This document shows, one piece after another, positions 1 through 64,000 of a DNA stretch of 64,000 nucleotides. Origin of the DNA: Exiguobacterium alkaliphilum 12/1. Its GTDB lineage: Bacteria > Bacillota > Bacilli > Exiguobacteriales > Exiguobacteriaceae. The first letter of the stretch is position 1, and every line of letters begins with the position of its first letter. The stretch lies in assembly GCF_000714435.1 (NCBI RefSeq), contig NZ_JJMW01000058.1, positions 1 to 64,000 on the forward strand, given 5' to 3'. Under the pieces are notes generated by a model. It saw only the letters and a program-made list of their open reading frames with translations. It ran no database searches and had not been told where the DNA came from. Both the position numbers and the translations under genes were made by a program.

Positions 1-2
1 AC

Positions 3-203
3 ACACCACATGTGACGTTTGAGAATCGGTTAGACGCCCTTAAACATGCGGCGCTACAAGGACTCGACGGCAAACGAGTCGTCGTCGTCGGAAAAGGCCA
101 TGACCACATCGAACGTGTCGGGAAGCAATCGATTCCGTTCAACGAATCTGACATTTTGTTGGATGAACTGAAAAAATTGAAGGGCCAAGAACCGGCCGTT
201 TAA
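3..203 (+). CDS. MurE-like Mur ligase, C-terminal fragment (cut by window edge)
   Basis: The frame is open from the left edge of the window and ends with TAA at 201-203, so only the last 66 residues are visible. They contain VVVVGKGHDHIERVG followed by IPFNES, which resembles the C-terminal domain of UDP-N-acetylmuramyl-tripeptide synthases (MurE family), where a GKGH motif precedes a Phe-Asp-rich segment. MurE-family enzymes add the third residue to the muropeptide in the cytoplasm. A GTG at 12 is only an internal valine codon. A hairpin terminator follows within 3 bases. The family assignment is fair, but the substrate cannot be judged from this piece. Confidence 0.6.
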   Translation, partial: TPHVTFENRLDALKHAALQGLDGKRVVVVGKGHDHIERVGKQSIPFNESDILLDELKKLKGQEPAV

Positions 204-205
204 CG

Positions 206-232
206 AAACGATGACGCTTGTCATCGTTTTTT
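206..232 (+). terminator. intrinsic terminator of the MurE-like gene
   Basis: Stem AAACGATGAC (206-215) pairs with GTCATCGTTT (220-229) over a 4-base loop and ends in a T run. Confidence 0.85.
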
Positions 233-299
233 AATGTGTAGAAACGATGAAAACAGGAAATACCTATAACTGTAACGCAATTGAAGGAGGAGAATAGAC

Positions 300-644
300 A
301 TGTCAGTTTTGTACAAAGAGTTCACAAATGATGAAGAAGTCGTCACCGCCATTCAATCGATGAAAGCAAAAGGGGTTGACGAGTCGCACATTTACGTCAT
401 CACCCACGACGATGACCGGACCGATCGAGTCGCCGACAACGCGGACGCGAATACGGTATCGGCATCGGACGTCGGTCTCGGAACGGCAGCGAAAAACTTG
501 TTCCGTAAAAAAGGGGACGAGTTACGTGCCCAGTTCGAGGAACTTGGTTTCTCAGCGACCGAGGCGGATAGCCTTGAGAAGAAGTTGGACCAAGGGAAAG
601 TGATTGTCGTCGTCAAAGACGCGCCGAACGGCTTCACATTATAA
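300..644 (+). CDS. General stress protein, YflT / GSP17M-like family
   Basis: A 114-residue soluble protein starting LYKEFTNDEEVVTAIQ and ending in a KVIVVVKD strand, matching the small YflT/general-stress-protein-17M family of Bacilli, whose members are usually SigB-controlled and of unknown biochemical role. The start is fixed by AAGGAGG at 282-288, eleven bases ahead of ATG. The gene stands alone between two terminators. I looked for a SigB promoter upstream and found only weak partial matches, so its regulation is open. Codon use and length are normal for the family. Confidence 0.75.
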   Translation: MSVLYKEFTNDEEVVTAIQSMKAKGVDESHIYVITHDDDRTDRVADNADANTVSASDVGLGTAAKNLFRKKGDELRAQFEELGFSATEADSLEKKLDQGKVIVVVKDAPNGFTL

Positions 645-665
645 CCTTTCCTTGAAGCATACAGA

Positions 666-708
666 GACAGGGCTGAATCCATCGATTCAGCCCTGTCAGT
701 TTGTTGAC
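666..708 (+). terminator. terminator of the YflT-like gene
   Basis: A perfect 13-bp stem (666-678 with 685-697, arms GACAGGGCTGAAT and ATTCAGCCCTGTC) with a 6-base loop, followed by a weak T-rich tail (AGTTTGTT). Confidence 0.75.
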
Positions 709-731
709 TAGCAGAATGTTTTCATCCTCTT

Positions 732-771
732 GGCGCTTTCGCTCGCTATTCCTTTAGGAGTCTTCGGCGCC
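732..771 (+). repeat. Candidate dispersed intergenic repeat
   Basis: A 40-base segment bounded by GGCGC and GCGCC, with TTTCGCTCGC and TTTAGGAGTCTTCGG inside. It sits in the 645-926 non-coding stretch and resembles the short GC-rich intergenic repeats of Bacillus-type genomes that carry an AGTCTTCG core (recalled, not searched). Only one copy was noticed in this window. The rest of the 282-base gap holds another hairpin (about 786-813) and the terminator of the minus-strand gene. Confidence 0.35.
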
Positions 772-867
772 GTCGGATGAGCGCCGCGAGAGGCTGTCCT
801 TGTGCGGTCTCTCGTCTTTGCATGTCTTCAATTTCATGTCGGGCAGTGCGCCACGGGACCATTGAAT

Positions 868-911
868 CCAAAAGAAGACGAACCAAATCGCATGTCACGA
901 TTCGGTTCGTC
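868..911 (-). terminator. terminator of the quinone-oxidoreductase-like gene
   Basis: Arms GACGAACCAAATCG (877-890) and CGATTCGGTTCGTC (898-911) pair with one G-U wobble. Read on the minus strand the hairpin is followed by TTCTTTT, so it terminates the leftward gene ending at 927. Confidence 0.75.
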
Positions 912-926
912 AACAGCCCTGTTGTA

Positions 927-1922
927 TTAGGAATGGAGTCGAACGACCGTCCGTCCGCTCAGTTCGCCGCGTAGCATCGCCTCTGCTTGGCGCGGGACGT
1001 CATGGAGCGGAATCTCGTGGACCATATGTTTCAATACCGTCTCGTCAACCAACTCATGGAGTCGTTCCCAAGCGGTCATACGCCGGGAGACGGGCTGCAT
1101 CACCGAGTCGATTCCGATGAGACGGACGCCGCGCAAGATGAACGGATAGACGGTCGTGTGTAGTTCGTGACCGCCGGCAAGGCCACAAGCGACGACCGTT
1201 CCCTCGTAACGGGTCCGGCTCAAAATATTACCGAGCGTCTCCCCGCCGACGGAGTCGATGGCGGCGTCGAACCGTTGCTTGTCAAGCGGCCGGGCTGGGC
1301 CTTCGAGCTCGCTCCGAGCCATGATGTTCTCGACGCCGAGCGCCCGTAAATACGCTGGGTCGGTCTTTCCAGTCGAGGCGAGCACGTGATACCCGAGCTT
1401 ATGGAGGATCGCGATGGCAAAGCTGCCGACACCGCCCGATGCGCCCGTGACGAGCACTTCTTGACCTGGGTGAATCTGTTCATGCTCGAGCGCCTCGACG
1501 GCGAATATGGCCGTCAGACCGGGTGTGCCGATCGTGATGGCGTCCCGCATCGACAATCCTTTTGGCAATTTGACGAGCCAATTGCCCGGCACTTGGGCGT
1601 AATGGCTGAACCCACCGAAATGACGTTCGCCGATCCCGAACCCGGTCGCGATGACTTCATCGCCCTCCTTGAAGTCGAGATGGTCGGACTCGACGACTTT
1701 TCCGACGAACTCACAGCCCGGGATGAACGGGAACTCGTTAATGATCGCCCCCGCTCCGGTCAGTCCGAGCGCATCTTTATAGTTGAGCGCGGAGTAATGG
1801 ACTTCGACTAGTACGTTCCCATCTTCTTCTCGCGGTAGTGCGTCGCGTTTCACTTCGGTCACTTCGGCATGAAGCCGGTTTTCTTCTCTGTTTAAAACGA
1901 GCGCTTGAAACGTGTCATGCAT
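927..1922 (-). CDS. YhdH/YhfP-type NAD(P)H oxidoreductase (quinone oxidoreductase / acryloyl-CoA reductase family)
   Basis: A 331-residue medium-chain reductase without structural zinc. The N-terminus has the family signature SALNYKDALGLTG, then FIPGCEFVGKV, and the central Rossmann fold carries VTGASGGVGSFAIAIL. Such proteins reduce quinones or acryloyl-CoA-like enoyl substrates with NADPH in the cytoplasm, and the substrate here is not decided by sequence. The start is the ATG at 1922: AAAGGGG lies 8 bases ahead, whereas the longer frame upstream (to 1955) has no ribosome binding site. Single gene with its own terminator. Family confidence is high and substrate confidence is low. Confidence 0.85.
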   Translation of the reverse strand: MHDTFQALVLNREENRLHAEVTEVKRDALPREEDGNVLVEVHYSALNYKDALGLTGAGAIINEFPFIPGCEFVGKVVESDHLDFKEGDEVIATGFGIGERHFGGFSHYAQVPGNWLVKLPKGLSMRDAITIGTPGLTAIFAVEALEHEQIHPGQEVLVTGASGGVGSFAIAILHKLGYHVLASTGKTDPAYLRALGVENIMARSELEGPARPLDKQRFDAAIDSVGGETLGNILSRTRYEGTVVACGLAGGHELHTTVYPFILRGVRLIGIDSVMQPVSRRMTAWERLHELVDETVLKHMVHEIPLHDVPRQAEAMLRGELSGRTVVRLHS

Positions 1923-2065
1923 CGTCATTTCCCCTTTCGAATCGTAAGGTTTCATCCTCTACTATGATTCCCGTTCGTAGAAAATATATACACAAATGTT
2001 TCGTTCTCACGTGGAGTGGAATGGTATAATGGAATAGATTCAACTAGAGTGAGGAGGAATGTAGC

Positions 2066-2485
2066 ATGCGGCACGATGACTACGAGTTTGACGAAGAAGT
2101 AGAAGAAGGCGAACTGTTTAACGTATACGACATTCTACCGCCCGATGGTACGATTCTCGAGATGGCGACTGCCGAAGAGATGGTCCGAGCGGCGGAGCTT
2201 GAAGCGAAGCATCACGCGCTTCAACGCATCCAAGACTCAAACTTTCAGTTATCCGGCGTGACGTTCAAAGAGTTACTCACAGAATTCGAACGATATGAAC
2301 AAGAATCGATGGAATTCTGGACGGGCGTATATAGCCGATTGCGCATTCCATGGGCATGGACGATTCGAATCGACGTGGCCAACGGTCCGATTCACGTCGT
2401 CAATGACCGTGATATTTTTATTGATGAAGAAGATTTTGAAGAATACGACTTCGACGATTTCATCGATGACGAAGACGAAGATTGA
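2066..2485 (+). CDS. Hypothetical highly acidic protein
   Basis: A 139-residue protein of no family I recognise. It opens with an acidic stretch (EFDEEVEEGE), has a central region with a Trp-rich piece (IPWAWTIRID near residue 93) and ends in an extreme acidic tail of Asp and Glu with a few Tyr and Phe. No signal peptide or membrane segment is visible. GAGGAGG lies 9 bases before ATG and a strong terminator follows at once, so the gene is convincingly expressed. The tail could mimic nucleic acid or bind cations or basic proteins; this is only inference from composition. Confidence 0.75.
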   Translation: MRHDDYEFDEEVEEGELFNVYDILPPDGTILEMATAEEMVRAAELEAKHHALQRIQDSNFQLSGVTFKELLTEFERYEQESMEFWTGVYSRLRIPWAWTIRIDVANGPIHVVNDRDIFIDEEDFEEYDFDDFIDDEDED

Positions 2486-2490
2486 ATCGA

Positions 2491-2530
2491 AAACGTCTTT
2501 CCCTCATTCAGTAGGGAAAGACGTTTTTTT
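2491..2530 (+). terminator. strong terminator shared by convergent genes
   Basis: Stem AAACGTCTTTCCC (2491-2503) with GGGAAAGACGTTT (2514-2526), then seven T. The hairpin also holds the 3' end of the small minus-strand gene at 2504. Confidence 0.9.
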
Positions 2531-2713
2531 CATGGAGTGGACGTCCGAGCGCATGCGCATGACTTCCGTCGCACCGAACCATAGTCCGACGCTCGAGAGG
2601 ATGGACACGCCGCTCACCAACGCGCCGACGATAGCTGTGTCGCCAATCATCGTGGACGAGAGAACAAGGCTGAATAAGCCGAAAAACAATAACCCTCCTG
2701 CAATCGTCTTCAT
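2504..2713 (-). CDS. Small two-helix membrane protein, hypothetical
   Basis: A 69-residue protein with two hydrophobic helices, roughly residues 4-22 (IAGGLLFFGLFSLVLSS) and 26-47, followed by a polar tail. AAAGGATGATGG lies ahead of the ATG at 2713. Its stop codon falls inside the terminator of the convergent upstream gene. No family recognised. The hydrophobic pattern and ribosome binding site support a real gene, but no promoter was identified. Confidence 0.6.
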   Translation of the reverse strand: MKTIAGGLLFFGLFSLVLSSTMIGDTAIVGALVSGVSILSSVGLWFGATEVMRMRSDVHSMKKTSFPTE

Positions 2714-2801
2714 GACACCATCATCCTTTCTGCTTTTGTCTGACTTCAGTGTAGACGCTTAAGAACAGAAGGGGTGGGTGAATTTTGACCCGGGTTAAAA
2801 A

Positions 2802-3506
2802 TTAGACGAGGTCGTAAATCGAATACGTCTTCCCGTTCTCAAACGGCGTATCAATCATATACTCGATCAAGACACGGGCCACGGTTTCCGGAGAACGGAG
2901 CCGGCCTTCCGCGACGTATGCCTGAAACTGTTCGACATCTTGGAAAGCGTCTTTTGACGAGGCTCGAATCGTCGCTTGCATCGATGTGTCCATCACGCCC
3001 GGATTGAACAAGGCGGCCCGGTGGTGCGTGTCGGTCAGCTCGAGGGCGAGTGTCTCCGTGAAGTGATCGAGACCGGCTTTCGTCGCGCAATACGCGCTCC
3101 AACCAGAAATCGGCCGTTTGGCGGCGCCCGACGTCACGTGAATGAACGAGACCGGTAACGTATAACGGAGCACATGGTTGGCGAGGAGCATCGGTGCGAG
3201 CAAATTCGCTTGGACGTGTGACATCAATTGGTTGGAGTCTAACTGTCCGACCTGATGAATCGGGTCAATCAGCGCCGCGTTTTGAACGACGAGGAGCGAA
3301 TCGACGCGTTCGATGAGCGGACGCATTTGTTCGAGCGCGTGGAGTAGACTCACAGAATCGGAGAGGTCGACGCTCACATGGCGGAACGGGGCATCGCCTT
3401 GCGTGCGTGAGAAGTTGACGACCTCGTAATCCCGTTTCGATAGTTCTTCGGCAATGGCGCGGCCGAGGCCGCGTGAGGCACCGGTGACGATGGCAAGTTT
3501 CATCAT
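2802..3506 (-). CDS. Short-chain dehydrogenase/reductase, YueD-like
   Basis: A 234-residue SDR. TGASRGLG near the N-terminus binds NAD(P), and YCATKAG around residue 145 carries the Tyr-x-x-x-Lys catalytic pair. Size and pattern resemble YueD, the (S)-benzoin-forming benzil reductase of Bacilli, and sepiapterin-reductase-like enzymes; the true substrate is unknown. AGGAGG precedes two adjacent ATGs (3506 and 3503); the second has the more usual spacing. It lies 8 bases downstream of the GNAT gene on the same strand, so the two form an operon. Confidence 0.8.
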   Translation of the reverse strand: MMKLAIVTGASRGLGRAIAEELSKRDYEVVNFSRTQGDAPFRHVSVDLSDSVSLLHALEQMRPLIERVDSLLVVQNAALIDPIHQVGQLDSNQLMSHVQANLLAPMLLANHVLRYTLPVSFIHVTSGAAKRPISGWSAYCATKAGLDHFTETLALELTDTHHRAALFNPGVMDTSMQATIRASSKDAFQDVEQFQAYVAEGRLRSPETVARVLIEYMIDTPFENGKTYSIYDLV

Positions 3507-3514
3507 TTTTCCTC

Positions 3515-3907
3515 CTATTCATGTATCGTTTTACGATAACCGTAAAACGGACGGAAGTTCAATTTCTCATAGTACGTCTGCGATGAGGCGCTCGCAAGCA
3601 TCTCGAGGCGTGTCGTCGGATAACGTGAATGCACGTACGTCAAAAGTTGCTCCCCGAGTCCGAGTCGACGATGTGAGGCGGCGACAAGCAGTTCACAGAT
3701 GTACAGGCTCACGGCCGTGTCGGTCATCCCCCGGACGTACGCGACGATTAATCCGTCGACCTCGATGACATAGGCCACGTTTGAATGGTCCCAAGCCTGC
3801 CTCGTCTCATCCGAACGTACGACGAGCTGTGTCCAGCCTTCTGTCTCGTTTAATGTTTGGATTTGTTCAAAGTCCTTCTCAGTGTAGGGACGAATAAAGT
3901 AGCTCAC
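3515..3907 (-). CDS. GNAT-family N-acetyltransferase
   Basis: A 130-residue acetyltransferase with the GNAT fold: SYFIRPYTEKDFEQI at the start and the acetyl-CoA loop RRLGLGEQLL near residue 85, ending with TYYEKLNFRPF. It would transfer acetyl from acetyl-CoA to an unknown amine. I place the start at GTG 3907, because GGAGG lies 8 bases upstream; the ATG at 3922 overlaps that ribosome binding site and is unlikely. First gene of a two-gene operon with the SDR. Confidence 0.8.
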   Translation of the reverse strand: MSYFIRPYTEKDFEQIQTLNETEGWTQLVVRSDETRQAWDHSNVAYVIEVDGLIVAYVRGMTDTAVSLYICELLVAASHRRLGLGEQLLTYVHSRYPTTRLEMLASASSQTYYEKLNFRPFYGYRKTIHE

Positions 3908-4051
3908 TATAGAAACCTCCAAATGAACTGACGTGGCACATTGATGACAAGATCTTAAAAAATCATTCCCCTAAATAACGGAGGACGCAAGAGGCATAGG
4001 CGTGCTCCATGATACGATAGATGAAGATTTTTTAAGACAGGGGTGTACGTC

Positions 4052-4966
4052 GTGGTCGAGTTTATTTTAGGGATCTTTATCGGGTTAAGTGTAGCATTCA
4101 TTGTCTATAAAATCCGTCGTCAAGTGAATCAGGCGGATGAACCGATGACCCGATTCACCGACCAAATGAAAGATGTCATTTACGTCTTTGACGTAAAACC
4201 GGTCTTTCGGTTTCGTTATATCAGTCCGTCACTTGATGACTATCTAGGAGAAGGGACGGTTGCGAAAAACTATGACGACCCGAATGACTGTTTTCATCGC
4301 ATTCATCCAGATGATTATGAGCTACTTGTCCAGAAAGTGACAGGGCAGGTTAACTATGAAGAACCGATTTTGCAGCGGTGGCAAACGAATGATGGCCGTT
4401 ATTTATGGTTTGAGGAGTATGCGACACCGATCTATGAAGGCGAGGAACTCGTCGCTGTGCAAGGCGTCATCCGGAATGTCGAGGCGGCCGTCACGGAACG
4501 AGAAGCACTCGTATATGAGAGTCGCCACGATAGTCTAACCGGCGTGTGGAATCGACGGGCGTTCGAAGAGACCGTCGATCGCTTACCCACTGCCTCATCA
4601 TGCGGCGTCATTGTAATCGATTTAAACGATTTAAAGCAGGTAAATGATACGTACGGGCACTCCGCCGGCGATGTGTTGCTCCAACGAGCGGCACATGTGT
4701 TGACACGAAAAAGTCCAAAAGTGTACCGACTCGGTGGAGACGAGTTCGTCGTATTGATGACCGGTTCGGACCAGGAGTTGTCGGAACTTGTTACGGCGAT
4801 TCATTTCGCATTTAAAGAAGCGGGTATATCGGCTGCGATTGGTTCTTCTTTTACAGAGGACCATACCGATTTCGTCGCCTTATACGATGAGGCGGACCAA
4901 GCCATGTATGAACAAAAACGCCGTATGAAACAAAGCAACCTCACCGATCCGGTAATGGATCGGTGA
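4052..4966 (+). CDS. Membrane-anchored PAS-GGDEF diguanylate cyclase
   Basis: About 304 residues: one N-terminal membrane helix (roughly residues 2-22), a PAS domain (about 35-155, DVIYVFDVKP to the PAC-like GVIRNVE) and a GGDEF domain (about 165-295). The active-site motif RLGGDEF is intact, as is the substrate region DLNDLKQVNDTYGHS. It should make cyclic-di-GMP in response to a PAS-sensed signal. No EAL domain is present. The start is probably GTG 4052, eight bases after AGGGG; GTG 4043 overlaps that site. Its terminator hairpin begins inside the last codons. Confidence 0.88.
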   Translation: MVEFILGIFIGLSVAFIVYKIRRQVNQADEPMTRFTDQMKDVIYVFDVKPVFRFRYISPSLDDYLGEGTVAKNYDDPNDCFHRIHPDDYELLVQKVTGQVNYEEPILQRWQTNDGRYLWFEEYATPIYEGEELVAVQGVIRNVEAAVTEREALVYESRHDSLTGVWNRRAFEETVDRLPTASSCGVIVIDLNDLKQVNDTYGHSAGDVLLQRAAHVLTRKSPKVYRLGGDEFVVLMTGSDQELSELVTAIHFAFKEAGISAAIGSSFTEDHTDFVALYDEADQAMYEQKRRMKQSNLTDPVMDR

Positions 4967-4974
4967 GGTTTTTG
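4937..4974 (+). terminator. terminator overlapping the end of the PAS-GGDEF gene
   Basis: Stem AACCTCACCGATCC (4937-4950) with GGATCGGTGAGGTT (4957-4970) and a T tail. The stop codon (4964-4966) lies in the 3' arm. Confidence 0.88.
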
Positions 4975-6756
4975 TTAACTACCGCTTGCCTCTTCTTCAG
5001 TCTCTTCGGTCGTCCCGAGATTGTTCAAGTATGTTTCGTAGCGTGGGAGCCAGAAGCGATACGAGACAAAGACGAGCCCTGCTGTTACGGCAAACAATCC
5101 AATCGTTGCCGGGAAGAACCAGCCTGAGACGATCCCGTCCGCGTAGGCGAGGCCAATCGGTGAGAAGACGAAGTAGACGAAAATCATCGATGCGATAAGA
5201 AGAATTGACGTCGAGATGGCGTGACGCCACGGCTTGACGCGACCGAGCTCGATACGAATCGGATTCACTGTCATCATCGGGCGAATTTTCGCGAACAAGA
5301 GCATAATCGATGTCTCGATGACGAACAAGATGCCATAAATGTGAATAAAGTTAATCCCAAGGTCAAAGCCAAACCACTGCTGCGTGCCCCAGACGAGGAA
5401 ATAGTAGGTGATGACATGGAATACGATGACGATTTTCGCGGCAATCGGAGGGACACGCTTCACGAGCATCCCAATCAAGACGATGACGAGAATCGGGATG
5501 TTGAAGAAGCCGGTGAAGCGGCGAATCAAGTCCCAAAGTCCGTCTGGCGCATACATCAAGTTCGGAGCGACGAAAAACGAAATGAGGGCGACGAGCGTCC
5601 CGAACCATTTACTGACGCGAATCAAGTCTTTGTCCGATGCGTTCGGTTTAAACTTCGGTTTATAAATATCGAGTACGAACAACGTGGCGATACTGTTCAG
5701 GAGCGAGTTGAACGAACTGAACACGGCCCCGAGCAAGACGGCGAGGAAAAAGCCCATCAGCCACATCGGCAACAAGTCGGCGATCAAACTCGGGTAAGCG
5801 AGGTCGGCCTTGTCGACGTTTGAACCGTACAAGTGAAACGCGATAATCCCTGGAAGCAACATGAAAATCGGGACGAGCAACTTCAAGTAACCGGTGAACA
5901 AGACACCTTTTTGTCCTTCGGCCAAGTTCTTGGCGCCGAGCGCACGCTGGATGACGTATTGGTTGAGCGCCCAATAAAACAAGTTGGCGAAGATCATCCC
6001 GGTAAAGATGGACAAGAACGGGACCGAGTCGTTGCTCGAACCGATGGCGTTCAGTTTCTCTGGGTTCGACGTCGCGATCGTCTTCATCCCATCGACGAGG
6101 TTACCGTCACCGAGGGCGATGAAACCGAGCGTCGGGACAAGGAATCCGATGATGATGAGTCCAATCCCGTTCAACGTATCCGACACGGCGACGGCGCGAA
6201 GGCCGCCGAAGATGGCATAGATTGCCCCGATTATCCCGATGAACCAGATGACCATCCAGAGCGCCTGTTCGAAACTGACGCCGAGTAGTTCCGGCACATC
6301 GAACAGCTGCAAGACGGCGAGGCCGCCTGAATAGAGCATCGACGGGATCGTGACGCACATATAGCCGAACAAGAACAAAAGCACTGTCAGACGGCGGACG
6401 TCCTCGTCATACCGTTGGCTCAAAAATTCAGGGATGGTCGAGATGCCGATTCCGAGGAAGCGCGGCAGTAAAAAGAGCGCCATGATGATGGCGGCAATCC
6501 CGGCCGTGACTTCCCACGCCATGGCGGACATATTGCCCGCGAACGACTGACCGTTCAACCCGATCAGTTGCTCGGCGGAAAGGTTTGTCAAAAGCAATGA
6601 CCCTGCGATGAACAAACCGGTCAATCCACGGCCTGCGAGGAAGTAGTCATCGGCGCTGTCGACTTTGCCGCGCGTCATCCGATACGATACGTATGCGACG
6701 AGCCCCATGAATAAGGCCCCGGTAATCAATATGTAAGCGACTTGCTGAATGGTCAT
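4975..6756 (-). CDS. Sodium/solute symporter (SSS family, SglT/PutP type)
   Basis: A 593-residue integral membrane protein with about 14 helices. Family marks include DDYFLAGRGLTG in the first loop, SAEQLIGLNGQSF, and FGGLRAVAVSDTLNGIGL near residue 190, typical of solute:sodium symporters related to sodium/sugar transporters. It should drive uptake of a sugar-like or other small solute with sodium; the substrate cannot be read. AGGAGGT precedes the ATG at 6756. Monocistronic and convergent with the PAS-GGDEF gene. Confidence 0.87.
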   Translation of the reverse strand: MTIQQVAYILITGALFMGLVAYVSYRMTRGKVDSADDYFLAGRGLTGLFIAGSLLLTNLSAEQLIGLNGQSFAGNMSAMAWEVTAGIAAIIMALFLLPRFLGIGISTIPEFLSQRYDEDVRRLTVLLFLFGYMCVTIPSMLYSGGLAVLQLFDVPELLGVSFEQALWMVIWFIGIIGAIYAIFGGLRAVAVSDTLNGIGLIIIGFLVPTLGFIALGDGNLVDGMKTIATSNPEKLNAIGSSNDSVPFLSIFTGMIFANLFYWALNQYVIQRALGAKNLAEGQKGVLFTGYLKLLVPIFMLLPGIIAFHLYGSNVDKADLAYPSLIADLLPMWLMGFFLAVLLGAVFSSFNSLLNSIATLFVLDIYKPKFKPNASDKDLIRVSKWFGTLVALISFFVAPNLMYAPDGLWDLIRRFTGFFNIPILVIVLIGMLVKRVPPIAAKIVIVFHVITYYFLVWGTQQWFGFDLGINFIHIYGILFVIETSIMLLFAKIRPMMTVNPIRIELGRVKPWRHAISTSILLIASMIFVYFVFSPIGLAYADGIVSGWFFPATIGLFAVTAGLVFVSYRFWLPRYETYLNNLGTTEETEEEASGS

Positions 6757-6860
6757 ATGAGAGACCTCCTTCGGTTTCTTCTTATTTATAAGTATTTATT
6801 TGTAATACCCATTCAGGCAGGCAATCATTTCCCGTTTTCTCGTCTGTAAACAAAACGTAA

Positions 6861-6892
6861 CAAAAAAAGACACGTGCGCGAGGGCACGTGCC
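6861..6892 (-). terminator. terminator of mgtE
   Basis: Read leftward: GGCACGTGC, a short loop, GCACGTGTC, then seven T, starting directly at the mgtE stop. Confidence 0.88.
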
Positions 6893-8251
6893 TTAAAGGA
6901 ACTGGAGCATCGATGTGGCGACGGTGAAGTAGATGATTAACCCGAGGTTGTCCATCAACGTCGTGATGAACGGTCCCGAAGCCACAGCCGGATCGAGTTT
7001 CAAGCGATTGATGAGGAGCGGGATGAGTGTTCCGACAATCGTCGCCACGCTCAGTGCGGCGAAAATCGAGATACCGACAATGATACCAATCAAAGCGTTG
7101 TCATACAGGAACGTGATGACGCCGAAGATGACGATCATGCAGACGACTCCGAGGATGACGCCGGTCCCGAACTCGCGTCGTACCATCTTCATGACGTTCT
7201 TTCGATTGATTGTGCCGAGCGCGATCGAGCGGACGGCGACGACGAGTGATTGGGTGGCCGCGTTCCCGGCCGACCCCATGACGAGCGGCATGAAGACGGC
7301 GAGGAGCACGATCGTCTCAAGCGTTTCTTCGAATCCGCCAATCGTCGAGGCGGTAATCATGCCGAGGAACATGAGACTGATAATCCAGGGCGCGCGTTTC
7401 TTGGCCGCCTCGACCGGTCCCATATTGATGTCAGATGAACCTTTCGTCGCGGACAGTTCTTCAAAGTCTTCGGTCGTCTCGCGCTCGATGACGTCCATGA
7501 CATCATCGACGGTGATGATTCCGAGTAGTTTCTCTTCATCGTCGACGACGGGAAGGGCAAGCAAGTCGTACTTTTGGACGGTCCGGGCCAAGTCTTCTTG
7601 GTCGGTGAGCACGTTCGCGGAGACGACGCGTCGCCCCATAATGTCGGCGATACGGGCATCGAGCCGTGACACGATCAAATCGCGGAGCGAGACGACACCG
7701 ACGAGACGACCGGATGCATCGATGACGTAAAGGTAATAAATCGTCTCGGCGTCCGGTCCGAGGTCGCGCAACTCTTCGAGCGTCTCGCCGACGGTCTTAT
7801 CTGCCTTTAAGACGACGAACTCTGTCGTCATGACGGCGCCGGCCGTGTCGTCTGGATAGCGCATCAAGTCTTTGACTTCTGTGGCCTCGGTCTCATCCAT
7901 CTGTTCGAACAGTTCGTTCATGAAGTCGTCAGGCAGTTCATTCATCAAGTCAGCCGCATTGTCCGAGAACATGTCGTTCAAGACACGGACCGCATAAGGC
8001 CGCGGCATCTCTTGGATGAATTGCTCCTGGTCTTCGAGTTCCAACTTCTCAAATAAATCCGTGAACGCTTCCGGTGTGAGTGCTCGATAGACGAACTGGC
8101 GCTCAGGCTGCTCGAGCTCGATAAATAAATCCGCCTGTTCACCAGGGTGAAGGGTAAGGAACAAGTCGCGGAAATCGACCGGGTCCCCCTTTTGAATGAG
8201 CGCGGTCACTTGAGCTTGGTGACGCGCATGTTCTGTACGTTCGATTGCCAT
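6893..8251 (-). CDS. mgtE: Magnesium transporter MgtE
   Basis: A 452-residue protein with the full MgtE layout: cytosolic N domain (about 20-130, including MPRPYAVRVLNDM), paired CBS domains (about 140-265, with YYLYVIDASGRLVGVVSLRDL and LPVVDDEEKLLGIITVDDV), a connecting helix and a five-helix membrane domain (about 285-452). MgtE forms a dimeric magnesium channel gated by intracellular magnesium at the N and CBS domains. AAGGAAG precedes ATG 8251. I saw no M-box riboswitch in the upstream 290 bases. Promoters for mgtE and arcA share that divergent region. Confidence 0.95.
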   Translation of the reverse strand: MAIERTEHARHQAQVTALIQKGDPVDFRDLFLTLHPGEQADLFIELEQPERQFVYRALTPEAFTDLFEKLELEDQEQFIQEMPRPYAVRVLNDMFSDNAADLMNELPDDFMNELFEQMDETEATEVKDLMRYPDDTAGAVMTTEFVVLKADKTVGETLEELRDLGPDAETIYYLYVIDASGRLVGVVSLRDLIVSRLDARIADIMGRRVVSANVLTDQEDLARTVQKYDLLALPVVDDEEKLLGIITVDDVMDVIERETTEDFEELSATKGSSDINMGPVEAAKKRAPWIISLMFLGMITASTIGGFEETLETIVLLAVFMPLVMGSAGNAATQSLVVAVRSIALGTINRKNVMKMVRREFGTGVILGVVCMIVIFGVITFLYDNALIGIIVGISIFAALSVATIVGTLIPLLINRLKLDPAVASGPFITTLMDNLGLIIYFTVATSMLQFL

Positions 8252-8379
8252 CGACTCACTTCCTTTTCCGTAGTAGATTCAGGTACGTCCCTATCATACA
8301 GGAAAGGAACACAAAAAAAATAATGAATTTATTTCACAATGTATACAGCGATTATACAGAGGTAAGTGATTGTGCATAC

Positions 8380-8397
8380 TTGTGTAATGATTCACAA
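8380..8397. promoter_or_regulatory. Rex-like / Crp-Fnr-like operator upstream of arcA
   Basis: The 18-mer TTGTGTAATGATTCACAA differs from the Rex consensus TTGTGAA-N4-TTCACAA at one base, and its core also fits TGTGA-N6-TCACA (Crp/Fnr, ArcR) with one mismatch. It lies about 150 bases before arcA in the divergent mgtE-arcA region. A second half-site TTCACAA is at 8333-8339. Which protein binds is inference. Confidence 0.65.
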
Positions 8398-8440
8398 TTG
8401 TTTTTTCATTCAGTTTTATCGATCGTTCATTCATCTCGAT

Positions 8441-8495
8441 GTGGAATTCGCCACGGTCCCACCGTCGGACTTACCCGTCCCGATATTGGGTAAGT
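8441..8495. promoter_or_regulatory. Two dyads in the arcA leader
   Basis: GTGGAATTCGCCAC (8441-8454) is a 14-bp near-palindrome. ACTTACCC (8469-8476) and GGGTAAGT (8488-8495) form a perfect 8-bp inverted repeat just before a possible -10 GATAAT (8497-8502). They may be protein sites or RNA hairpins of the leader; no function assigned. Confidence 0.4.
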
Positions 8496-8543
8496 TGATA
8501 ATGTAAGGGTAGCAACACACCCGAAACACTAGGAGGAAGCGAG

Positions 8544-9815
8544 ATGATAACGATGATGGATCAACAGACCTCACGGGATACTACGCTCAAACATCCAATC
8601 CACGTGTATTCAGAAATCGGTGAACTCAGGACGGTGCTGCTGAAACGTCCGGGCCGTGAACTTGAAAATTTGACCCCCGAATATTTAGAACGACTCCTCT
8701 TCGATGACATCCCACATTTGCCGGTCATCCAAAAAGAACATGACTACTTTGCGAGCGCCCTGCAAAACCGTGGCGTCGAAGTGCTGTATTTAGAAAAATT
8801 GATGGCCGAGACGTTATCGCTTCCGGGCGTAAGGGAACGGTTCGTCGCCGACATCTTGTCCGAGTCAAAGTCGAACATCAACGGATCGTATGAGACGTTG
8901 AAAGAATATTTGCTCGCCTATGACAATGAACAGTTAATCGAGACGGTCATGGCTGGGATTCGCAAGTCGGAAATCAAGCCGGAGAAACGACGTCACTTGC
9001 ATGAGATGATTGAAGACACGTATCCGTTCTACTTGGATCCGATGCCGAACCTATACTTCACCCGCGACCCGGCAGCGGCCATCGGCAATGGCTTATCAAT
9101 CAACCGTATGAAAGAGCCGGCGCGGCGGCGCGAATCGTTATTCACGCAATATATCATGAAGTACCATCCACGATTCGCCAAACATGACGTCCCGATTTGG
9201 TCAGACCGTGACTACCGGTTCGCGATGGAAGGCGGGGACGAACTCGTCTTGTCTAAAGAAGTCGTCGCCATCGGGATTTCCGAGCGGACGACAGCGCAAG
9301 GCATCGAGCGGGTCGCCCTTAATCTGCTCAAGCATGGCGGGACGTTTAAAAAAGTGATTGCCATCGAAATCCCCAAATCGCGAGCCTTCATGCACCTCGA
9401 TACCGTCTTCACGATGGTCGACCACGACAAGTTCACGATTCATCCGTTCATCCAAGGACCGGAAGGAAAGATGAACATCTTCGAGCTGTCACTGAATCAA
9501 GACGGAGAACTTCATATCACGCAACATAGCGATTTGTTACAAGTGCTAAAAGCCGCACTCAATCTCGATGACATCGTTCTCATCCCGTGTGGCGGCGGCG
9601 ATCCGATCGCGGCGGCACGGGAGCAGTGGAACGACGGATCGAACACGCTCGCCATCGCACCAGGGGTCGTCGTCACGTACGACCGAAACTATGTCTCGAA
9701 CGAGCTCTTGCGTTCGGAAGGTGTCGAAGTCATCGAAATCATGTCAAGCGAGTTGTCACGCGGCCGTGGGGGCCCACGTTGCATGAGTTGCCCGATTATT
9801 CGTGAAGATATTTGA
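8544..9815 (+). CDS. arcA: Arginine deiminase
   Basis: A 423-residue enzyme hydrolysing arginine to citrulline and ammonia, the first step of the arginine deiminase pathway, in the cytoplasm. Motifs in order: [33 protein letters not shown] (about 173-190), MHLDTVFT (about 282), CGGGDP and the C-terminal [13 protein letters not shown] with the nucleophilic Cys. The start is fixed by AGGAGG 8 bases ahead of ATG 8544. First gene of arcABDC. The upstream Rex/Crp-type dyad suggests induction when oxygen is low. Length is slightly above the usual 406-413 residues. Confidence 0.97.
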
Positions 9816-9832
9816 CGAGGAGGAACCTGAAC

Positions 9833-10861
9833 ATGTCCACAACGTACAATGTTGATTTGGTAGGCCGTCATTTTTTATCACTCAATGCGTTTTCTCCGGA
9901 CGAACTGAACTACTTGATTGATTTGTCGGCCGCGTTCAAGCGTCAAAAGAAACAAGGCATCCCACATCGCGTCTGTGAAGGGAAGAATGTGGCGCTCTTG
10001 TTTGAAAAGCCGTCGACGCGGACACGGTGTGCATTCACGGTCGCAGCCGTCGACCTCGGCATGCATCCGGAATATCTCGGAAAGTCGGACATTCAGTTTG
10101 GTAAGAAAGAATCCGTTCGTGATACGGCCATCGTGCTCGGTCGCATGTTCGATGGCATCCAGTTCCGAGGCTTCGCGCATGCGACGGTCGAAGGACTCGC
10201 ACGTGACGCGGGCGTCCCGGTCTGGAACGGGTTGACCGATTTGTATCACCCGACGCAAATTTTAGCCGATTTCTTGACGGTGAAAGAGCAAAAAGGCGAC
10301 CTTGCCGGCATTCGGTTCGTTTACGTCGGGGACGGGCGCAATAACATGGGTAACACGTTGTTGATCGGCGGTGCAAAAGTCGGAATGGATATCCGGATTT
10401 GTGCCCCGAAATCACTCTGGCCGTCAGACGAGGTCGTCGATTACGCCCGCTCGGTCGCACAAGAGACGGGCGCGCTCATCACCCTCACAGAAAGCGTCGA
10501 CGAGGCGGTGGCGAACGCGGACGTCATCTATACGGACGTCTGGGTATCGATGGGTGAAGAGGCCGAGTTCGCAGAGCGGATTCAACTGCTCCGGCCGTAT
10601 CAAGTGAACATGGAGATGCTCGAGAAGACGGGGAACGCAGATGTCATGTTCCTCCACTGCCTCCCGGCGTTCCACGATTTAGAGACAGAGGTGGGCCGGG
10701 CCATTTACGAAGAGTACGGCTTGGCCGAGATGGAAGTGACCGATGAAGTATTCCGGAGCCGTCATTCGTTCGTGTTTGACGAGGCCGAGAATCGGATGCA
10801 CACGATTAAAGCAGTCATGGCGGCGACGCTTGTCGATACAGCGGAATGGCTCGAACGTTGA
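9833..10861 (+). CDS. arcB: Ornithine carbamoyltransferase, catabolic
   Basis: A 342-residue transcarbamylase that phosphorolyses citrulline to carbamoyl phosphate and ornithine. Carbamoyl-phosphate motif [13 protein letters not shown], then [16 protein letters not shown], and HCLPAFHD near residue 273. The start is ATG 9833 with GAGGAGG ahead; an in-frame TTG at 9812 precedes that ribosome binding site and is not used. The gene follows arcA by 17 bases. Its position inside arcABDC makes the catabolic ArcB role more likely than biosynthetic ArgF. Confidence 0.96.
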
Positions 10862-10865
10862 GGAG

Positions 10866-10887
10866 AGGGGGGATTTCCCCCCCTTTA
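10866..10887 (+). promoter_or_regulatory. GC-rich hairpin between arcB and arcD
   Basis: AGGGGGG (10866-10872) pairs with CCCCCCT just downstream, followed by only three T. It is too weak for a full terminator and may lower arcD/arcC expression or protect the upstream mRNA end. Confidence 0.5.
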
Positions 10888-10910
10888 ATGAAGCGAAAGG
10901 GATGAGTTAA

Positions 10911-12386
10911 ATGTCTACGAAATTAGATCATGACTCAAGCGGTTCAGCTGGCGCAAATCCTAGTCCGAAAGACAAACGGTTGGGGCTCGGGGCCCTGACG
11001 GCACTCGTCGTCGGTTCGATGATCGGGGGCGGGGCGTTCAACTTGGCGGCCGACTTGGCCCAAGGTGCGAACGCGGGTGCGATTCTCATCGGTTGGGTCA
11101 TCACCGGCATCGGGATCATCACACTCGGATTAAGTTTCCAAAACTTGACGATGCGGCGACCGGACCTCGACGGCGGGGTGTATAGTTATGCGCGGGCTGG
11201 CTTCGGACAGTTCGTCGGATTCAACTCGGCTTGGGGCTACTGGCTCTCCGCCTGGCTCGGAAACGTCGCGTACGCGACACTATTGTTCAGTTCGATCGGC
11301 TATTTCTTTCCAATCTTCGAAGGCGGTCAAAACATCGCCTCCATCATCGGTGCGTCCATCATGCTATGGCTCGTCCACTCCCTCATTTTGCGTGGGATTC
11401 ACGAGGCGTCGATGATCAACATCATCACGACCATCGCGAAACTCGTTCCGATTTTTGCCTTCATCACCATCACGTTATTCTTCTTCAATCTCGACAACTT
11501 CACGTTCGACTTCTGGGGACAGGGCGGCTTCTCATGGAGTAGCATCCGCGATCAAGTCGTCTCGACGATGCTCGTCACGCTCTGGGTCTTTATCGGTGTC
11601 GAAGGGGCAGTCGTCTTGTCAGGACGGGCCCGGAAGCGCTCGGACGTCGGGAAGGCGACTGTCATCGGTCTACTCGGGACGCTCATCATTTACTTGCTCA
11701 TCTCGATTATGTCGCTCGGTTTGTTGAATCCAGAGAACGTGGCGAACGCCACGCAACCGGCGATGGCGTACTTGCTCGAGTCGGCAGTCGGTCCTTGGGG
11801 GGCGATGCTCATCAACGGCGGGCTCGTCATCTCGGTGCTCGGGGCGTGGCTCGGTTGGACGCTCCTTGCGGCAGAGATTCCGTACGTGGCAGGGAAAGAC
11901 GGTGTCTTCCCGCGTTGGTTCACGAAAGAGAATAAAAACAACGCGCCGGCGAACGCACTTTGGCTCACGAATGGTTTAATTCAACTGTTCCTGTTCACGT
12001 TTCTATTCTCGGACGCGGCGTATAACTTCGCTTTCTCGCTCGCATCGAGCGCCATCTTGATTCCATACGCGTTCTCGGCCTTCTATCAAGTGAAAGTCGC
12101 AAAAAATGGCATCGGCTACAACGCCGGTGAGCGTCGGACGCGCGATCTCGTCATTGGGGCGGTCGCTTCCATCTATGGGATTTGGCTCATCTATGCGGCA
12201 GGCGTCGATTACTTGTTGTTGACGACGCTCCTCTACGCACCAGGGACGTTGCTCTACGTGAAAGCGCAACGTGAGAACGGGATCAAGTCGTTGACGAAAA
12301 CAGAATGGACTGTCGCCGGTATGTTGACCGTCCTCGCCATTTTAGCGGTCGTCCGCATCGTCTCAGGCAACATCACAGTCTTTTGA
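10911..12386 (+). CDS. arcD: Arginine/ornithine antiporter
   Basis: A 491-residue APC-superfamily membrane protein with about 12 to 13 helices. The first helix carries [15 protein letters not shown] and the next loop [18 protein letters not shown], as in basic amino acid antiporters of the ArcD (APA) type. It exchanges extracellular arginine for intracellular ornithine, feeding the deiminase pathway without energy cost. GAAAGGGATG precedes ATG 10911. It sits between arcB and arcC in the order arcABDC common in Bacilli. Confidence 0.94.
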
Positions 12387-12400
12387 TCGGGGGAATGGAT

Positions 12401-13363
12401 ATGAAAAAACGACGCGTCGTCATCGCGCTCGGTGGCAATGCAATCCAACAAGGGAAGGATGCGACCGCGAACGCCCAAATGCGCGCGGTCGAGATGACCG
12501 CCGACGCGTTGGCGGGTCTAATCGCAGAAGGAATCGAGGTCATCATCACGCACGGCAACGGGCCCCAAGTCGGAAATTTGATGTTGCAACAAGCAGCTTC
12601 CGATAGCGAGGCGACACCGGCGATGCCCTTAGACGTCTGTGGCGCGATGACGCAAGGGATGATTGGCTATTGGTTTGAGAACGCGCTGACGAAAGCGCTC
12701 CGTAAACATGGACTCGAACGGTCGGTCGCGCCACTCGTCACACGGGCCGAAGTCGACCCGAACGATAGCGCCTTCAGTCACCCGACGAAGCCGATCGGTC
12801 CGTTTTATTCGGAGCAAGAAGCGATTCGACTCGAGCGAGAGACTGGCTTCCTGTTTAAAGAGGACGCTGGCCGCGGTTATCGTCGTGTCGTCCCGAGCCC
12901 GTTCCCGATTGCGATTTGCGAACATGCCGTCATTCGTGACCTCATCGACAACGGACATGTCGTCATCGCCTCTGGCGGGGGCGGCATTCCGGTCATCGAT
13001 ACACCGGACGGTTATGTCGGTGTCGAGGCCGTCATCGATAAAGACTTTGCCGCCGCAAAATTGGCCGAGCTCGTCGAGGCCGACATGCTCCTCATCTTGA
13101 CAGCGGTGGATCACGTCTATGTCCATTTTGGGACGCCGGACCAAACGGCGCTCGAAGAGACGACGAAACAACAACTCGAGACGTATATCGCGGAAGGGCA
13201 GTTCGCGCCCGGTAGCATGTTGCCAAAAGTTCGCGCCGCCCTCCAATTCGCGGAGACGGGGGAAGGGCGCCTTGCCGTCATCACATCGCTCGATCAGGTC
13301 AATGAGGCGGTGCGAGGCCGAATCGGGACGCGTGTTCGCATGGCGGCGACGCTAAAACAATAA
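12401..13363 (+). CDS. arcC: Carbamate kinase
   Basis: A 320-residue kinase making ATP from carbamoyl phosphate and ADP, the energy-yielding step of the pathway. The N-terminus [13 protein letters not shown] and [11 protein letters not shown] are the family substrate motifs, and [10 protein letters not shown] lies in the middle. The start is ATG 12401 with GGGGG about 8 bases upstream; the frame stays open further up but only inside arcD. It is followed by a clear terminator, so arcABDC ends here. Confidence 0.96.
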
Positions 13364-13369
13364 TCGATT

Positions 13370-13399
13370 AACCGTGGCCGACCCGGGTCACGGTTTTTT
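13370..13399 (+). terminator. terminator of arcABDC
   Basis: AACCGTG (13370-13376) pairs with CACGGTT (13389-13395) around a loop containing the palindrome GACCCGGGTC, followed by a six-T run. Confidence 0.85.
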
Positions 13400-13483
13400 G
13401 TGCACCCACATCCTGTCGTTTTCGAAACAGAGACATCGGGAAGGAAGATTGTATGTCGAAACTGACATTGGTATCATTCTTGG

Positions 13484-13497
13484 TGTAAACGTTTGCA
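13484..13497 (+). promoter_or_regulatory. cre site (CcpA) before the GH31 gene
   Basis: TGTAAACGTTTGCA fits the catabolite-responsive element consensus TGNAANCGNWWNCA at nearly every position. It lies 43 bases before the GH31 start, where CcpA would be expected to repress. Confidence 0.75.
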
Positions 13498-13504
13498 CAA
13501 ACAG

Positions 13505-13539
13505 AGAGGGAGTGACGAAGAGCGGCAACGCTCGAACCT
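13505..13539 (+). promoter_or_regulatory. Ribosome binding site with an intervening GNRA hairpin (GH31 gene)
   Basis: SD-like GAGGGAG at 13505-13511 is followed by GAGCG-GCAA-CGCTC (13520-13533), a 5-bp stem with a GNRA tetraloop, and then ATG at 13540. Folding would shorten the effective SD-to-start distance from 28 to about 14 bases. No in-frame start exists closer to the SD: a TGA lies in frame at 13513-13515. Confidence 0.5.
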
Positions 13540-15882
13540 ATGCGCTTATTTGAACAGGATCACGTCTATTCGAAGCAGATGAAACCGAAAGCGGATGAAC
13601 GAGCCGTCGTGCAGGGAAGCTGTTATCGCTTCACCGTGCTCACGAGCCAATTGATTCGTATGGAGTACGCGGCAGATGGTGTTTTTGAGGACCGACCGAC
13701 CCAAGTCGTCTGGAATCGCGACTTCGACGTCCCAGATTTTCGGGTCATCGAAGACGAGCACGAACTGCAAATCATCACCGACCACGTCCACTTGTACTAT
13801 ACGAAAGGCCCGTTCGCACCGAACACACTCTATGTCGATGTGAAAGGAAACTTCAGTACGTATTACAGTCGCTATACGTTCAACGGGCCAGAACGGACGC
13901 TCAAAGGGACGGCCCGGACGCTCGACCATGTCGACGGCGCGGTCGAACTCGATGAAGGGATCGTCTCAAAACAAGGCTACGCCGTTATTGACGATTCGAC
14001 ATCATTCATCATGACGGACGACCGCTTCGTCGAGCCACGCCGTAAAGACGTCCATGACTTGTATTATTTCGGTTACGGTCACGAGTATCGGCGTGCGCTC
14101 CGAGATTTTTATCAGCTGACCGGTCCGACCCCGTTGCTGCCGAGAAAAGCGCTAGGGAACTGGTGGAGCCGATATTGGCGCTACGACGAGACGGAATACA
14201 AGGCGCTCATGCGTCGCTTCAAGACGGAGGACATCCCATTTTCGGTCAGCGTCATCGACATGGACTGGCACGTCACCGACATACCGGAGGAGTACGGGAG
14301 CGGTTGGACCGGATACTCGTGGAACCGAAACTTGTTCCCGGACCCGAAAGGTTTCTTGAAATGGTTGAAAGAGGAACATCTCCTCGTCACGTTGAACCTC
14401 CATCCGGCTGATGGGGTGCGCGCCTTCGAGGACCAATACGAATCGATGGCCGAGGCGATGGGGGTCGACCCGGCGACCGGTGATCGAATCCCGTTCGACT
14501 TTTCAAATAAACGATTCATCCAAGCGTATTTCGAACAGATGCATCACCCGCATGAAGCCGACGGGGTCGACTTTTGGTGGATCGATTGGCAACAAGGCTC
14601 GACCTCGAAGATGGAAGGACTCGACCCGCTCTGGATGCTAAACCATTACCACGCCGTCGATATCGCCCGAGACGGGAACCGTCCGCTCATCTTCTCACGG
14701 TACGCAGGGCCGGGAAGCCATCGTTATCCAATCGGTTTTTCCGGAGACACGCTCATCTCATGGGCGTCGCTCGCATTCCAACCGTATTTCACCGCGACGG
14801 CCTCGAACATCGGCTATGGTTGGTGGAGCCATGACATCGGTGGCCACTATCGCGGGGCGAAAGACGACGAACTCGCCGCGCGTTGGGTCGCGTTCGGGGT
14901 GTTCAGTCCCATCATGCGCCTTCATTCGACGTTCAGCATCTTCAACGGCAAAGAACCGTGGCGTTTTGGATTAGAGGCCGAACGCTCGATGCAGTCGTTC
15001 CTGCGCCTACGTCACCAGCTCATCCCGTACTTATATACGATGAACTGGCGTAACCATATGGAGGCGACCCCGCTCATCTTGCCGATGTATTATGAACATC
15101 CGGATGAGGACGCGGCGTATGACGTGCCGAACGAATATTATTTCGGCAGTGAACTGATTGTCGCGCCGATTGTCGAGCCGATGAACAAGGCGCTACACGT
15201 CGCCGCCTCGAACGTCTGGTTACCGAAAGGCGATTGGTTCGACTTCTTCACCGGACATCGTTATGCGGGTGACAAGTCGGTCCGTGTGTTCCGGGGAATA
15301 GACGAACAGGCCGTGTTCGCGAAGGCGGGAGCCATCATCCCGATGGCCCCGCACCATTCTGGGCGGAACGACACGGACAACCCGGACGAATTAGAAGTGC
15401 TCATCTTCCCGGGGGCCTCGAACAAGTTCACGCTTTATGAGGACAATGGGACGGACCGTTCTTATGAGACCGGCGCGTATGCTGAGACGACGTTCACACT
15501 CGACTGGGAAGCCCGCCGCCTCGACATTCGTCTGTCTGGAGATGCGACGGTCTTGCCGGAAGGGCGTACGATGACGCTCCTCGTTCGTGGCGTCAAAGCC
15601 GAAGGTGCGTACAAGCAGGAGACACAGACGCTCCGTCTAGAGCTCGGAGAAGTTGACCGCGACATGACCGTCGAACTCCCGGTCGACTTGACGAGTAACG
15701 ACCACCGCCTCGATCGGTTGTACCGTTTCCTCGACCGGGCCGAGATTTCCTATGATTTGAAAGACCGGTTGTATCAGATGTCGGCAGCAAAAACGCGCCT
15801 CGAGGCGTGGCTGTTCGATTTGCATGCGCTCGAACTCGAGCGAGATCTCCAAGATGCGATCATGGAACTGATGTTGGACTGA
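13540..15882 (+). CDS. Glycoside hydrolase family 31 (alpha-glucosidase-like)
   Basis: A 780-residue cytoplasmic GH31 enzyme without signal peptide. The N-terminal beta domain leads into the barrel with GNWWSRYWRYDETEY and SVIDMDWH. The likely catalytic nucleophile is the Asp in WWIDWQQG (about residue 348) and the likely acid/base is in FSGDT (about 402). The family cleaves terminal alpha-glucosides or alpha-xylosides; some members prefer alpha-N-acetylgalactosamine, so the substrate is open. ATG 13540 is the first in-frame start, yet the SD-like GAGGGAG is about 28 bases away with a hairpin between. A cre site implies carbon control. Confidence 0.85.
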   Translation: MRLFEQDHVYSKQMKPKADERAVVQGSCYRFTVLTSQLIRMEYAADGVFEDRPTQVVWNRDFDVPDFRVIEDEHELQIITDHVHLYYTKGPFAPNTLYVDVKGNFSTYYSRYTFNGPERTLKGTARTLDHVDGAVELDEGIVSKQGYAVIDDSTSFIMTDDRFVEPRRKDVHDLYYFGYGHEYRRALRDFYQLTGPTPLLPRKALGNWWSRYWRYDETEYKALMRRFKTEDIPFSVSVIDMDWHVTDIPEEYGSGWTGYSWNRNLFPDPKGFLKWLKEEHLLVTLNLHPADGVRAFEDQYESMAEAMGVDPATGDRIPFDFSNKRFIQAYFEQMHHPHEADGVDFWWIDWQQGSTSKMEGLDPLWMLNHYHAVDIARDGNRPLIFSRYAGPGSHRYPIGFSGDTLISWASLAFQPYFTATASNIGYGWWSHDIGGHYRGAKDDELAARWVAFGVFSPIMRLHSTFSIFNGKEPWRFGLEAERSMQSFLRLRHQLIPYLYTMNWRNHMEATPLILPMYYEHPDEDAAYDVPNEYYFGSELIVAPIVEPMNKALHVAASNVWLPKGDWFDFFTGHRYAGDKSVRVFRGIDEQAVFAKAGAIIPMAPHHSGRNDTDNPDELEVLIFPGASNKFTLYEDNGTDRSYETGAYAETTFTLDWEARRLDIRLSGDATVLPEGRTMTLLVRGVKAEGAYKQETQTLRLELGEVDRDMTVELPVDLTSNDHRLDRLYRFLDRAEISYDLKDRLYQMSAAKTRLEAWLFDLHALELERDLQDAIMELMLD

Positions 15883-15910
15883 AGAGGGGGCTGTCCCCCT
15901 CTTTGTCTTG
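15882..15910 (+). terminator. terminator of the GH31 gene
   Basis: AAGAGGGGG (15882-15890) and CCCCCTCTT (15895-15903) around CTGT, then a T-rich tail (TGTCTTG). The T run is weak. Confidence 0.7.
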
Positions 15911-15929
15911 TCAGAAAACTGTCGGATTT

Positions 15930-15962
15930 TGAAAGCGTTTACATAAAACGATTTAGTATACT
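15930..15962 (+). promoter_or_regulatory. cre site and -10 element before the Crp/Fnr gene
   Basis: TGAAAGCGTTTACA (15930-15943) is an excellent cre match. TATACT at 15957-15962 is a good -10 about 40 bases before the start. No clean -35 is spaced 17 bases from it, because the cre occupies that position, so CcpA could block or modulate the promoter. Confidence 0.7.
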
Positions 15963-16003
15963 GAAGGGGGAACGATTCGATTGTGGAAAGTGAGGGATGA
16001 GAC

Positions 16004-16693
16004 ATGTCGCAGCAATGGACGGTTGAGGACTTGAGACAAATCGACGTGTTCAAGCAGTGTGGGAGTCGAGAACTCGAGGCGCTTTTGCCGCACGTCTATC
16101 AACGGACATATCGAAAAGGACAGATTTTGTTTATGGAAGGCGACCCGCGGGAGCGCGTCTACTTTCTCATGGACGGTTACGTCAAGCTTGAGCGCCTCCA
16201 TGAGACGGCGATGTATCAATACGCGGACTACTTGAAGCCGAAGCAGTTGTTCCCGTACAGCGGGATGTTTTCCACGACGTTCTACCGCCACTCCGCGGAG
16301 GCACTTACTGATATCACGGTCATTTATATGCCGGCGGACCGATTCGAACAGCTCGTCAAACGAAGTGCGACGATGCTGTTGAATATCGTCGGGCAGATGA
16401 ACCGGATTCTCGATTTACATGAACGGCGTCTCCAAGAGATTATTACGCCAAGCGCGACGGATCGCGTGCTCAACACGATTCACTACTTGATTGAAGACTT
16501 AGGGGAGCGCGAGGCAGACAGCGTCCGTATCCGCTGCCCGTTCACGACGGTCGAACTGTCGCGCCTGTCCGGGACATCACGGGAGACGGTGTCGGGTATT
16601 TTGTCGCGGCTACGGAAAGAAGACATCCTGCAATTCGATGCCCGACAACTCGTGACGGAGCATCCGGAATATTTTGAACAAGCGACGCATTGA
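16004..16693 (+). CDS. Crp/Fnr-family transcription regulator, ArcR-like
   Basis: A 229-residue regulator: cyclic-nucleotide-type beta-barrel (about 15-120, with GDPRERVYFLMDGYVKL), a long dimer helix, and a C-terminal winged helix with recognition segment LSGTSRETVSGILSRLRKE (about 188-206). The N-terminal Cys cluster that holds the iron-sulfur centre in Fnr is absent; one Cys is near residue 19. Its place beside the arc operon fits ArcR, the Crp-type activator of arginine deiminase genes in Bacillus licheniformis. GAGGG precedes ATG 16004. It lies between GH31 and cydDC, both with regulatory dyads. The ArcR name is inference. Confidence 0.8.
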   Translation: MSQQWTVEDLRQIDVFKQCGSRELEALLPHVYQRTYRKGQILFMEGDPRERVYFLMDGYVKLERLHETAMYQYADYLKPKQLFPYSGMFSTTFYRHSAEALTDITVIYMPADRFEQLVKRSATMLLNIVGQMNRILDLHERRLQEIITPSATDRVLNTIHYLIEDLGEREADSVRIRCPFTTVELSRLSGTSRETVSGILSRLRKEDILQFDARQLVTEHPEYFEQATH

Positions 16694-16719
16694 CACCGTA
16701 CGGACGTACGGTGTTTTTT
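16693..16719 (+). terminator. terminator of the Crp/Fnr gene
   Basis: CACCGTAC (16694-16701) pairs with GTACGGTG (16706-16713), followed by six T. Confidence 0.9.
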
Positions 16720-16765
16720 GCATGCTCTCGTAAGCGAAGCGTTCGCTATGGAGCGATGCATGCGA

Positions 16766-16789
16766 TATAATTAGTGAGAATCATCACAA
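16766..16789 (+). promoter_or_regulatory. cydDC promoter with overlapping Rex/Crp-type dyad
   Basis: TATAAT (16766-16771) is a perfect -10. Directly downstream TAGTGAGAATCATCACAA (16772-16789) contains GTGA-N6-TCAC and differs from TTGTGA-N6-TCACAA at one core base. Lying over the expected transcription start it would repress that promoter, as Rex does at cyd genes in other Firmicutes (family knowledge). Confidence 0.6.
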
Positions 16790-16827
16790 AGAAATGATGT
16801 TATGACTTGTTAGAAAGGATGAACGCA

Positions 16828-18543
16828 GTGAAACGACTGCAAGCCCTCGCGTTAGCTGAAAAGCGGCACATCATCGGCCTCGTCATCGCGGCCGTCATGA
16901 TCGGTTTGTCGATTTTAGCCCAAGCCTATTTAATCGTCGACGTCGTCGACCGTGTCTTCTTACAAAATCAATCGTTTGAAAGCGTCCTTCCGGCGCTCGG
17001 TTGGCTCGTCGTCGCGCTTCTCGTCCGGGCGTTGTTCGGTTACGTCTCGGGACGCATCGGTGCGAGCCTGTCAGAGAAGGCGAAGCGGTCGCTTCGACGT
17101 CAACTCTTGGATCGTTATACGTCGAACCCGGTGGAGACGTCGCTCTCGGGACAATCCGGTAAGAAAGTGAGCGTATACATGGACGCCGTCGACGAGGTAG
17201 ACGCCTACTTCAGCCAATATTGGCCCCAAGTGATTCAGACGTCGATTATTCCGCTCCTCATTCTCATCGTCGTCTTCACCCAACATTGGATCTCGGGCGT
17301 CATCATGATGGTGACGGCGCCGTTCATCCCGATTTTCTTCATCATCATCGGGATTGCGACGCAGAAGAAATCGGAACAACAGATGGAGAAGATGAACCAG
17401 TTCTCTGGTAAGTTTTTAGACGTCTTGCAAGGACTGACAACGCTGAAGCTATATGGACGGACGGAGCGAGAAGCGCAAGCCATCGAGAAGAGCAGCCTCG
17501 ACTTCCGAGACGCGACGATGGTCGTCTTGAAGACGGCGTTCTTGTCCGGACTCATGCTCGAGTTCATCTCGATGCTCAGTACCGGTGTCGTCGCCCTTGA
17601 AGTGGCGCTCCAAATGGTCGTCTGGCAGAACTTGACGTTTTTCGCCGGCTTTCTCATTCTCGTCTTGGCCCCTGAATATTACTTGGCCATCAAAGACCTC
17701 GGTGGCGCGTTCCATACGGGACGTGGCAGCATGGGTGCGGCCGATCGAATCTTTGAAGCGCTCGACGCCCCGGATGATCGCATCGTGTGGGGTGAGCGCG
17801 TGCTGACGAACCGGACCCCTGAGCTTCGACTCGAGGAGGCGTCGTTCCAATATCAGGGCGGTCGCTTCACCTTGCAGCCGCTCAACGCTACGATTCCGGC
17901 GCGGTCACATATCGCATTGGTCGGGGCGAGCGGGTCAGGGAAGACGACGGTGTTAAATCTTCTTTCCGGGCTCGTCAATCCCGATACGGGTCGCGTCCTC
18001 GTCGACGGGAAGCCGCTCCACTCGTATACGGACACGTCGTGGTACGGCACGGTCGGCTATATCTCGCAGACCCCGTACTTGTTCGCTGGGACGCTCGCTG
18101 ACAATATCGCCCTCGGCGAGACGGCTGACGAAGCGGCGATCATGCGCGCGGCCGAAGCGGCCGGCCTCGTCGACGTGATTCGCCATTTGCCGGACGGGCT
18201 ATACACCGAACTCGGTGAGGGCGGCTACGGCTTGTCTGGCGGCGAGCGGCAACGGCTCGCGTTGGCCCGCGCCTTCTTGAAACGGCCGGGCATCATCTTG
18301 TTCGATGAGCCGACGACCGGTCTCGACTTGATGACCGAGCAAATCGTGCGCCGCTCGATCGAAGAGTTGTCGCGCGACGCGACGCTCGTCACGGTCGCCC
18401 ATCGTCTGCATACGATCAAGCAGGCGGATGCGATTTGGTTCATGGACAACGGGACGCTCGTCGCGAGCGGGACGCATGAACAGATGCTCCATGCCCCGGC
18501 TTATGCCGACTTATTCACGTTACAGAAAGGAGTGAGAGGATGA
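16828..18543 (+). CDS. cydD: Thiol reductant ABC exporter subunit CydD
   Basis: A 571-residue half-transporter: six membrane helices (about 15-300) then an ATPase domain with Walker A GASGSGKTTVLNLLSG (about 366), signature LSGGERQRLALARA (about 469) and Walker B IILFDEPTTGLD. CydDC exports cysteine or glutathione-type thiols and is needed for assembly of cytochrome bd oxidase. The start is GTG 16828, nine bases after AAAGG; upstream TTG/ATG codons crowd the ribosome binding site. It overlaps cydC by 4 bases. cydAB is not in this window. Confidence 0.92.
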   Translation: MKRLQALALAEKRHIIGLVIAAVMIGLSILAQAYLIVDVVDRVFLQNQSFESVLPALGWLVVALLVRALFGYVSGRIGASLSEKAKRSLRRQLLDRYTSNPVETSLSGQSGKKVSVYMDAVDEVDAYFSQYWPQVIQTSIIPLLILIVVFTQHWISGVIMMVTAPFIPIFFIIIGIATQKKSEQQMEKMNQFSGKFLDVLQGLTTLKLYGRTEREAQAIEKSSLDFRDATMVVLKTAFLSGLMLEFISMLSTGVVALEVALQMVVWQNLTFFAGFLILVLAPEYYLAIKDLGGAFHTGRGSMGAADRIFEALDAPDDRIVWGERVLTNRTPELRLEEASFQYQGGRFTLQPLNATIPARSHIALVGASGSGKTTVLNLLSGLVNPDTGRVLVDGKPLHSYTDTSWYGTVGYISQTPYLFAGTLADNIALGETADEAAIMRAAEAAGLVDVIRHLPDGLYTELGEGGYGLSGGERQRLALARAFLKRPGIILFDEPTTGLDLMTEQIVRRSIEELSRDATLVTVAHRLHTIKQADAIWFMDNGTLVASGTHEQMLHAPAYADLFTLQKGVRG

Positions 18544-20255
18544 GTTCCCTTTGGACGATCACGAAATGGATGATGCGAGAGAAGAAGGATATCGTCCTCT
18601 CCATCTTCTTTGGATACGTGGCGGGACTTGCCGCCGTCGCCTTATTCGCGGCGAGCGGATACCTCGTCGCGCGGGCCGGCCTCGTACCACCGCTCTACGC
18701 GCTTATGATTCCCGTCGTCTTAATCAAACTGTTCGGTGTCATCCGAGCGAGCGCGCGGTATCAAGAGCGACTCGCCTCGCACCGGGCGACGTTCACCATT
18801 TTGAGTGAGCTCCGTGTCCGGTTTTATCGACAGCTCGAACCACTCGTCCCGAATATCTTCGCGAAATATCGAAGCGGTGACTTACTCGCGCGCGTCGTCG
18901 GGGACGTGGAGAGCTTACAGAACTACTTTTTACGCGTCTTCTATCCACCAATTATTTTAGTGCTCGTCTTCTTGAGCACCATCTTTTTCGTCACGTACTT
19001 CTCAATTTTCGTCAGTCTCTGGATTTTGTTCGGTGTCTTCGTGACTGGCTTCTTGATCCCGGCTTTCTTCGCCCGTGTCCGAGCCCGACACGACCGCAAA
19101 CTGCGGTCGCTTCGTGGTGATTTGTCGAGCGGGATGACGGAGATGATGTATGGCTATCGTGACTTGTTGCTGCATCAACATCTCGGAAAGACGAAGCAAG
19201 ACTTGATGGAGCGGAGCGACCGCTACGTGGCGGCCGAGCGTGAAGATGTGACGAGCCAGTTCTTCAACTCCTCGCTCGTCGTCGGTACGTCATTGCTCGT
19301 CTCGTGGGGTGTGCTCGCGATTGGTGCTTACTTGGTCGTCGGTGGAGAGCTTGACGGCTTGTTCCTCGCCATGCTCATCATGATGTCGCTCACGGCGTTT
19401 GAGAACGCGACGCCGATGGCCGTCTTCCCAGGTCACTTTGCCGACAGCAAACAGGCGGCCGACCGCTTGTTTGAGGTCGTGGCACCGAGTGAAGCAATGG
19501 AGCAAGCTGAAGCGGCAAGACGCGACATCTCGCTTCAAGGGGCACCTGAGATTACTATCAGCCGTGTGAACTATCGGTATCCGGACACGTTCCGCGACGT
19601 CCTCGTCGACGTCGATGCGGTGTTCCCGAGCGGGTCGAAGACGGCGATCGTCGGGCCGAGCGGCTCGGGGAAATCGACGCTCCTCCAAATGCTCCTCGCT
19701 TTCATCCGTCCAGACGAAGGCGACGTCTTCATCGACGAGGCACGACTCGACGACATCGCACAGGCGTCGATTTGGGAGCATGCGAGCGTCGTCCTTCAAG
19801 AGAACCATTTCTTCTTCGGGACGGTGCGCGACAATTTGGCGCTTGCCGGTGAACACACGGACGAGGCGATGACGAGAGCGCTCAGTAGCGTCCGGCTCGG
19901 CTTCTCGCTCGATGAACCGGTGCTTGAGAAAGGCGCCAACTTGTCGGGTGGGGAACGCCAGCGGCTCGCGATTGCCCGGGCGCTACTCAAAAACGGCTCG
20001 CTCTGGCTACTCGACGAGGCGACGTCAGCGCTCGATGCGCGGACCGAGGCGGACGTGTACGCCGAGATGTTCGACACAGCACAGGCTTCGACGCTCGTCA
20101 TGGTCAGCCACCGTCTGAACGGGCTCGAGGCGTTCGATCAAATCATCGTCATGGAAGCCGGGCGCGTCATCGAGACCGGTTCATTCGATGAGTTGATGCA
20201 GGCGCGCGGCACGTTCTATGCGTTGAAACAAATCGAACAAGATGTATTCGCCTAA
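18540..20255 (+). CDS. cydC: Thiol reductant ABC exporter subunit CydC
   Basis: A 571-residue half-transporter, partner of CydD in a heterodimer. Six N-terminal helices (including FAASGYLVARAGL), then an ATPase domain with Walker A GPSGSGKSTLLQML (about 373), signature NLSGGERQRLAIARAL and Walker B WLLDEATSALD. Start ATG overlaps the cydD stop (ATGA), implying translational coupling. The operon ends at a strong hairpin directly after the stop. Assigned CydC rather than CydD from gene order and the N-terminal ASGYLVARAG pattern. Confidence 0.9.
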   Translation: MSSLWTITKWMMREKKDIVLSIFFGYVAGLAAVALFAASGYLVARAGLVPPLYALMIPVVLIKLFGVIRASARYQERLASHRATFTILSELRVRFYRQLEPLVPNIFAKYRSGDLLARVVGDVESLQNYFLRVFYPPIILVLVFLSTIFFVTYFSIFVSLWILFGVFVTGFLIPAFFARVRARHDRKLRSLRGDLSSGMTEMMYGYRDLLLHQHLGKTKQDLMERSDRYVAAEREDVTSQFFNSSLVVGTSLLVSWGVLAIGAYLVVGGELDGLFLAMLIMMSLTAFENATPMAVFPGHFADSKQAADRLFEVVAPSEAMEQAEAARRDISLQGAPEITISRVNYRYPDTFRDVLVDVDAVFPSGSKTAIVGPSGSGKSTLLQMLLAFIRPDEGDVFIDEARLDDIAQASIWEHASVVLQENHFFFGTVRDNLALAGEHTDEAMTRALSSVRLGFSLDEPVLEKGANLSGGERQRLAIARALLKNGSLWLLDEATSALDARTEADVYAEMFDTAQASTLVMVSHRLNGLEAFDQIIVMEAGRVIETGSFDELMQARGTFYALKQIEQDVFA

Positions 20256-20257
20256 AC

Positions 20258-20420
20258 GAAAAGCGAGCGGCTCCGTCGGAGAGCCGCTCGCTTTTTCATA
20301 TGGCAAATCTGGGTGCAACAAATGGTGGTTGTCGCATTGCTTTCAAAAAGAGTGTCGTGGAGGGGAATCCACGTGACGCATGCGTTTGGGGAACGAGCGC
20401 GTCAAGCTTTTGGGAGCTAC
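20258..20420 (-). ncRNA. Candidate Fur-controlled small RNA with C-rich loops
   Basis: A minus-strand transcript of about 160 nt is predicted from the promoter at 20427-20456 (start near 20420) to the hairpin at 20293-20261. Three small hairpins present C-rich loops on that strand: arms AGCT/AGCT with CCCAAA (20405-20418), CGTT/AACG with CCCC(A) (20383-20395) and CGTGGA/TCCACG with TTCCCC (20356-20373). C-rich loops that pair with Shine-Dalgarno sequences are the hallmark of the Fur-regulated iron-sparing RNAs FsrA (Bacillus) and IsrR (Staphylococcus). I saw no open frame with a ribosome binding site. No sequence identity to either RNA is claimed. Confidence 0.6.
20259..20296. terminator. bidirectional terminator (cydC and candidate sRNA)
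   Basis: A 13-bp stem: AAGCGAGCGGCTC (20261-20273) with GAGCCGCTCGCTT (20281-20293). Rightward it is followed by five T; leftward by TTTTCG, so it can also end the minus-strand transcript described below. Confidence 0.88.
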
Positions 20421-20426
20421 AAGTCG

Positions 20427-20456
20427 AGTATAAGTGATAACGATTCTCATTGTCAA
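20427..20456 (-). promoter_or_regulatory. SigA promoter overlapped by a Fur box
   Basis: On the minus strand TTGACA (20456-20451), an 18-base spacer and TATACT (20432-20427) make a near-consensus promoter. The spacer and -35 carry a Fur box: on the plus strand TGATAACGATTCTCA (20435-20449) matches the 7-1-7 box TGATAAT-N-ATTATCA at 12 of 14 defined positions, and the 19-bp form (20436-20454) at 16 of 19. Fur would block it when iron is sufficient. Confidence 0.75.
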
Positions 20457-20460
20457 TTAG

Positions 20461-20498
20461 TAATAAAATAAAAACTGCAACCGAGGTCCGATTGCAGT
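20461..20498 (-). terminator. terminator of the 20507-21031 gene
   Basis: Read leftward: ACTGCAAT and ATTGCAGT-type arms (20488-20498 with 20474-20483) followed by TTTTTATTTTATT. Confidence 0.85.
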
Positions 20499-20506
20499 GT
20501 CGAGGG

Positions 20507-21031
20507 TCAGTTTGACGGGACGCCTTTACTGAGCGTGAACCGGAGCAAGCTGAACAGATAGCGGATATAAAATAACGCGAACGCGTAAAAGACGGCGATA
20601 ATTGGAGAGGCGATATTGACGCCTGGAATATTCAATAGAAACTCGAAGACGAGAATCGAGAGTAAGAAGACATAGAGGCTTGCATCGAGATAGAGCGGCA
20701 TCACGTTTCCGCGCTGGTGCCAGAACGTGCGCACGAGCGGAGCGACAATCATGCCGATGATGCGTTCGGCGAACCCGATGCTCAAGACGGCGATGAGGAA
20801 AGATGCAACCGCATCGAATCCGATGAGACGCGGGAAGGCGAACATCGAAATGAGCAAGAGCGGTCCGATAAAAATCATCATGGAGATCGAGGTGCGTAAA
20901 AAGATGAACAAGTTCCGCTTTAACGTATCGACTCCCCCAAAGAGCGATTGGCGGAACGTCTTACCGCGTTGATAATCGAGGACGAAAGATCCCACGAACA
21001 TCAACCCAAATAGTGATAACAAGACTGTCAT
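20507..21031 (-). CDS. Hypothetical multi-pass membrane protein
   Basis: 174 residues with about five hydrophobic helices (around residues 3-17, 48-68, 73-97, 117-135 and 137-160), separated by short polar loops such as DYQRGKTFRQ. No family recognised. AAAGGGG precedes ATG 21031 and a good terminator follows, so it is a real single gene. Neighbours (a Fur-type promoter on one side and a GGDEF cyclase on the other) do not tell its job. Confidence 0.75.
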   Translation of the reverse strand: MTVLLSLFGLMFVGSFVLDYQRGKTFRQSLFGGVDTLKRNLFIFLRTSISMMIFIGPLLLISMFAFPRLIGFDAVASFLIAVLSIGFAERIIGMIVAPLVRTFWHQRGNVMPLYLDASLYVFLLSILVFEFLLNIPGVNIASPIIAVFYAFALFYIRYLFSLLRFTLSKGVPSN

Positions 21032-21168
21032 GAAATGTGTTTCCCCTTTTTCTAGTCAAATCGATGATTACAAAAAGCTTACGAACCAAAGTCTAGCCTA
21101 GTGTACCGATTCGACCAGGGAAAGTAAAGCAGGAAAACTGATGAACGTGTTAAACTTTTACGAACGCT

Positions 21169-21190
21169 TTTTGGCTTCATGAAGCCAAAA
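21169..21190. repeat. Perfect 22-bp palindrome at the end of a GGDEF gene
   Basis: TTTTGGCTTC and its reverse complement, centred on ATAT-free CATG, make a 22-bp perfect palindrome covering the stop codon (21177-21179). Read leftward it is followed by AAAAAGCG, not T, so it is not a standard terminator. It may block exonucleases or bind a protein. Confidence 0.55.
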
Positions 21191-22247
21191 TGAAGCGATT
21201 GCGTCCCGATTCTTTTGCGTGATATAACGCTTCGTCGGCATGTTTCAAGACACTGTCGACCTCGATATCGTTCGAATGGCAGGCACCGAGCGAAACGGTG
21301 ATGTGGAGCGTCCCGGCACTCGTCTCGAACGGGAACGTCGAGACTTTTTCTCGTATAGATTCGGCGAGGCGTGACACCTCGTCTTTTTGGGCGTTCGGCA
21401 TGATGATTAAAAATTCTTCTCCACCGAAACGTCCGACGAGGTGATCTTCGCGACTCTCGGCGACAAGAAGCATCCCGAGCTCACGCAACACGTCGTCGCC
21501 GACGTCATGGCCATACGTATCATTAACGCGTTTGAAATGATCGATATCGACGAGGATGAGCGCATACTCTTCTGCCTCGACCGTCAAGTTTGCCATCGCC
21601 TCGTTCAACAGGCGACGATTGGCGATCCCCGTCAAAGCGTCCGTGCGCGCGAGCTGTTGCTGATGCTGGACGTTCTCAAAGTGCCGGCGCAACTCTTGGA
21701 GCAGACGATAGGCGGCGCAAGCGCCGACGTACGACATGACGATATAGACGAGTAAAATCGGATAGAACAAGTCGAGTGGCAACGTGTAATAGATTGCCGC
21801 ACCGAAGACGATGGCGCCGATTGTCGTGAAGACGAGCAACGTGCTCCGCGTGTTATCAAGTTTGAGCCGCAACAGGCTCGCCGGAAGAACGAGCGCGACC
21901 ATCGTGGCGATCGCCAAGTAAAACCCGACGTACTCGCCGTTCGTGATCATGAAAAAACGACCGATCAAAAACAAGACAGCCGCGACGCCGCCGCTCACCC
22001 AACCACCAAACAAGACGGCGAGCGTGATCGGGATGGCTCGTAAATCGATGAGCACCCCTTCGAGATGAAGGGCGTTCCCGAGTAAAATCGTGGCGATGAA
22101 CGCGCTCTGCACCCCGAGCAGGACACGGGCCTTCAGCGGCGAATGCGGCGTCAGTCGTGGTCGATTCCGAAAAGGTAGGAACGAGATTGTGAACAGCGTG
22201 AACAAGATGCATAGGTCGATGAAAAATGAGTTGATGATGGTGAGCAT
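21177..22247 (-). CDS. Membrane GGDEF diguanylate cyclase with 5TM-type sensor
   Basis: 356 residues: six or so N-terminal helices (about 5-185) resembling a 5TMR-LYT/histidine-kinase-type membrane sensor (GVLIDLRAIPITLAVLFGGW), then a GGDEF domain (about 200-356) with DIDHFKRVNDTYGHDVGD and active-site GGEEF, which is catalytically competent in the family. Should make cyclic-di-GMP from a membrane-sensed signal. The start is ATG 22247, nine bases after AGGGGG; the GTG at 22253 is too close. That ribosome binding site sits in a hairpin loop. Confidence 0.87.
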   Translation of the reverse strand: MLTIINSFFIDLCILFTLFTISFLPFRNRPRLTPHSPLKARVLLGVQSAFIATILLGNALHLEGVLIDLRAIPITLAVLFGGWVSGGVAAVLFLIGRFFMITNGEYVGFYLAIATMVALVLPASLLRLKLDNTRSTLLVFTTIGAIVFGAAIYYTLPLDLFYPILLVYIVMSYVGACAAYRLLQELRRHFENVQHQQQLARTDALTGIANRRLLNEAMANLTVEAEEYALILVDIDHFKRVNDTYGHDVGDDVLRELGMLLVAESREDHLVGRFGGEEFLIIMPNAQKDEVSRLAESIREKVSTFPFETSAGTLHITVSLGACHSNDIEVDSVLKHADEALYHAKESGRNRFILAS

Positions 22248-22249
22248 GG

Positions 22250-22266
22250 ACACAGTCCCCCTGTGT
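22250..22266 (-). promoter_or_regulatory. Hairpin presenting the ribosome binding site in its loop
   Basis: Read leftward ACACAG-GGGGA-CTGTGT forms a perfect 6-bp stem whose 5-base loop is the SD sequence of the GGDEF gene. The SD is thus constrained but exposed, a layout suited to control by a protein or a C-rich RNA. Confidence 0.5.
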
Positions 22267-22329
22267 GGAAATGGAAATAACTAGTTTAAGTGTAGCATAA
22301 TTCAAGTGACCGGCATCGTTTCAATCGGC

Positions 22330-22665
22330 TCACCATTCGCGCCACTCTTCCGTCACGTCGTCGTCGGTCTCGTAGCCGACGAGTGCAGCCGCAGCGACGA
22401 TGAAATCATACAGTTCCTCGCGTTCCATCGTCTCGATGAAGTAGTCATGTTCCTCATCGAGTTCGTTTAGCCGCAAGACGAGGTCGCGGACAGCCGCTAA
22501 AACGCTCGCCTCTGACTTGTCGGAACGGGTGAGCGCGTTCGCGTATTGTCGAAGCGCGGCATCGACGGCGAGGATGGCCGGGAGGGTATAGATGTCATCT
22601 CCCTCGTTCAACCGTTCTTCCCAGATGAGGGTCGGGCGGTTCGCCCATAATGTTTCCATGGTCAT
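22330..22665 (-). CDS. Hypothetical acidic cytoplasmic protein
   Basis: A 111-residue, mostly alpha-helical acidic protein (MTMETLWANRPTLIW at the start, DDDVTEEWREW at the end) without membrane segments or known motifs. The start is ATG 22665 with AAAGGAG 8 bases ahead; the longer TTG frame to 22683 overlaps that site. Divergent from the small membrane gene at 22751. No family recognised. Confidence 0.7.
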   Translation of the reverse strand: MTMETLWANRPTLIWEERLNEGDDIYTLPAILAVDAALRQYANALTRSDKSEASVLAAVRDLVLRLNELDEEHDYFIETMEREELYDFIVAAAALVGYETDDDVTEEWREW

Positions 22666-22750
22666 CTTTGTTGCTCCTTTCAAATCGTCTCCAGCTTTTC
22701 TTCTATCCCAGTCGAGATGTTTGGTATGATAGAAAAAAGGGGGACTGTCC

Positions 22751-22930
22751 GTGCGTTATTGGGATCATTTTAAACGAGCGTTCATTCCGATTGCGCTCAT
22801 TTTGATTGGACTCGCGATCTTTTATACATTATCGGCACGAAACAACCCGGCGTTGACCATTCTTGGGGCTGTAATCGTCGGTGTGATTTTATTTTTAGTG
22901 ATGCGGCATATGAACCGCGTCGAGGATTGA
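22751..22930 (+). CDS. Small two-helix membrane protein (59 residues, GTG start)
   Basis: Missed by length filters. GTG 22751 follows AAAAGGGGG by 7 bases, with a -10 TATGAT at 22725-22730 preceded by TG (extended -10). The product has two helices, about residues 11-27 ([17 protein letters not shown]) and 34-51 ([16 protein letters not shown]), joined by ARNNPA, and ends HMNRVED. A terminator follows 2 bases after the stop. I recognise no named family; the complete promoter-to-terminator unit makes it a convincing gene. Confidence 0.8.
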
Positions 22931-22931
22931 A

Positions 22932-22962
22932 GACGAGAACACGTTCGGGGTTCTCGTTTTTT
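22932..22962 (+). terminator. terminator of the 59-residue membrane protein gene
   Basis: ACGAGAAC (22933-22940) with GTTCTCGT (22950-22957), followed by a T run. Confidence 0.88.
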
Positions 22963-23012
22963 GTTGCTTCCGCATTTTTTTGGGTACACTACTTAATAAG
23001 GAGGGATTGATA

Positions 23013-23963
23013 ATGGCAAAAGCTACGTTTGCGGGAGGCTGTTTTTGGTGTATGGTCAAACCGTTTCATAAATACGAAGGGGTCGAGCGTGTCATTTCCG
23101 GTTATACGGGCGGGCATGTTGACAATCCGACGTATCAACAAGTCTGTTCGGAGACGACGGGACATTTAGAGGCGATTGAGGTCACCTATGACCCGGATGT
23201 CATCTCGTATGAGGAGTTATTGAAGATTTATTGGCGTCAAATCGACCCGACGGACGGCGGCGGCCAGTTCAACGACCGCGGTGAGTCGTATCGTCCGGCA
23301 ATCTTCTATCACTCAGAAGAACAGCGAGCGGCGGCAGAGCGGTCGAAGCAAGAAGTCGAGGACTCAGGACGGTTCGACCGACCGATTGAGGTCGAGATTC
23401 GTCCGGCGAAGACGTTTTGGGAAGCTGAGGACTATCATCAAGACTATTATAAGAAAAATCCGTTCCGCTATGAGATGTATCGCGTCGGCTCCGGTCGCGC
23501 GAAATTCATTAAAGAGGCGTGGAGCGATAAGAAACAGCAGAAAGAATTGAAGGAACGGCTGACACCGATGCAGTTTAAAGTCACGCAAGAGAATGGCACC
23601 GAGCCGCCGTTTCAAAACGAGTATTGGGACGAGGAGCGCGAAGGGCTATACGTGGACATCATCGACGGGACGCCGCTCTTCACGTCACGCGACAAGTTTC
23701 AGTCGAACTGTGGCTGGCCGAGTTTCTCACGGCCGATTGAAGAGCAACGGCTCGATATGAACATGGACACGTCCCATCACATGGTGCGGACCGAGGTCCG
23801 TTCGAAGCGGGCCGACAGCCACCTCGGTCACTTGTTCGAGGATGGTCCGAAAGAGCTCGGGGGCTTGCGCTACTGCATCAATTCGGCCTCGCTCCGGTTC
23901 ATCCCGAAAGAAGAGCTCGACTCGGCCGGGTACGGGGAGTACAAACACTTATTCGACGCGTGA
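23013..23963 (+). CDS. msrAB: Bifunctional methionine sulfoxide reductase MsrA-MsrB
   Basis: A 316-residue fusion. The MsrA domain (about 1-155) begins at residue 3 with [10 protein letters not shown], whose first Cys is catalytic for (S)-sulfoxides. The MsrB domain (about 170-315) has [20 protein letters not shown] and the catalytic Cys in [12 protein letters not shown], acting on (R)-sulfoxides. The Cys pairs that bind zinc in many MsrB proteins are missing, as is usual in fused forms. The start is ATG 23013 with AAGGAGG ahead. It repairs oxidised methionine using thioredoxin. Followed after 13 bases by the DUF2252 gene. Confidence 0.94.
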
Positions 23964-23976
23964 AGGGGAGAAGGCG

Positions 23977-25269
23977 ATGTTCACTTCAGTCAAGCAACAA
24001 ATCCGCCGGGAGACGATTGCGACCGTCCTCGACTACTATGATACGACGATTCGACATCTGTCTGAAGAAGCGCGGCGCGAAAAGTACACGAAGATGAGCG
24101 TGAGCCCGTTCTCGTTCTTCCGGGGCAGCTCCCACTTGTTTTACTATGACTTCGCGAAAGTTCCGCTCGCGTTTGATACGGGTGACGCGCATCCGACGTT
24201 CATCCAAGGGGATTTACACTTCGAGAACTTCGGCGTGTTCGAGGATGGGGCCGGTACGATCATCTATGACGTGAACGACTTCGATGAGGCGTATATCGGA
24301 TCGTATTTGTTCGACGTGTTACGGATGGCCATTTCGGTCGACTTGTTCGCCGAAGAGGCGGGGTTCGATGCGACGGCGGCCATCGAGTCGTATGCGAAGA
24401 CGTATGCCAAAACGATCGACCGTTACGCGAACGGAAAAGACGAGGACGTGCAGTTCACGAAAGCGAACACATGCAAGGCGATTAAAAAAATCATCAAAAA
24501 GGCAGAGGCGAAAAAGGATGCGTTCATGGCCGAACGGACCGAGGTGCGCGATGAGGAGCGCTATTTCGCGACGAGCGAAGATTTGATTCCGGTAAGCGAG
24601 ACGATGGCATCGAAGATTAAAGCGGCCTGGCCCGACTATTTGACGTCGTTGAAAGCGGACCATCGCCATCACGCCGACCATTATGAAGTGAAAGACATCG
24701 CCATCAAGCTCGATAGCGGGACGGCTTCGATCGGTTTGGAGCGTTACTACATCTTGATTGAAGGGGCGGACGCGGAACATGACGAGGACGTTATCCTTGA
24801 GATGAAAGAGGCCCAGTCGGCCGTTCCGTCCCTCTTTCTGCCGACGCACCCTTTGTTCGAGGATGGACTCTCCCATCAAGGGGCGCGGGTGACGGCGGCG
24901 CAACGGGCGATGGTGCATAGCCGTGACCCGTATCTCGGCTATTTGACGATCGATGGTCACGAATACTACGTGCGACAGCGTTCGCCTTATAAGCGAAAAG
25001 TTAAAGCGAAGCACATCAAGGACGAGGCGTCGCTCATTGAGACGTTGAACGTTCAAGCCGAGATTACGGCCAAAATCCATGCCCGTGTCGACGCAGACGC
25101 GAATATTCTCGATTACGAGGCGAGCGAACGGATTGCCGCCGCCATCGGGGACGCCAAACCACTGTTCATCCGACAAATCGCGCGCTGGGCTCGATTCTAC
25201 GGGAATCAAGTCCGATTCGATTTTGAGGCGTTCCAGACGTGGCTCGATACCCGTGACGGTCAAGCGTGA
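23977..25269 (+). CDS. DUF2252 family protein
   Basis: A 430-residue cytoplasmic protein with the DUF2252 pattern: FFRGSSHLFYYDF (about 43-56), GDLHFENFGVFED (about 76-88) and IYDVNDFDEAYIGSYLFDVLR, resembling the kinase-like phosphotransferase fold (HxxN and DFD motifs). No reaction is established for this family, and aminoglycoside-kinase-like activity is only a fold-based guess. AGGGGAGAAGG precedes ATG 23977; the frame extends upstream inside msrAB but without a ribosome binding site. Likely co-transcribed with msrAB. Confidence 0.85.
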   Translation: MFTSVKQQIRRETIATVLDYYDTTIRHLSEEARREKYTKMSVSPFSFFRGSSHLFYYDFAKVPLAFDTGDAHPTFIQGDLHFENFGVFEDGAGTIIYDVNDFDEAYIGSYLFDVLRMAISVDLFAEEAGFDATAAIESYAKTYAKTIDRYANGKDEDVQFTKANTCKAIKKIIKKAEAKKDAFMAERTEVRDEERYFATSEDLIPVSETMASKIKAAWPDYLTSLKADHRHHADHYEVKDIAIKLDSGTASIGLERYYILIEGADAEHDEDVILEMKEAQSAVPSLFLPTHPLFEDGLSHQGARVTAAQRAMVHSRDPYLGYLTIDGHEYYVRQRSPYKRKVKAKHIKDEASLIETLNVQAEITAKIHARVDADANILDYEASERIAAAIGDAKPLFIRQIARWARFYGNQVRFDFEAFQTWLDTRDGQA

Positions 25270-25325
25270 CACTTGCGGGCTTGTCGCGTTTTCCGGCACA
25301 ATGATGGGGTAAAGGATGTGGACGT

Positions 25326-25610
25326 ATGATTACCGAACAACAACTCATCGCCCAAATGAAACATGTGATGACCGAAATCGAACAGTCGAACGGAGAGACG
25401 CAGAAACGGCATGTTGCCAAGCTGATGGGGTACTGCGAACTGTTACTTGCGGATCCAGCAGTCTCGAGCCCTTCCGTCCAACCGTCTGCTCCTGTGACGG
25501 TGGCGCCGGCACCGGATCAGCCGCCGCTCGATCGTCAAATGGCGGCTTTCCTCGGAATCCCGCTCGAAGAGGATGAAGAGCCAAAAAACGATTCATTGCT
25601 CGACTTTTAA
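25326..25610 (+). CDS. YwdI-like small protein (DUF5327 type)
   Basis: 94 residues: an N-terminal helical part (ITEQQLIAQMKHVMTEIEQ) followed by a Pro/Ala/Val-rich linker and an acidic C-terminus ending NDSLLDF. The layout recalls Bacillus YwdI (DUF5327), of unknown function; this match is from memory. AAAGGATG lies ahead of ATG 25326 and a terminator directly follows the stop. Confidence 0.6.
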   Translation: MITEQQLIAQMKHVMTEIEQSNGETQKRHVAKLMGYCELLLADPAVSSPSVQPSAPVTVAPAPDQPPLDRQMAAFLGIPLEEDEEPKNDSLLDF

Positions 25611-25638
25611 GCTGCGCCTGAGGGCGTGGCTTTTTTTG
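25609..25638 (+). terminator. terminator of the YwdI-like gene
   Basis: AAGCTGCGCC (25609-25618) pairs with GGGCGTGGCTT (25622-25632) with one wobble or mismatch, then seven T. Confidence 0.82.
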
Positions 25639-25649
25639 AGGCGTCTTCA

Positions 25650-25677
25650 TTGACTTATATACCTAAGGGGGTATAAT
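25650..25677 (+). promoter_or_regulatory. Promoter with CsoR/CstR-type operator in its spacer
   Basis: TTGACT (25650-25655), a 16-base spacer and perfect TATAAT (25672-25677). The spacer holds ATACC-TAAGGG-GGTAT (25659-25674), an inverted repeat of the kind bound by CsoR-family repressors (copper CsoR or persulfide-sensing CstR). A bound tetramer would cover both promoter elements. The persulfide reading fits the rhodanese gene it controls; this is inference. Confidence 0.72.
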
Positions 25678-25714
25678 CGAAGTAACAAAACTCATCGATC
25701 ATGGAGGCGGACAT

Positions 25715-26083
25715 ATGCTTGATTTCTTATTTGTGGCGGTAGTAATTGGATTGATTTACGTGTGGTGGTCTAAGCGGAACAGTGTGAAGACGGTGTCGAC
25801 GGATGAACTGAAGCGCAAGATTGCCGAAGAGCGCAACATCCAGCTGCTCGACGTACGGGAGCCACAAGAGTATCGAGGCGGTCATATTAAGCAGGCGAAA
25901 AACGTGCCCCTATCTGGCTTCGGGAACGCGAGCGCGCAATACCCGAAACAGAAAGACCGTCCCGTCTATGTCATCTGTCAAAGCGGGATGCGCAGCCAGC
26001 GAGCAGCCGCGATGCTTCAGAAGGCAGGCTATACAGACGTCTATTCGGTCAAAGGCGGGATGAGCTTCTGGCGTGGATCATGA
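25715..26083 (+). CDS. Membrane-anchored rhodanese-domain protein
   Basis: 122 residues: one N-terminal membrane helix (about 3-18, LDFLFVAVVIGLIYVWW) and a rhodanese domain (about 28-120) with IQLLDVREPQEYRGGHI and the active-site loop CQSGMRSQ (Cys about 88). Rhodaneses carry persulfide sulfur from donors to acceptors. The domain faces the cytoplasm if the helix is a simple anchor. GGAGG precedes ATG 25715. Control by a CsoR-type operator suggests induction by reactive sulfur. Similar to YqhL-type proteins. Confidence 0.87.
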   Translation: MLDFLFVAVVIGLIYVWWSKRNSVKTVSTDELKRKIAEERNIQLLDVREPQEYRGGHIKQAKNVPLSGFGNASAQYPKQKDRPVYVICQSGMRSQRAAAMLQKAGYTDVYSVKGGMSFWRGS

Positions 26084-26118
26084 AAAAACCGGCTGAAACC
26101 TTTTTCAGCCGGTTTTTG
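26083..26118. terminator. bidirectional terminator (rhodanese / alkaline phosphatase)
   Basis: AAACCGGCTGAAA (26086-26098) with TTTCAGCCGGTTT (26103-26115). T runs exist on both strands, ending both convergent genes. Confidence 0.88.
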
Positions 26119-26122
26119 TGTC

Positions 26123-27451
26123 TCACTTTAATAATTTCATCGCCTGTAAAATATGTTTTGGAACTTCCGTGTTGTCGAGCAGTCCGTTGAATCGCTCTTG
26201 TTGCGGCCCGTACGCGTAGAGCGGGACGTCGACGCCCGTATGTTGAGTCGTCGTCCAGCCGACGTATGCCCGCTGACTAATGATTTCATTCAAAGTCATG
26301 ACACGCTTTGATTCATCCGCCGATCGGATTAGTTCAGCCTCTTTCGGTGTGAGTTTCATCGATGTATACTGCTCGACGACGTCCTCGACGTTTGTCAGCT
26401 CATCATTGAACGCGTCGACCATGAAGTCCCCGGTCGCTGTGACAGAGCGGAGTACTTCAGGTTTTGCGATGTATTCGCCGTAACCGCCGACGGACATGCC
26501 ACCGGTGTCGTGATCTCCGGCCACGACGACAAGCGTCTGTTTGTCCTTCATCGCGAACTGGAGGGCGGCTTTAAACGCCTCGTGGAACGCTTCTGAATCT
26601 TTCATCGCCCAAGCGGCATCATGGGCGTGACCGGCCCAGTCGATTTGACTTCCTTCGACCATGAGGAAGAAACCGTCTTGATCTTGTTTGAGTGAAGTGA
26701 GGGCCGCGTCGGTCATCTCGGCCAAGCTCGGTTCGTTCGTTTGATCGCGGTCGAGTTCAGGTGCCATCGCATCGTCCGCGAAGAGGCCGAGTAGTTTAGC
26801 AGACTTGGCGGCTCTTAACTCGTCTCGGTTCGTCGCATAGGAGTAGCCGGCTTCTTTTGCCTGTTTAATCAAATCCTCTTTTTGTAACCCGCCGTTCGCT
26901 TCAGCGGTGAAATATTTTTGACCACCGCCGAGGAGGACGTCGACCTCGAGAGCGTCCATATACTGTTTGGCAATCTCAGCTTCGCTTGCTCGTGAAGCGA
27001 CGTGAGAAGCGAATACGGCGGGTGTCGCATGCGTGATGGTCGACGTGGCGACGAGCCCGGTCGCTTTCCCGTTCTGGCTCGCTCTCTCGAGCACGGACGT
27101 CAACTCGTTTCCGTCTGGGTCCATGCTGATCGTCCCGTTGTTCGTCTTCACACCGGTCGCCATTGCCGTGCCGGCTGCAGCCGAATCCGTCACTTTGGAA
27201 TTTGCGGAGTAGGTGCGCATCATGCCGGTCAACTGCTTGTCGAGCGCCGTCTCTTCCTCGCCCGCATACCAGCGATAGTTTGTCGCATAAGACGCGGAAT
27301 AGCCGTCCGGAATCATGAGGATGACGTTTTTGACTGTCCCTTTCCCGTGCTTCCCGTTTGCTTCGGCCGTTTTATGGTTATGTAGCCCGGTTGTCAACGT
27401 TCCCGCCGTCAAGCCGAGGGCGAGCGCCCCAATCATCCATGTTCGTTTCAT
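26123..27451 (-). CDS. Secreted alkaline phosphatase
   Basis: 442 residues with a signal peptide (KRTWMIGALALGLTAGTLTT, cleavage probably after AEA near residue 31). The alkaline phosphatase core shows MIPDGYSASY with the metal-binding Asp, VTDSAAAGTAMATG with the phosphorylated Ser (about residue 94), and GDHDTGG with metal ligands. It releases phosphate from monoesters outside the membrane. The start is ATG 27451 with GAGGAGG ahead; the frame running to 27613 lacks a ribosome binding site and would hide the signal peptide. I found no convincing pair of Pho boxes. Confidence 0.93.
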   Translation of the reverse strand: MKRTWMIGALALGLTAGTLTTGLHNHKTAEANGKHGKGTVKNVILMIPDGYSASYATNYRWYAGEEETALDKQLTGMMRTYSANSKVTDSAAAGTAMATGVKTNNGTISMDPDGNELTSVLERASQNGKATGLVATSTITHATPAVFASHVASRASEAEIAKQYMDALEVDVLLGGGQKYFTAEANGGLQKEDLIKQAKEAGYSYATNRDELRAAKSAKLLGLFADDAMAPELDRDQTNEPSLAEMTDAALTSLKQDQDGFFLMVEGSQIDWAGHAHDAAWAMKDSEAFHEAFKAALQFAMKDKQTLVVVAGDHDTGGMSVGGYGEYIAKPEVLRSVTATGDFMVDAFNDELTNVEDVVEQYTSMKLTPKEAELIRSADESKRVMTLNEIISQRAYVGWTTTQHTGVDVPLYAYGPQQERFNGLLDNTEVPKHILQAMKLLK

Positions 27452-27655
27452 TTGTTTGCCTCCTCGAGTGATGAATCTTACAAACCGAACTATAACGGAC
27501 GTACATTGCAGTCTCGTTTCCCTGATTTTGAGAAAATGTAAAGACTTGTAGGTCCGAGGTGCATAGGTCGACTTTTGGCCTAGCCACGTTTCTGCTTTAG
27601 CTTTTTCGGGCATTCTGCTACGGTAAGGGAAGTAGAAGAGAGAGGGGTAACGATT

Positions 27656-28288
27656 ATGGCAGTGATTTTATTTGATATCGATGGAACGCTTGTCGACACG
27701 ACCGTTCCGATGACAAAAGCGATTCACGAAGCGCTCGAACAGCTTCCGCATTTACCAAAACCGAGCGAGGAAGCGGTCCGTTCCGGTTATGGGCTTGCCG
27801 GGAATGCTTTTTGGGAGCATGTCATCCCGGAAGCGACGATTGAAGAGATTCGTCAAATCCGAAAGCTTCGTCATGAGACGCTCGAACGCGCGATGGAAGG
27901 ACAGCATGTGTTGTTCGACGGCATCTATGAGATGCTCGAGACGCTCCATGCGGACGGGCACACGTTGACGACGGCGAGCAATTGCGGCGTCCATTATTTG
28001 AACTTGATTTTGGACTCGCAACGGATTCGTCCGTTCATGACGGCGCCGGAATGTCTCGAATCGGTGAGCGGGGAGAAGAAGGCGGACATCTTGACGGCAC
28101 ACCGTCTCCGTCATGGGGATGGGAACTACGTTATGGTCGGGGACCGCAAATCGGACGTCGAGGCGGCGCGGGCCCATGACTTCCCTGTCGTCTTGACCGG
28201 GTTCGGGTTCGGGAACGAAGAGGAGTGGGCGCTTGCCGATCACGTGATTGAAGCGCCGGCTGATTTACTGGACATCGTAAACGCATGA
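27656..28288 (+). CDS. HAD-superfamily phosphatase, phosphoglycolate-phosphatase-like
   Basis: A 210-residue HAD hydrolase. Motif I FDIDGTLVD (residues 5-13) holds the nucleophilic Asp, motif II is TTASN near 103, and motif IV MVGDRKSDVEAA near 160. The helical cap between motif I and II is of the phosphoglycolate phosphatase type. It removes phosphate from a small metabolite in the cytoplasm; the substrate is unknown. AGAGGGG precedes ATG 27656. Monocistronic. Confidence 0.87.
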   Translation: MAVILFDIDGTLVDTTVPMTKAIHEALEQLPHLPKPSEEAVRSGYGLAGNAFWEHVIPEATIEEIRQIRKLRHETLERAMEGQHVLFDGIYEMLETLHADGHTLTTASNCGVHYLNLILDSQRIRPFMTAPECLESVSGEKKADILTAHRLRHGDGNYVMVGDRKSDVEAARAHDFPVVLTGFGFGNEEEWALADHVIEAPADLLDIVNA

Positions 28289-28326
28289 CAAAGACCGGTT
28301 GAACAAACGTTCAACCGGTCTTTGTT
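28288..28326. terminator. bidirectional terminator (HAD gene / gabD)
   Basis: AAAGACCGGTTGAAC (28290-28304) with GTTCAACCGGTCTTT (28309-28323), T-rich on both sides. Confidence 0.88.
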
Positions 28327-29737
28327 ATAGGCCGAGCGAGATGTACTTCACTTCTAAGAACTCTTCGATGCCGTGGTGACCGCCTTCACGTCCTAGGCCG
28401 CTCTCTTTCCATCCGCCGAACGGGGCCTGCGGCGTCGAAGGGAGGCCATCGTTGACGCCGACGATGCCGTATTCGAGCGCTTCGGCTAAGTAGAGCGCCT
28501 CGTTGATGTCTTGCGTGAACACGTAAGCGGCGAGCCCGAACGGGGTCGCATTCGCCCGTTCGACCGCCTCCTCGAGCGTATCAAACGAGGCGATTGGGGC
28601 GACGGGACCAAACGTCTCTTCGTTCATGCAGAGCATATCCTCGTTCGCATACCGGACGACGGCCGGACGAACGAACAACCCGTCGAGCTGCTCGCCGCCG
28701 AACACTTCGCCGCCGCGAATTTGCGCATCTTCGAGATGTTTCATCACTTTGTCGACGGCGGCCTCATCGATGAGCGGACCGATGTCGACGCCGTCCTCGA
28801 GCCCGTTGCCGACCTTGAGTTCCTCGACCGCCTCGATGAACTTCTCTGAGAACGCGTCGACGATGGAACGTTCGACGTAGATTCGGTTGGCGCACACACA
28901 CGTCTGGCCCGCGTTTCGGAACTTCGTCGCGATCGCTTGCGGGACGGCTTTCTCCAAATCGGCTTTCGCGGTGACGATGAGCGGGGCATGGCCACCGAGC
29001 TCGAGCGAGATTTTCTTCATCGTGTCGGCGGCGTCACGCATGAGCATCTTCCCGACTTCGGTCGAGCCGGTGAACGTCAATTTCCGGACGCGCGTGTCCT
29101 GTTGCCATGCTTTGACGATATCCGAGGCCGTCCCGGTCACCAAATTGATGACACCGGGCGGGAAGCCGGCCTTCTCTGAAAGCTTGACGAGGTCAATCGC
29201 GGTCAACGGCGTGGCCGACGCAGGCTTGATGACGACGGTGCAGCCCGAGGCGAGCGCCGGACCGACTTTTCGGGTAATCATCGCCGCCGGGAAGTTCCAC
29301 GGGGTGATGGCCGCCACGACGCCGACCGGTTGCTTGATGGCGAAGATACGTTTGTTGTTCGCCGAAGCCGGGATCGTCTCGCCGTAGACGCGGCGTCCTT
29401 CGGCAGCGTACCATTCGATGAAGCCGTTCGCATAACGGATTTCCCCGATTGCTTCTTTTAGCGGCTTGCCTTGCTCCTCGACCATCGTCCGACCGAGCGC
29501 TTCCGCTTCTTCTTCAATCAAGCGATGCCACTTGAGCAAGAGCGCCCCGCGTTCTTCGGCCGTCTTTTGTTGCCACGCTCCTAGCGCCGCATGGGCGGCA
29601 TCGACGGCGCGCCGGGCTTCGGTCTCACCGCTTTTCGTGACGGTCGCCATAATGTTTCCGGTCGCGGGATTTCGGACTTCAATCGTCTCGTCCGTCTCGA
29701 CCCATTCCCCGTTTATCCAGTTATGTTCAGCTCGCAT
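28325..29737 (-). CDS. gabD: NAD(P)-dependent succinate-semialdehyde dehydrogenase
   Basis: A 470-residue aldehyde dehydrogenase. ITPWNFPAAMITRKVGPALASG and FTGSTEVGK bind the cofactor, LELGGHAP holds the general base Glu (about 252), and AGQTCVCANR the catalytic Cys (about 286). Overall pattern fits GabD, which oxidises succinic semialdehyde to succinate after GABA transamination; related aldehydes are possible. The start is ATG 29737 with AAAGGGGAG ahead rather than the ATG at 29755. A weak SigB-like promoter (GTGTAT, 13 bases, GGGTAC) lies upstream. Confidence 0.87.
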   Translation of the reverse strand: MRAEHNWINGEWVETDETIEVRNPATGNIMATVTKSGETEARRAVDAAHAALGAWQQKTAEERGALLLKWHRLIEEEAEALGRTMVEEQGKPLKEAIGEIRYANGFIEWYAAEGRRVYGETIPASANNKRIFAIKQPVGVVAAITPWNFPAAMITRKVGPALASGCTVVIKPASATPLTAIDLVKLSEKAGFPPGVINLVTGTASDIVKAWQQDTRVRKLTFTGSTEVGKMLMRDAADTMKKISLELGGHAPLIVTAKADLEKAVPQAIATKFRNAGQTCVCANRIYVERSIVDAFSEKFIEAVEELKVGNGLEDGVDIGPLIDEAAVDKVMKHLEDAQIRGGEVFGGEQLDGLFVRPAVVRYANEDMLCMNEETFGPVAPIASFDTLEEAVERANATPFGLAAYVFTQDINEALYLAEALEYGIVGVNDGLPSTPQAPFGGWKESGLGREGGHHGIEEFLEVKYISLGL

Positions 29738-29815
29738 CTCGATCTCCCCTTTCATCCTAAGTGCACAATAAGACAGTACCCGTTTTCAAAAAACATACAC
29801 AATTTTACAAACGGC

Positions 29816-29848
29816 ATACGAAAAACCGCCACGGTGACGTGACGGTTC
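29816..29848 (-). terminator. terminator of the ABC1 kinase gene
   Basis: Leftward AACCGTCAC, short loop, GTGGCGGTT and a T run, immediately after the stop at 29851. Confidence 0.8.
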
Positions 29849-29850
29849 GT

Positions 29851-31488
29851 TTAGACGCGGAAGTCTTGGCGGGCCAAATGGCGAATCTTCCGACCGAGGC
29901 GTCTGGAGTTGAAGTAGGCGATGACGGCGACGACCCCACCGGACCAGAACAACCACTCGTCGGGACGGATGTATCCTAGCAGACCGACGAGAAGCCCGAG
30001 GAGAATCAACCCGGAATTGAACAGCTGACGGTGCAATAGCTCCTTCGATTCGAGCCGACGTTGGAACATTGCTTGTTCAGACAAGCGTTTACGTGTCGGT
30101 TCTTTCAAGAAGTTATCAAGCAGTGGCGGCACGTTCAACAATTTTTTGCCGTAGTTGAGGGCGGTCATGACGTACCGGTTTTGAATCGTCGTCCCGTCCG
30201 CTTCGAGCCACTGGATGACGATCGGCTTCCCAAGCGTGAAGAGGTCGATTTTTGAGTCGAGGATTTGTAAGATCCCGAGTAACGTCGAGGCGGCCCGACC
30301 GAAGAAAGCGAACTCGGCCGGCAGCTGAATCGGCTCGTTTTTGACGAGCAACTGGATGTCTTGCAACACTTTCTCGATGAGCTTCGTGTCGACCGTGTCG
30401 ATGTCGGTCTCTAAGTAGAACGTGACGGCTTTTTCGAGCGCTTGACGAATGTTATGTTTGTTCGCCGTCGGCAAAAGGAAGCGTAAATCCTCCAAACCGT
30501 CGACGACCCCGTCATAATCGAGGGAAATGAACGCCTGCAAGATTTTTCGAATCGTCGCCATGTCTTGCGGTGTCGTCGAACCGACCATTCCGAAGTCGAG
30601 CAAGATGATGGTCCCGTCGGCCCGGATTTGAACGTTGCCGGGATGCGGGTCGGCGTGGAATTTTCCGCCGAACAACAGTTGTTCGGCCGCCATCGTAAAC
30701 AATCGTTCGGCGAGCGCGGAGCGGTCGATGTTGTTCTCTTTCAAGAAAGCGAGGTCGGTGATGCGGCGTGCATCGACCCAGTCCATCGTCAAGACACGAT
30801 TCGTACAGAGGTGGTCGTAGTAGTCCGGGATGTATACGTCCGGATTTTCAGCATATTTCGCTTTGAAATAGTGCGCATTTTTTAATTCGGTTTGGAAATT
30901 TAACTCATCCCCGATGACAAAAATCATTTGGCGATATAAGCTATCTAAGTCGGTCGATTTTGCGAGCGCGGTTCGTTTGAGCATCGTCGTGACGATACGC
31001 ATCGCTTTGAAGTCCGTCCGGATAATCTTTTCGATGTCCGGGCGCTGGATTTTTAGCGCCACCCGCTTGCCGTTCTCGAGCAATGTCGCGCCGTACACTT
31101 CGCCGATTGAGGCCGAGGCGACGGCGTCGACGTCGACGTCTTTGACGACTTGCGTGTACGGGACGCCCCAGTCGGCTTCTAAGATCGCGCGTGACTTCTC
31201 CCAGCCGGACGTCGGGACACGGTCGACAAGTTCGGACAGCTCGTTTAAGACGGACGTCGGCAACAAGTCGGCCCGAATCGACAAGAATTGGCCGAGCTTG
31301 ATTAAGAGGCCTTCTAACCGCAAGGCGTTCCGTTTATACTCGCGGGCGAGGTTGAGCATGAGCGCCTCGTATTCTTCTTGATTCGTCAGGCCTTGCTGTT
31401 GCTTGCGCGAGAAGGCGTAAATTTTAATGATGAATCGGGCGAACATTGTGACGATAATCCATATGCGGAACAAAGCGATTCGTTTCAT
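29851..31488 (-). CDS. ABC1/AarF/UbiB-family atypical kinase
   Basis: 545 residues. Conserved ABC1 motifs: LIKLGQFLSIRADLLP (the KxGQ motif, about 70), ALKIQRP with the ATP-binding Lys, HADPHPGNVQI (about 278) and LLDFGMVG with the metal-binding Asp. Two C-terminal membrane helices (about 490-530) anchor it. UbiB-type proteins are ATPases needed for isoprenoid-quinone metabolism; the exact role in menaquinone-using bacteria is unsettled. The start is ATG 31488 (AAAGGATG upstream); the TTG at 31560 lies in the promoter area. Divergent from the TRIC gene. Confidence 0.87.
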   Translation of the reverse strand: MKRIALFRIWIIVTMFARFIIKIYAFSRKQQQGLTNQEEYEALMLNLAREYKRNALRLEGLLIKLGQFLSIRADLLPTSVLNELSELVDRVPTSGWEKSRAILEADWGVPYTQVVKDVDVDAVASASIGEVYGATLLENGKRVALKIQRPDIEKIIRTDFKAMRIVTTMLKRTALAKSTDLDSLYRQMIFVIGDELNFQTELKNAHYFKAKYAENPDVYIPDYYDHLCTNRVLTMDWVDARRITDLAFLKENNIDRSALAERLFTMAAEQLLFGGKFHADPHPGNVQIRADGTIILLDFGMVGSTTPQDMATIRKILQAFISLDYDGVVDGLEDLRFLLPTANKHNIRQALEKAVTFYLETDIDTVDTKLIEKVLQDIQLLVKNEPIQLPAEFAFFGRAASTLLGILQILDSKIDLFTLGKPIVIQWLEADGTTIQNRYVMTALNYGKKLLNVPPLLDNFLKEPTRKRLSEQAMFQRRLESKELLHRQLFNSGLILLGLLVGLLGYIRPDEWLFWSGGVVAVIAYFNSRRLGRKIRHLARQDFRV

Positions 31489-31582
31489 AAAAGTACCGAC
31501 ATCCTTTACAAGCAGTCGCGTGACTGATCTGATTTTTTGTATCTTTACTGTACCATACAATGCTTAGGAGAAAGGGCCAGGG

Positions 31583-32188
31583 ATGTTCATGGAATGGGAA
31601 TTACTCAACGTCGTCGGAACGGTTGCGTTCGCGGCGAGCGGTGCCATCATCGCGATGGACGAAAAATACGATATCTTTGGGGTTTGGCTGCTCGCGTTTA
31701 CGACCGCGTTCGGCGGCGGGGCGATTCGAAACGTCCTGCTCGGTAATCCCGTCAGCTTGATTTGGCAACAAAATGATTTGTTTATTCTCTGTTTTCTCGT
31801 CGCCTTGCTCATCTTCCTGCTGCCGAGCGTCGTCTTGCCGCACTGGGAACGCTGGGGCGTCATCGTCGATGCGATCGGGCTCGTCGCCTTCGCTTTCCAA
31901 GGAGCTCAAGTCGCAATCAAGCTCGATTTACCGTTATCAGCGGCCATCGCGGCGGCCGTGTTGACCGGGGTCGGGGGCGGTGTCGTCCGTGATTTGCTCG
32001 CGGGGCGAAAGCCGCTCGTCTTACAGTCGGAAGTGTACGCGATTTGGGCGATCATCATCGCCGTCGTCACGTACTATTTCCGGCTCGAGAGCGGGTTGCC
32101 GGTCTATGCGTTACTCATTGTCGTCGCGACCCTTCGAGTGATATCCTACTATCGAAAGTGGAATTTACCAGCACGGCAAGTCAGATAA
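31583..32188 (+). CDS. TRIC-family (UPF0126) membrane protein
   Basis: 201 residues with seven helices arranged as two related halves, marked by FGGGAIRNVLLG (about 43-54) and TGVGGGVVRDLLAG (about 128-141), the paired glycine-rich kinked helices of bacterial TRIC/UPF0126 proteins. These form trimeric cation channels and some are linked to glycine or amino-acid transport. AGGAGAAAGGG precedes; ATG 31583 or the ATG two codons later are both possible. Followed after 13 bases by DUF423. Confidence 0.87.
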   Translation: MFMEWELLNVVGTVAFAASGAIIAMDEKYDIFGVWLLAFTTAFGGGAIRNVLLGNPVSLIWQQNDLFILCFLVALLIFLLPSVVLPHWERWGVIVDAIGLVAFAFQGAQVAIKLDLPLSAAIAAAVLTGVGGGVVRDLLAGRKPLVLQSEVYAIWAIIIAVVTYYFRLESGLPVYALLIVVATLRVISYYRKWNLPARQVR

Positions 32189-32201
32189 GGGGGAACGGTT
32201 T

Positions 32202-32567
32202 ATGAAAGTCTTACTCATCATCGGCGCGGCGCTCATGGCGCTCGGCGTCGCACTCGGTGCGTTCGGTGCGCACGCGTTAAAAGAACGTCTCACGCCGAAC
32301 ATGCTCGCGAACTGGCAGACGGGTGTGCTCTATCACATGATTCATGCGATCGGCATCATCGCGCTTGCCTCGATATTAATGCGGGTCAGCATCAGTCAGT
32401 TTAGTACGGCAGGTTGGCTCATGTTCGCCGGAATCATCTTCTTCTCGGGGAGCCTTTACGTCATGGCGCTCACAGGCATTACGAAGCTCGGTGCCGTCAC
32501 GCCGATTGGTGGCGTCCTATTCATCGCGGCCTGGGTATTCGTCATCCTTGGCGCCTTGAAGTTGTAA
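32202..32567 (+). CDS. DUF423 membrane protein (YwdK-like)
   Basis: 121 residues, four helices. Starts with LLIIGAALMALGVALGAFGAHALKERL, the DUF423 signature around GAFGAHALK, and later carries FFSGSLYVMALTG and PIGGVLFIAAW. Function of the family is unknown. AAGGGGGAACGG precedes ATG 32202, and it is probably co-transcribed with the TRIC gene. Confidence 0.88.
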   Translation: MKVLLIIGAALMALGVALGAFGAHALKERLTPNMLANWQTGVLYHMIHAIGIIALASILMRVSISQFSTAGWLMFAGIIFFSGSLYVMALTGITKLGAVTPIGGVLFIAAWVFVILGALKL

Positions 32568-32653
32568 TCAAAAATCCACAGTCCGTTAACACGAGAGCGG
32601 TATACTTCAACTTGTAAGACCCTCGTGTTCATCACAACGAACCACTCGGTCGT

Positions 32654-32696
32654 CTTTCACCTTTCCTTCGGGCCGGTGAAAGGCGGCCCCTTTTTA
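32654..32696 (+). terminator. terminator with a competing alternative hairpin
   Basis: GGGCCG (32670-32675) pairs with CGGCCC (32684-32689), then a T run. The same region can instead pair CTTTCACC (32654-32661) with GGTGAAAG (32675-32682), which uses bases of the terminator stem and loop. This is either a plain double hairpin or an attenuator. It begins the 32568-33027 gap, whose remainder is AT-rich with a second terminator and the promoter region of the next gene. Confidence 0.6.
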
Positions 32697-32833
32697 CGTT
32701 TTCTGGGATTGGCGAAATGTAGAAATCATGAGAAGAAGTTTTTTGAATATAAGGGGAATGTGTCGTTATTTCCAACTATTATTACAAGAACATTTCGAAA
32801 TAAAACAAATGGAAAAACCGTTGAAATAAAGCG

Positions 32834-32867
32834 AAAGTGGGCGTACCAAGGGCACACCCACTTTTTC
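32834..32867 (+). terminator. second terminator in the AT-rich gap
   Basis: AAAGTGGG (32834-32841) with CCCACTTT (32857-32864), then T residues. No recognised gene lies between this and the previous terminator, which implies a separate short transcript. Confidence 0.8.
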
Positions 32868-33027
32868 GTCGTAATAAAAGTGAAATATAACTTTAACAGG
32901 AAAACATTAAACACTTCGATATAATTAGTCGTGTTGAAACTGAAAAATTAATCGTTTTTGTTACATAGCAAAACGACAGATAAAAGACCGTACGTATAAC
33001 CTGTTTATTTTAGAAAGGATGTCCGCA

Positions 33028-34584
33028 TTGATCAACTGGAAACGCACCGTCTCGACACTGACGCTCAGCGCCTTGCTCCTCGGATCACACTTGGTGGCCG
33101 ATGCCTCGACGACAATCAAAGAGAAACAAGAGCAGCAGAAGAAAGTTCAAGACCAACGTAAAAACGTAAAAGACAACCAAGCGAACACGTCTTCAAAAAT
33201 CCAAGAGAACAATCAAGAAATCTCGAAGGTACAAGAAGAAGTCAACAAAATGGACGCCCAGCTCCAAGATATCATCTATGACGTCGCAGCGAAGCGCCAA
33301 GAAATCAAGCGTACCGAGATGAAGATCGAGGACCTTGAGGCGGACATCAAAGCGTACCAAAAGAAGATGGAAGCACAAGAAGCGATGATGCGCGAACGGA
33401 TGGCCACGATGCAAATCAATGGCGGCGGCTCAATCAACTGGGCCGAGTTCATTTTCGGTTCGAAAAACTTCTCGGATTTGATTACACGCATGATCACGGC
33501 CGGAACGATTCAACGAAGCGACCAAGAATTGTTTGACGACTACGAAGCGACACGCCAATCCCTTCAACAGGCACAGGCCGCATTGAAAGAGCAACGTGCA
33601 TCGCTCTTAGCACAACAGAAAGCGCTTGAAGCACGTCAAGCTGACCTCGAGAAGAAAATGAAACAGCGTGAAGCACGGATTAAAGAACTTGAAGAGAAAA
33701 ACATCGAGTTCGAGACGCAAATCTTCGACCTTCAAGAAATCGAAGCGACATTGATCGCGCAAGAAGAAGCGATTGCCGCCGAAATCGAGGCACAACGTCG
33801 TGAAGAAGAAGAGGCACGTCGTCGCGCTGAAGAGGCAGCTCGTCAAGAAGCAGCGCGTAAGGCAGAAGAAGCGCGTCGTGCCGAAGAAGCCAAAGCCGAA
33901 GCGGCTCGTCAAGAGGCAGCGCGCCAAGAAGCAGCCCGTCAAGAGGCTGCACGAGCAGAAGCAGCGCGTCAAGCTGCAGCTCAGCAAAAGCAGAACAATA
34001 ATAATAGTACCCAGTCGTCAACATCTTCAAACCAAACGACACAAAATGCGACGCCGGCACCAAAACCGGCTGCGCCAGCGCCGAAACCAGCTGCACCAGC
34101 TCCAAAACCAGCAGCTCCAGCACCAAAACCAGCACCGAGCACACCGACTGCATCGACGCCAGCGCCAACTGGTGCGATGTTTATCCAGCCTGCGGCAGGA
34201 CGTTACACGCAAGGATGGGGACCGGCAAGCGGTCAGTTCGGCTACACGTTCCATAACGGTGTCGATATCGCTGGACCTGTCGGAACGCCAATTCGCGCGT
34301 CAGCAACCGGTACCGTGATCCGTGCAGGATGGGGTGGGGCTTACGGGAACCACGTCATGATCGCGCACGTCATCAACGGACAAGTGTGGACAACAGTTTA
34401 CGCCCACATGAACTCGGTGTCTGTCAGCGCCGGACAGCGTGTAACGCAAGGTTCGAACATCGGGACACTTGGAAACACTGGGAACTCGTCAGGCCCGCAC
34501 CTCCACTTTGAGATTCATAGAGGAAGCTACTCGTACTCGTCATCGAGCGCGGGGAACACGGTCAACCCACGTCAGTTCTTCTAA
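33028..34584 (+). CDS. Secreted coiled-coil M23 peptidoglycan peptidase
   Basis: 518 residues: signal peptide (about 1-27, ending VADAS), a long coiled coil (about 30-250) rich in Glu, Gln and Lys, an Ala/Arg/Glu repeat region (about 250-320), a Pro-Ala-Lys linker, and an M23 (LytM) domain (about 385-518) with HNGVDIAGPVGTP, YAHMNSVSV and HLHFEIHRG, where His and Asp bind zinc. It should cut peptide cross-links in the wall or activate another hydrolase (PcsB/EnvC-like layout). The start is TTG 33028, nine bases after AAAGG; ATG 33019 touches that site. Confidence 0.88.
   Translation: MINWKRTVSTLTLSALLLGSHLVADASTTIKEKQEQQKKVQDQRKNVKDNQANTSSKIQENNQEISKVQEEVNKMDAQLQDIIYDVAAKRQEIKRTEMKIEDLEADIKAYQKKMEAQEAMMRERMATMQINGGGSINWAEFIFGSKNFSDLITRMITAGTIQRSDQELFDDYEATRQSLQQAQAALKEQRASLLAQQKALEARQADLEKKMKQREARIKELEEKNIEFETQIFDLQEIEATLIAQEEAIAAEIEAQRREEEEARRRAEEAARQEAARKAEEARRAEEAKAEAARQEAARQEAARQEAARAEAARQAAAQQKQNNNNSTQSSTSSNQTTQNATPAPKPAAPAPKPAAPAPKPAAPAPKPAPSTPTASTPAPTGAMFIQPAAGRYTQGWGPASGQFGYTFHNGVDIAGPVGTPIRASATGTVIRAGWGGAYGNHVMIAHVINGQVWTTVYAHMNSVSVSAGQRVTQGSNIGTLGNTGNSSGPHLHFEIHRGSYSYSSSSAGNTVNPRQFF
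34054..34137 (+). repeat. Four tandem 21-bp units coding PAPKPAA
   Basis: In-frame units at 34054, 34075, 34096 and 34117 encode PAPKPAA three times and PAPKPAP once, forming the linker between coiled coil and M23 domain. Such repeats commonly vary in copy number and span the cell wall. Confidence 0.85.
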
Positions 34585-34595
34585 TTCAAGCATAA

Positions 34596-34628
34596 GAGCA
34601 CCTGTCGATTGCGATAGGTGCTCGTTTT
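34596..34628 (+). terminator. terminator of the M23 gene
   Basis: GAGCACCT (34596-34603) with AGGTGCTC (34616-34623), then GTTTTC. Confidence 0.8.
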
Positions 34629-34632
34629 CATG

Positions 34633-34675
34633 AAAAAAATCGCTCCTACCATAACCGGTAGGAGCGATTTTTTAG
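34633..34675. terminator. bidirectional terminator (M23 / permease)
   Basis: A 15-bp stem, AAAATCGCTCCTACC (34636-34650) with GGTAGGAGCGATTTT (34657-34671), with T runs on both strands. Confidence 0.9.
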
Positions 34676-36045
34676 TTCGCCTGTTCGATGTCATCGGATT
34701 GGTCATCGGATTGGTCATCGGATTTCCGGAAGCGTTCCCGGACGAAGTAGACGATTGTCAATCCGACCAACCATGGAATCCCAAACTTGAGCAAGATGTC
34801 GAAGTCAGTGAACCATGTCGTGATCATCAAGCTAAGGAGCAAGACGGCCCCGAGGAGCGGCAAGACCGGATATCCGATCATGCGGACCGGGAGCTTGCGT
34901 CCCGTCCATTTTTTGCGGAAGAACAAGTGAGAGACGAACACCATGAACCATGTGAAGATGGCGCCGAACATCGAGATGCCCATGAGGAACGGGTACGACG
35001 TCTCCATAAAGATTTGGAGGAGTGCCGCGAGCACGATTCCACCTGTCGAGACGAAGAGTGCGTACGTCGGGATGCCGTTTTGGCTCACTTTTTTAAACAC
35101 ACGTGGTGCGTCACCCGCCTCGGCGAGCGAATACATCATCCGTGTCGAGGCGTACAACTGCGCGTTCATCGCCGAAAGGGCGGCGATCAAGATGACGAAG
35201 TTCAAAATACCGGCGGCGCCAGGTACGTCGAACTGTTGCATGACGAGGACGAACGGGCTTTGGTCGATGCCCGCCTGCTGCCACGGGATGAGCATGAGCA
35301 TGATCGCAATCGTGACGAGATAAAAGAACGTCAAGCGGAACACGGTCGCCCGTAACGCTTTCGGGACGGCGCGGTCCGGATCTTTCGCCTCGCCCGCCGT
35401 GACGGCGACAAGCTCGGTCCCGAGAAAGCTGAAGAGCGAGATGAAAATCGTCACCCACATGCCGTAAAAGCCGAAGGCGAAGAACCCTTCGTCCCCCGTC
35501 GTGATCGATTCAATCGGAGAACCGGGCTGACCGAACAACGTGGCCGTACCGAGAATGATGAACAAGAAAATGGCGCTAACTTTGATGAATGATAACCAGT
35601 ATTCTGTCGTGCCGAACGTGTGGACGTGCCGGGCGTTGATGTAGATGAGCAGTCCACCAAACAAGGCGACCCAGACGAAGCCGTTCACATCCGGGAACCA
35701 GTAGCGCATATAGATGGCGATCGCGCTCACCTCGACCCCGATGGCGAGGACGTTGGCGACCCAGTACGAATAACGGACCAAGAAGCCGGCGAGCGGGTGC
35801 ACGTAACGTTCGGCGATCGTGCCGAACGATCCCGAAGTCGGATGGGCGACCGTCATCTCAGCGAGACAGCCCATGAGTAAGAGGACGATAAACGCCCCAA
35901 CGGCGTAGCTGACGAGCACGCTCGGTCCCGCCGTCTGGATGGCGAGCCCGCTTCCGAGGAAGAGGCCCGTCCCGATGGCGCTCCCGAGCGAAATCATCGT
36001 GAGTTGCCGCGTCGACAGCTCACGTTTTAGTTTGCTTGTTTCCAA
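34672..36045 (-). CDS. APC-family amino acid permease
   Basis: 457 residues, 12 helices, with the AAT-type amino acid permease signature: LSTRQLTMISLGSAIGTGLFLGSG, AHPTSGSFGTIAERYV and ARHVHTFGTTEYWLSFIKV. It imports an amino acid with protons; the substrate is not evident. The C-terminal tail has the repeat DDQSDDQSDD, from a 12-bp tandem repeat. The start is TTG 36045, nine bases after AAAGGAG; the frame upstream to 36246 runs through the promoter of the trp leader and has no ribosome binding site. Divergent from the trp operon. Confidence 0.85.
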   Translation of the reverse strand: METSKLKRELSTRQLTMISLGSAIGTGLFLGSGLAIQTAGPSVLVSYAVGAFIVLLLMGCLAEMTVAHPTSGSFGTIAERYVHPLAGFLVRYSYWVANVLAIGVEVSAIAIYMRYWFPDVNGFVWVALFGGLLIYINARHVHTFGTTEYWLSFIKVSAIFLFIILGTATLFGQPGSPIESITTGDEGFFAFGFYGMWVTIFISLFSFLGTELVAVTAGEAKDPDRAVPKALRATVFRLTFFYLVTIAIMLMLIPWQQAGIDQSPFVLVMQQFDVPGAAGILNFVILIAALSAMNAQLYASTRMMYSLAEAGDAPRVFKKVSQNGIPTYALFVSTGGIVLAALLQIFMETSYPFLMGISMFGAIFTWFMVFVSHLFFRKKWTGRKLPVRMIGYPVLPLLGAVLLLSLMITTWFTDFDILLKFGIPWLVGLTIVYFVRERFRKSDDQSDDQSDDIEQAN

Positions 36046-36190
36046 TTGTCTTATCTCCTTTAGTCGAGTGAAGTGTTGTTGGGGACGACTATAGCAGACG
36101 AAAAAAACGTATGTCAACTTGCCTGGTTGCGAAAAACGTCGCCTTTTTCGTGTCACCTTATAGAAGCAAACTTTTTTTGCACGCTTTTGT

Positions 36191-36219
36191 TTGACAGGGG
36201 AGTCCGTCCCCTGTATAGT
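36191..36219 (+). promoter_or_regulatory. trp operon promoter with a dyad in the spacer
   Basis: TTGACA (36191-36196), 17 bases, TATAGT (36214-36219). The spacer includes a perfect inverted repeat, ACAGGGG (36194-36200) and CCCCTGT (36208-36214), overlapping both hexamers. It could bind a repressor in addition to the T-box control, or be fortuitous. Confidence 0.75.
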
Positions 36220-36225
36220 ACGAGT

Positions 36226-36512
36226 TAACTTAATTGAAACGAACAAAGGCGTTGACGAAGAGAAGTAACGACAGGCCCCGCATGACAGAGAGCTGATGGT
36301 TGGTGTGAATCAGTATGTGGGACGTCGCGAATGGACTTCCGAGCTCTAAACCGAAACTTTGAGTAGGCTTTAGCGGGTGACCCACCGTTATCACGGGGAA
36401 GCGGATGATCGTCCGTGAAGTGGGTTCTACGGAACCAACGAAGGTGGCACCACGGGGTTACTCGTCCTTCTCATAGCGTAAGCTATGGGTAGGCGAGTGA
36501 CCCTTTTTTCGT
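36226..36512 (+). promoter_or_regulatory. T-box leader 1 (tRNA-Trp)
   Basis: A full T-box leader: long Stem I starting around GAGAGCTGATGG with the likely specifier TGG in GCGAATGGACTTCC (about 36337-36350), the T-box AAGGTGGCACCACGGGG (36441-36457) and a terminator (36454-36509, arms GGGTTACTCG and CGAGTGACCC, then six T). Uncharged tRNA-Trp would pair with TGG and the T-box to allow read-through. The start is estimated from the promoter. Confidence 0.88.
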
Positions 36513-36530
36513 TTCACATAGAAAATCGAT

Positions 36531-36778
36531 GATTGAGAAGAGTAGCATGGAGCAGTCTCGTCCAGAGAGTCAGGGGTGGTGAGATCCTGACCGAGACCTT
36601 TATGCGAATGGGCTCATGAGAGCACGTCCGAATGCAGTAGGTCGTGACGGTTTCCCCCGTTATCGGGATACGATGTGATTGCATCGGAAAAAGCGGGATC
36701 TACGCATGATCCAACGAGAGGTGGCACCGCGGTCCATACCGTCCTCCATACGACAGACGTCGTATGGAGTTTTTTTGT
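36531..36778 (+). promoter_or_regulatory. T-box leader 2 (tRNA-Trp), in tandem
   Basis: A second complete T-box: Stem I from about 36535, specifier TGG in ATGCGAATGGGCTC, the T-box GAGGTGGCACCGCGGTCC (36718-36735) and terminator CTCCATACGAC (36744-36754) with GTCGTATGGAG (36759-36769) plus seven T. Tandem Trp T-boxes give a steeper response to Trp starvation and are known before trp operons in the Bacillus cereus group. Confidence 0.9.
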
Positions 36779-36804
36779 ACCAAAAATTAGAGGAGGAACC
36801 ATAC

Positions 36805-37794
36805 ATGTTGACACGACTACTGACGAACCGAGTGACGGCGACAGAGATGAAACAAGCGGCGGAGGAACTGTTCACGGCGGACACGGCCCGTATCAAAGAA
36901 GTGCTACTTACGTTAAAAGCACGGGGCGAGACGGCCGACGAAATGGCAGGGCTCGCCGCCTACATCCGTGAAGCGGCGACCTTCCCCGAGACGACGCTGC
37001 CTGTCCTTGACGTTTGCGGGACGGGCGGGGACGGCGCCCATACGTTCAACATCAGCTCGACCGTCGCGTTCGTCTTGGCGGGGCTCGGCATCCCGGTCGC
37101 AAAACATGGGAATCGGAGCGTGTCGAGCCGGTCGGGCAGTGCGGACGTGCTCGAGGCGTTAGGTGTCCCCATCGTCCGAACAGCGGAAGATGTACTAGCG
37201 GACCTCGAACGGGCGAACCTCAGCTTCTTGTTCGCGCAGCACGTGCATCCGATTATGAAGCACGTCATGCCGGCACGAAAAGAGCTCGCGACCGCCACGA
37301 TCTTCAATCAAATCGGGCCGCTCACGAACCCGCTCAAACCGAGACGACAATTGATTGGCGTGTATCACCCATCACTTCTCGAGAAGATGGCGACGGCGAT
37401 GAAGCAACTCGGTGTCGAACGGGGCATGGTTGTACATGGTGCCGGCGGCCTCGATGAAGCGAGCCTCGCCGGCGAGAACGACGTGCTGTTCTTTGATGGA
37501 GAACAGACGGCGCGTTATAAAGTCGACCCACGCGACGTCGGGCTGATGCGAGCCCCGCTTTCGGCATTGCGAGGCGGAACGCCAGAAGAAAATGCCGAGA
37601 CGCTCATCGCCGTGTTGAACGGACAAGAGGGACCGGCCCGAGATGTCGTGCTGTTGAACGCGGCACTCGCATTATGTACGTACGGTACGGTGAAGACGCT
37701 TCGCGAAGGCGTCGCCGAGGCGATTCGTAGCATTGATGAAGGTCATGCACTCGGCGTGCTTCGCCAACTACAACAAACGGAGGTTCGACTATGA
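36805..37794 (+). CDS. trpD: Anthranilate phosphoribosyltransferase
   Basis: A 329-residue enzyme joining anthranilate and PRPP in Trp synthesis. CGTGGDGAHTFNISST (about 73-88) and KHGNRSVSSRSGSADVLEALG bind PRPP; FNQIGPLTNP is also conserved. The start is ATG 36805 with AGGAGG ahead; the in-frame extension into the T-box is not coding. It is the first gene after the two T-boxes: trpE, which normally comes first, is missing. It overlaps trpC by 4 bases. Confidence 0.96.
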   Translation: MLTRLLTNRVTATEMKQAAEELFTADTARIKEVLLTLKARGETADEMAGLAAYIREAATFPETTLPVLDVCGTGGDGAHTFNISSTVAFVLAGLGIPVAKHGNRSVSSRSGSADVLEALGVPIVRTAEDVLADLERANLSFLFAQHVHPIMKHVMPARKELATATIFNQIGPLTNPLKPRRQLIGVYHPSLLEKMATAMKQLGVERGMVVHGAGGLDEASLAGENDVLFFDGEQTARYKVDPRDVGLMRAPLSALRGGTPEENAETLIAVLNGQEGPARDVVLLNAALALCTYGTVKTLREGVAEAIRSIDEGHALGVLRQLQQTEVRL

Positions 37795-38552
37795 GCTACT
37801 TGACGAAAATCATCGGAACGAAGATAGAAGAAGTAAACGAGATGAACGCGATTGACGTCGTTCGGACCGAGCCGATTCGACTGCTCGACCTGATGCGAGA
37901 CGGTTTTCATGTCATTGCGGAAATCAAACGGGCGTCTCCTTCAAAAGGATTGATTCGAGAGGAAGTCGATGTCGCGGAACGGGCCAGAGCGTATGAGGCG
38001 GCCGGGGCGACAATGATTTCCGTCTTAACCGATGCGACATACTTTAAAGGATCGTTTCATGATTTAAAGACCGTTGCGGATGCCGTTGAGATTCCGGTCC
38101 TCTGTAAAGACTTCATCATCGATGAACGACAGCTCGACCGGGCGAAAGCGGCTGGCGCGAGTGCAGCACTTCTAATCGTCGCGGCGTTACATCCGAGTCG
38201 ACTCGCCACGCTCACAACATACGCCCGAACGATTGGCCTCGATGTTCTTGTCGAAGTGCATGATGAGGCGGAGCTAGAGATAGCACTCAGACTCGAGAAC
38301 GTCTTGATTGGGATCAACAATCGCAACTTGAAGACGTTTGAGGTTACGCTCGATACGTCAATCGAGTTGATGCAAAGATATCTAGACGTCACGTTCGTCA
38401 GCGAGAGTGGTGTCGACCGAAAAGAAGCGGCGGAACGTCTTCATGCGGCCGGTGCGCGCGCGATTCTCGTCGGGGAGGCGCTCATGCGTGAAGAAGACCC
38501 GACGTCGCTCATCAAGGAGTTGACGGCATGTTCGTTAAAATATGTGGAGTGA
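37791..38552 (+). CDS. trpC: Indole-3-glycerol-phosphate synthase
   Basis: A 253-residue TIM barrel closing the indole ring. VIAEIKRASPSKGLI (about 38-52), SVLTDATYFKGS, PVLCKDFIID and IGINNRNLKTFEVTLD are the family motifs, with catalytic Lys and Glu in EIKRASPS and VLCKDF. Start ATG overlaps the trpD stop (ATGA); it overlaps trpF by 25 bases. Confidence 0.96.
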   Translation: MSYLTKIIGTKIEEVNEMNAIDVVRTEPIRLLDLMRDGFHVIAEIKRASPSKGLIREEVDVAERARAYEAAGATMISVLTDATYFKGSFHDLKTVADAVEIPVLCKDFIIDERQLDRAKAAGASAALLIVAALHPSRLATLTTYARTIGLDVLVEVHDEAELEIALRLENVLIGINNRNLKTFEVTLDTSIELMQRYLDVTFVSESGVDRKEAAERLHAAGARAILVGEALMREEDPTSLIKELTACSLKYVE

Positions 38553-39100
38553 AGACCGAAAGCGCCGTCCGTGCTGCAGTTGAGGCGGGTGCCGACGCAA
38601 TTGGTTTCGTCTTCGCCGATAGCTCGCGGCAGATTGACGTGGAGACGGCAAAGCGGTTACGGCGGCATATCCCGGAATCGGTGCGTGTCGTCGGCGTGTT
38701 CCTCGACCCGACGCTTGAAGAGGTCGAGACGGCACTCACGAGCGGATTAACCGATATTCAGTTGCATCGTCGCACGATACCGCTCGAAGCGTTCCGACGT
38801 TTCGGATTGCCGATTATCGAAGCGGGAGATGGGACGGAAGCGGATCTCATTTTATTGGATGCCCCCGTTCCAGGGAGCGGACAAACGCTCGATTGGGAGA
38901 CATTAGGACGCCCGAGTCGACCGTTTTGGCTCGCCGGAGGGCTTGACCCAGATAATGTCGCCACGGCGATTCAAATCGTAAGACCAGATGGGGTCGACGT
39001 CTCGAGTGGTGTTGAGACGAATGGAGAGAAAGATCTTGAGAAGATTCGCACGTTCATCAGGCGTGCCAAGGAGGAATTTACATGTACAACCAACCAGTGA
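38528..39100 (+). CDS. trpF: Phosphoribosylanthranilate isomerase
   Basis: A 190-residue barrel, slightly short for the family (about 200-215). [27 protein letters not shown] at the start contains the catalytic Cys, and [12 protein letters not shown] and GVDVSSGVE near the end the catalytic Asp and phosphate site. AAGGAG precedes ATG 38528 inside trpC. It converts phosphoribosylanthranilate to CdRP. Confidence 0.95.
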
Positions 39101-40263
39101 ACGGGAAGTTTGGCCCGTATGGCGGAAAATATATACCGGAGACGCTCATGCAGGCGGTCGAAGAGTTAGAGGTCGCTTATGAAGAAGCGCGGCAAGACCC
39201 CGCGTTCCATGAGAAGTTCGACGAGCTTCTAAGCGAGTATGTCGGACGTGAGACCCCGCTCTACTATGCCGAGAATATGAGCCGTCGCCTCGGGACGAAC
39301 GTCTACTTGAAACGGGAAGATTTGAACCATACCGGGGCCCATAAAATCAACAACACGATCGGCCAAGCGTTGCTCGCCAAACGGATGGGCAAACAGAAGA
39401 TCGTCGCCGAGACTGGGGCGGGACAACACGGTGTCGCGACCGCGACGGTGTGCGCGCTACTTAACCTCGAATGTACAATCTTCATGGGCGAGGTCGACGT
39501 CGAGCGTCAACAGTTGAACGTGTTCCGGATGGAGCTGCTCGGCGCGACGGTCGTACCGGTCAAATCGGGGAGCCGAACGTTGAAGGATGCGGTGAACGAA
39601 GCGCTCCGTTACTGGGTCAAACACGTCGACGATACGCACTACGTCATGGGCTCCGTGCTCGGACCACACCCGTTCCCGGCGATGGTACGGGATTTCCAAA
39701 GCGTGATTGGCATCGAGACCCGTCGTCAAGTGCTCGACAAGACCGGTCGCCTGCCAGACGCGGTCATCGCTTGTGTCGGCGGCGGCAGCAATGCGATGGG
39801 GATGTTTTATCCGTTTTTGAACGACGAGGCGGTCGCTTTATACGGCGTCGAAGCGGCAGGGAGCGGGATCGACACGCCGGAACATGCGGCGACGCTCACG
39901 AAAGGTGAGGTCGGCGTGCTGCACGGGTCGCTCATGTACGTGCTTCAGGACGCAGCCGGGCAGATTCAAGAAGCGCACTCGATTTCAGCCGGGCTCGATT
40001 ATCCTGGCGTCGGTCCGGAGCATAGTTTCTTGAAAGATATCGAGCGGGTCCGCTACGCCGCCGTCACAGATGACGAGGCGCTCGCGGCTTGCATGTCGCT
40101 CAGCCGGAACGAAGGCATCATCCCAGCGCTCGAGTCGTCCCATGCGCTCGCGTATGCCGAGACGCTCGCTGAGACGATGGCGGAGGATGACATTCTCGTC
40201 ATCTGCTTATCGGGACGAGGAGACAAAGACGTACACACGATTCGAGAAAGGGTGACAGGATGA
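39082..40263 (+). CDS. trpB: Tryptophan synthase beta chain
   Basis: 393 residues, PLP-dependent, joining indole and serine. [16 protein letters not shown] carries the PLP Lys (about residue 82), [14 protein letters not shown] binds substrate and [10 protein letters not shown] binds the PLP phosphate. AAGGAGG precedes ATG 39082 inside the end of trpF. It partners TrpA, whose gene overlaps by 4 bases. Confidence 0.97.
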
Positions 40264-41039
40264 TGCGATTAGATGAAGCGATTCGGAAGCGGAGTGAAGG
40301 GACGGCGTTCGTCCCATACATCATGGCGGGCGACGGGGGACTCGACAACTTGATTCCGACGATTGAACGGCTTGAAGCGATGGGGGCGACGGCGATTGAA
40401 CTCGGCATCCCGTTCTCGGACCCGGTGGCGGATGGTCCGATTATCGAGGCGGCCGGCATGCGTGCCCTCGCCGAAGGGGTGACCCTCGCCCAAGTACTTG
40501 ACCGTTTAATAGAAGGAACTGGACGTTTTTCCGTCCCAATCGTTCTCATGACCTACTTGAACCCGGTGTTCCGTTTAGGTGTACAGCCGTTCTTCGAACG
40601 AGCGGCGGCAAGTGGTGTGACCGGGGTCATCATCCCGGATTTACCGTTTGAGGAGAGTCTCGAACTGTTCGCCGAGACGGATCGACACGGTGTCGCCGTC
40701 ATTCCGCTCGTCACATTAACGAGTAGCGCGCAGCGGGTCGAGACGATATTGAATCAAGCCGAGGGGTTCGTCTACGCGGTCACGTTGAAAGGGACGACAG
40801 GAAAGGCGGATGTGTTCCCGGACGAATTGCTCGGACATTTACAGGCGCTCACGGCTCGTTCGCCAGTGCCGGTGCTTGCCGGGTTCGGCGTTCATCTGGC
40901 CGAACAAGTCCGAGTGCTCGGAGAGGCGTGTGATGGCGTCGTCGTCGGCAGTTTTATCGTCGAGGCACTCCACGAAGGACGAGACGAGGAAGTGGCCGCG
41001 TTGATTCGAGCGGCGAAAACAGTGGACACAAAAAGGTAA
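40260..41039 (+). CDS. trpA: Tryptophan synthase alpha chain
   Basis: A 259-residue TIM barrel splitting indole-glycerol phosphate. [22 protein letters not shown] contains the catalytic Asp, an upstream [12 protein letters not shown] segment the catalytic Glu, and PDLPFEES and VTLKGTTG follow. ATG 40260 overlaps the trpB stop; the next ATG 3 bases on is also possible. Last gene of trpDCFBA. Confidence 0.96.
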
Positions 41040-41066
41040 GGTATGTGCCGAGGCACAACCCTTACC
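41030..41066 (-). terminator. terminator of the hsp20 gene
   Basis: Leftward GGTAAGG and CCTTACC arms plus an inner TGTGCC/GGCACA stem, then CTTTTTGTG. It overlaps the trpA stop codon region. Confidence 0.7.
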
Positions 41067-41505
41067 CTTCGATTTCAATCGTACGTGTCGTCGACCCATC
41101 ATCGGCTTTTGGAATCGTCAAATGCAACACGCCGTCAGCGAGCTTCGCTTTGATGCCATCCTCTTTCACGTTCGGCAGATAGAGTGAACGTTGCATGGAG
41201 GTGACACGGCGCTCCCGATACACATAATCTTTATCTTCTTCTTTTTCTTCGCGTTGATCGACCGATAGGACGAGATAGTCTTTGTCATAACGGACGTGGA
41301 TATTTTCTTTCTGAATGCCGGGCATCTCAGCTTCGATGACGTATTGACTTTCTTGGTCTTTGACGTCGAGTTTGAACGAGTCGAGGAACGAGGTCGCCCC
41401 TTCTTTTGGGTCGAACAACTGATTCATCCGTTCAAACATATCGCCGAACAAGTCTTTGCGGAGCCGATCGAGTTCATTCTTTCGAAATGGGGTCAAGTCA
41501 AACAT
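41062..41505 (-). CDS. Hsp20 / alpha-crystallin small heat-shock protein
   Basis: 147 residues: a short N-terminal arm, the alpha-crystallin domain (about 40-135, with YVIEAEMPGIQKENIHVRYD and GVLHLTIPK, the A-x-x-x-G-V-L motif region) and a C-terminal TIEIEG tail. It holds unfolding proteins without ATP. GGAGGAGGG precedes ATG 41505. No CIRCE, CtsR site or clear promoter was found in the 115 bases upstream, most of which is the terminator of the antiporter gene. Confidence 0.92.
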   Translation of the reverse strand: MFDLTPFRKNELDRLRKDLFGDMFERMNQLFDPKEGATSFLDSFKLDVKDQESQYVIEAEMPGIQKENIHVRYDKDYLVLSVDQREEKEEDKDYVYRERRVTSMQRSLYLPNVKEDGIKAKLADGVLHLTIPKADDGSTTRTIEIEG

Positions 41506-41520
41506 ATAAATCCCTCCTCC

Positions 41521-41568
41521 ATAAAAAAAAACGACATAGTAGAAGTGTTGTCACTTCTACTATGTTCG
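41521..41568 (-). terminator. terminator of the antiporter gene, abutting the hsp20 ribosome binding site
   Basis: A perfect 14-bp stem (41552-41565 with 41534-41547) followed on the minus strand by nine T, 2 bases before the hsp20 SD. Confidence 0.88.
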
Positions 41569-41620
41569 TTTTTTTATGGTCTAAACCCGATTCACGTGAC
41601 GAAATGATGAAAAGAAGTCG

Positions 41621-43117
41621 TCATAACTCGACACGTTCGAGTCCGTCCTCTCCGAACTTGCGGTCGAGTTGGTCATGGCGATACGTCGAGGCGAGGACGT
41701 ATAACAAGTCGCCCGGCTCGATTTTCGTCTGTCCGGTCGGTGGGATGAGGTAGTCCTGACGCACGATCGCATTCACGACCGTATTCGGTGGAAGCGTGAT
41801 GTCGGCGAGCGTCTTCCCGATCATCGAAGACTCTTCTGTCGCGACATACGGGACGAGTTGGTGCTGCGATTGTTTGCTTGAGACGAGCGCAATCGAGTAC
41901 GGGGACCGAATCTTATCTGGTCCAAGTAAGTCGAGTTTTGTGGCGAGCGGCATGAGCGTCGTCCCTTGAATCAATGCACTCGTTACGACGACGAAGAAGA
42001 CGGCGTTGAAGATGAGCTGGCTGTTGTCGATCCCAGCGATGAGCGGGAATGTCGCAAGGACGATTGGGACCGCTCCCTTTAATCCGGCCCATGAGATGAA
42101 CAGTTTCTCTTTATGATTGAACGCCATGCCGATTGTCGACAAGTAGACGGCGATTGGACGTGCGACAAACATGAGAATGAACGAAATGAGCAACCCTTTC
42201 CAGATGAGTTCAGGGTCGAGCAACTGTTTCGGGAAGACGAGCAACCCGAGGATGACGAACATGATGATTTGCATAATCCAGGCGAGCGCCTCGGAGAATT
42301 GGACAATCGTCACTTCGTGGGCCGTATGGGCGTTTCCGACGATCATCGCGGCGATATAGACGGCGAGTAGTCCGCTACCTGCAAAGTATGCGGCGGCACC
42401 GTATGTCATAAACGCCATCGAAATCATGAGAACCGCGTGCAAGCCACTCGAATCGAGTTTTAGATGGTTCAACATGAGTCGTGACACGTTTCCTAACACA
42501 TAACCGAGCAATGCACCGACAATGATTTGCAAGATGAACATCCAAATCCCATCCCAGATTGTCGTATCAGGCTTCATCATGAAATCAAGAGCGAGAATCG
42601 TCAAAAACATCGCCATCGGGTCGTTCGTGCCGGACTCGGCTTCGAGTGTCGCACCAACGTTCGGTGCAATGTTCTTTCCTTTGAAGGCGGCGAAGACGGC
42701 CGCAGCATCGGTTGAACCGATAATGGCGCCAAACAGGAAAGCTTCAATCCAATCGAAACCGAATACGAAACGAACGGCAACCGCGACGACACCGGTCGTG
42801 AGCAAGACACCGATTGTTGCGAGCGAGGCAGACGGGGCGAGGACGCTACGAATCGAGGACCATTTCGTCTGCAGTCCCCCTTCAAACAAGATGACGATGA
42901 GCGCCGCGACCCCAATCATTTGGGCGAGACCTGTGTTGTCGAAGAAGATGAGACCTGTGATATCACTACCGATCACCATGCCGATTCCCATAAACAAAAT
43001 CAGGGCGGGGAGACCGAAACGGGTTGACACGCGCGTGGCGAGAACACCTGCGACAAGGAGCAGGCCGAACAATAAAATCAAACTATCCGTACTTAAAACC
43101 GAACCATTCAAACACAT
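41621..43117 (-). CDS. Potassium/sodium-proton antiporter, NhaP2/CPA1 type with RCK_C domain
   Basis: About 498 residues: 12 or 13 helices (about 10-395) with FEGGLQTKW, GSTDAAAVFAAF and ESGTNDPMAMFL, the CPA1 ion-binding region, then a C-terminal TrkA_C/RCK_C domain (about 410-490). It exchanges potassium or sodium for protons. The start is ambiguous: ATG 43117 lies only 4 bases after AAGGA, and TTG 43111 has a longer 10-base spacing; the upstream extension to 43165 is unlikely. Confidence 0.88.
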   Translation of the reverse strand: MCLNGSVLSTDSLILLFGLLLVAGVLATRVSTRFGLPALILFMGIGMVIGSDITGLIFFDNTGLAQMIGVAALIVILFEGGLQTKWSSIRSVLAPSASLATIGVLLTTGVVAVAVRFVFGFDWIEAFLFGAIIGSTDAAAVFAAFKGKNIAPNVGATLEAESGTNDPMAMFLTILALDFMMKPDTTIWDGIWMFILQIIVGALLGYVLGNVSRLMLNHLKLDSSGLHAVLMISMAFMTYGAAAYFAGSGLLAVYIAAMIVGNAHTAHEVTIVQFSEALAWIMQIIMFVILGLLVFPKQLLDPELIWKGLLISFILMFVARPIAVYLSTIGMAFNHKEKLFISWAGLKGAVPIVLATFPLIAGIDNSQLIFNAVFFVVVTSALIQGTTLMPLATKLDLLGPDKIRSPYSIALVSSKQSQHQLVPYVATEESSMIGKTLADITLPPNTVVNAIVRQDYLIPPTGQTKIEPGDLLYVLASTYRHDQLDRKFGEDGLERVEL

Positions 43118-43276
43118 CACTTCCTTATAAATTTTGTCGCTTTTCCCAATTATTATTAGGTTCATTATACCATGAAATCGTTATAAAATAAGAAATAACG
43201 CATCTATAGTTATGCGCATTGGAATAATCAGATATAGCATGGTAAAGTGAGGATACGAAAAAAAGGGGAGGTACGT

Positions 43277-44212
43277 ATGGCTAAAATTCATGTGTTACAC
43301 GAAAACAATGAGTGGACGAACCACCTCGTCAAACGACTCGACGAGTTGGCGTTACCGTATGAGTTATGGCATTTAGACGAAGGGATGGTCGACATCGAGG
43401 CGACGCCGCCCGAAGGGGTGTTCTACAATCGGATGAGCGCCTCCTCCCACACACGGGGGCATCGTTACGCGCCTGAGTTGACGGAAGGGGTGCTCGCTTG
43501 GCTCGAGGCGAACAATCGGACCGTCTTTAACGGGACGCGCGCCATCCGTCTCGAAGTGAGTAAAGTGAATCAATACACGGCGCTTCGACGCGAAGGGATT
43601 CGTGTTCCGAAGACGATTGCGGCAGTCGGCAAAGCGCAAATCATGAACGCGGCGGAGACGCTCGGGATGACCCCGTTCATCACGAAACATAACCGGGCAG
43701 GGAAAGGGCTCGGTGTCCAACTGTTCCATTCGATTGAGGCGCTACGTGAGTATGTATATGGACCAACTTTTGAAGACTCGGTCGATGGCATCACGTTGAT
43801 TCAACAGTACATCGAGGCGCCGCAGCCGTTCATCACGCGTTGCGAATTTATCGGTGGCAAATTTGTCTACGCGGTGCGCGTCGACACATCGGAAGGGTTT
43901 GAATTGTGCCCGGCGGACGCGTGCTCGATTGAGGATCAGTTCTGCCCGGTCGGCGAGACACCACCGGCGAAGTTTGAGATTGTCGAAGGGTTTACGCATC
44001 CGATTCTTGCGCAGCTCGAGGCGTTCCTCGCGGCGAATGAGATCGCCGTCGCCGGCATCGAGATTATCGAGGACCGAGACGGAAACGTTTACGCCTACGA
44101 TGTGAACACGAACACGAACTATAACTCCGACGCCGAGGCGAAGGCGGGCACGTATGGCATGCTCGAACTCGCGACGTTCCTCGGGGATGCGCTTCATGCG
44201 AAGACAAAATAA
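43277..44212 (+). CDS. RimK-like ATP-grasp ligase
   Basis: 311 residues with an ATP-grasp fold: a substrate-binding N-terminal part (KIHVLHENNEWTNHLVKRL), a middle part with FITKHNRAGKGLGVQLF (ATP lid, about 147-163), and metal-binding AVAGIEII and YAYDVNTNTNYN near the end. Such ligases form an amide bond using an acyl-phosphate; the substrates are unknown. The start is ATG 43277 with GGGGAGG 5 bases ahead. A promoter TTGGAA / TAAAGT lies upstream. Single gene, convergent with the 48-residue gene. Confidence 0.82.
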   Translation: MAKIHVLHENNEWTNHLVKRLDELALPYELWHLDEGMVDIEATPPEGVFYNRMSASSHTRGHRYAPELTEGVLAWLEANNRTVFNGTRAIRLEVSKVNQYTALRREGIRVPKTIAAVGKAQIMNAAETLGMTPFITKHNRAGKGLGVQLFHSIEALREYVYGPTFEDSVDGITLIQQYIEAPQPFITRCEFIGGKFVYAVRVDTSEGFELCPADACSIEDQFCPVGETPPAKFEIVEGFTHPILAQLEAFLAANEIAVAGIEIIEDRDGNVYAYDVNTNTNYNSDAEAKAGTYGMLELATFLGDALHAKTK

Positions 44213-44245
44213 AGGGTCAGGCTTTCGCCTGACCCTTTCGCTGTG
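44213..44245. terminator. hairpin shared by convergent genes
   Basis: AAAGGGTCAGG and CCTGACCCTTT (44211-44238) around CTTTCG. The stop codon of the small minus-strand gene lies in one arm. Confidence 0.75.
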
Positions 44246-44363
44246 TATGTTTTAATTGTTGTTCAAATCGAAGTTGGACTAGCTCGGCAGTCGGTGCCAT
44301 TCGCTCAATAAACGAATCTAAACGTTCCGCAGTGTCTCGATCTGATTCCTTGAACACGCGCAT
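44217..44363 (-). CDS. 48-residue hypothetical protein downstream of hemQ
   Basis: Below usual length cut-offs. ATG 44363 has GAGGTG 8 bases ahead. The product is a charged helix-rich peptide (RVFKESDRDTAERLDSFIER, then LVQLRFEQQLKHTQRKG) with a basic end, no membrane segment and no family I know. Its stop lies in the shared terminator. It follows hemQ on the same strand by 82 bases, with a cre-like sequence in between, so it may be co-transcribed or have its own promoter. Confidence 0.6.
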   Translation of the reverse strand: MRVFKESDRDTAERLDSFIERMAPTAELVQLRFEQQLKHTQRKGQAKA

Positions 44364-44420
44364 CGTTGTTCACCTCATTGATCATTATTTATGGAGTTGC
44401 CTCTATAAACAAAGATTCCC

Positions 44421-44436
44421 AAGTGAACGTTTGCAT
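44421..44436. promoter_or_regulatory. cre-like sequence after hemQ
   Basis: AAGTGAACGTTTGCAT matches the cre consensus at about 14 of 16 positions, including the central CG. It lies between hemQ and the 48-residue gene, in reverse orientation to the consensus. Confidence 0.4.
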
Positions 44437-44445
44437 AAACCTCGA

Positions 44446-45225
44446 TTACCCGAGGAATGTGCCGAGTTCTTCTTTTGGTAAGATGTTCCCGACGTAGAAG
44501 TCACCGAACTCGCCATACTTGGCACTGACTTCGTCAAAGCGCATCTCATAAACGATTTTCTTGAACTGGAGGGAGTCTTCGGCAAACAACGTGACGCCCC
44601 ATTCCCAGCCGTCGAACCCAGTCGAGCCGCCGATGAACTGTTGGATCTTGCCGGCGTAGCTGCGGCCGATCATACTGTGGCGGTACATGAGATCTTTCCG
44701 CTCATCCATCGACAACGTATACCAGTTGTCGCCGTCGCGGCGGGCCTTGCTCATCGGATAGAAGCAAACATGCGCCGTTTTCGGGAGCGTCGGGTAGAGA
44801 CGCGACCGGATGTGCGGGTTCTCGTATGGATCCCCGTCTCCTGAACCTCGGTACATCCCGAGTTCGATGACCGAGACGTACGAGTACGAAGGAATCATAT
44901 AATCGTAGAGTCTCGTCTTCCGGAGCGCGAGTTCGACTTGTTCAAGTTCTTTGAACGTCGGACGGAGTACCATCAAGACAACGTCCGCCTTTTGTCCGAG
45001 AATCGAGTAAAACGCATGGCTCCCTTCTTCGCGCGCCTCCACGTCCTCGAGCGAGGCAAGGAAAGCAACGAACTCGTCAATCATCTCTTGGCGAGCAGTC
45101 GCATCAACGGTTTTTAAACGGGTCCAATCAATCGTACGGAAATCATGGAGCGTATACCAGCCATCCAAAGTGGCGGCGGCATGCTGTGTCTCTGTAGTGG
45201 GTGTTGGTGCAGGGCGTTCAGACAT
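44446..45225 (-). CDS. hemQ: Coproheme decarboxylase HemQ
   Basis: A 259-residue chlorite-dismutase-family protein. HVCFYPMSKARRDGDNWY contains the catalytic Tyr of HemQ, and LMYRHSMIGRSYAGKI the proximal heme His (about 179). HemQ converts coproheme to heme b in Gram-positive bacteria, the last step of the coproporphyrin-dependent pathway. TGAAAGGAG precedes ATG 45225. A large Rex/Crp-type palindrome lies about 80-100 bases upstream, shared with pta. Confidence 0.95.
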   Translation of the reverse strand: MSERPAPTPTTETQHAAATLDGWYTLHDFRTIDWTRLKTVDATARQEMIDEFVAFLASLEDVEAREEGSHAFYSILGQKADVVLMVLRPTFKELEQVELALRKTRLYDYMIPSYSYVSVIELGMYRGSGDGDPYENPHIRSRLYPTLPKTAHVCFYPMSKARRDGDNWYTLSMDERKDLMYRHSMIGRSYAGKIQQFIGGSTGFDGWEWGVTLFAEDSLQFKKIVYEMRFDEVSAKYGEFGDFYVGNILPKEELGTFLG

Positions 45226-45301
45226 AAAAAAACTCCTTTCAGGAACTTAGGCTTCGCTGTTTATTTTACCATAGTCGCTTCACGGCCTGGCAAGTTTGAC
45301 G

Positions 45302-45327
45302 TCACGTGTGAGCGTAATCACACGTGA
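45302..45327. promoter_or_regulatory. 26-bp perfect palindrome with exact TGTGA-N6-TCACA core
   Basis: TCACGTGTGA (45302-45311), GCGTAA, TCACACGTGA (45318-45327). The core TGTGAGCGTAATCACA is an exact Crp/Fnr-family consensus and a Rex-like half-site pair. It lies between divergent hemQ and pta. Two possible -10 elements for pta (45414-45419 and 45483-45488, both TATAAT) are downstream. The 334-base gap holds nothing else I can name. Confidence 0.75.
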
Positions 45328-45559
45328 GACCGGGTAAAGGGAAGACGACACAAAAAAAGAAAACGGCTTCACATCTACCTGTATCAGTCATTTCTGTTTG
45401 ACTGTTCTATTCGTATAATGATTGATTTCAAGCGATTTATGACGAAACGGGCAGAATAGTTTATTTTAAAAAAGGTCCTGTGTATAATTGAAATCGCATA
45501 AAGATAACAGTCGGTCACAAAAACGTGACACTTACTTCAAAAAAAGGGGTTCATTCGTT

Positions 45560-46549
45560 ATGAAACTATTTGATACGTTGAAACAAAAAGTCAGCCCAAT
45601 CCGTCCTACAATCGTCTTGCCAGAAGGTGTCGACGAGCGTGTGCTCGGCGCCGCGGTCCGTTTGAAGAACGACGGCATGGTCGAACCGATTGTCATCGGA
45701 CCAAAAGCTGAACTAGAAGCGGTCGCGACGAAGCACGGCTTTGACATTTCGCAGTTGACGCAATACGATCCGGCAACGTATGAAGACATCGAGACGCTCG
45801 TCGAAGCGTTCGTCGCGCGTCGTAAAGGCAAAGCGACACCAGAACAGGCTCGCGAATTGTTGACGTCTGACGTGAACTACTTCGGGACGATGCTCGTCCA
45901 CACAGGCAAGGCAGAAGGTCTCGTCTCGGGTGCGATGCACGCGACAGCGGACACGGTCCGTCCGGCCCTTCAAATCATCAAGATGCAAGAAGGTATTAAG
46001 AAGACGTCTGGCGTATTCATTATGGTACGCGACAACGAGCAGTATGTCTTCTCAGACTGTGCGATCAACATCGCCCCGGACGCGGCCGACCTCGCGGAGA
46101 ATGCGTACTTGTCAGCTTTGACGGCGAAGACGTTCGGCATCGAGCCACAAGTCGCGCTCCTCAGCTTCTCGACGAAAGGTTCAGCGAAGTCGCCTGAAAC
46201 CGAGAAAGTCATCGAAGCGACACGTCTCGCGAAAGAGAAGGCTCCTAACCTTCCAATCGACGGTGAGCTTCAGTTTGATGCCGCGTTCGTCCCGAGCGTC
46301 GCAGCGAAGAAGGCACCGGGCTCTGACGTGGCCGGTAACGCCAACGTCTTCGTCTTCCCGAGCCTTGAAGCCGGGAACATCGGCTACAAGATGGTTCAAC
46401 GTTTCGGCGGGTTCGAAGCGATCGGACCAATCCTTCAAGGACTCAACAAGCCGGTCAACGACTTGTCGCGCGGCTGTAACGAAGAAGATGTCTATAAATT
46501 GACGCTCATCACAGCAGCACAAGCCATCGACGAACGCAACGAAGCGTAA
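45560..46549 (+). CDS. pta: Phosphate acetyltransferase
   Basis: A 329-residue enzyme interconverting acetyl-CoA and acetyl phosphate, the gate to acetate overflow and ATP formation with AckA. LPEGVDERVLGAAVRL at the start, GLVSGAMHATADTVRPALQI (about 120), and ANVFVFPSLEAGNIGYKMVQRFGG toward the end are family motifs. The start is ATG 45560 (AAGGGG upstream) rather than the upstream ATG at 45488, which overlaps the -10. ackA is not in the window. Followed by a strong terminator. Confidence 0.96.
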   Translation: MKLFDTLKQKVSPIRPTIVLPEGVDERVLGAAVRLKNDGMVEPIVIGPKAELEAVATKHGFDISQLTQYDPATYEDIETLVEAFVARRKGKATPEQARELLTSDVNYFGTMLVHTGKAEGLVSGAMHATADTVRPALQIIKMQEGIKKTSGVFIMVRDNEQYVFSDCAINIAPDAADLAENAYLSALTAKTFGIEPQVALLSFSTKGSAKSPETEKVIEATRLAKEKAPNLPIDGELQFDAAFVPSVAAKKAPGSDVAGNANVFVFPSLEAGNIGYKMVQRFGGFEAIGPILQGLNKPVNDLSRGCNEEDVYKLTLITAAQAIDERNEA

Positions 46550-46554
46550 GTCAA

Positions 46555-46587
46555 AAAGCATCCTTCCTGAGCGGAGGATGCTTTTTT
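46555..46587 (+). terminator. terminator of pta
   Basis: AAGCATCCT (46557-46564 region) with AGGATGCTT (46575-46583), then a T run. Confidence 0.9.
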
Positions 46588-46663
46588 CAGGAGCAAGAAG
46601 CGTTTGTATGAAGAAAGTCTGAGGTAAACTAGTAGAGGATAACATTGAAAAGGGGGAACCAAT

Positions 46664-46963
46664 ATGCAACATATCCATGCAACCGAATTACGTGAGAAGC
46701 TCGAGAACGGCGAATCGCTCCACATCATCGACGTACGCGAACAAGACGAGTATGACGCAGGTCACATCCCGCACGTCCCGCTCTATCCGCTGTCCGAGTT
46801 CCCGGAAGTGACGGAGAAGCTCGCCAAGGACAACGTCTATCACATCATCTGTCGTTCGGGCGGCCGCAGCGTGACAGCAGGCGACTATTTGGAGTCTCAA
46901 GGTTATAAGGTCGTCAACGTCGAGGGCGGTATGCTCGCCTGGGACGGTGACATCGAAGCGTGA
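46664..46963 (+). CDS. Single-domain rhodanese
   Basis: A 99-residue soluble rhodanese: LHIIDVREQDEYDAGHI, then the active-site loop CRSGGRSVTAG (Cys about 65) and VVNVEGGMLAWDG. It transfers persulfide sulfur. AAGGGGGAACC precedes ATG 46664. Its stop codon shares a base with the start of the next small membrane gene (TGATG), so the two are translationally coupled. Confidence 0.88.
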   Translation: MQHIHATELREKLENGESLHIIDVREQDEYDAGHIPHVPLYPLSEFPEVTEKLAKDNVYHIICRSGGRSVTAGDYLESQGYKVVNVEGGMLAWDGDIEA

Positions 46964-47127
46964 TGCTTGAGAATCCATGGGTCGTCATTCCACTCCTTAT
47001 CGCGCTGTATTTGACCGTGTACGCGTTCGTCAAACGGCTCGATTGGGCCAAATGGCGTCTCGTCTGGGCGGTATGGGTCATCTTGATTGTGATTTTGTTG
47101 ACGATTCGGCTCATCCGGAGCCTATGA
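46963..47127 (+). CDS. 54-residue membrane protein coupled to the rhodanese
   Basis: Below usual length cut-offs. ATG 46963 uses the last A of the rhodanese stop codon. Two helices are clear: about residues 6-23 (WVVIPLLIALYLTVYAFV) and 33-48 (VWAVWVILIVILLTI), with a positive loop KRLDWAKWR between and IRLIRSL at the end. A terminator follows immediately. Coupling suggests it docks the rhodanese at the membrane or passes sulfur species; this is inference only. Confidence 0.8.
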   Translation: MLENPWVVIPLLIALYLTVYAFVKRLDWAKWRLVWAVWVILIVILLTIRLIRSL

Positions 47128-47168
47128 AAAACGAGTGAAGCCGATGGGGCTTCACTCGTTTTTTTTAG
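47127..47168. terminator. bidirectional terminator (54-residue gene / folE2)
   Basis: AACGAGTGAAGCC and GGCTTCACTCGTT arms around GATGG, with T runs both ways. It overlaps the folE2 stop. Confidence 0.9.
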
Positions 47169-48073
47169 TTCTCGCGCTTATCGAACGTGATCGAGGCGAT
47201 CGCGTCGTGTTGGTGAATCGATTCTTCGTTCCGGCACTCGACGAAGAAGTTGACGACTTGTTTCATCTCATACAAATCGGCTGCGATCAAACGGACCATG
47301 TCTTCGACGAAGCGTGGGTTCTCGTAAGCGATCTCTGTCGCGCGCTTCTCGTCTGGACGTTTGAGGACAGGGTGAAGCGGTGCTGAGGCGTTTGACTCGG
47401 CTGCATCGAGCAACGCGACGCGCCAGTCGAAACCGTCGAGCGATGTCTCGTCGAGGCCGGCCTCGATCGTGATGTAGCCGCGTTGGTTGTGGGCACTGTA
47501 TTCACTGATTTCTTTTGAGCATGGGCAGAGCGTTGTCACGTTGATGACGAGCCCGACCGTGACGCTCGCTGTGCCGGTTTCGAGGTTATACGACACGCGG
47601 TGCATGACGTCGGCGTTCATAAGCCCGCTGAGACCGGTCGCCGGTGCTTTTCGGCTGAAGAACCACGGGTAGCGGATTGTGAGCTGACCTTCCGTTTGTT
47701 CCATCCGCTCGGCAAGTTCTTGCGCGAACTCGATGAGCGACGCGTTCGATACGGTCCAACCTTGGTTATGGTATGCGTCGAGTTGCTCGGTGAGACGCGA
47801 CATGTTGATGCCTTTCCGGTCTTGGACGAGTGACGTCGTCAATTCAAACGTCGCGACCGTCGCTTGAATCCCGTCCGGCGTCTCGATGTTGACCGGGTGC
47901 TTTACGTTTGAGATGCCGACGCTGTCGAGCGCGAACAAGAAGTTTTTTGGTGTGTTTTGTAGATCGACCATTTTATCTTTTTCTGTCGGTTTCGTTCCTT
48001 TGATCGGTGGGACCGAACCGAATAATTTATGTCGTTCTGCTTTAGTAGGTAAAGCGACATGGCTTGTAGACAT
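47165..48073 (-). CDS. folE2: GTP cyclohydrolase FolE2 (type IB)
   Basis: A 302-residue enzyme making dihydroneopterin triphosphate from GTP for folate synthesis. LCPCSKEISEYSAHNQRG (about 150-167) carries the metal Cys and His typical of the IB type, and RYPWFFSRKAPATG follows family pattern. FolE2 often replaces zinc-dependent FolE when zinc is scarce, but I found no Zur box upstream. The start is ATG 48073 with AAAGGAG ahead; the frame to 48160 is leader. Confidence 0.95.
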   Translation of the reverse strand: MSTSHVALPTKAERHKLFGSVPPIKGTKPTEKDKMVDLQNTPKNFLFALDSVGISNVKHPVNIETPDGIQATVATFELTTSLVQDRKGINMSRLTEQLDAYHNQGWTVSNASLIEFAQELAERMEQTEGQLTIRYPWFFSRKAPATGLSGLMNADVMHRVSYNLETGTASVTVGLVINVTTLCPCSKEISEYSAHNQRGYITIEAGLDETSLDGFDWRVALLDAAESNASAPLHPVLKRPDEKRATEIAYENPRFVEDMVRLIAADLYEMKQVVNFFVECRNEESIHQHDAIASITFDKREN

Positions 48074-48193
48074 AATCGGATTCTCCTTTTTGAGAGGGTG
48101 GGGACCACCACTCGTTCTTGTTAGGATTTTATCACGAAACGTACGTGAACCGGGTATCAATTTGCTCTAGGAACATGCTTTGAACCTGTTTTT

Positions 48194-48255
48194 AGTGAGA
48201 AACTTCATAGTGTGAAAAAATAACGATTGCTTTTAAAAAGAAATCGGAATAGAAT
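48194..48255 (+). promoter_or_regulatory. terC promoter and weak Rex/Crp-like dyad
   Basis: TTGCTT (48227-48232), 17 bases, TAGAAT (48250-48255). AGTGAGAAACTTCATA (48194-48209) fits TGTGA-N6-TCACA with two mismatches and would be centred near -60 of the expected start. The dyad is weak. Confidence 0.5.
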
Positions 48256-48326
48256 GTTCTCGTGAACTTAAAAAAAACAGTCACTATTAAATATGAAGGA
48301 ACACAACAAAAAGGAGATGGATTTAC

Positions 48327-49157
48327 ATGGATTGGCAGTTAATTCTGCAGTATGCTTGGATTGTCGTCGTCCTCATCGGTCTTGAAGGGCTATTATCTGC
48401 AGACAATGCGCTCGTCTTGGCTGTCATGGTCAAACATTTGCCGCGCACGGAACAAAAGAAAGCATTGTTCTACGGCTTGCTTGGAGCGTTCGTATTCCGC
48501 TTCCTCGCACTGTTCCTTATCTCATTCTTAATCAACGTCTGGCAAGTGCAGGCGCTCGGGGCCCTCTATTTGATTGGGATGAGTGCGAGACATCTGTATA
48601 TGACGTACAAGGCGCGCCACATGGCGCCGCATCAAGACCTGGCGGCAGAGGCGAAAGCCGAGACGGCCGTCACCGAGAAACCGGTCTCGCGCAAAGAGTT
48701 TTGGTGGACGGTCGCGAAAGTCGAGTTCGCGGACATCGCCTTTGCGGTCGACTCGATTTTGGCGGCGGTCGCGCTCGCGGTCAGTCTTCCGGCGCTCGGT
48801 CTCGGTGAAATTGGTGGCATCGACTCCGGTCAGTTCTTCGTCGTCTTGCTCGGTGGTCTCATCGGTGTCGTCTTAATGCGTTTCGCCGCACGAATCTTCG
48901 TGAAACTGTTGCACCAGCGTCCGACGCTCGAGACAGCAGCCTTCATCATCGTCGGTTGGGTCGGGGTGAAGCTGACGGTTCTCGTCTTGGAGCACGAAGG
49001 CTTCAAACGGTTAATCGAAGGAACACCGATCGAATTCATCGGACTCCCGCACGGGTTCGTCCACTCGACCGGTTGGACGCTCTTCTTCTGGTCGGTCATG
49101 GTCGCCATTGCCCTTTGGGGTTGGTTCTCTTCGAAACCGTCGGCGGTCAAGCATTGA
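48327..49157 (+). CDS. TerC-family membrane protein
   Basis: 276 residues, seven or more helices. GLEGLLSADNALVLAVMVKHLP (about 14-35) and EFADIAFAVDSILAAVAL (about 134-151) carry the paired Asp residues of TerC proteins. Family members YkoY/YceF of Bacillus load manganese onto exoenzymes or export it. I saw no yybP-ykoY manganese riboswitch in the leader. AAAGGAG precedes ATG 48327. Single gene. Confidence 0.9.
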   Translation: MDWQLILQYAWIVVVLIGLEGLLSADNALVLAVMVKHLPRTEQKKALFYGLLGAFVFRFLALFLISFLINVWQVQALGALYLIGMSARHLYMTYKARHMAPHQDLAAEAKAETAVTEKPVSRKEFWWTVAKVEFADIAFAVDSILAAVALAVSLPALGLGEIGGIDSGQFFVVLLGGLIGVVLMRFAARIFVKLLHQRPTLETAAFIIVGWVGVKLTVLVLEHEGFKRLIEGTPIEFIGLPHGFVHSTGWTLFFWSVMVAIALWGWFSSKPSAVKH

Positions 49158-49160
49158 GTC

Positions 49161-49193
49161 AACATGTGTCTCTTCGGAGGCACATGTTTTTTG
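49161..49193 (+). terminator. terminator of the terC-like gene
   Basis: AACATGTG and CACATGTT arms with an inner TCTCTTCGGAGG stem-loop, then a T run. Confidence 0.88.
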
Positions 49194-49218
49194 TTTGATC
49201 GTTTCATGACCGGGTATG

Positions 49219-49245
49219 TATCAAATAGATAGTATCTTTTTGATA
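49219..49245 (+). promoter_or_regulatory. 27-bp near-perfect palindrome, probable PadR operator
   Basis: TATCAAATAGATA (49219-49231), G, TATCTTTTTGATA (49233-49245): arms match at 12 of 13 bases. It ends 13 bases before the padR start and overlaps its ribosome binding region, so self-repression is likely. Confidence 0.7.
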
Positions 49246-49258
49246 TAGGAGATGACGC

Positions 49259-49828
49259 ATGCCACGCGAAAACTCGACACGATATGCCCTGTTAGGATTA
49301 TTGACGACATCTTGCCGGACCGGTTATGAGATGAAGCAGATGATTGATCACAGCTTAAACCACTTTTGGAAAATTAGCTTCGGGCAAGTTTATCCGACGT
49401 TAAAAGCGTTAGAACAAGACGGGCTGATTGTACTGTCAAATGAAGAAGACGATCGAAAAGCGTATGAACTGACCGAGTCAGGCGAGACAGAGTTACGTCG
49501 TTGGCTCGAGGAGAAGCCGGAAGAACTACCGGTTCAACGAAATGAACTGTTGCTTAAACTGTTCTTTGCGAGACACGAACCTTTAGAAGAAACGATTGAA
49601 AAGATTACCCATCATGAAGCGTTATTACGTGGACGATTGGAGACGTATGAAGCGATTGAGACGATGATTCGCTCGAGCGAAACACAGTCACCGGACGCGA
49701 TGTATTGGCTGATGACGCTTGACTATGGAAAGACTCAGACCCGTGCCCTCATCGAATGGTGTGAACGGACAGTGCGGATGATTGAAGGGGGAACAGACGA
49801 TGAAACGGAAAATGGCCGTACCGAATGA
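49259..49828 (+). CDS. PadR-family transcriptional regulator
   Basis: 189 residues: PadR winged helix (about 8-80, RYALLGLLTTSCRTGYEMKQMI and FGQVYPTLKALEQDGLI) and an alpha-helical C-terminal dimerisation domain (Vir_act_alpha_C type). Probably represses itself and the DUF4188 gene it overlaps by 29 bases, through the 27-bp palindrome. The inducer is unknown. AGGAGATGACGC precedes ATG 49259. Confidence 0.88.
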   Translation: MPRENSTRYALLGLLTTSCRTGYEMKQMIDHSLNHFWKISFGQVYPTLKALEQDGLIVLSNEEDDRKAYELTESGETELRRWLEEKPEELPVQRNELLLKLFFARHEPLEETIEKITHHEALLRGRLETYEAIETMIRSSETQSPDAMYWLMTLDYGKTQTRALIEWCERTVRMIEGGTDDETENGRTE

Positions 49829-50258
49829 AGACGTCGTCGTATTTGTCATCGGAATCCGAGTGAACCGGTTGCGCTCGATTCGAAAGTGGTGGCCCACGTT
49901 TAACGCTATGCCAGCCATGTTGAAAGAGCTGTATGCCCATTCGGATTTAGGGTTCCTGTCACATGAGACGAGCATCGGATGGCGTTCGATTACACTCATT
50001 CAATATTGGCGCTCGAGCGAACAGTTACTTCAATACGCTCACAACAATCAGCATATGAAAGCATGGAAAGCGTTCAATCAAAAAGCACGGTCAAGTGAAG
50101 TCGTCGGAATTTTTCACGAGACATACGAAGTGAAAAACTACGAATCGATGTACGTGAATCTTCCGACACGTGGATTAGGAAAAGCAATTGGTGAAATCGA
50201 TGTCTCGAAGATGCGCGAGTCGGCAAGGGAGCGATTGGCTGAGCGTGAAGCCAAATAA
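49800..50258 (+). CDS. DUF4188 family protein
   Basis: 152 residues with VVVFVIGIRVNRLRSIRKWWPTF and LGFLSHETSIGWRSITLIQYWRS, the DUF4188 pattern (ferredoxin-like monooxygenase-type fold, no known reaction). AGGGGG precedes ATG 49800, inside the end of padR, so the pair is translationally coupled. PadR-DUF4188 pairs are common in Bacilli. Confidence 0.82.
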   Translation: MKRKMAVPNEDVVVFVIGIRVNRLRSIRKWWPTFNAMPAMLKELYAHSDLGFLSHETSIGWRSITLIQYWRSSEQLLQYAHNNQHMKAWKAFNQKARSSEVVGIFHETYEVKNYESMYVNLPTRGLGKAIGEIDVSKMRESARERLAEREAK

Positions 50259-50261
50259 AGA

Positions 50262-50296
50262 AGCGGACGAATCACTCGTCCGCTTCTTTATTATGC
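50262..50296. terminator. bidirectional terminator (DUF4188 / mtnD)
   Basis: AAAGAAGCGGACGA with TCGTCCGCTTCTTT around a 5-base loop (about 50264-50290), T-rich both ways. Confidence 0.9.
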
Positions 50297-50824
50297 GTTT
50301 ACGTTTTCTTTCTCGTAAATCGGCACCCAGCCTTCCGTCGTCACGAAGATTCGGACGGCGACGACTTTGCGGTCGTCTTGGAGGGTGAAGTAGTGTCGTG
50401 TGTTCACCGGAACCGAGATGAGATCGCCCGGGTTCAGTTCGATGTTGAAGTAGCCACGCTCGGCGTCATCGATTGCGAAGATACCGTGGCCGCTGACGAT
50501 GAAGCGAACTTCGTCGTCCGTGTGGTGGTGTTCTTTTTGGAAGTTGACGAGTAATTCGTCCAAGTTCGGCGTCGCATCCGAAAGCGAGATGACGTCGGCC
50601 GTCTCATAGCCACGGCGTTCCGATACATCTTTAATCTCGTCACGGAACGTCGCGAGAATCGCCTGTTTGTCCTCGTCCGTCAACTGGTAGTTCTCTTGCA
50701 GGTTTACTGGGAGCTTGTTGATGTCCCACTGTTCATATAGAATGCCGCGTGACTCTAAAAAGGCGCTCACTTCAGTTTGGTCGACGTGACGTTCTTCGGT
50801 TTGTTGGAAATAGATTGTAGCCAT
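50291..50824 (-). CDS. mtnD: Acireductone dioxygenase
   Basis: A 177-residue cupin. KEHHHTDDEVRFIVSGHGIF (about 95-114) supplies the His and Glu metal ligands. With iron it makes the ketoacid precursor of methionine plus formate. Last gene of the minus-strand salvage operon mtnWXBD, 13 bases after mtnB. The ATG at 50824 has AGGAGG upstream. Confidence 0.95.
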   Translation of the reverse strand: MATIYFQQTEERHVDQTEVSAFLESRGILYEQWDINKLPVNLQENYQLTDEDKQAILATFRDEIKDVSERRGYETADVISLSDATPNLDELLVNFQKEHHHTDDEVRFIVSGHGIFAIDDAERGYFNIELNPGDLISVPVNTRHYFTLQDDRKVVAVRIFVTTEGWVPIYEKENVNA

Positions 50825-50837
50825 GGATGGTTCCTCC

Positions 50838-51455
50838 TTATGAATGGACGCCTAAGGCGCGTAGTTTTAACGTGTAGCTGAATAAAAACTCATATGCTTC
50901 TAAATAGCGTTTCGTCGCCGCCGGTGTCTCGCCCCAGACGGTGATGCCGTGGTTGCGGATGAGGACGGCACCGGCGCTTGAACGGACATGAGGGGCGAAC
51001 GCCGCGGCAAGCGTCGGGATGTCGGCATGGTTGTCGATGATCGGGACACGGACGATAGCATCTTCTTCCCAATAATCGAGCGCCTTGATGATCTCTTGAC
51101 CGGTGAAGACGACCTCGCCTCGAGCGGCATAAAGCTCGGAGATGACGTTGTTGTCAATCGTATGGACATGGAGCGAGCACGTTGCTTCGGTCCGGTTGAA
51201 CACCTCCACGTGGAGCAACGTCTCGGCGGACGGTTTTCCTGTCTGTTCGCCGATCAAGCGTCCGAAAGCATCGACGAGGACGAAGTCGTCCGGTGTTCGT
51301 TTTCGCTTGTCACGTCCGCTCGCAGTGACTAAAAAGGTGAGCGGGTCATCTTCGACGCGAATCGCCAAATTCCCACTCGTTCCGGGGAACCAGTCGCGGG
51401 CGGCGAGCTCATCTTTAATGTCGGCTAGTTCGAGCCAACGGGCGGTCACACTCAT
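50838..51455 (-). CDS. mtnB: Methylthioribulose-1-phosphate dehydratase
   Basis: A 205-residue class II aldolase-fold enzyme. [21 protein letters not shown] with two zinc His (about 96-98) and [11 protein letters not shown] with a third His. It dehydrates methylthioribulose phosphate to the diketo intermediate. Start ATG overlaps the mtnX stop by 4 bases. Confidence 0.94.
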
Positions 51456-52102
51456 ACGGTCACCTCCTGCAGATGATGGGTGATGTCATGGAACGTCTCG
51501 AACGGGGCGAATGGGATGCCTTCCGCCTCGCAGAGCGTGATGAGTTGTCCACGGGCATAGACGAAGTCCGCCCGTTTCGCAATCTCGAAATCGGTCACCG
51601 AATCCCCGATGACGATCAACCGGTCATTGGAATCGACGATGCGGCGGGCGATCGTCGGTTTACAGCAACCGCAATCGTTCGTGCACTGATCGTCACACGC
51701 GTGTGGCCACGCGACGGTCACGGTCTCACCCGAGAAGTCGGCGACGTTACAGAAAATATGTTCGGAACCGACGAGGCCGTCTAAAATTGGTTGAACGAAG
51801 AAGTCCATCCCGCCGCTGACGACGTCAAAGTGCCATTCGTTTTGACGCACGTCGGCCAAAAAGGCAGTAAACCCAGGGCGTAACGCGATACGTTCCACCA
51901 AATAGTCTCGATATGCGGTACGTTCGCTACTTGGCAACAAGTCGAACAGTTGGCCGACGCCGGAGCGAATCGAGATGTCTTGGGCGAGGATCGCGTCTTT
52001 CAGCTCGACCCATTCGGGAGGAGCGAACGCCTTCATCAAGGCGATGATGTTGTCCTCGGCCGTGATGGTCCCGTCGAAATCGCAGAGGATATGGACCGTC
52101 AT
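51452..52102 (-). CDS. mtnX: 2-hydroxy-3-keto-5-methylthiopentenyl-1-phosphate phosphatase
   Basis: A 216-residue HAD phosphatase: [14 protein letters not shown] near the start with the nucleophilic Asp, [20 protein letters not shown] Cys-rich insert ([13 protein letters not shown], about 140-152) is typical of MtnX. The start is ATG 52102, overlapping the mtnW stop as ATGA; an earlier ATG at 52114 has no ribosome binding site. Confidence 0.94.
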
Positions 52103-53256
52103 CGCGTCGTCCACGCTTTCAATGCCGTCTCGAGCTCGGTCGTCTGGCCGTCTCGTTGCCCGAGGACGTGCGCGATGGCCTGTTTGAACGCCCGGGCCCC
52201 GGCTGCGGCGCCGTCTGGGTGTCCGTGGATGCCACCACCGGCATTGATGACGACATCGGTTCCGAAATCACGGATGATGTCGGGAACGAGCCCTGGATGA
52301 ATCCCGGCTGACGGGACCGGGAGAATCGCTTTTCTTTCGCTCGGTTCCGCGCTTACATCGCGGATGAGGAGCGCCTCGTCACGCGGCGTCGCGAGCGATC
52401 CATACGGCGATGGAAAGAGCGTCAAGTCGGCACCGGCGAGTCGAGGAAGCTTCCCGAGTAGGAGTGCATGGCTGATTGAACCGGTCAAGGCGCCGGCGAA
52501 CGCCGGGTGCGCTAAAATCGGCACGTTCACGTCCGGGTCTTTCGCCAGCTCACGCAAGGTATCGAGCCCGTATGTATAGACGTTGAAGAGGAGGGCCGTT
52601 GCCCCAGCGTCAATCAACCGTAGCGCTTGGTCACGTAACGTGAACACCGGTCCGCTTAGCGTGACGGCGTACAGGGCACGTTTTCCGGTCGCCTCGTAAT
52701 GCTCGTCTAAGACGGTGCGGCCGATCTGCGCCCGCTCAAGTGAAGGGGTGAGCGGATTGTCATATAAAATCTCGTCGTCTTTGACGATATCGATGCCCCC
52801 GTCGAGCTGGTCACGGAGCTGTGCTTCTAAAAAGGTCAAGTCTCGGCCGATGACCCCTTTGAAGATGCTCATGACGAGTGGCCGGTCGTAGACGCCGAGT
52901 AGCTGACGGACGCCTTCTGTCCCGAACTTGGCGCCGGGAAACGTGTCGCGCAACGCTTCAGGTAAATCGAGGTCGACGAGCCGAACCGAGTCGTCGAGTG
53001 ATAGCTTTCCGAACGTCGTCGTCAAGATGGATGAGAAGTCCGCACTGACGTTATGGAGCGGGTAGCGGATTTTGAAGCGGCTCGTCGTTTCCGTATGTGA
53101 CGTCGAGACGACTTCGGCGCGATACGCTTGTAACTGTGCTTGTTCTAGGTGTGGTAAGTCCGTCCACGTGCCGACGGTCAACTCGAGCGCGATTTTCGCG
53201 GCGAGGTCGGCCACGCGGTCCGTACGGTTAATTTCATAAGTGGCGATGATGCCCAT
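52099..53256 (-). CDS. mtnW: 2,3-diketo-5-methylthiopentyl-1-phosphate enolase (RuBisCO-like protein)
   Basis: A 385-residue RuBisCO-like protein. GGIDIVKDDEIL (about 150-161) holds the metal Lys, Asp and Glu, and NAGGGIHGHPDGAAAGARAF binds phosphate. It enolises the diketo intermediate in methionine salvage and fixes no carbon. GGAGG precedes ATG 53256. First gene of mtnWXBD, behind a SAM-I riboswitch. Confidence 0.95.
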   Translation of the reverse strand: MGIIATYEINRTDRVADLAAKIALELTVGTWTDLPHLEQAQLQAYRAEVVSTSHTETTSRFKIRYPLHNVSADFSSILTTTFGKLSLDDSVRLVDLDLPEALRDTFPGAKFGTEGVRQLLGVYDRPLVMSIFKGVIGRDLTFLEAQLRDQLDGGIDIVKDDEILYDNPLTPSLERAQIGRTVLDEHYEATGKRALYAVTLSGPVFTLRDQALRLIDAGATALLFNVYTYGLDTLRELAKDPDVNVPILAHPAFAGALTGSISHALLLGKLPRLAGADLTLFPSPYGSLATPRDEALLIRDVSAEPSERKAILPVPSAGIHPGLVPDIIRDFGTDVVINAGGGIHGHPDGAAAGARAFKQAIAHVLGQRDGQTTELETALKAWTTR

Positions 53257-53275
53257 GTTCGTTCCTCCTTCCGGT

Positions 53276-53428
53276 CAAACAAAAAATGACCCCATGCCGA
53301 GGCAAGAGGTCATCATAAAAAATGAACTCTTATCTCTCAGCGTCTGCTGCAAGAATTAGCACCGTGCCCAATCGGGTCGGTTGCTGCGACATCATCGGGC
53401 TTGTCCCTCCGTCTGCTCTTGATAAGAA
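53276..53428 (-). promoter_or_regulatory. SAM-I riboswitch (S-box) of mtnWXBD
   Basis: Aptamer on the minus strand from 53428 to 53327: TTATCAAGAGCAGACGGAGGGA, then GCCCGATGA, CAGCAACC, CACGGTGCTAATTC and closing GAGAGATAAGAG. The terminator follows at 53313-53276 (arms around TGACCCCATGCC and GGCAAGAGGTCA, then six T). SAM binding stops transcription. Confidence 0.95.
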
Positions 53429-53570
53429 TATGATTTGAAGTTGTGAAATTTAATTGAATTTTTGCACAGAATCGTCACAGCGTCAATTCCTTTTTTTGAA
53501 AATTTTTTATTTTAGAAATTTGTTTCCATATATGCAAACAAAAAGTGACTCGATGCTCAAAAAAACAGCG

Positions 53571-53600
53571 TTGACAACCAGGGCGTCGACTCCGTAATAT
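53571..53600 (+). promoter_or_regulatory. promoter of mtnKA and the ABC importer
   Basis: TTGACA (53571-53576), an 18-base spacer and TAATAT (53595-53600), about 30 bases before the S-box. The AT-rich 53429-53570 segment should also hold the divergent mtnW promoter, which I could place only loosely. Confidence 0.7.
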
Positions 53601-53630
53601 TCAGCTCATAGTCACACAAATCGAATAACA

Positions 53631-53787
53631 CACTCTTATCGCGAGTTGGCAGAGGGAATTGGCCCGATGACGCCGCAGCAACCGACCAGTACGGCACGGT
53701 GCTACATCCACCAGACGAATGTCTGAAAGATGAGAGGAACAACCAATCTGGCTGTGCCTCTTTCTCGCGGAGAAAGGGGCTTTTTTT
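53631..53787 (+). promoter_or_regulatory. SAM-I riboswitch (S-box) of mtnKA and the ABC importer
   Basis: Aptamer 53633-53736: CTCTTATCGCGAG, GCAGAGGGA, GGCCCGATGA, GCAGCAACCG, GCACGGTGCTAC and closing GATGAGAG. Terminator GCCTCTTTCTC (53756-53766) with GAGAAAGGGGC (53770-53780) and seven T. SAM would switch the operon off. Confidence 0.95.
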
Positions 53788-53815
53788 GTGGAAATCATCG
53801 AAAGGGGAAATAGAC

Positions 53816-54970
53816 ATGGCATATCAACCATTTACCGAACAGACGGTCGTCGACCACGTCCGGGCACTCGGACTGATTGAAGAAGGAGGGATCGCCCAAT
53901 GCGAAGAGATTGGGGACGGAAACTTGAACCTCGTCTTCCGCATCCGTCAAGGCGAACAGCGTCTTATCGTCAAACAAGCGCTCCCGTATGCGAAAGTCGT
54001 CGGGGAAAGTTGGCCGCTCACGCTTGAACGGGCCTGGATCGAGCAGCTCGCGTTGCGTCAGTTCGCAGAAGTCGTGCCACGTTTCGTGCCGAACGTGCTC
54101 GGGAGCGACCGGACGCTCGCGTACACGATTTTAGAGGACTTGTCCGATTATGAAATCGTCCGCACCGGTTACCTCGAAGGGAAGACGTATCCTGAACTGG
54201 CCCGTCACGTCGGTGAATTTTTAGGCGAGACGTTGTTCGCCACGTCCGACTACGCGGCCGGTCCAATCGAGAAGAAGCGGAAGGAACGGGAGTATTACAA
54301 CCCGGAGCTGTGCGACATCACGGAAAAGCTCATTTTCACCGATCCGTATAAAGACGCCGAGTCGAACAATATCGAGGCGGCGCTGCGTCCTGACGTCGAA
54401 CGCCTCTGGCATGACAAGGCGCTCAAAGTCGAGGTGGCGAAACTGAAAGTCGGATTTGTCACGAAACATGACGCCTTGCTTCATGGCGACTTACATACAG
54501 GAAGCATCTTTGCGACGACGCAGGAGACGAAAATCATCGATCCGGAGTTCGCATTCTACGGACCGTTCGGCTTCGACGTCGGACAGATTATCGCGCATTT
54601 GACGCTCGCCACGTTCCACGATCCGCTCAAGCGATTCGAACGGTTCACGGACGTCCTCACGGTGTGGGAGACGTTTGAGAAGACGTTCCGCCACAACTTC
54701 ACGAACGCCGTCGAGCCGTTCGACACGGAAGGATATGTCGACGACTTGTTACAAACGATTTTCGCCGACACGGTCGGCTATGCCGGGTGCGAACTCATCC
54801 GCCGCGCCATCGGCCTCGCCGGCGTCGCAGACCTTGAGACGTTACCCGAAACGACACGTCTCGAGCGGAAACGCGATGCGCTCGCGCTCGGTACGGCGCT
54901 CATTAAAGAACGTCACGAAGTTGACTCGATTGACGACCTCGTCACCTTGTTATCGGGGGTACGCGTATGA
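53816..54970 (+). CDS. mtnK: S-methyl-5-thioribose kinase
   Basis: A 384-residue kinase of the aminoglycoside-phosphotransferase fold: EIGDGNLNLVFRI (about 32-44) binds ATP, LLHGDLHTGSIF (about 222-233) has the catalytic Asp, and IDPEFAFYGP the metal site. It phosphorylates methylthioribose. AAAGGGG precedes ATG 53816; the frame continues upstream through the riboswitch terminator but is not coding. It overlaps mtnA by 4 bases. Confidence 0.95.
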   Translation: MAYQPFTEQTVVDHVRALGLIEEGGIAQCEEIGDGNLNLVFRIRQGEQRLIVKQALPYAKVVGESWPLTLERAWIEQLALRQFAEVVPRFVPNVLGSDRTLAYTILEDLSDYEIVRTGYLEGKTYPELARHVGEFLGETLFATSDYAAGPIEKKRKEREYYNPELCDITEKLIFTDPYKDAESNNIEAALRPDVERLWHDKALKVEVAKLKVGFVTKHDALLHGDLHTGSIFATTQETKIIDPEFAFYGPFGFDVGQIIAHLTLATFHDPLKRFERFTDVLTVWETFEKTFRHNFTNAVEPFDTEGYVDDLLQTIFADTVGYAGCELIRRAIGLAGVADLETLPETTRLERKRDALALGTALIKERHEVDSIDDLVTLLSGVRV

Positions 54971-56001
54971 CGGTGCAAAACATTCGCTTTGACGTCTCGA
55001 CCAATGAGTTGATTCTCTTAGACCAGACGCTCCTTCCGCATGAGGCACGTTACGTGACGATCGAGACGCTTGAAGAAGCGGAGCACGCGATTGAGACGCT
55101 CCAAGTCCGAGGCGCACCGGCGATTGCGTATTTCGGGGCGTTCGTCCTGGCGAAAGAGGCAGAGCGTCTCGTCGACGACCCAGATTTCACGCGTCGTCTC
55201 GAGATTGTCGGACGCCGTTTGATCGCGACACGGCCGACGGCGGTCAATTTACAAAATGTGATCGAGTCGCTTCTCGAATTGAACAGCGGGGACGATTTCG
55301 AACAGATTGCCGGGGAAATAAAACGGCGCGCGGTCGCCCTCTATGAACGTGACGTCGACACGTATCGATCCATCGGAGAGCACGCACTGACCGTGTTGCC
55401 TTCAGGCGGGAACGTCTTGACGATCTGTAACGCCGGCGCCATCGCGACGTCGCGTTACGGGACGGCACTCGCACCGTTTTATGTTGGGAAAGAGCGCGGT
55501 GTCACGTTCAACGTCTTCGCCTGTGAGACCCGTCCACTTCTGCAAGGGGCACGCCTCACCGTCTGGGAACTCGACCAAGCGGACATCGACGTCACGCTCA
55601 TCACCGATAATATGGCCGCGTGGACGATTCAAGCGAAAGGCGTCGACGCGATCATCGTCGGAGCCGACCGCATCACGCGGACGGGACACGTCGCCAACAA
55701 GATTGGGACGCTTCAACTCGCCGTGCTCGCCAACCATTACGGCATCCCGTTCTATGTCGCAGCACCGCATTCGACGTTCGATTTGATGGCGGACGATGCG
55801 ATTGAGATTGAGGAGCGGGACGCGAAAGAAGTGACACACATCGGTGGCCAGCCGACGGCACCTGTCGGCATCACGGTCTTCAATCCGGCGTTCGACGTCA
55901 CACCACCCGAGCTCATCACGGGGCTCATCACCGAGGCGGGCGTGTTCGAGGCGAACGAGACGGCTATCACACATCATGTAGGGGGAACGATTCATGTCTA
56001 A
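54967..56001 (+). CDS. mtnA: S-methyl-5-thioribose-1-phosphate isomerase
   Basis: 344 residues, eIF2B-like fold. VRGAPAIAYFGA near residue 47, CNAGAIATSRYGTALAP (about 155-171) with the catalytic Cys and VGADRITRTGHVANKIGT with the catalytic Asp. It converts the aldose to methylthioribulose phosphate. It overlaps both neighbours, mtnK by 4 bases and the binding-protein gene by 8, showing one tight operon. Confidence 0.95.
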   Translation: MTVQNIRFDVSTNELILLDQTLLPHEARYVTIETLEEAEHAIETLQVRGAPAIAYFGAFVLAKEAERLVDDPDFTRRLEIVGRRLIATRPTAVNLQNVIESLLELNSGDDFEQIAGEIKRRAVALYERDVDTYRSIGEHALTVLPSGGNVLTICNAGAIATSRYGTALAPFYVGKERGVTFNVFACETRPLLQGARLTVWELDQADIDVTLITDNMAAWTIQAKGVDAIIVGADRITRTGHVANKIGTLQLAVLANHYGIPFYVAAPHSTFDLMADDAIEIEERDAKEVTHIGGQPTAPVGITVFNPAFDVTPPELITGLITEAGVFEANETAITHHVGGTIHV

Positions 56002-57061
56002 AAAACTATTGATTTTACTATTCACGTTCGTTTTGGCGCTCGTCGGTTGCACGAACGAACAAGCAGCCACGCCGAAACCGACCGAGAAGACACCGGAAAC
56101 GAAACCGGTGTCGGCCTCGAACGGGACATTGCCGAAAGACATCGACGTCGCCCTGATCATGCAAATGTCGATTGGGACGTTCTCGTCGCAGTACATAAAC
56201 GGTGTGACCGAACAAGTCGAATCGTTCGGCGGCAACGTGAAAGTGTATAACGCCGACAATGATTTGTCGAAGATGGCGAGTTATGTCGACACGGCGACGA
56301 CGCAAGGTGTCGATGTCATCTTGATTGATCACGGGCGCGCCGATGCGTTGAAAGAACCCGTCCAACGCGCGCTCGACAAAGGCATCAAAGTCGTGGCGTT
56401 CGACAACGATTTGACGAACGAAGGCGTCACGGTCATCGACCAAGACGACTATTCGCTCGCGTGGCGTTCGCTCAAGGCGCTCGCGGAGGATTTGGACGGG
56501 GAAGGAAAGATTGTCACGATTTGGGTCGGCGGTTTCACGCCGATGGAACGTCGCCATACGATTTACGATGCGTTCTTGAAGCGTTATCCAGGGATCGAGG
56601 AAGTGGCCAAGTTCGGTTCGGCGACGAACAACACCGCGCTCGACACACAGAGCCAGATGGAAGCGATCTTGAAGAAGTACCCGGAAGGCGAGATTGACGC
56701 CGTGTTCGCGATGTGGGACGAATTCGCCAAAGGTGCGAGCCGTGCCATCAAACAAGCCGGGCGCGATGAGATTGCCGTCTACGGCATCGATTTGAGCGAT
56801 GAGGACCTTCAGCTCATGCAAGAAGAGGGAAGCCCGTGGAAAGTGACGGCAGCGACCGACCCGGCCGAGATTGGTCGTGTCCAAGTCCGATATGCTTACC
56901 AAAAATTAGCTGGTGAAGAGACGCCGTCCATTCATTCGATTGACCCGTACTTAGTCGACCGTGACGTCTTACCGGACGAGAAAGTGACGATGGATGATCT
57001 CGGTCAATACGTACCGAATTGGGGCGCGTCGGACGCGGCTTGGTCGGACTGGATGAAATGA
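55994..57061 (+). CDS. Sugar-type ABC importer, substrate-binding lipoprotein (candidate for methylthioribose)
   Basis: 355 residues. Lipoprotein signal with lipobox LVGC (Cys about 18), a Thr/Pro-rich linker, then a two-lobe periplasmic-binding fold of the ribose/galactose type: VALIMQMSIGTFSSQYINGV and IDAVFAMWDEFAKGASRAI. Anchored outside the membrane, it delivers ligand to the permease. Overlap with mtnA and shared SAM-I control point to methylthioribose as ligand; this is inference from context. Confidence 0.85.
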   Translation: MSKKLLILLFTFVLALVGCTNEQAATPKPTEKTPETKPVSASNGTLPKDIDVALIMQMSIGTFSSQYINGVTEQVESFGGNVKVYNADNDLSKMASYVDTATTQGVDVILIDHGRADALKEPVQRALDKGIKVVAFDNDLTNEGVTVIDQDDYSLAWRSLKALAEDLDGEGKIVTIWVGGFTPMERRHTIYDAFLKRYPGIEEVAKFGSATNNTALDTQSQMEAILKKYPEGEIDAVFAMWDEFAKGASRAIKQAGRDEIAVYGIDLSDEDLQLMQEEGSPWKVTAATDPAEIGRVQVRYAYQKLAGEETPSIHSIDPYLVDRDVLPDEKVTMDDLGQYVPNWGASDAAWSDWMK

Positions 57062-58434
57062 TGATTCGGCTTGAACGCGTCACCAAACAATACGGGGACG
57101 TGACGGTGCTCGATGACGTCACGTTCGGGCTGCGTCGCGGCGAGATTCATGGCCTTCTCGGCTTGAATGGGGCCGGGAAGAGCACGTTAATCAAGCTATT
57201 GAACGGCACGACGGCACCGACGTCCGGGTCCATCTCGCTTGACGACGAGACCGTCGTGCTCACGCCGGCCGAAGCGATTCGACGTGGTGTCATCACCGTG
57301 TCGCAAGAAGTTGATGATGCGCTTTATCTCGACTTACCGGTCTATGAGAACGTCGTGCCGTGGCAGACGGTCGAACGGATTCAACCGCGTGAATTGAAGC
57401 GACGGGCGACGGCGTATTTGAAGCGTGTCGGTCTCGCGATCGATGTGACGAAACCGAGTGGGCATTATCCGCTCAGCGTCAAACAACGCATCTTAATCGC
57501 CCGGGCGCTTGCGAGCGAGGCGACGTACCTCTTGCTCGACGAACCGACGGCCGCTTTGTCGACGGACGATGCGGCGGCACTGCTTTCGCTACTGCAGACA
57601 CTCGCCGAAGACGGCGTCGGCATCCTCCTCATCACACACCGCTCCGAAGAACTGACACGTGTCACGACGACGACGACGTTTCTCCGTGATGGGCGACTCG
57701 TCTATGAAGGCCCGTTCCAACCGTTGTCGACCGAAGACGTCCATACGCTATTGAGCGGGACGTCACTTGTAGATGAGTTGGAAAAAGCGACACCGACGAA
57801 CGAGGTCCAACTGAAGGCGACGCTCACGTTACCCGCGTTTGGGACCGCGTTATCGCTCACCGCCTACAAAGGCGAGGTCGTCGGCATCGGCGGCGTGACG
57901 GGGAGCGGCAAGACGGAGCTCGTCGAGGCGTTGTTCGGTTTGTCAGACGCGACGCAACACATCGAGCTCAACGGGAACGTAGCGACGATCCAAACGCCGC
58001 GTCAAGCGGTTCAATCAGGATTCGCCTTCGTCCCGGAAGAACGGCGCAAGCAAGGACTCTTTCTCGACGACTCGATTGAACGAAACGCGTTAGTCGTGGA
58101 AGGCGAGACGAGCGTGTTACAACGCGTCTTGTCCTCGCTTCGTGTCAAATATGCCGATGTTCGACAGCCGGTGCGTGAGTTGAGCGGTGGCAATCAACAA
58201 AAAGTCGTCCTCAGCAAGTGGTTGTTTGAAGATCGGGACGTGTATTTACTCGACGAGCCGACGAAAGGCGTCGATGTGACGGCGAAACGGGACATTTATG
58301 AACTCGTGACCCGACTGGCCAAACAAGGCAAGACGGTCATCTTCACGTCGAGTGAAGCGCACGAACTCGAACTCGTCGCCAACCGGACGCTCTGGCTCGA
58401 CCGCGGCCGTTGGCAACAGAAAGGAGGGGCATGA
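57058..58434 (+). CDS. Sugar-type ABC importer, duplicated ATPase (RbsA-like)
   Basis: A 458-residue protein with two nucleotide-binding domains. Domain 1: Walker A GLNGAGKSTLIKLLNG (about 36), degenerate signature YPLSVKQRILIA, Walker B LLLDEPTAALS. Domain 2: GVTGSGKTELVEALFG (about 283), LSGGNQQKVVLSKWL, YLLDEPTKGVDV. This is the RbsA/MglA layout; weak motifs in one half are usual. It is shorter than the typical 490-500. Start ATG 57058 overlaps the lipoprotein stop; the next ATG at 57061 is possible. Confidence 0.9.
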   Translation: MMIRLERVTKQYGDVTVLDDVTFGLRRGEIHGLLGLNGAGKSTLIKLLNGTTAPTSGSISLDDETVVLTPAEAIRRGVITVSQEVDDALYLDLPVYENVVPWQTVERIQPRELKRRATAYLKRVGLAIDVTKPSGHYPLSVKQRILIARALASEATYLLLDEPTAALSTDDAAALLSLLQTLAEDGVGILLITHRSEELTRVTTTTTFLRDGRLVYEGPFQPLSTEDVHTLLSGTSLVDELEKATPTNEVQLKATLTLPAFGTALSLTAYKGEVVGIGGVTGSGKTELVEALFGLSDATQHIELNGNVATIQTPRQAVQSGFAFVPEERRKQGLFLDDSIERNALVVEGETSVLQRVLSSLRVKYADVRQPVRELSGGNQQKVVLSKWLFEDRDVYLLDEPTKGVDVTAKRDIYELVTRLAKQGKTVIFTSSEAHELELVANRTLWLDRGRWQQKGGA

Positions 58435-58435
58435 C

Positions 58436-59437
58436 ATGGCCCAACTCGTACTCAAACCGAAAGCGAAGCGATTCACGGGAATCGGTCAATACGGAACGCT
58501 GTTCGCGATTCTCGCATTGATTGCGGTCTTCGGCGTGACGAACGACCAGTTCCTCACGTACGCCAACTTCAGCGACATCATCAAATCCGTCTCAATCGTC
58601 TCGCTGCTCGCCCTCGGGGTGACGTTCTCGCTCATCGTCGGCGGGTTCGACTTATCGGTCGGTTCGACGGCGAGTCTCGCGACGATCGGGGCGGCGTCAA
58701 GCCTCGTGTTACATAGTCAAGAGCTACTCGTCGCCTTGCTCGTCCCAATTATTCTCGGCGTTCTCGTCGGGCTGTTGAACGCGCTCGTGACAATCAAATT
58801 CCGGTTGCCGGACTTGCTCGCGACGCTCGCCATCATGTACGTCATCAACGGGGTCCAATTGACGTACACGAAAGGGTTCTCGATTTATGACAACATGCCG
58901 ATTGATGGAGGAACGGCGCCGGGGCGGTTCATCCCATCGTTCCTCTTCATCGGCCAAGGTTCAATCGGTCCGGTCCCGTTCGTCGCCATCTTGATGATCC
59001 TCTTCTTCGCCGGGGCCCATCTGTTCTTGACGTATTCGAAGACGGGGCGCGAGTTCTATTACGTCGGCTCGAACGTCGAGGCGGCCCGTCGTTCGGGTAT
59101 CGCCGTCAATCGAATCAAGCTGTACGCTTACGTGTTGAGTGGGCTATTCGCAGCCATCGGCGGCATCATCTTGGCGTCACGGATCGGCACGGGCCAAGTG
59201 TCGGCCGGCGCACCGCTCCTCATGGACGCGGTCGCGGCCGCCTACATCGGCTACGCCGTCTTCGGTACGGGACGCCCGAACGTCGTCGGCACGTTAATCG
59301 GTGCCGTCTTGATTGGCATCTTGTTGAACGGGCTGACGATGTGGGATGTGCCGTACTATGCCCAAGACATCGTCAAAGGGGCCATCTTGATTGCGGCGCT
59401 CGGCTTATCGTATATCCAAAAGAAACAGATCACATAG
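58436..59437 (+). CDS. Sugar-type ABC importer, permease (RbsC-like)
   Basis: 333 residues, about nine or ten helices. VGGFDLSVGSTASLATIGAA (about 76-95) is the family signature, with VGSNVEAARRSGIAVNRIKLYAYVLSG as the ATPase-contact loop. A single permease implies a homodimer. AAAGGAGGGG precedes ATG 58436, 1 base after the ATPase stop. Last gene of the SAM-I-controlled operon. Confidence 0.9.
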   Translation: MAQLVLKPKAKRFTGIGQYGTLFAILALIAVFGVTNDQFLTYANFSDIIKSVSIVSLLALGVTFSLIVGGFDLSVGSTASLATIGAASSLVLHSQELLVALLVPIILGVLVGLLNALVTIKFRLPDLLATLAIMYVINGVQLTYTKGFSIYDNMPIDGGTAPGRFIPSFLFIGQGSIGPVPFVAILMILFFAGAHLFLTYSKTGREFYYVGSNVEAARRSGIAVNRIKLYAYVLSGLFAAIGGIILASRIGTGQVSAGAPLLMDAVAAAYIGYAVFGTGRPNVVGTLIGAVLIGILLNGLTMWDVPYYAQDIVKGAILIAALGLSYIQKKQIT

Positions 59438-59478
59438 GAAAAGTCCTCAGAATCAAACGTTCTGAGGACTTTCTTTGC
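59438..59478. terminator. bidirectional terminator (permease / GNAT)
   Basis: AAAGTCCTCAGAA (59440-59452) with TTCTGAGGACTTT (59460-59472), T-rich on the right; it overlaps the end of the minus-strand GNAT gene. Confidence 0.88.
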
Positions 59479-59932
59479 GTTCCATGCGGACGAAGTCATA
59501 CACGCTCCCGTTCGTCGGTTGTTGAAACGAACCGGTCTGTTTGAAACCGCACGTCTCATACAGCCGGATGGCCCGTTTGTTGAAGGCGGCGACGGCGAGC
59601 GTAATGCGACGCGGCGCGTACGTCGTCTCGATGAAGTCGAGAATCGACGAAAGGAACGCGCGTCCACTCCCGCGTCCGGTCAAGTCCGGACGCATACCGA
59701 GGCCGATATCAAGCGTTTCATCATCCGTTCTCGCGACGCTCACGAAACCGATTAGTTCGGTGTCGGACGTGATGGCGAACACCGACTGTCCACGCTGTTC
59801 GGCGTCTAAAAATTCGGTTAAATCGGCTTCGTCAGCCTCCATATTGTAAAAGGCATAATCGCCTTCGTAGTGCCACGTATAGGCAATCGTTTCAGCTTGT
59901 GGCTGGGTCAGGGTAGAAAATTGATACGTCAT
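59453..59932 (-). CDS. GNAT-family N-acetyltransferase
   Basis: A 159-residue acetyltransferase: IGFVSVARTDDETLDIGLGMRPDLTGRGSGRAFL includes the acetyl-CoA loop (TGRGSGRA, about 86-93), and LYETCGFKQTG near the end. Typical of RimI/RimL-like or small-molecule acetyltransferases; the substrate is unknown. GAGG precedes ATG 59932. Single gene. Confidence 0.83.
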   Translation of the reverse strand: MTYQFSTLTQPQAETIAYTWHYEGDYAFYNMEADEADLTEFLDAEQRGQSVFAITSDTELIGFVSVARTDDETLDIGLGMRPDLTGRGSGRAFLSSILDFIETTYAPRRITLAVAAFNKRAIRLYETCGFKQTGSFQQPTNGSVYDFVRMERKESPQNV

Positions 59933-60011
59933 GTGAATTTCCTCGATTCAAGGTCAGAATGGAGTGCTACACTCATTATAGTACCACCAACTTAAAGAAT
60001 GGGGTGACCAC

Positions 60012-60392
60012 ATGGGAATCAAATTAGACATGGTCGGCATCGTCGTCGAAGATATGAAACGGGCGCTCGACTTTTATCGGATGCTCGGTCTGTCAATCCC
60101 GAAAGCGATGGATGGGGAAGCGCACGTCGAGGTCGACGACGGCGGTGTCCGGCTCGCCTTCGACACGGTCGAAGTGGCCGAATCGGTGTATGGGGAATGG
60201 AAGCAGGCGACGGGACACCGGGTCGAACTCGCTTTCTTATGTGACAGTCGGGATGAGCTAGATGCGCGCTATGAGGCGATCGTCGAGCATGGTTATGCCT
60301 CGCATCGGGAACCGTGGGATGCGTTTTGGGGGCAACGCTATGCCATCGTCATCGACCCGGACGGAAACCTCATCAGTCTATTCGCAGCATGA
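60012..60392 (+). CDS. VOC-superfamily protein (glyoxalase-like)
   Basis: 126 residues with the vicinal-oxygen-chelate fold: LDMVGIVVEDMKRALDFYRMLGL at the start and AIVIDPDGNLISLF at the end. The first metal-ligand position is not a clear His (LDMVGIVV), so it may be a binding or resistance protein rather than a metalloenzyme. GGGGTG precedes ATG 60012. Convergent with the HxlR gene. Confidence 0.82.
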   Translation: MGIKLDMVGIVVEDMKRALDFYRMLGLSIPKAMDGEAHVEVDDGGVRLAFDTVEVAESVYGEWKQATGHRVELAFLCDSRDELDARYEAIVEHGYASHREPWDAFWGQRYAIVIDPDGNLISLFAA

Positions 60393-60395
60393 CAA

Positions 60396-60428
60396 GACCC
60401 TCGCCGGATTCGGCGAGGGTTTATTCGT
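60396..60428. terminator. terminator between VOC and HxlR genes
   Basis: ACCCTCGCC and GGCGAGGGT arms around GGATTC, followed by TTTATT. It overlaps the HxlR stop region. Confidence 0.82.
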
Positions 60429-60726
60429 CTCGTGTCTCGCCCCACGAGCAGAGCGCCTTCATCGCCGGTTGCAGGCTGAGCGCTTCCTCGGTGAGTGAGT
60501 ATTCGACATGCAGCTGTTTCTCGGTCGAATAGTCGATGCGGCGGACCATGCCGAGCTGTTCGAGCTCGCGTAGTTGGTCGGTCAACACTTTACGGCTGAC
60601 GTCAGGGATGGCACGTTGAATCTCGGAGAAACGGCGTGGGCCGTCCTCAAGCGTACAGTACACTTGGGGCCGCCATTTGCCGCCGATGATGTCGAGCGCC
60701 TTGTTGACGGGGAACGGGGTCGTCAT
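60421..60726 (-). CDS. HxlR-family transcriptional regulator
   Basis: A 101-residue winged-helix regulator with the HxlR signature: ALDIIGGKWRPQVYCTLEDGPRRFSEIQRAIPDVSRKVLTDQLRELE, split by a Cys at about residue 23 and another near 95. Many HxlR proteins (YodB, HypR, QsrR) sense quinones or aldehydes through such Cys. It is divergent from a VOC and reductase pair, which it probably represses. The start is ATG 60726; GTG 60732 is also possible. Confidence 0.87.
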   Translation of the reverse strand: MTTPFPVNKALDIIGGKWRPQVYCTLEDGPRRFSEIQRAIPDVSRKVLTDQLRELEQLGMVRRIDYSTEKQLHVEYSLTEEALSLQPAMKALCSWGETRDE

Positions 60727-60747
60727 GTTCACTTTGCCTCGCTTTCG

Positions 60748-60772
60748 GGTAGTTACTTCAATGTGCGTACTA
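60748..60772. promoter_or_regulatory. Possible HxlR operator
   Basis: TAGTTAC and GTACTA, separated by 10 bases, form an imperfect inverted repeat in the divergent region; half-sites of the TACT type are common for HxlR regulators. Weak evidence. Confidence 0.3.
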
Positions 60773-60843
60773 TTTTTCTTGCTTCGATGAAGGTATCGTA
60801 TCGTTATCGATCAAATTGAGCAAACAAAAAGGAGCGGATGACA

Positions 60844-61335
60844 GTGACATATCCACGTACATTCTCACATATCGGACTATCGGTGCCGAGTGTGGCGGAG
60901 GCAGTGAAATTTTATGAGGACGTGATGGGCTGGTACACGATCATGCAACCTTCAGACGTCGTCGAGGACGACTCGCCGATTGGTGTCATGTGCACGGACG
61001 TATTCGGACCGGGCTGGGGTAGCTTCCGAATCGCCCATATGTCGACCGGTGACAAAATCGGGATTGAGTTGTTCGAGTTCCCGAACAATGAGTCGCCGGA
61101 GGACAATTTCGAGTTTTGGAAGACAGGCATTTTTCACTACTGCGTCCAAGACCCGGACATCGAGGGACTCGTTGAGAAAATCGTCGCCCACGGCGGAAAA
61201 CAACGCATGCCGATTCGGGAGTATTACCCGGGCGATAAACCGTACCGGATGGTGTATTGTGAAGACCCGTTCGGCAACCTCGTCGAGATTTACTCGCACT
61301 CGTATGAATTGACGTATTCGGAAGGAGCGTATTGA
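60844..61335 (+). CDS. VOC-superfamily protein (lactoylglutathione-lyase-like)
   Basis: About 163 residues: FSHIGLSVPSVAEAVKFYEDVMG with a candidate metal His, GIFHYCVQDPDIEGLVEKIVAHGG and MVYCEDPFGNLVEIYSHSYE with a final Glu ligand. Acts on an unknown, perhaps electrophilic, substrate. GTG 60844 is 9 bases after AAGGAG and is preferred; ATG 60838 is only 3 bases away. Followed by the reductase gene with no gap: a two-gene unit under the HxlR regulator. Confidence 0.8.
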   Translation: MTYPRTFSHIGLSVPSVAEAVKFYEDVMGWYTIMQPSDVVEDDSPIGVMCTDVFGPGWGSFRIAHMSTGDKIGIELFEFPNNESPEDNFEFWKTGIFHYCVQDPDIEGLVEKIVAHGGKQRMPIREYYPGDKPYRMVYCEDPFGNLVEIYSHSYELTYSEGAY

Positions 61336-61336
61336 A

Positions 61337-62317
61337 ATGAAGGCATGGTTACTCGATCAACCAGGACTCAATCATCTACATCTCGGGGAGACGGAGCGAC
61401 CGACACCGAAAGCGGGCGAACTGCTCATCAAAGTCGAGGCGGTCGCGTTAAACCCGGTCGACTATAAAGTTGGCACGAACGGCAACCCGAACTGGTCGTA
61501 CCCGCACATTCTCGGGGTCGACCTCGTCGGGGAAGTCGTCGAAGTCGGCTCGAGTATCGCCAACATCATCACCGGGTCACGTGTCGCCGTCCATACGAGC
61601 CTCGGGAAGAACGGTGGCTTCGCAGAGTATGCGGTCGTCGATGCGCGTGCCTGTGCCGTCGTCCCGCCTGACGTGAGCGATGAGGCCGCTGCGGCCATCC
61701 TTTGTGCCGGTATGACGGCGTATGAGGCGGTAATGCAGAAATTGAACACGCGTGACAAAGAGACGATTCTCATCCACGCCGGAGCAGGCGGGGTCGGCGG
61801 TTACGCGATCCAACTTGCGAAGAAACTTGGGCTTAAGGTGTTCACGACGGCGTCGCCTGACAACTTTGACTGGGTGAAAGCGCTCGGTGCCGATGTCGCC
61901 ATCGACTACAACACGGAAGACGTGACGGAACGGATCATGGAAGAGACGGACGGTCGCGGCGTCGACCTCATCTTGAATACGGTCGGTCGTGACGTGGCGA
62001 CAGCCGACCTCGACCGGCTCGCCTTCAGTGGACAGCTCGCCTATATCGCCGGTCCGCCGGATACGTCGAACGTGAAAGGCTTTACGCTCTCGCCGTCCAT
62101 CCATGAGGTCGCCCTCGGTGCGGCCCATGCGAGTGAGGATGAGCGCGCCATTCGCAACTTGGCATATATGGCGGAGGAATTGATGAAATTACTCGAGGCC
62201 GGCGAATTGAACGACCTCGTCACCGACGTCTTGCCGTTCGATCGGTTGAAAGATGGTTTGGAACAATTGCAAACACGAAAAGTACGCGGGAAATTGATCG
62301 TCCGGGTACGCGATTAA
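61337..62317 (+). CDS. Zinc-less medium-chain NADPH:quinone reductase-like protein
   Basis: A 326-residue MDR protein: ALNPVDYKVGTNGNPNW, HILGVDLVGEVVEVG, IHAGAGGVGGYAIQLAKKLGLKV (NADPH site, about 146-168). No zinc-binding Cys cluster. It probably reduces quinones or enals. AAGGAGCG precedes ATG 61337, 1 base after the VOC stop. With HxlR and VOC neighbours this looks like a reactive-carbonyl or quinone detoxification unit (inference). Confidence 0.87.
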   Translation: MKAWLLDQPGLNHLHLGETERPTPKAGELLIKVEAVALNPVDYKVGTNGNPNWSYPHILGVDLVGEVVEVGSSIANIITGSRVAVHTSLGKNGGFAEYAVVDARACAVVPPDVSDEAAAAILCAGMTAYEAVMQKLNTRDKETILIHAGAGGVGGYAIQLAKKLGLKVFTTASPDNFDWVKALGADVAIDYNTEDVTERIMEETDGRGVDLILNTVGRDVATADLDRLAFSGQLAYIAGPPDTSNVKGFTLSPSIHEVALGAAHASEDERAIRNLAYMAEELMKLLEAGELNDLVTDVLPFDRLKDGLEQLQTRKVRGKLIVRVRD

Positions 62318-62356
62318 TGATGGTGCCTCCTATCTATGGATAGGGGGCCATTTTTG
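62318..62356 (+). terminator. terminator of the VOC-reductase operon
   Basis: TGGTGCCTCCTATC (62321-62334 region) with GATAGGGGGCCA (62339-62350), then five T. Confidence 0.85.
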
Positions 62357-62367
62357 GAGGGGATGAC

Positions 62368-63426
62368 ATGGATTTACGGACATCGTATCAACAGACGTCG
62401 CATCAACTGAGCGGTCATGGTAGACGGAACGTCGGCGTCTTGCAGCAAGTGTTCGCCGAGGTCGACCCGAATCAGGCGAGCGACCATTACGGGACGGGCG
62501 AAGTCATCGCGCGGTTCGAGCAGAAACTGGCGCAAGAACTCGGCATGGAAGACGCCATCTTCTTTCCGAGCGGCACGATGGCGCAACAGATCGCGTTACG
62601 CATTTGGGCAGACGAGACGAAGAACCGACGCGTCGCCTATCATCCGCTCTGTCACCTGGAGATTCACGAACAGGACGGCTTAAAGGAACTGCATCACCTC
62701 GAGCCGATCTTGATTGGGGACGACAAGCGGTTGATGACGCTCGAGGAAGTGCAGGCGTTGCCCGACATCGCCTGCCTGTTGATCGAGTTGCCGCAACGGG
62801 AGCTCGGGGGCTATTTGCCACCGTTCGATGAATTGGAGGCGATCAGTCACTTGTGCCGGGAGCGGGGGATTCGTCTGCATCTCGACGGGGCACGATTATT
62901 CGAGACGCTCCCGTATTACGAGAAGACGGCAGCAGAAGTATGTGCACTGTTCGACAGCGTCTACGTCTCATTCTACAAAGGCATCGGCGGGATTGCCGGA
63001 GCCATCTTGGCCGGACCGAAACCGTTCTGCGCCGAGGCGAGAGTGTGGAAACGGCGGTATGGTGGCGATTTGATTGGGCTGTACCCGTACATCATCCCGG
63101 CCGACTATTACTATGGGTTGCGGAAAGACCGGATGGCGAGCTATTATGAACAGGCGAAAGAACTCGCGCGCCGTTTCAATGCGCTCGATGGGGTGTGGAC
63201 GACACCGGACGTCCCGGTGACGAACATGTTCCACCTTCATGTTGAAGGTGACGTGGAGGAAGTCTCGGCCCGGGTTCAAGCTGTTCAAGATACGACTGGG
63301 ATTGGCATCGCAGGTTATCTTGTTCCGCATGACGGCTATTGTTCGACCGAGATCAGTGTCGGGGATTCGGTCGAGGCGATTGATGCACCTCAACTCAATC
63401 GACTATTCGAACAATTCGAGCGATGA
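62368..63426 (+). CDS. Threonine aldolase family PLP enzyme
   Basis: A 352-residue beta-eliminating-lyase-fold enzyme. FPSGTMAQQIALRIW (about 67-81) binds the PLP phosphate, RLHLDGARLFET (about 170-181) stacks and holds PLP, and VSFYKGIGGIAGAIL (about 195-209) carries the PLP Lys. Low-specificity L-threonine aldolases split threonine to glycine and acetaldehyde. GGAGGGG precedes ATG 62368. Monocistronic. Confidence 0.9.
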   Translation: MDLRTSYQQTSHQLSGHGRRNVGVLQQVFAEVDPNQASDHYGTGEVIARFEQKLAQELGMEDAIFFPSGTMAQQIALRIWADETKNRRVAYHPLCHLEIHEQDGLKELHHLEPILIGDDKRLMTLEEVQALPDIACLLIELPQRELGGYLPPFDELEAISHLCRERGIRLHLDGARLFETLPYYEKTAAEVCALFDSVYVSFYKGIGGIAGAILAGPKPFCAEARVWKRRYGGDLIGLYPYIIPADYYYGLRKDRMASYYEQAKELARRFNALDGVWTTPDVPVTNMFHLHVEGDVEEVSARVQAVQDTTGIGIAGYLVPHDGYCSTEISVGDSVEAIDAPQLNRLFEQFER

Positions 63427-63433
63427 GGAAGTA

Positions 63434-63470
63434 GAAAAAGCACCGCACCTCAGTCGAGGAGCGGTGCTTG
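63434..63470. terminator. terminator (threonine aldolase / SRPBCC)
   Basis: AAGCACCGC (63438-63446) with GCGGTGCTT (63461-63469). The leftward strand has five T, so it mainly ends the SRPBCC gene. Confidence 0.8.
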
Positions 63471-63473
63471 CTG

Positions 63474-63974
63474 CTATCTGGATACGATGGCGTCGAGGCG
63501 TTCGAGCTGCGAGGCGAAGCCTTCGACGGCGCCCGTTTCGACGACCTTTTCAAGCGATTCGACGTCCGAGAACTCGGAGCGGCTGACGAGCAGTGTGCCG
63601 TGTGGGATGTCTAAAAACTCGTTCGTGATTGTCATGACAGGAAAGTCTGAATTGATGTTCCCGTCCGCATCCGAGAAGGCGTCCGTATAGACAATTTTTC
63701 GATGTGGTGTAATCTCGACGAACGTCGACTTCCCCCATGACTCCATCCCATAATAGTCGCCTTGATTTTTGTCGACACACGTCATTTTGTAATGCCACGT
63801 CCCGCCTGGTTCGAACGCGAACGTGCGAACCTCGGTCTTCCATCCGGCCGGTCCCCACCAAGATTCGAGATGGGTCGGGCTCGAGAAGGCTTCGAACACG
63901 AGCTCGCGCGATGCCCGAAAGCTACGTTCGACGACGAGTGTGTTGCCTTCTACGTGCGATTTGACAGCCCCCAT
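63474..63974 (-). CDS. SRPBCC / AHSA1-type ligand-binding protein
   Basis: 166 residues of the START-like fold: LVVERSFRASRELVFEAFSSPTHLESWWGPAGWKT is the AHSA1/activator-of-Hsp90 C-domain-like signature, followed by FEPGGTWHYKM. Such proteins bind hydrophobic ligands; the physiological role is usually unknown. The start is ATG 63974 with AAAGGGG ahead; ATG 63992 overlaps that site. It ends at the terminator near 63470; the window closes 26 bases upstream of the gene. Confidence 0.85.
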   Translation of the reverse strand: MGAVKSHVEGNTLVVERSFRASRELVFEAFSSPTHLESWWGPAGWKTEVRTFAFEPGGTWHYKMTCVDKNQGDYYGMESWGKSTFVEITPHRKIVYTDAFSDADGNINSDFPVMTITNEFLDIPHGTLLVSRSEFSDVESLEKVVETGAVEGFASQLERLDAIVSR

Positions 63975-64000
63975 TGAAACGTCCCCTTTCATGAGAAAGC

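Follow-up and report, generated by a model that had tools for sequence, protein, structure and literature searches.

A Fur-box promoter that faces cydC

What does a promoter transcribe when it points at the end of a convergent gene and has no protein-coding sequence of its own? Such a promoter lies beyond cydC in the window (the whole 64,000-nucleotide stretch of DNA that was analyzed), and a sequence-only reading of the region had proposed that it drives a small RNA controlled by Fur. We found no protein gene between the promoter and cydC, in keeping with that proposal. The features of the locus are these:

18540–20255, plus strand: cydC, the convergent neighbor (NCBIfam TIGR02868, above cut-off)
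20258–20420, minus strand: predicted small RNA gene of about 162 nt, with a start near 20420 predicted from the spacing to the −10
20259–20295, minus strand: intrinsic terminator hairpin, a 16-bp stem and then a U run, from the fold and from covariation in four pairs
20314–20336, minus strand: stem-loop D, loop ACCACCA (ACCCCCA in relatives), seen in folds
20339–20350, minus strand: linker CUUUUUGAAAGC, complementary at all 12 nt to GCUUUCAAAAAG of the citB leader
20356–20373, minus strand: stem-loop C, loop UUCCCC, with a stem identical in all genomes and a near-invariant loop
20374–20404, minus strand: stem-loop B, loop GUUCCCCAAAC, with a covarying stem (three pairs changed on both sides) and an invariant loop
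20427–20456, minus strand: σA-type promoter TTGACA-18-TATACT, hexamers at 20456–20451 and 20432–20427
20435–20449, minus strand: Fur box core TGAGAATCGTTATCA, 12 of 14 defined positions (13 of 14 in three relatives)
20507–21031, minus strand: upstream, co-directional gene for a 174-aa membrane-like protein without a Pfam match

The promoter is present as described, matching the consensus at 11 of 12 positions, and so is the 7-1-7 Fur box, which is the only site in the window with two or fewer mismatches. The box had been placed over both the spacer and the −35; the 15-bp core does lie inside the spacer, but the −35 is reached only by an upstream extension of the box (TGACAATGA). Upstream, a terminator-like hairpin (20498–20474) separates the promoter from the 174-aa gene. 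Fur boxes of this quality are rare: 1.2 Mb of one close relative held four others with two or fewer mismatches, and among 100 shuffled windows nine had one Fur-like site, the mean being 0.1 per window.

The closest relative of this promoter in the same genome (32 bases, 91% identical) is found 39 bases in front of a lipoprotein gene, which is thus preceded by the same Fur box and promoter. Judging from its sequence, the lipoprotein (locus L021) is a substrate-binding protein for iron–siderophores that falls below the NCBIfam cut-offs for an exact substrate, and the permease genes divergent from it are FecCD-like, a label that reflects our own judgement. Three proteins of the FUR family are encoded above cut-off in the genome; one is Fur by NCBIfam, and from sequence we would judge the remaining pair to be similar to PerR and Zur.

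A predicted structured RNA conserved throughout the genus

The predicted RNA, from 20420 to 20259, folds at −61.0 kcal/mol as compared with −35.9 ± 3.4 kcal/mol for shuffled sequences (z = −7.5), and none of 200 dinucleotide shuffles was as stable, in agreement with the structured transcript of about 160 nt that had been anticipated. The terminal hairpin had been given 13 bp and proves to be longer, with a stem of 16 bp; its copy on the plus strand stands directly after cydC. All three of the C-rich elements that had been assigned to hairpin loops are present, but one of them, CCCAAA, lies in a weakly paired 5′ segment and not in a loop, and the C-rich loop of stem-loop D had been missed. Rfam at gathering scores recognized nothing in the whole window but two T-boxes and two SAM riboswitches, all outside the small RNA, and a permissive scan of the small RNA region gave chance-level matches only. 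The two T-box leaders are in tandem, 47 bases apart (36243–36749), and the riboswitches, separated by about 200 bases, diverge from each other on the two strands (53327–53736).

We found the small RNA, by blastn of relatives and with a covariance model (R1), in all 19 genomes of the GTDB genus, which is the Exiguobacterium aurantiacum/aestuarii/profundum/chiriqhucha group and whose members are related to one another. By blastn the element was present in none of 12 Bacilli of other genera. A scan of the GTDB genome set for an exact 20-base core returned 13 stretches, all from Exiguobacterium (aurantiacum, aestuarii, profundum, chiriqhucha, qingdaonense, and further strains). Loss of the Fur box and the C-rich loops in close relatives had been named as grounds for abandoning the proposal; both are near-invariant in the 19 genomes. 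In the alignment, the −35 hexamer is invariant and the block from −35 to −10 has a mean identity of 96% (18 genomes), and the corresponding values are 99% for stem-loop C, 98% for the linker, and 97% for stem-loop D. Identity is lower in the 38-base stretch that precedes the promoter (63%), in the discriminator (76%), and at the coding end of cydC (84%).

The fold is supported by covariation. Seven pairs changed on both sides, as compared with none or one when the partners were slid by one to three columns, and cells with changes on both sides numbered 29 against 8 in shuffles. The compensatory pairs are located in the first stem of hairpin B and in the terminator. Hairpin C is constant, and so is most of hairpin D, which would be expected if sequence, and not shape alone, is used.

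Three further observations on the small RNA may be mentioned. The window's own copy of loop D (20322–20328) reads ACCACCA, and all aligned relatives have CCCC or CCCCC at this place. Loop D and the linker that follows it (20299–20336) read GACAACCCCCAUUUGUUGCACCCA...UUUGCCA in relatives and are strongly conserved, and no convincing target match was found for this part. In one genome (L012, G002:C4 near 189369) sequence of foreign appearance, with an inverted repeat and a U run of its own, interrupts the terminator hairpin behind the first arm; the remainder of the gene is intact.

Predicted pairing with citB and sdhC

Target prediction against the Shine-Dalgarno regions of iron-protein genes had been proposed as a check. 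As known targets of both FsrA and IsrR (PMC8464778, PMC11257911), citB and sdhC were picked in advance. In 18 of the 19 genomes the citB leader has GCUUUCAAAAAG directly before a GGGGG Shine-Dalgarno sequence, and in the remaining genome (G011) it differs by one change. This sequence is the exact complement of nucleotides 71–82 of the small RNA, that is, of the linker. At 12 nt this match is the longest of all perfect matches at 1,081 gene starts, a length that only 2 of 5,000 shuffled RNAs reached; the gene starts were drawn with a simple home-made gene caller from sampled stretches amounting to about 41% of one close relative (G013, L115–L174) and part of a second, with citB and sdhC added. 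When the same kind of helix at the same position was required in two diverged genomes (G013 and G004), citB ranked first of 247, above 246 other orthologues, and sdhC ranked 23rd.

Each genome's own pair of small RNA and citB leader gives a bipartite duplex of −19.2 to −25.6 kcal/mol (19 of 19), in which the linker helix is joined by the CCCC loop over the Shine-Dalgarno sequence with 11–12 bases of the small RNA bulged out between the two. The check thus returned citB with a conserved bipartite complement. The accompanying idea, that C-rich loops block Shine-Dalgarno sites, would apply to the second half of this pairing; the main contact with citB would be made by the linker, which is not C-rich. 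Because an unconstrained duplex search produced meaningless full-length duplexes, we used short-window and contiguous-helix scoring instead. On contiguous-helix energies from one genome, citB came 24th and sdhC 267th of 1,097; these low ranks reflect the many Shine-Dalgarno sites that are GGGGG and so fit C-rich loops. Sites of the GGGGG type would make the C-rich loops promiscuous, which may explain why specificity resides in the linker. Many genes in the sampled stretches of G013 have such sites.

A probable second candidate is sdhC, whose GGGGAAC at the Shine-Dalgarno site would pair with the loop CGUUCCCC; its complementarity is weaker than that of citB, which is conserved in all 19 genomes. 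The target scan also brought up nadA as a further candidate. We set aside gltD, whose site the other clade has lost, so that it is not conserved across the genus, and a nitrate-reductase-like gene that is present in only 7 of the 19 genomes and nearly identical there.

A model for iron sparing

We interpret the element as a trans-acting, Fur-repressed small RNA that spares iron by pairing with iron-enzyme messages, a reading to which we give a probability of about 0.82, with transcription, binding by Fur, repression, and the direction of the effect all predicted from sequence. Under iron-replete conditions Fur would occupy the promoter box and silence the gene, as the box and the promoter shared with the lipoprotein gene suggest. 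When iron is low, the RNA of about 162 nt would be made, ending at its own terminator, and would pair with mRNAs for iron enzymes at the ribosome-binding site and block their translation. On the message for aconitase, a 4Fe-4S enzyme encoded by citB, the linker would zip onto GCUUUCAAAAAG first, and the UUCCCC loop would then cover the adjoining GGGGGAA of the Shine-Dalgarno sequence, the intervening stem being looped out. The message of sdhC (succinate dehydrogenase) would be a second target, through loop CGUUCCCC. The outcome would be a sparing of iron, as with FsrA and IsrR, and the model predicts that the tricarboxylic acid cycle of these extremophiles is rewired when iron is scarce.

Alternative explanations

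Four other accounts of the locus were weighed against this model. In the first, the small RNA is real and under Fur control but has another main role, with other targets or as an RNA sponge, and the citB match is incidental. Loop D and the linker after it are conserved as well as the citB-pairing part, yet no target match was found for them, and the C-rich loops fit many genes. We nevertheless consider this account unlikely, for of all matches in the sample that of citB is the longest, and its site occurs in both clades, sits exactly at the Shine-Dalgarno sequence, and is missing from the sister genus.

It is very improbable that the product is a small peptide (x-RQPPFVAP..., start near 20337) translated from a short mRNA made by the Fur promoter. 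The stretch that would encode it is free of frame-breaking indels, and the CCC to CCA change in the window is synonymous in its frame. However, no reading frame is conserved across the genus alignment of the small RNA: in this frame L010, a relative, is terminated at its third codon (CGA TAA), the sequences begin with ATG, with TTG, or with no start codon at all (ACG in L019), the stops are not common to the relatives, and no Shine-Dalgarno sequence is visible, while other frames are broken by 1-nt indels. We rejected the peptide for its premature stop in that relative and for want of a constant start or stop.

We give equally little credence to an action in cis on cydC, whether as antisense or by control of terminator read-through. 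The two genes converge and the terminator hairpin is common to both strands, but the predicted transcript ends short of the cydC stop codon, none of its hairpin loops falls within cydC, and overlap with cydC does not explain the conservation of loops in the intergenic region. Finally, that no gene exists here and promoter-like and hairpin-like sequence arose by chance is effectively refuted by conservation throughout the genus, covariation, and the fold z-score, even though 9% of shuffled windows have one Fur-like site in 64 kb.

Relation to FsrA, IsrR, and RyhB

The iron-sparing model places the RNA in a known functional class, in that it has a conserved promoter Fur box and is non-coding and structured, with its own terminator. 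FsrA of Bacillus subtilis is controlled by Fur and uses C-rich single-stranded regions against the ribosome-binding sites of targets that include citB and sdhCAB (PMC8464778). The Exiguobacterium RNA is like it in its Fur box, in its C-rich regions directed at ribosome-binding sites, and in its predicted targets citB and sdhC. It differs in length (about 162 nt predicted, FsrA being 84 nt) and in that an A/U-rich linker, pairing next to the Shine-Dalgarno sequence, would make the leading contact with citB. With the covariance model of FsrA (Rfam RF02273), none of the 19 genomes of the genus rose above the gathering cut-off, the weak matches lying elsewhere in the genomes, and the window had no match; one control genome exceeded the cut-off, and B. 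subtilis was among the controls that gave a signal.

IsrR of Staphylococcus has three stem-loops and a terminator in about 170 nt, C-rich regions, a Fur box in its promoter, conservation throughout its genus, and citB and sdh among its targets (PMC9410917, PMC11257911). The Exiguobacterium RNA shares the stem-loops with terminator, similar length, C-rich regions, promoter Fur box, and genus-wide conservation, and citB and sdhC are among its predicted targets. Unlike IsrR, which has a second Fur box just after its start, it has a single box with two or fewer mismatches (20435–20449), and its neighborhood, cydDC, is different. Model R1 gave no strong match in 399 genomes of Bacilli outside the genus, IsrR itself being compared by description only.

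Rfam scans of the window showed no sequence relation to RyhB or PrrF. These proteobacterial RNAs need Hfq. They are Fur-repressed small RNAs that lower aconitase and succinate dehydrogenase (PMC9410917).

On the evidence, the RNA would work like FsrA and IsrR, and the comparisons made (the RF02273 model for FsrA, description for IsrR) do not establish homology to either. The idea of a functional analogue in this lineage is upheld, and homology to FsrA is not, as far as the RF02273 search goes (below cut-off in 19 of 19 genomes). FsrA-type logic, which had been put forward at the outset, is well supported as a prediction by the conserved Fur box, the C-rich loops, and the citB complement.

A search confined to the open-access literature found no report of an Exiguobacterium RNA of this kind. 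Fur-controlled iron-sparing RNAs are, to our knowledge, found in few Gram-positive groups only and have no common sequence. Our verdict is that the element is a genuine new, lineage-specific member, by prediction, of this functional class of iron-sparing small RNAs. A third, unrelated-looking case in Bacilli would show that the iron-sparing circuit is readily reinvented.

The sister genus and a possible origin of the small RNA

The sister genus is represented by 19 genomes, whose cydC is 53–56% identical. The covariance model gave no match at their cydC locus, no Fur box was present in the stretches after cydC (forward-strand loci read), and the linker site was found in none of the 19 citB leaders, which end in ACACUUAAAGGGGGAAUC or similar. 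One genus thus has the small RNA and its citB site, and its sister has neither, the RNA being judged at the cydC locus. This is a single evolutionary contrast and not 19, and the two lineages, with and without both partners, form a clean pair for studying how a regulatory RNA and the site that it targets come into being.

Covariance matches in the sister genus and in other Bacilli had E values of about 1e-7 to 0.1. Those fetched from the sister genus were rejected as homologues, being away from cydDC and without an adjoining Fur box. Several others, which covered the terminator hairpin only or both strands of one place, were treated as hairpin matches, and two of the best matches in other families were checked for a Fur box and cydC.

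One sister genome, G374, has a near-identical Fur promoter (L308, G374:C1 near 197625; 26 of 29 positions over the −35, Fur box, and −10, a likeness to be read in light of the fact that Fur-box promoters are alike anyway) that drives a gene of the nitroreductase family. It lies downstream of a homologue of the window's 174-aa gene (35%, E = 5e-33). The simplest reading, which rests on this one genome, is re-use of that Fur promoter to express an RNA in the present lineage. We suggest tentatively, at somewhat less than even odds, that a new family of iron-sparing RNAs arose in one Exiguobacterium lineage when an existing Fur promoter was taken over and its protein gene replaced. If true, the logic of a Fur-repressed iron-sparing RNA would have been invented independently three times in Bacilli, counting FsrA and IsrR.

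In both genera (L175–L193 and L286–L304), we note, the citB leaders contain a further block, TAAGCGATTACG (TAAGCGGTATCAGGGGCTTGAT in the sister genus), that is conserved some 35–55 bases before the start and is possibly the site of a regulator.
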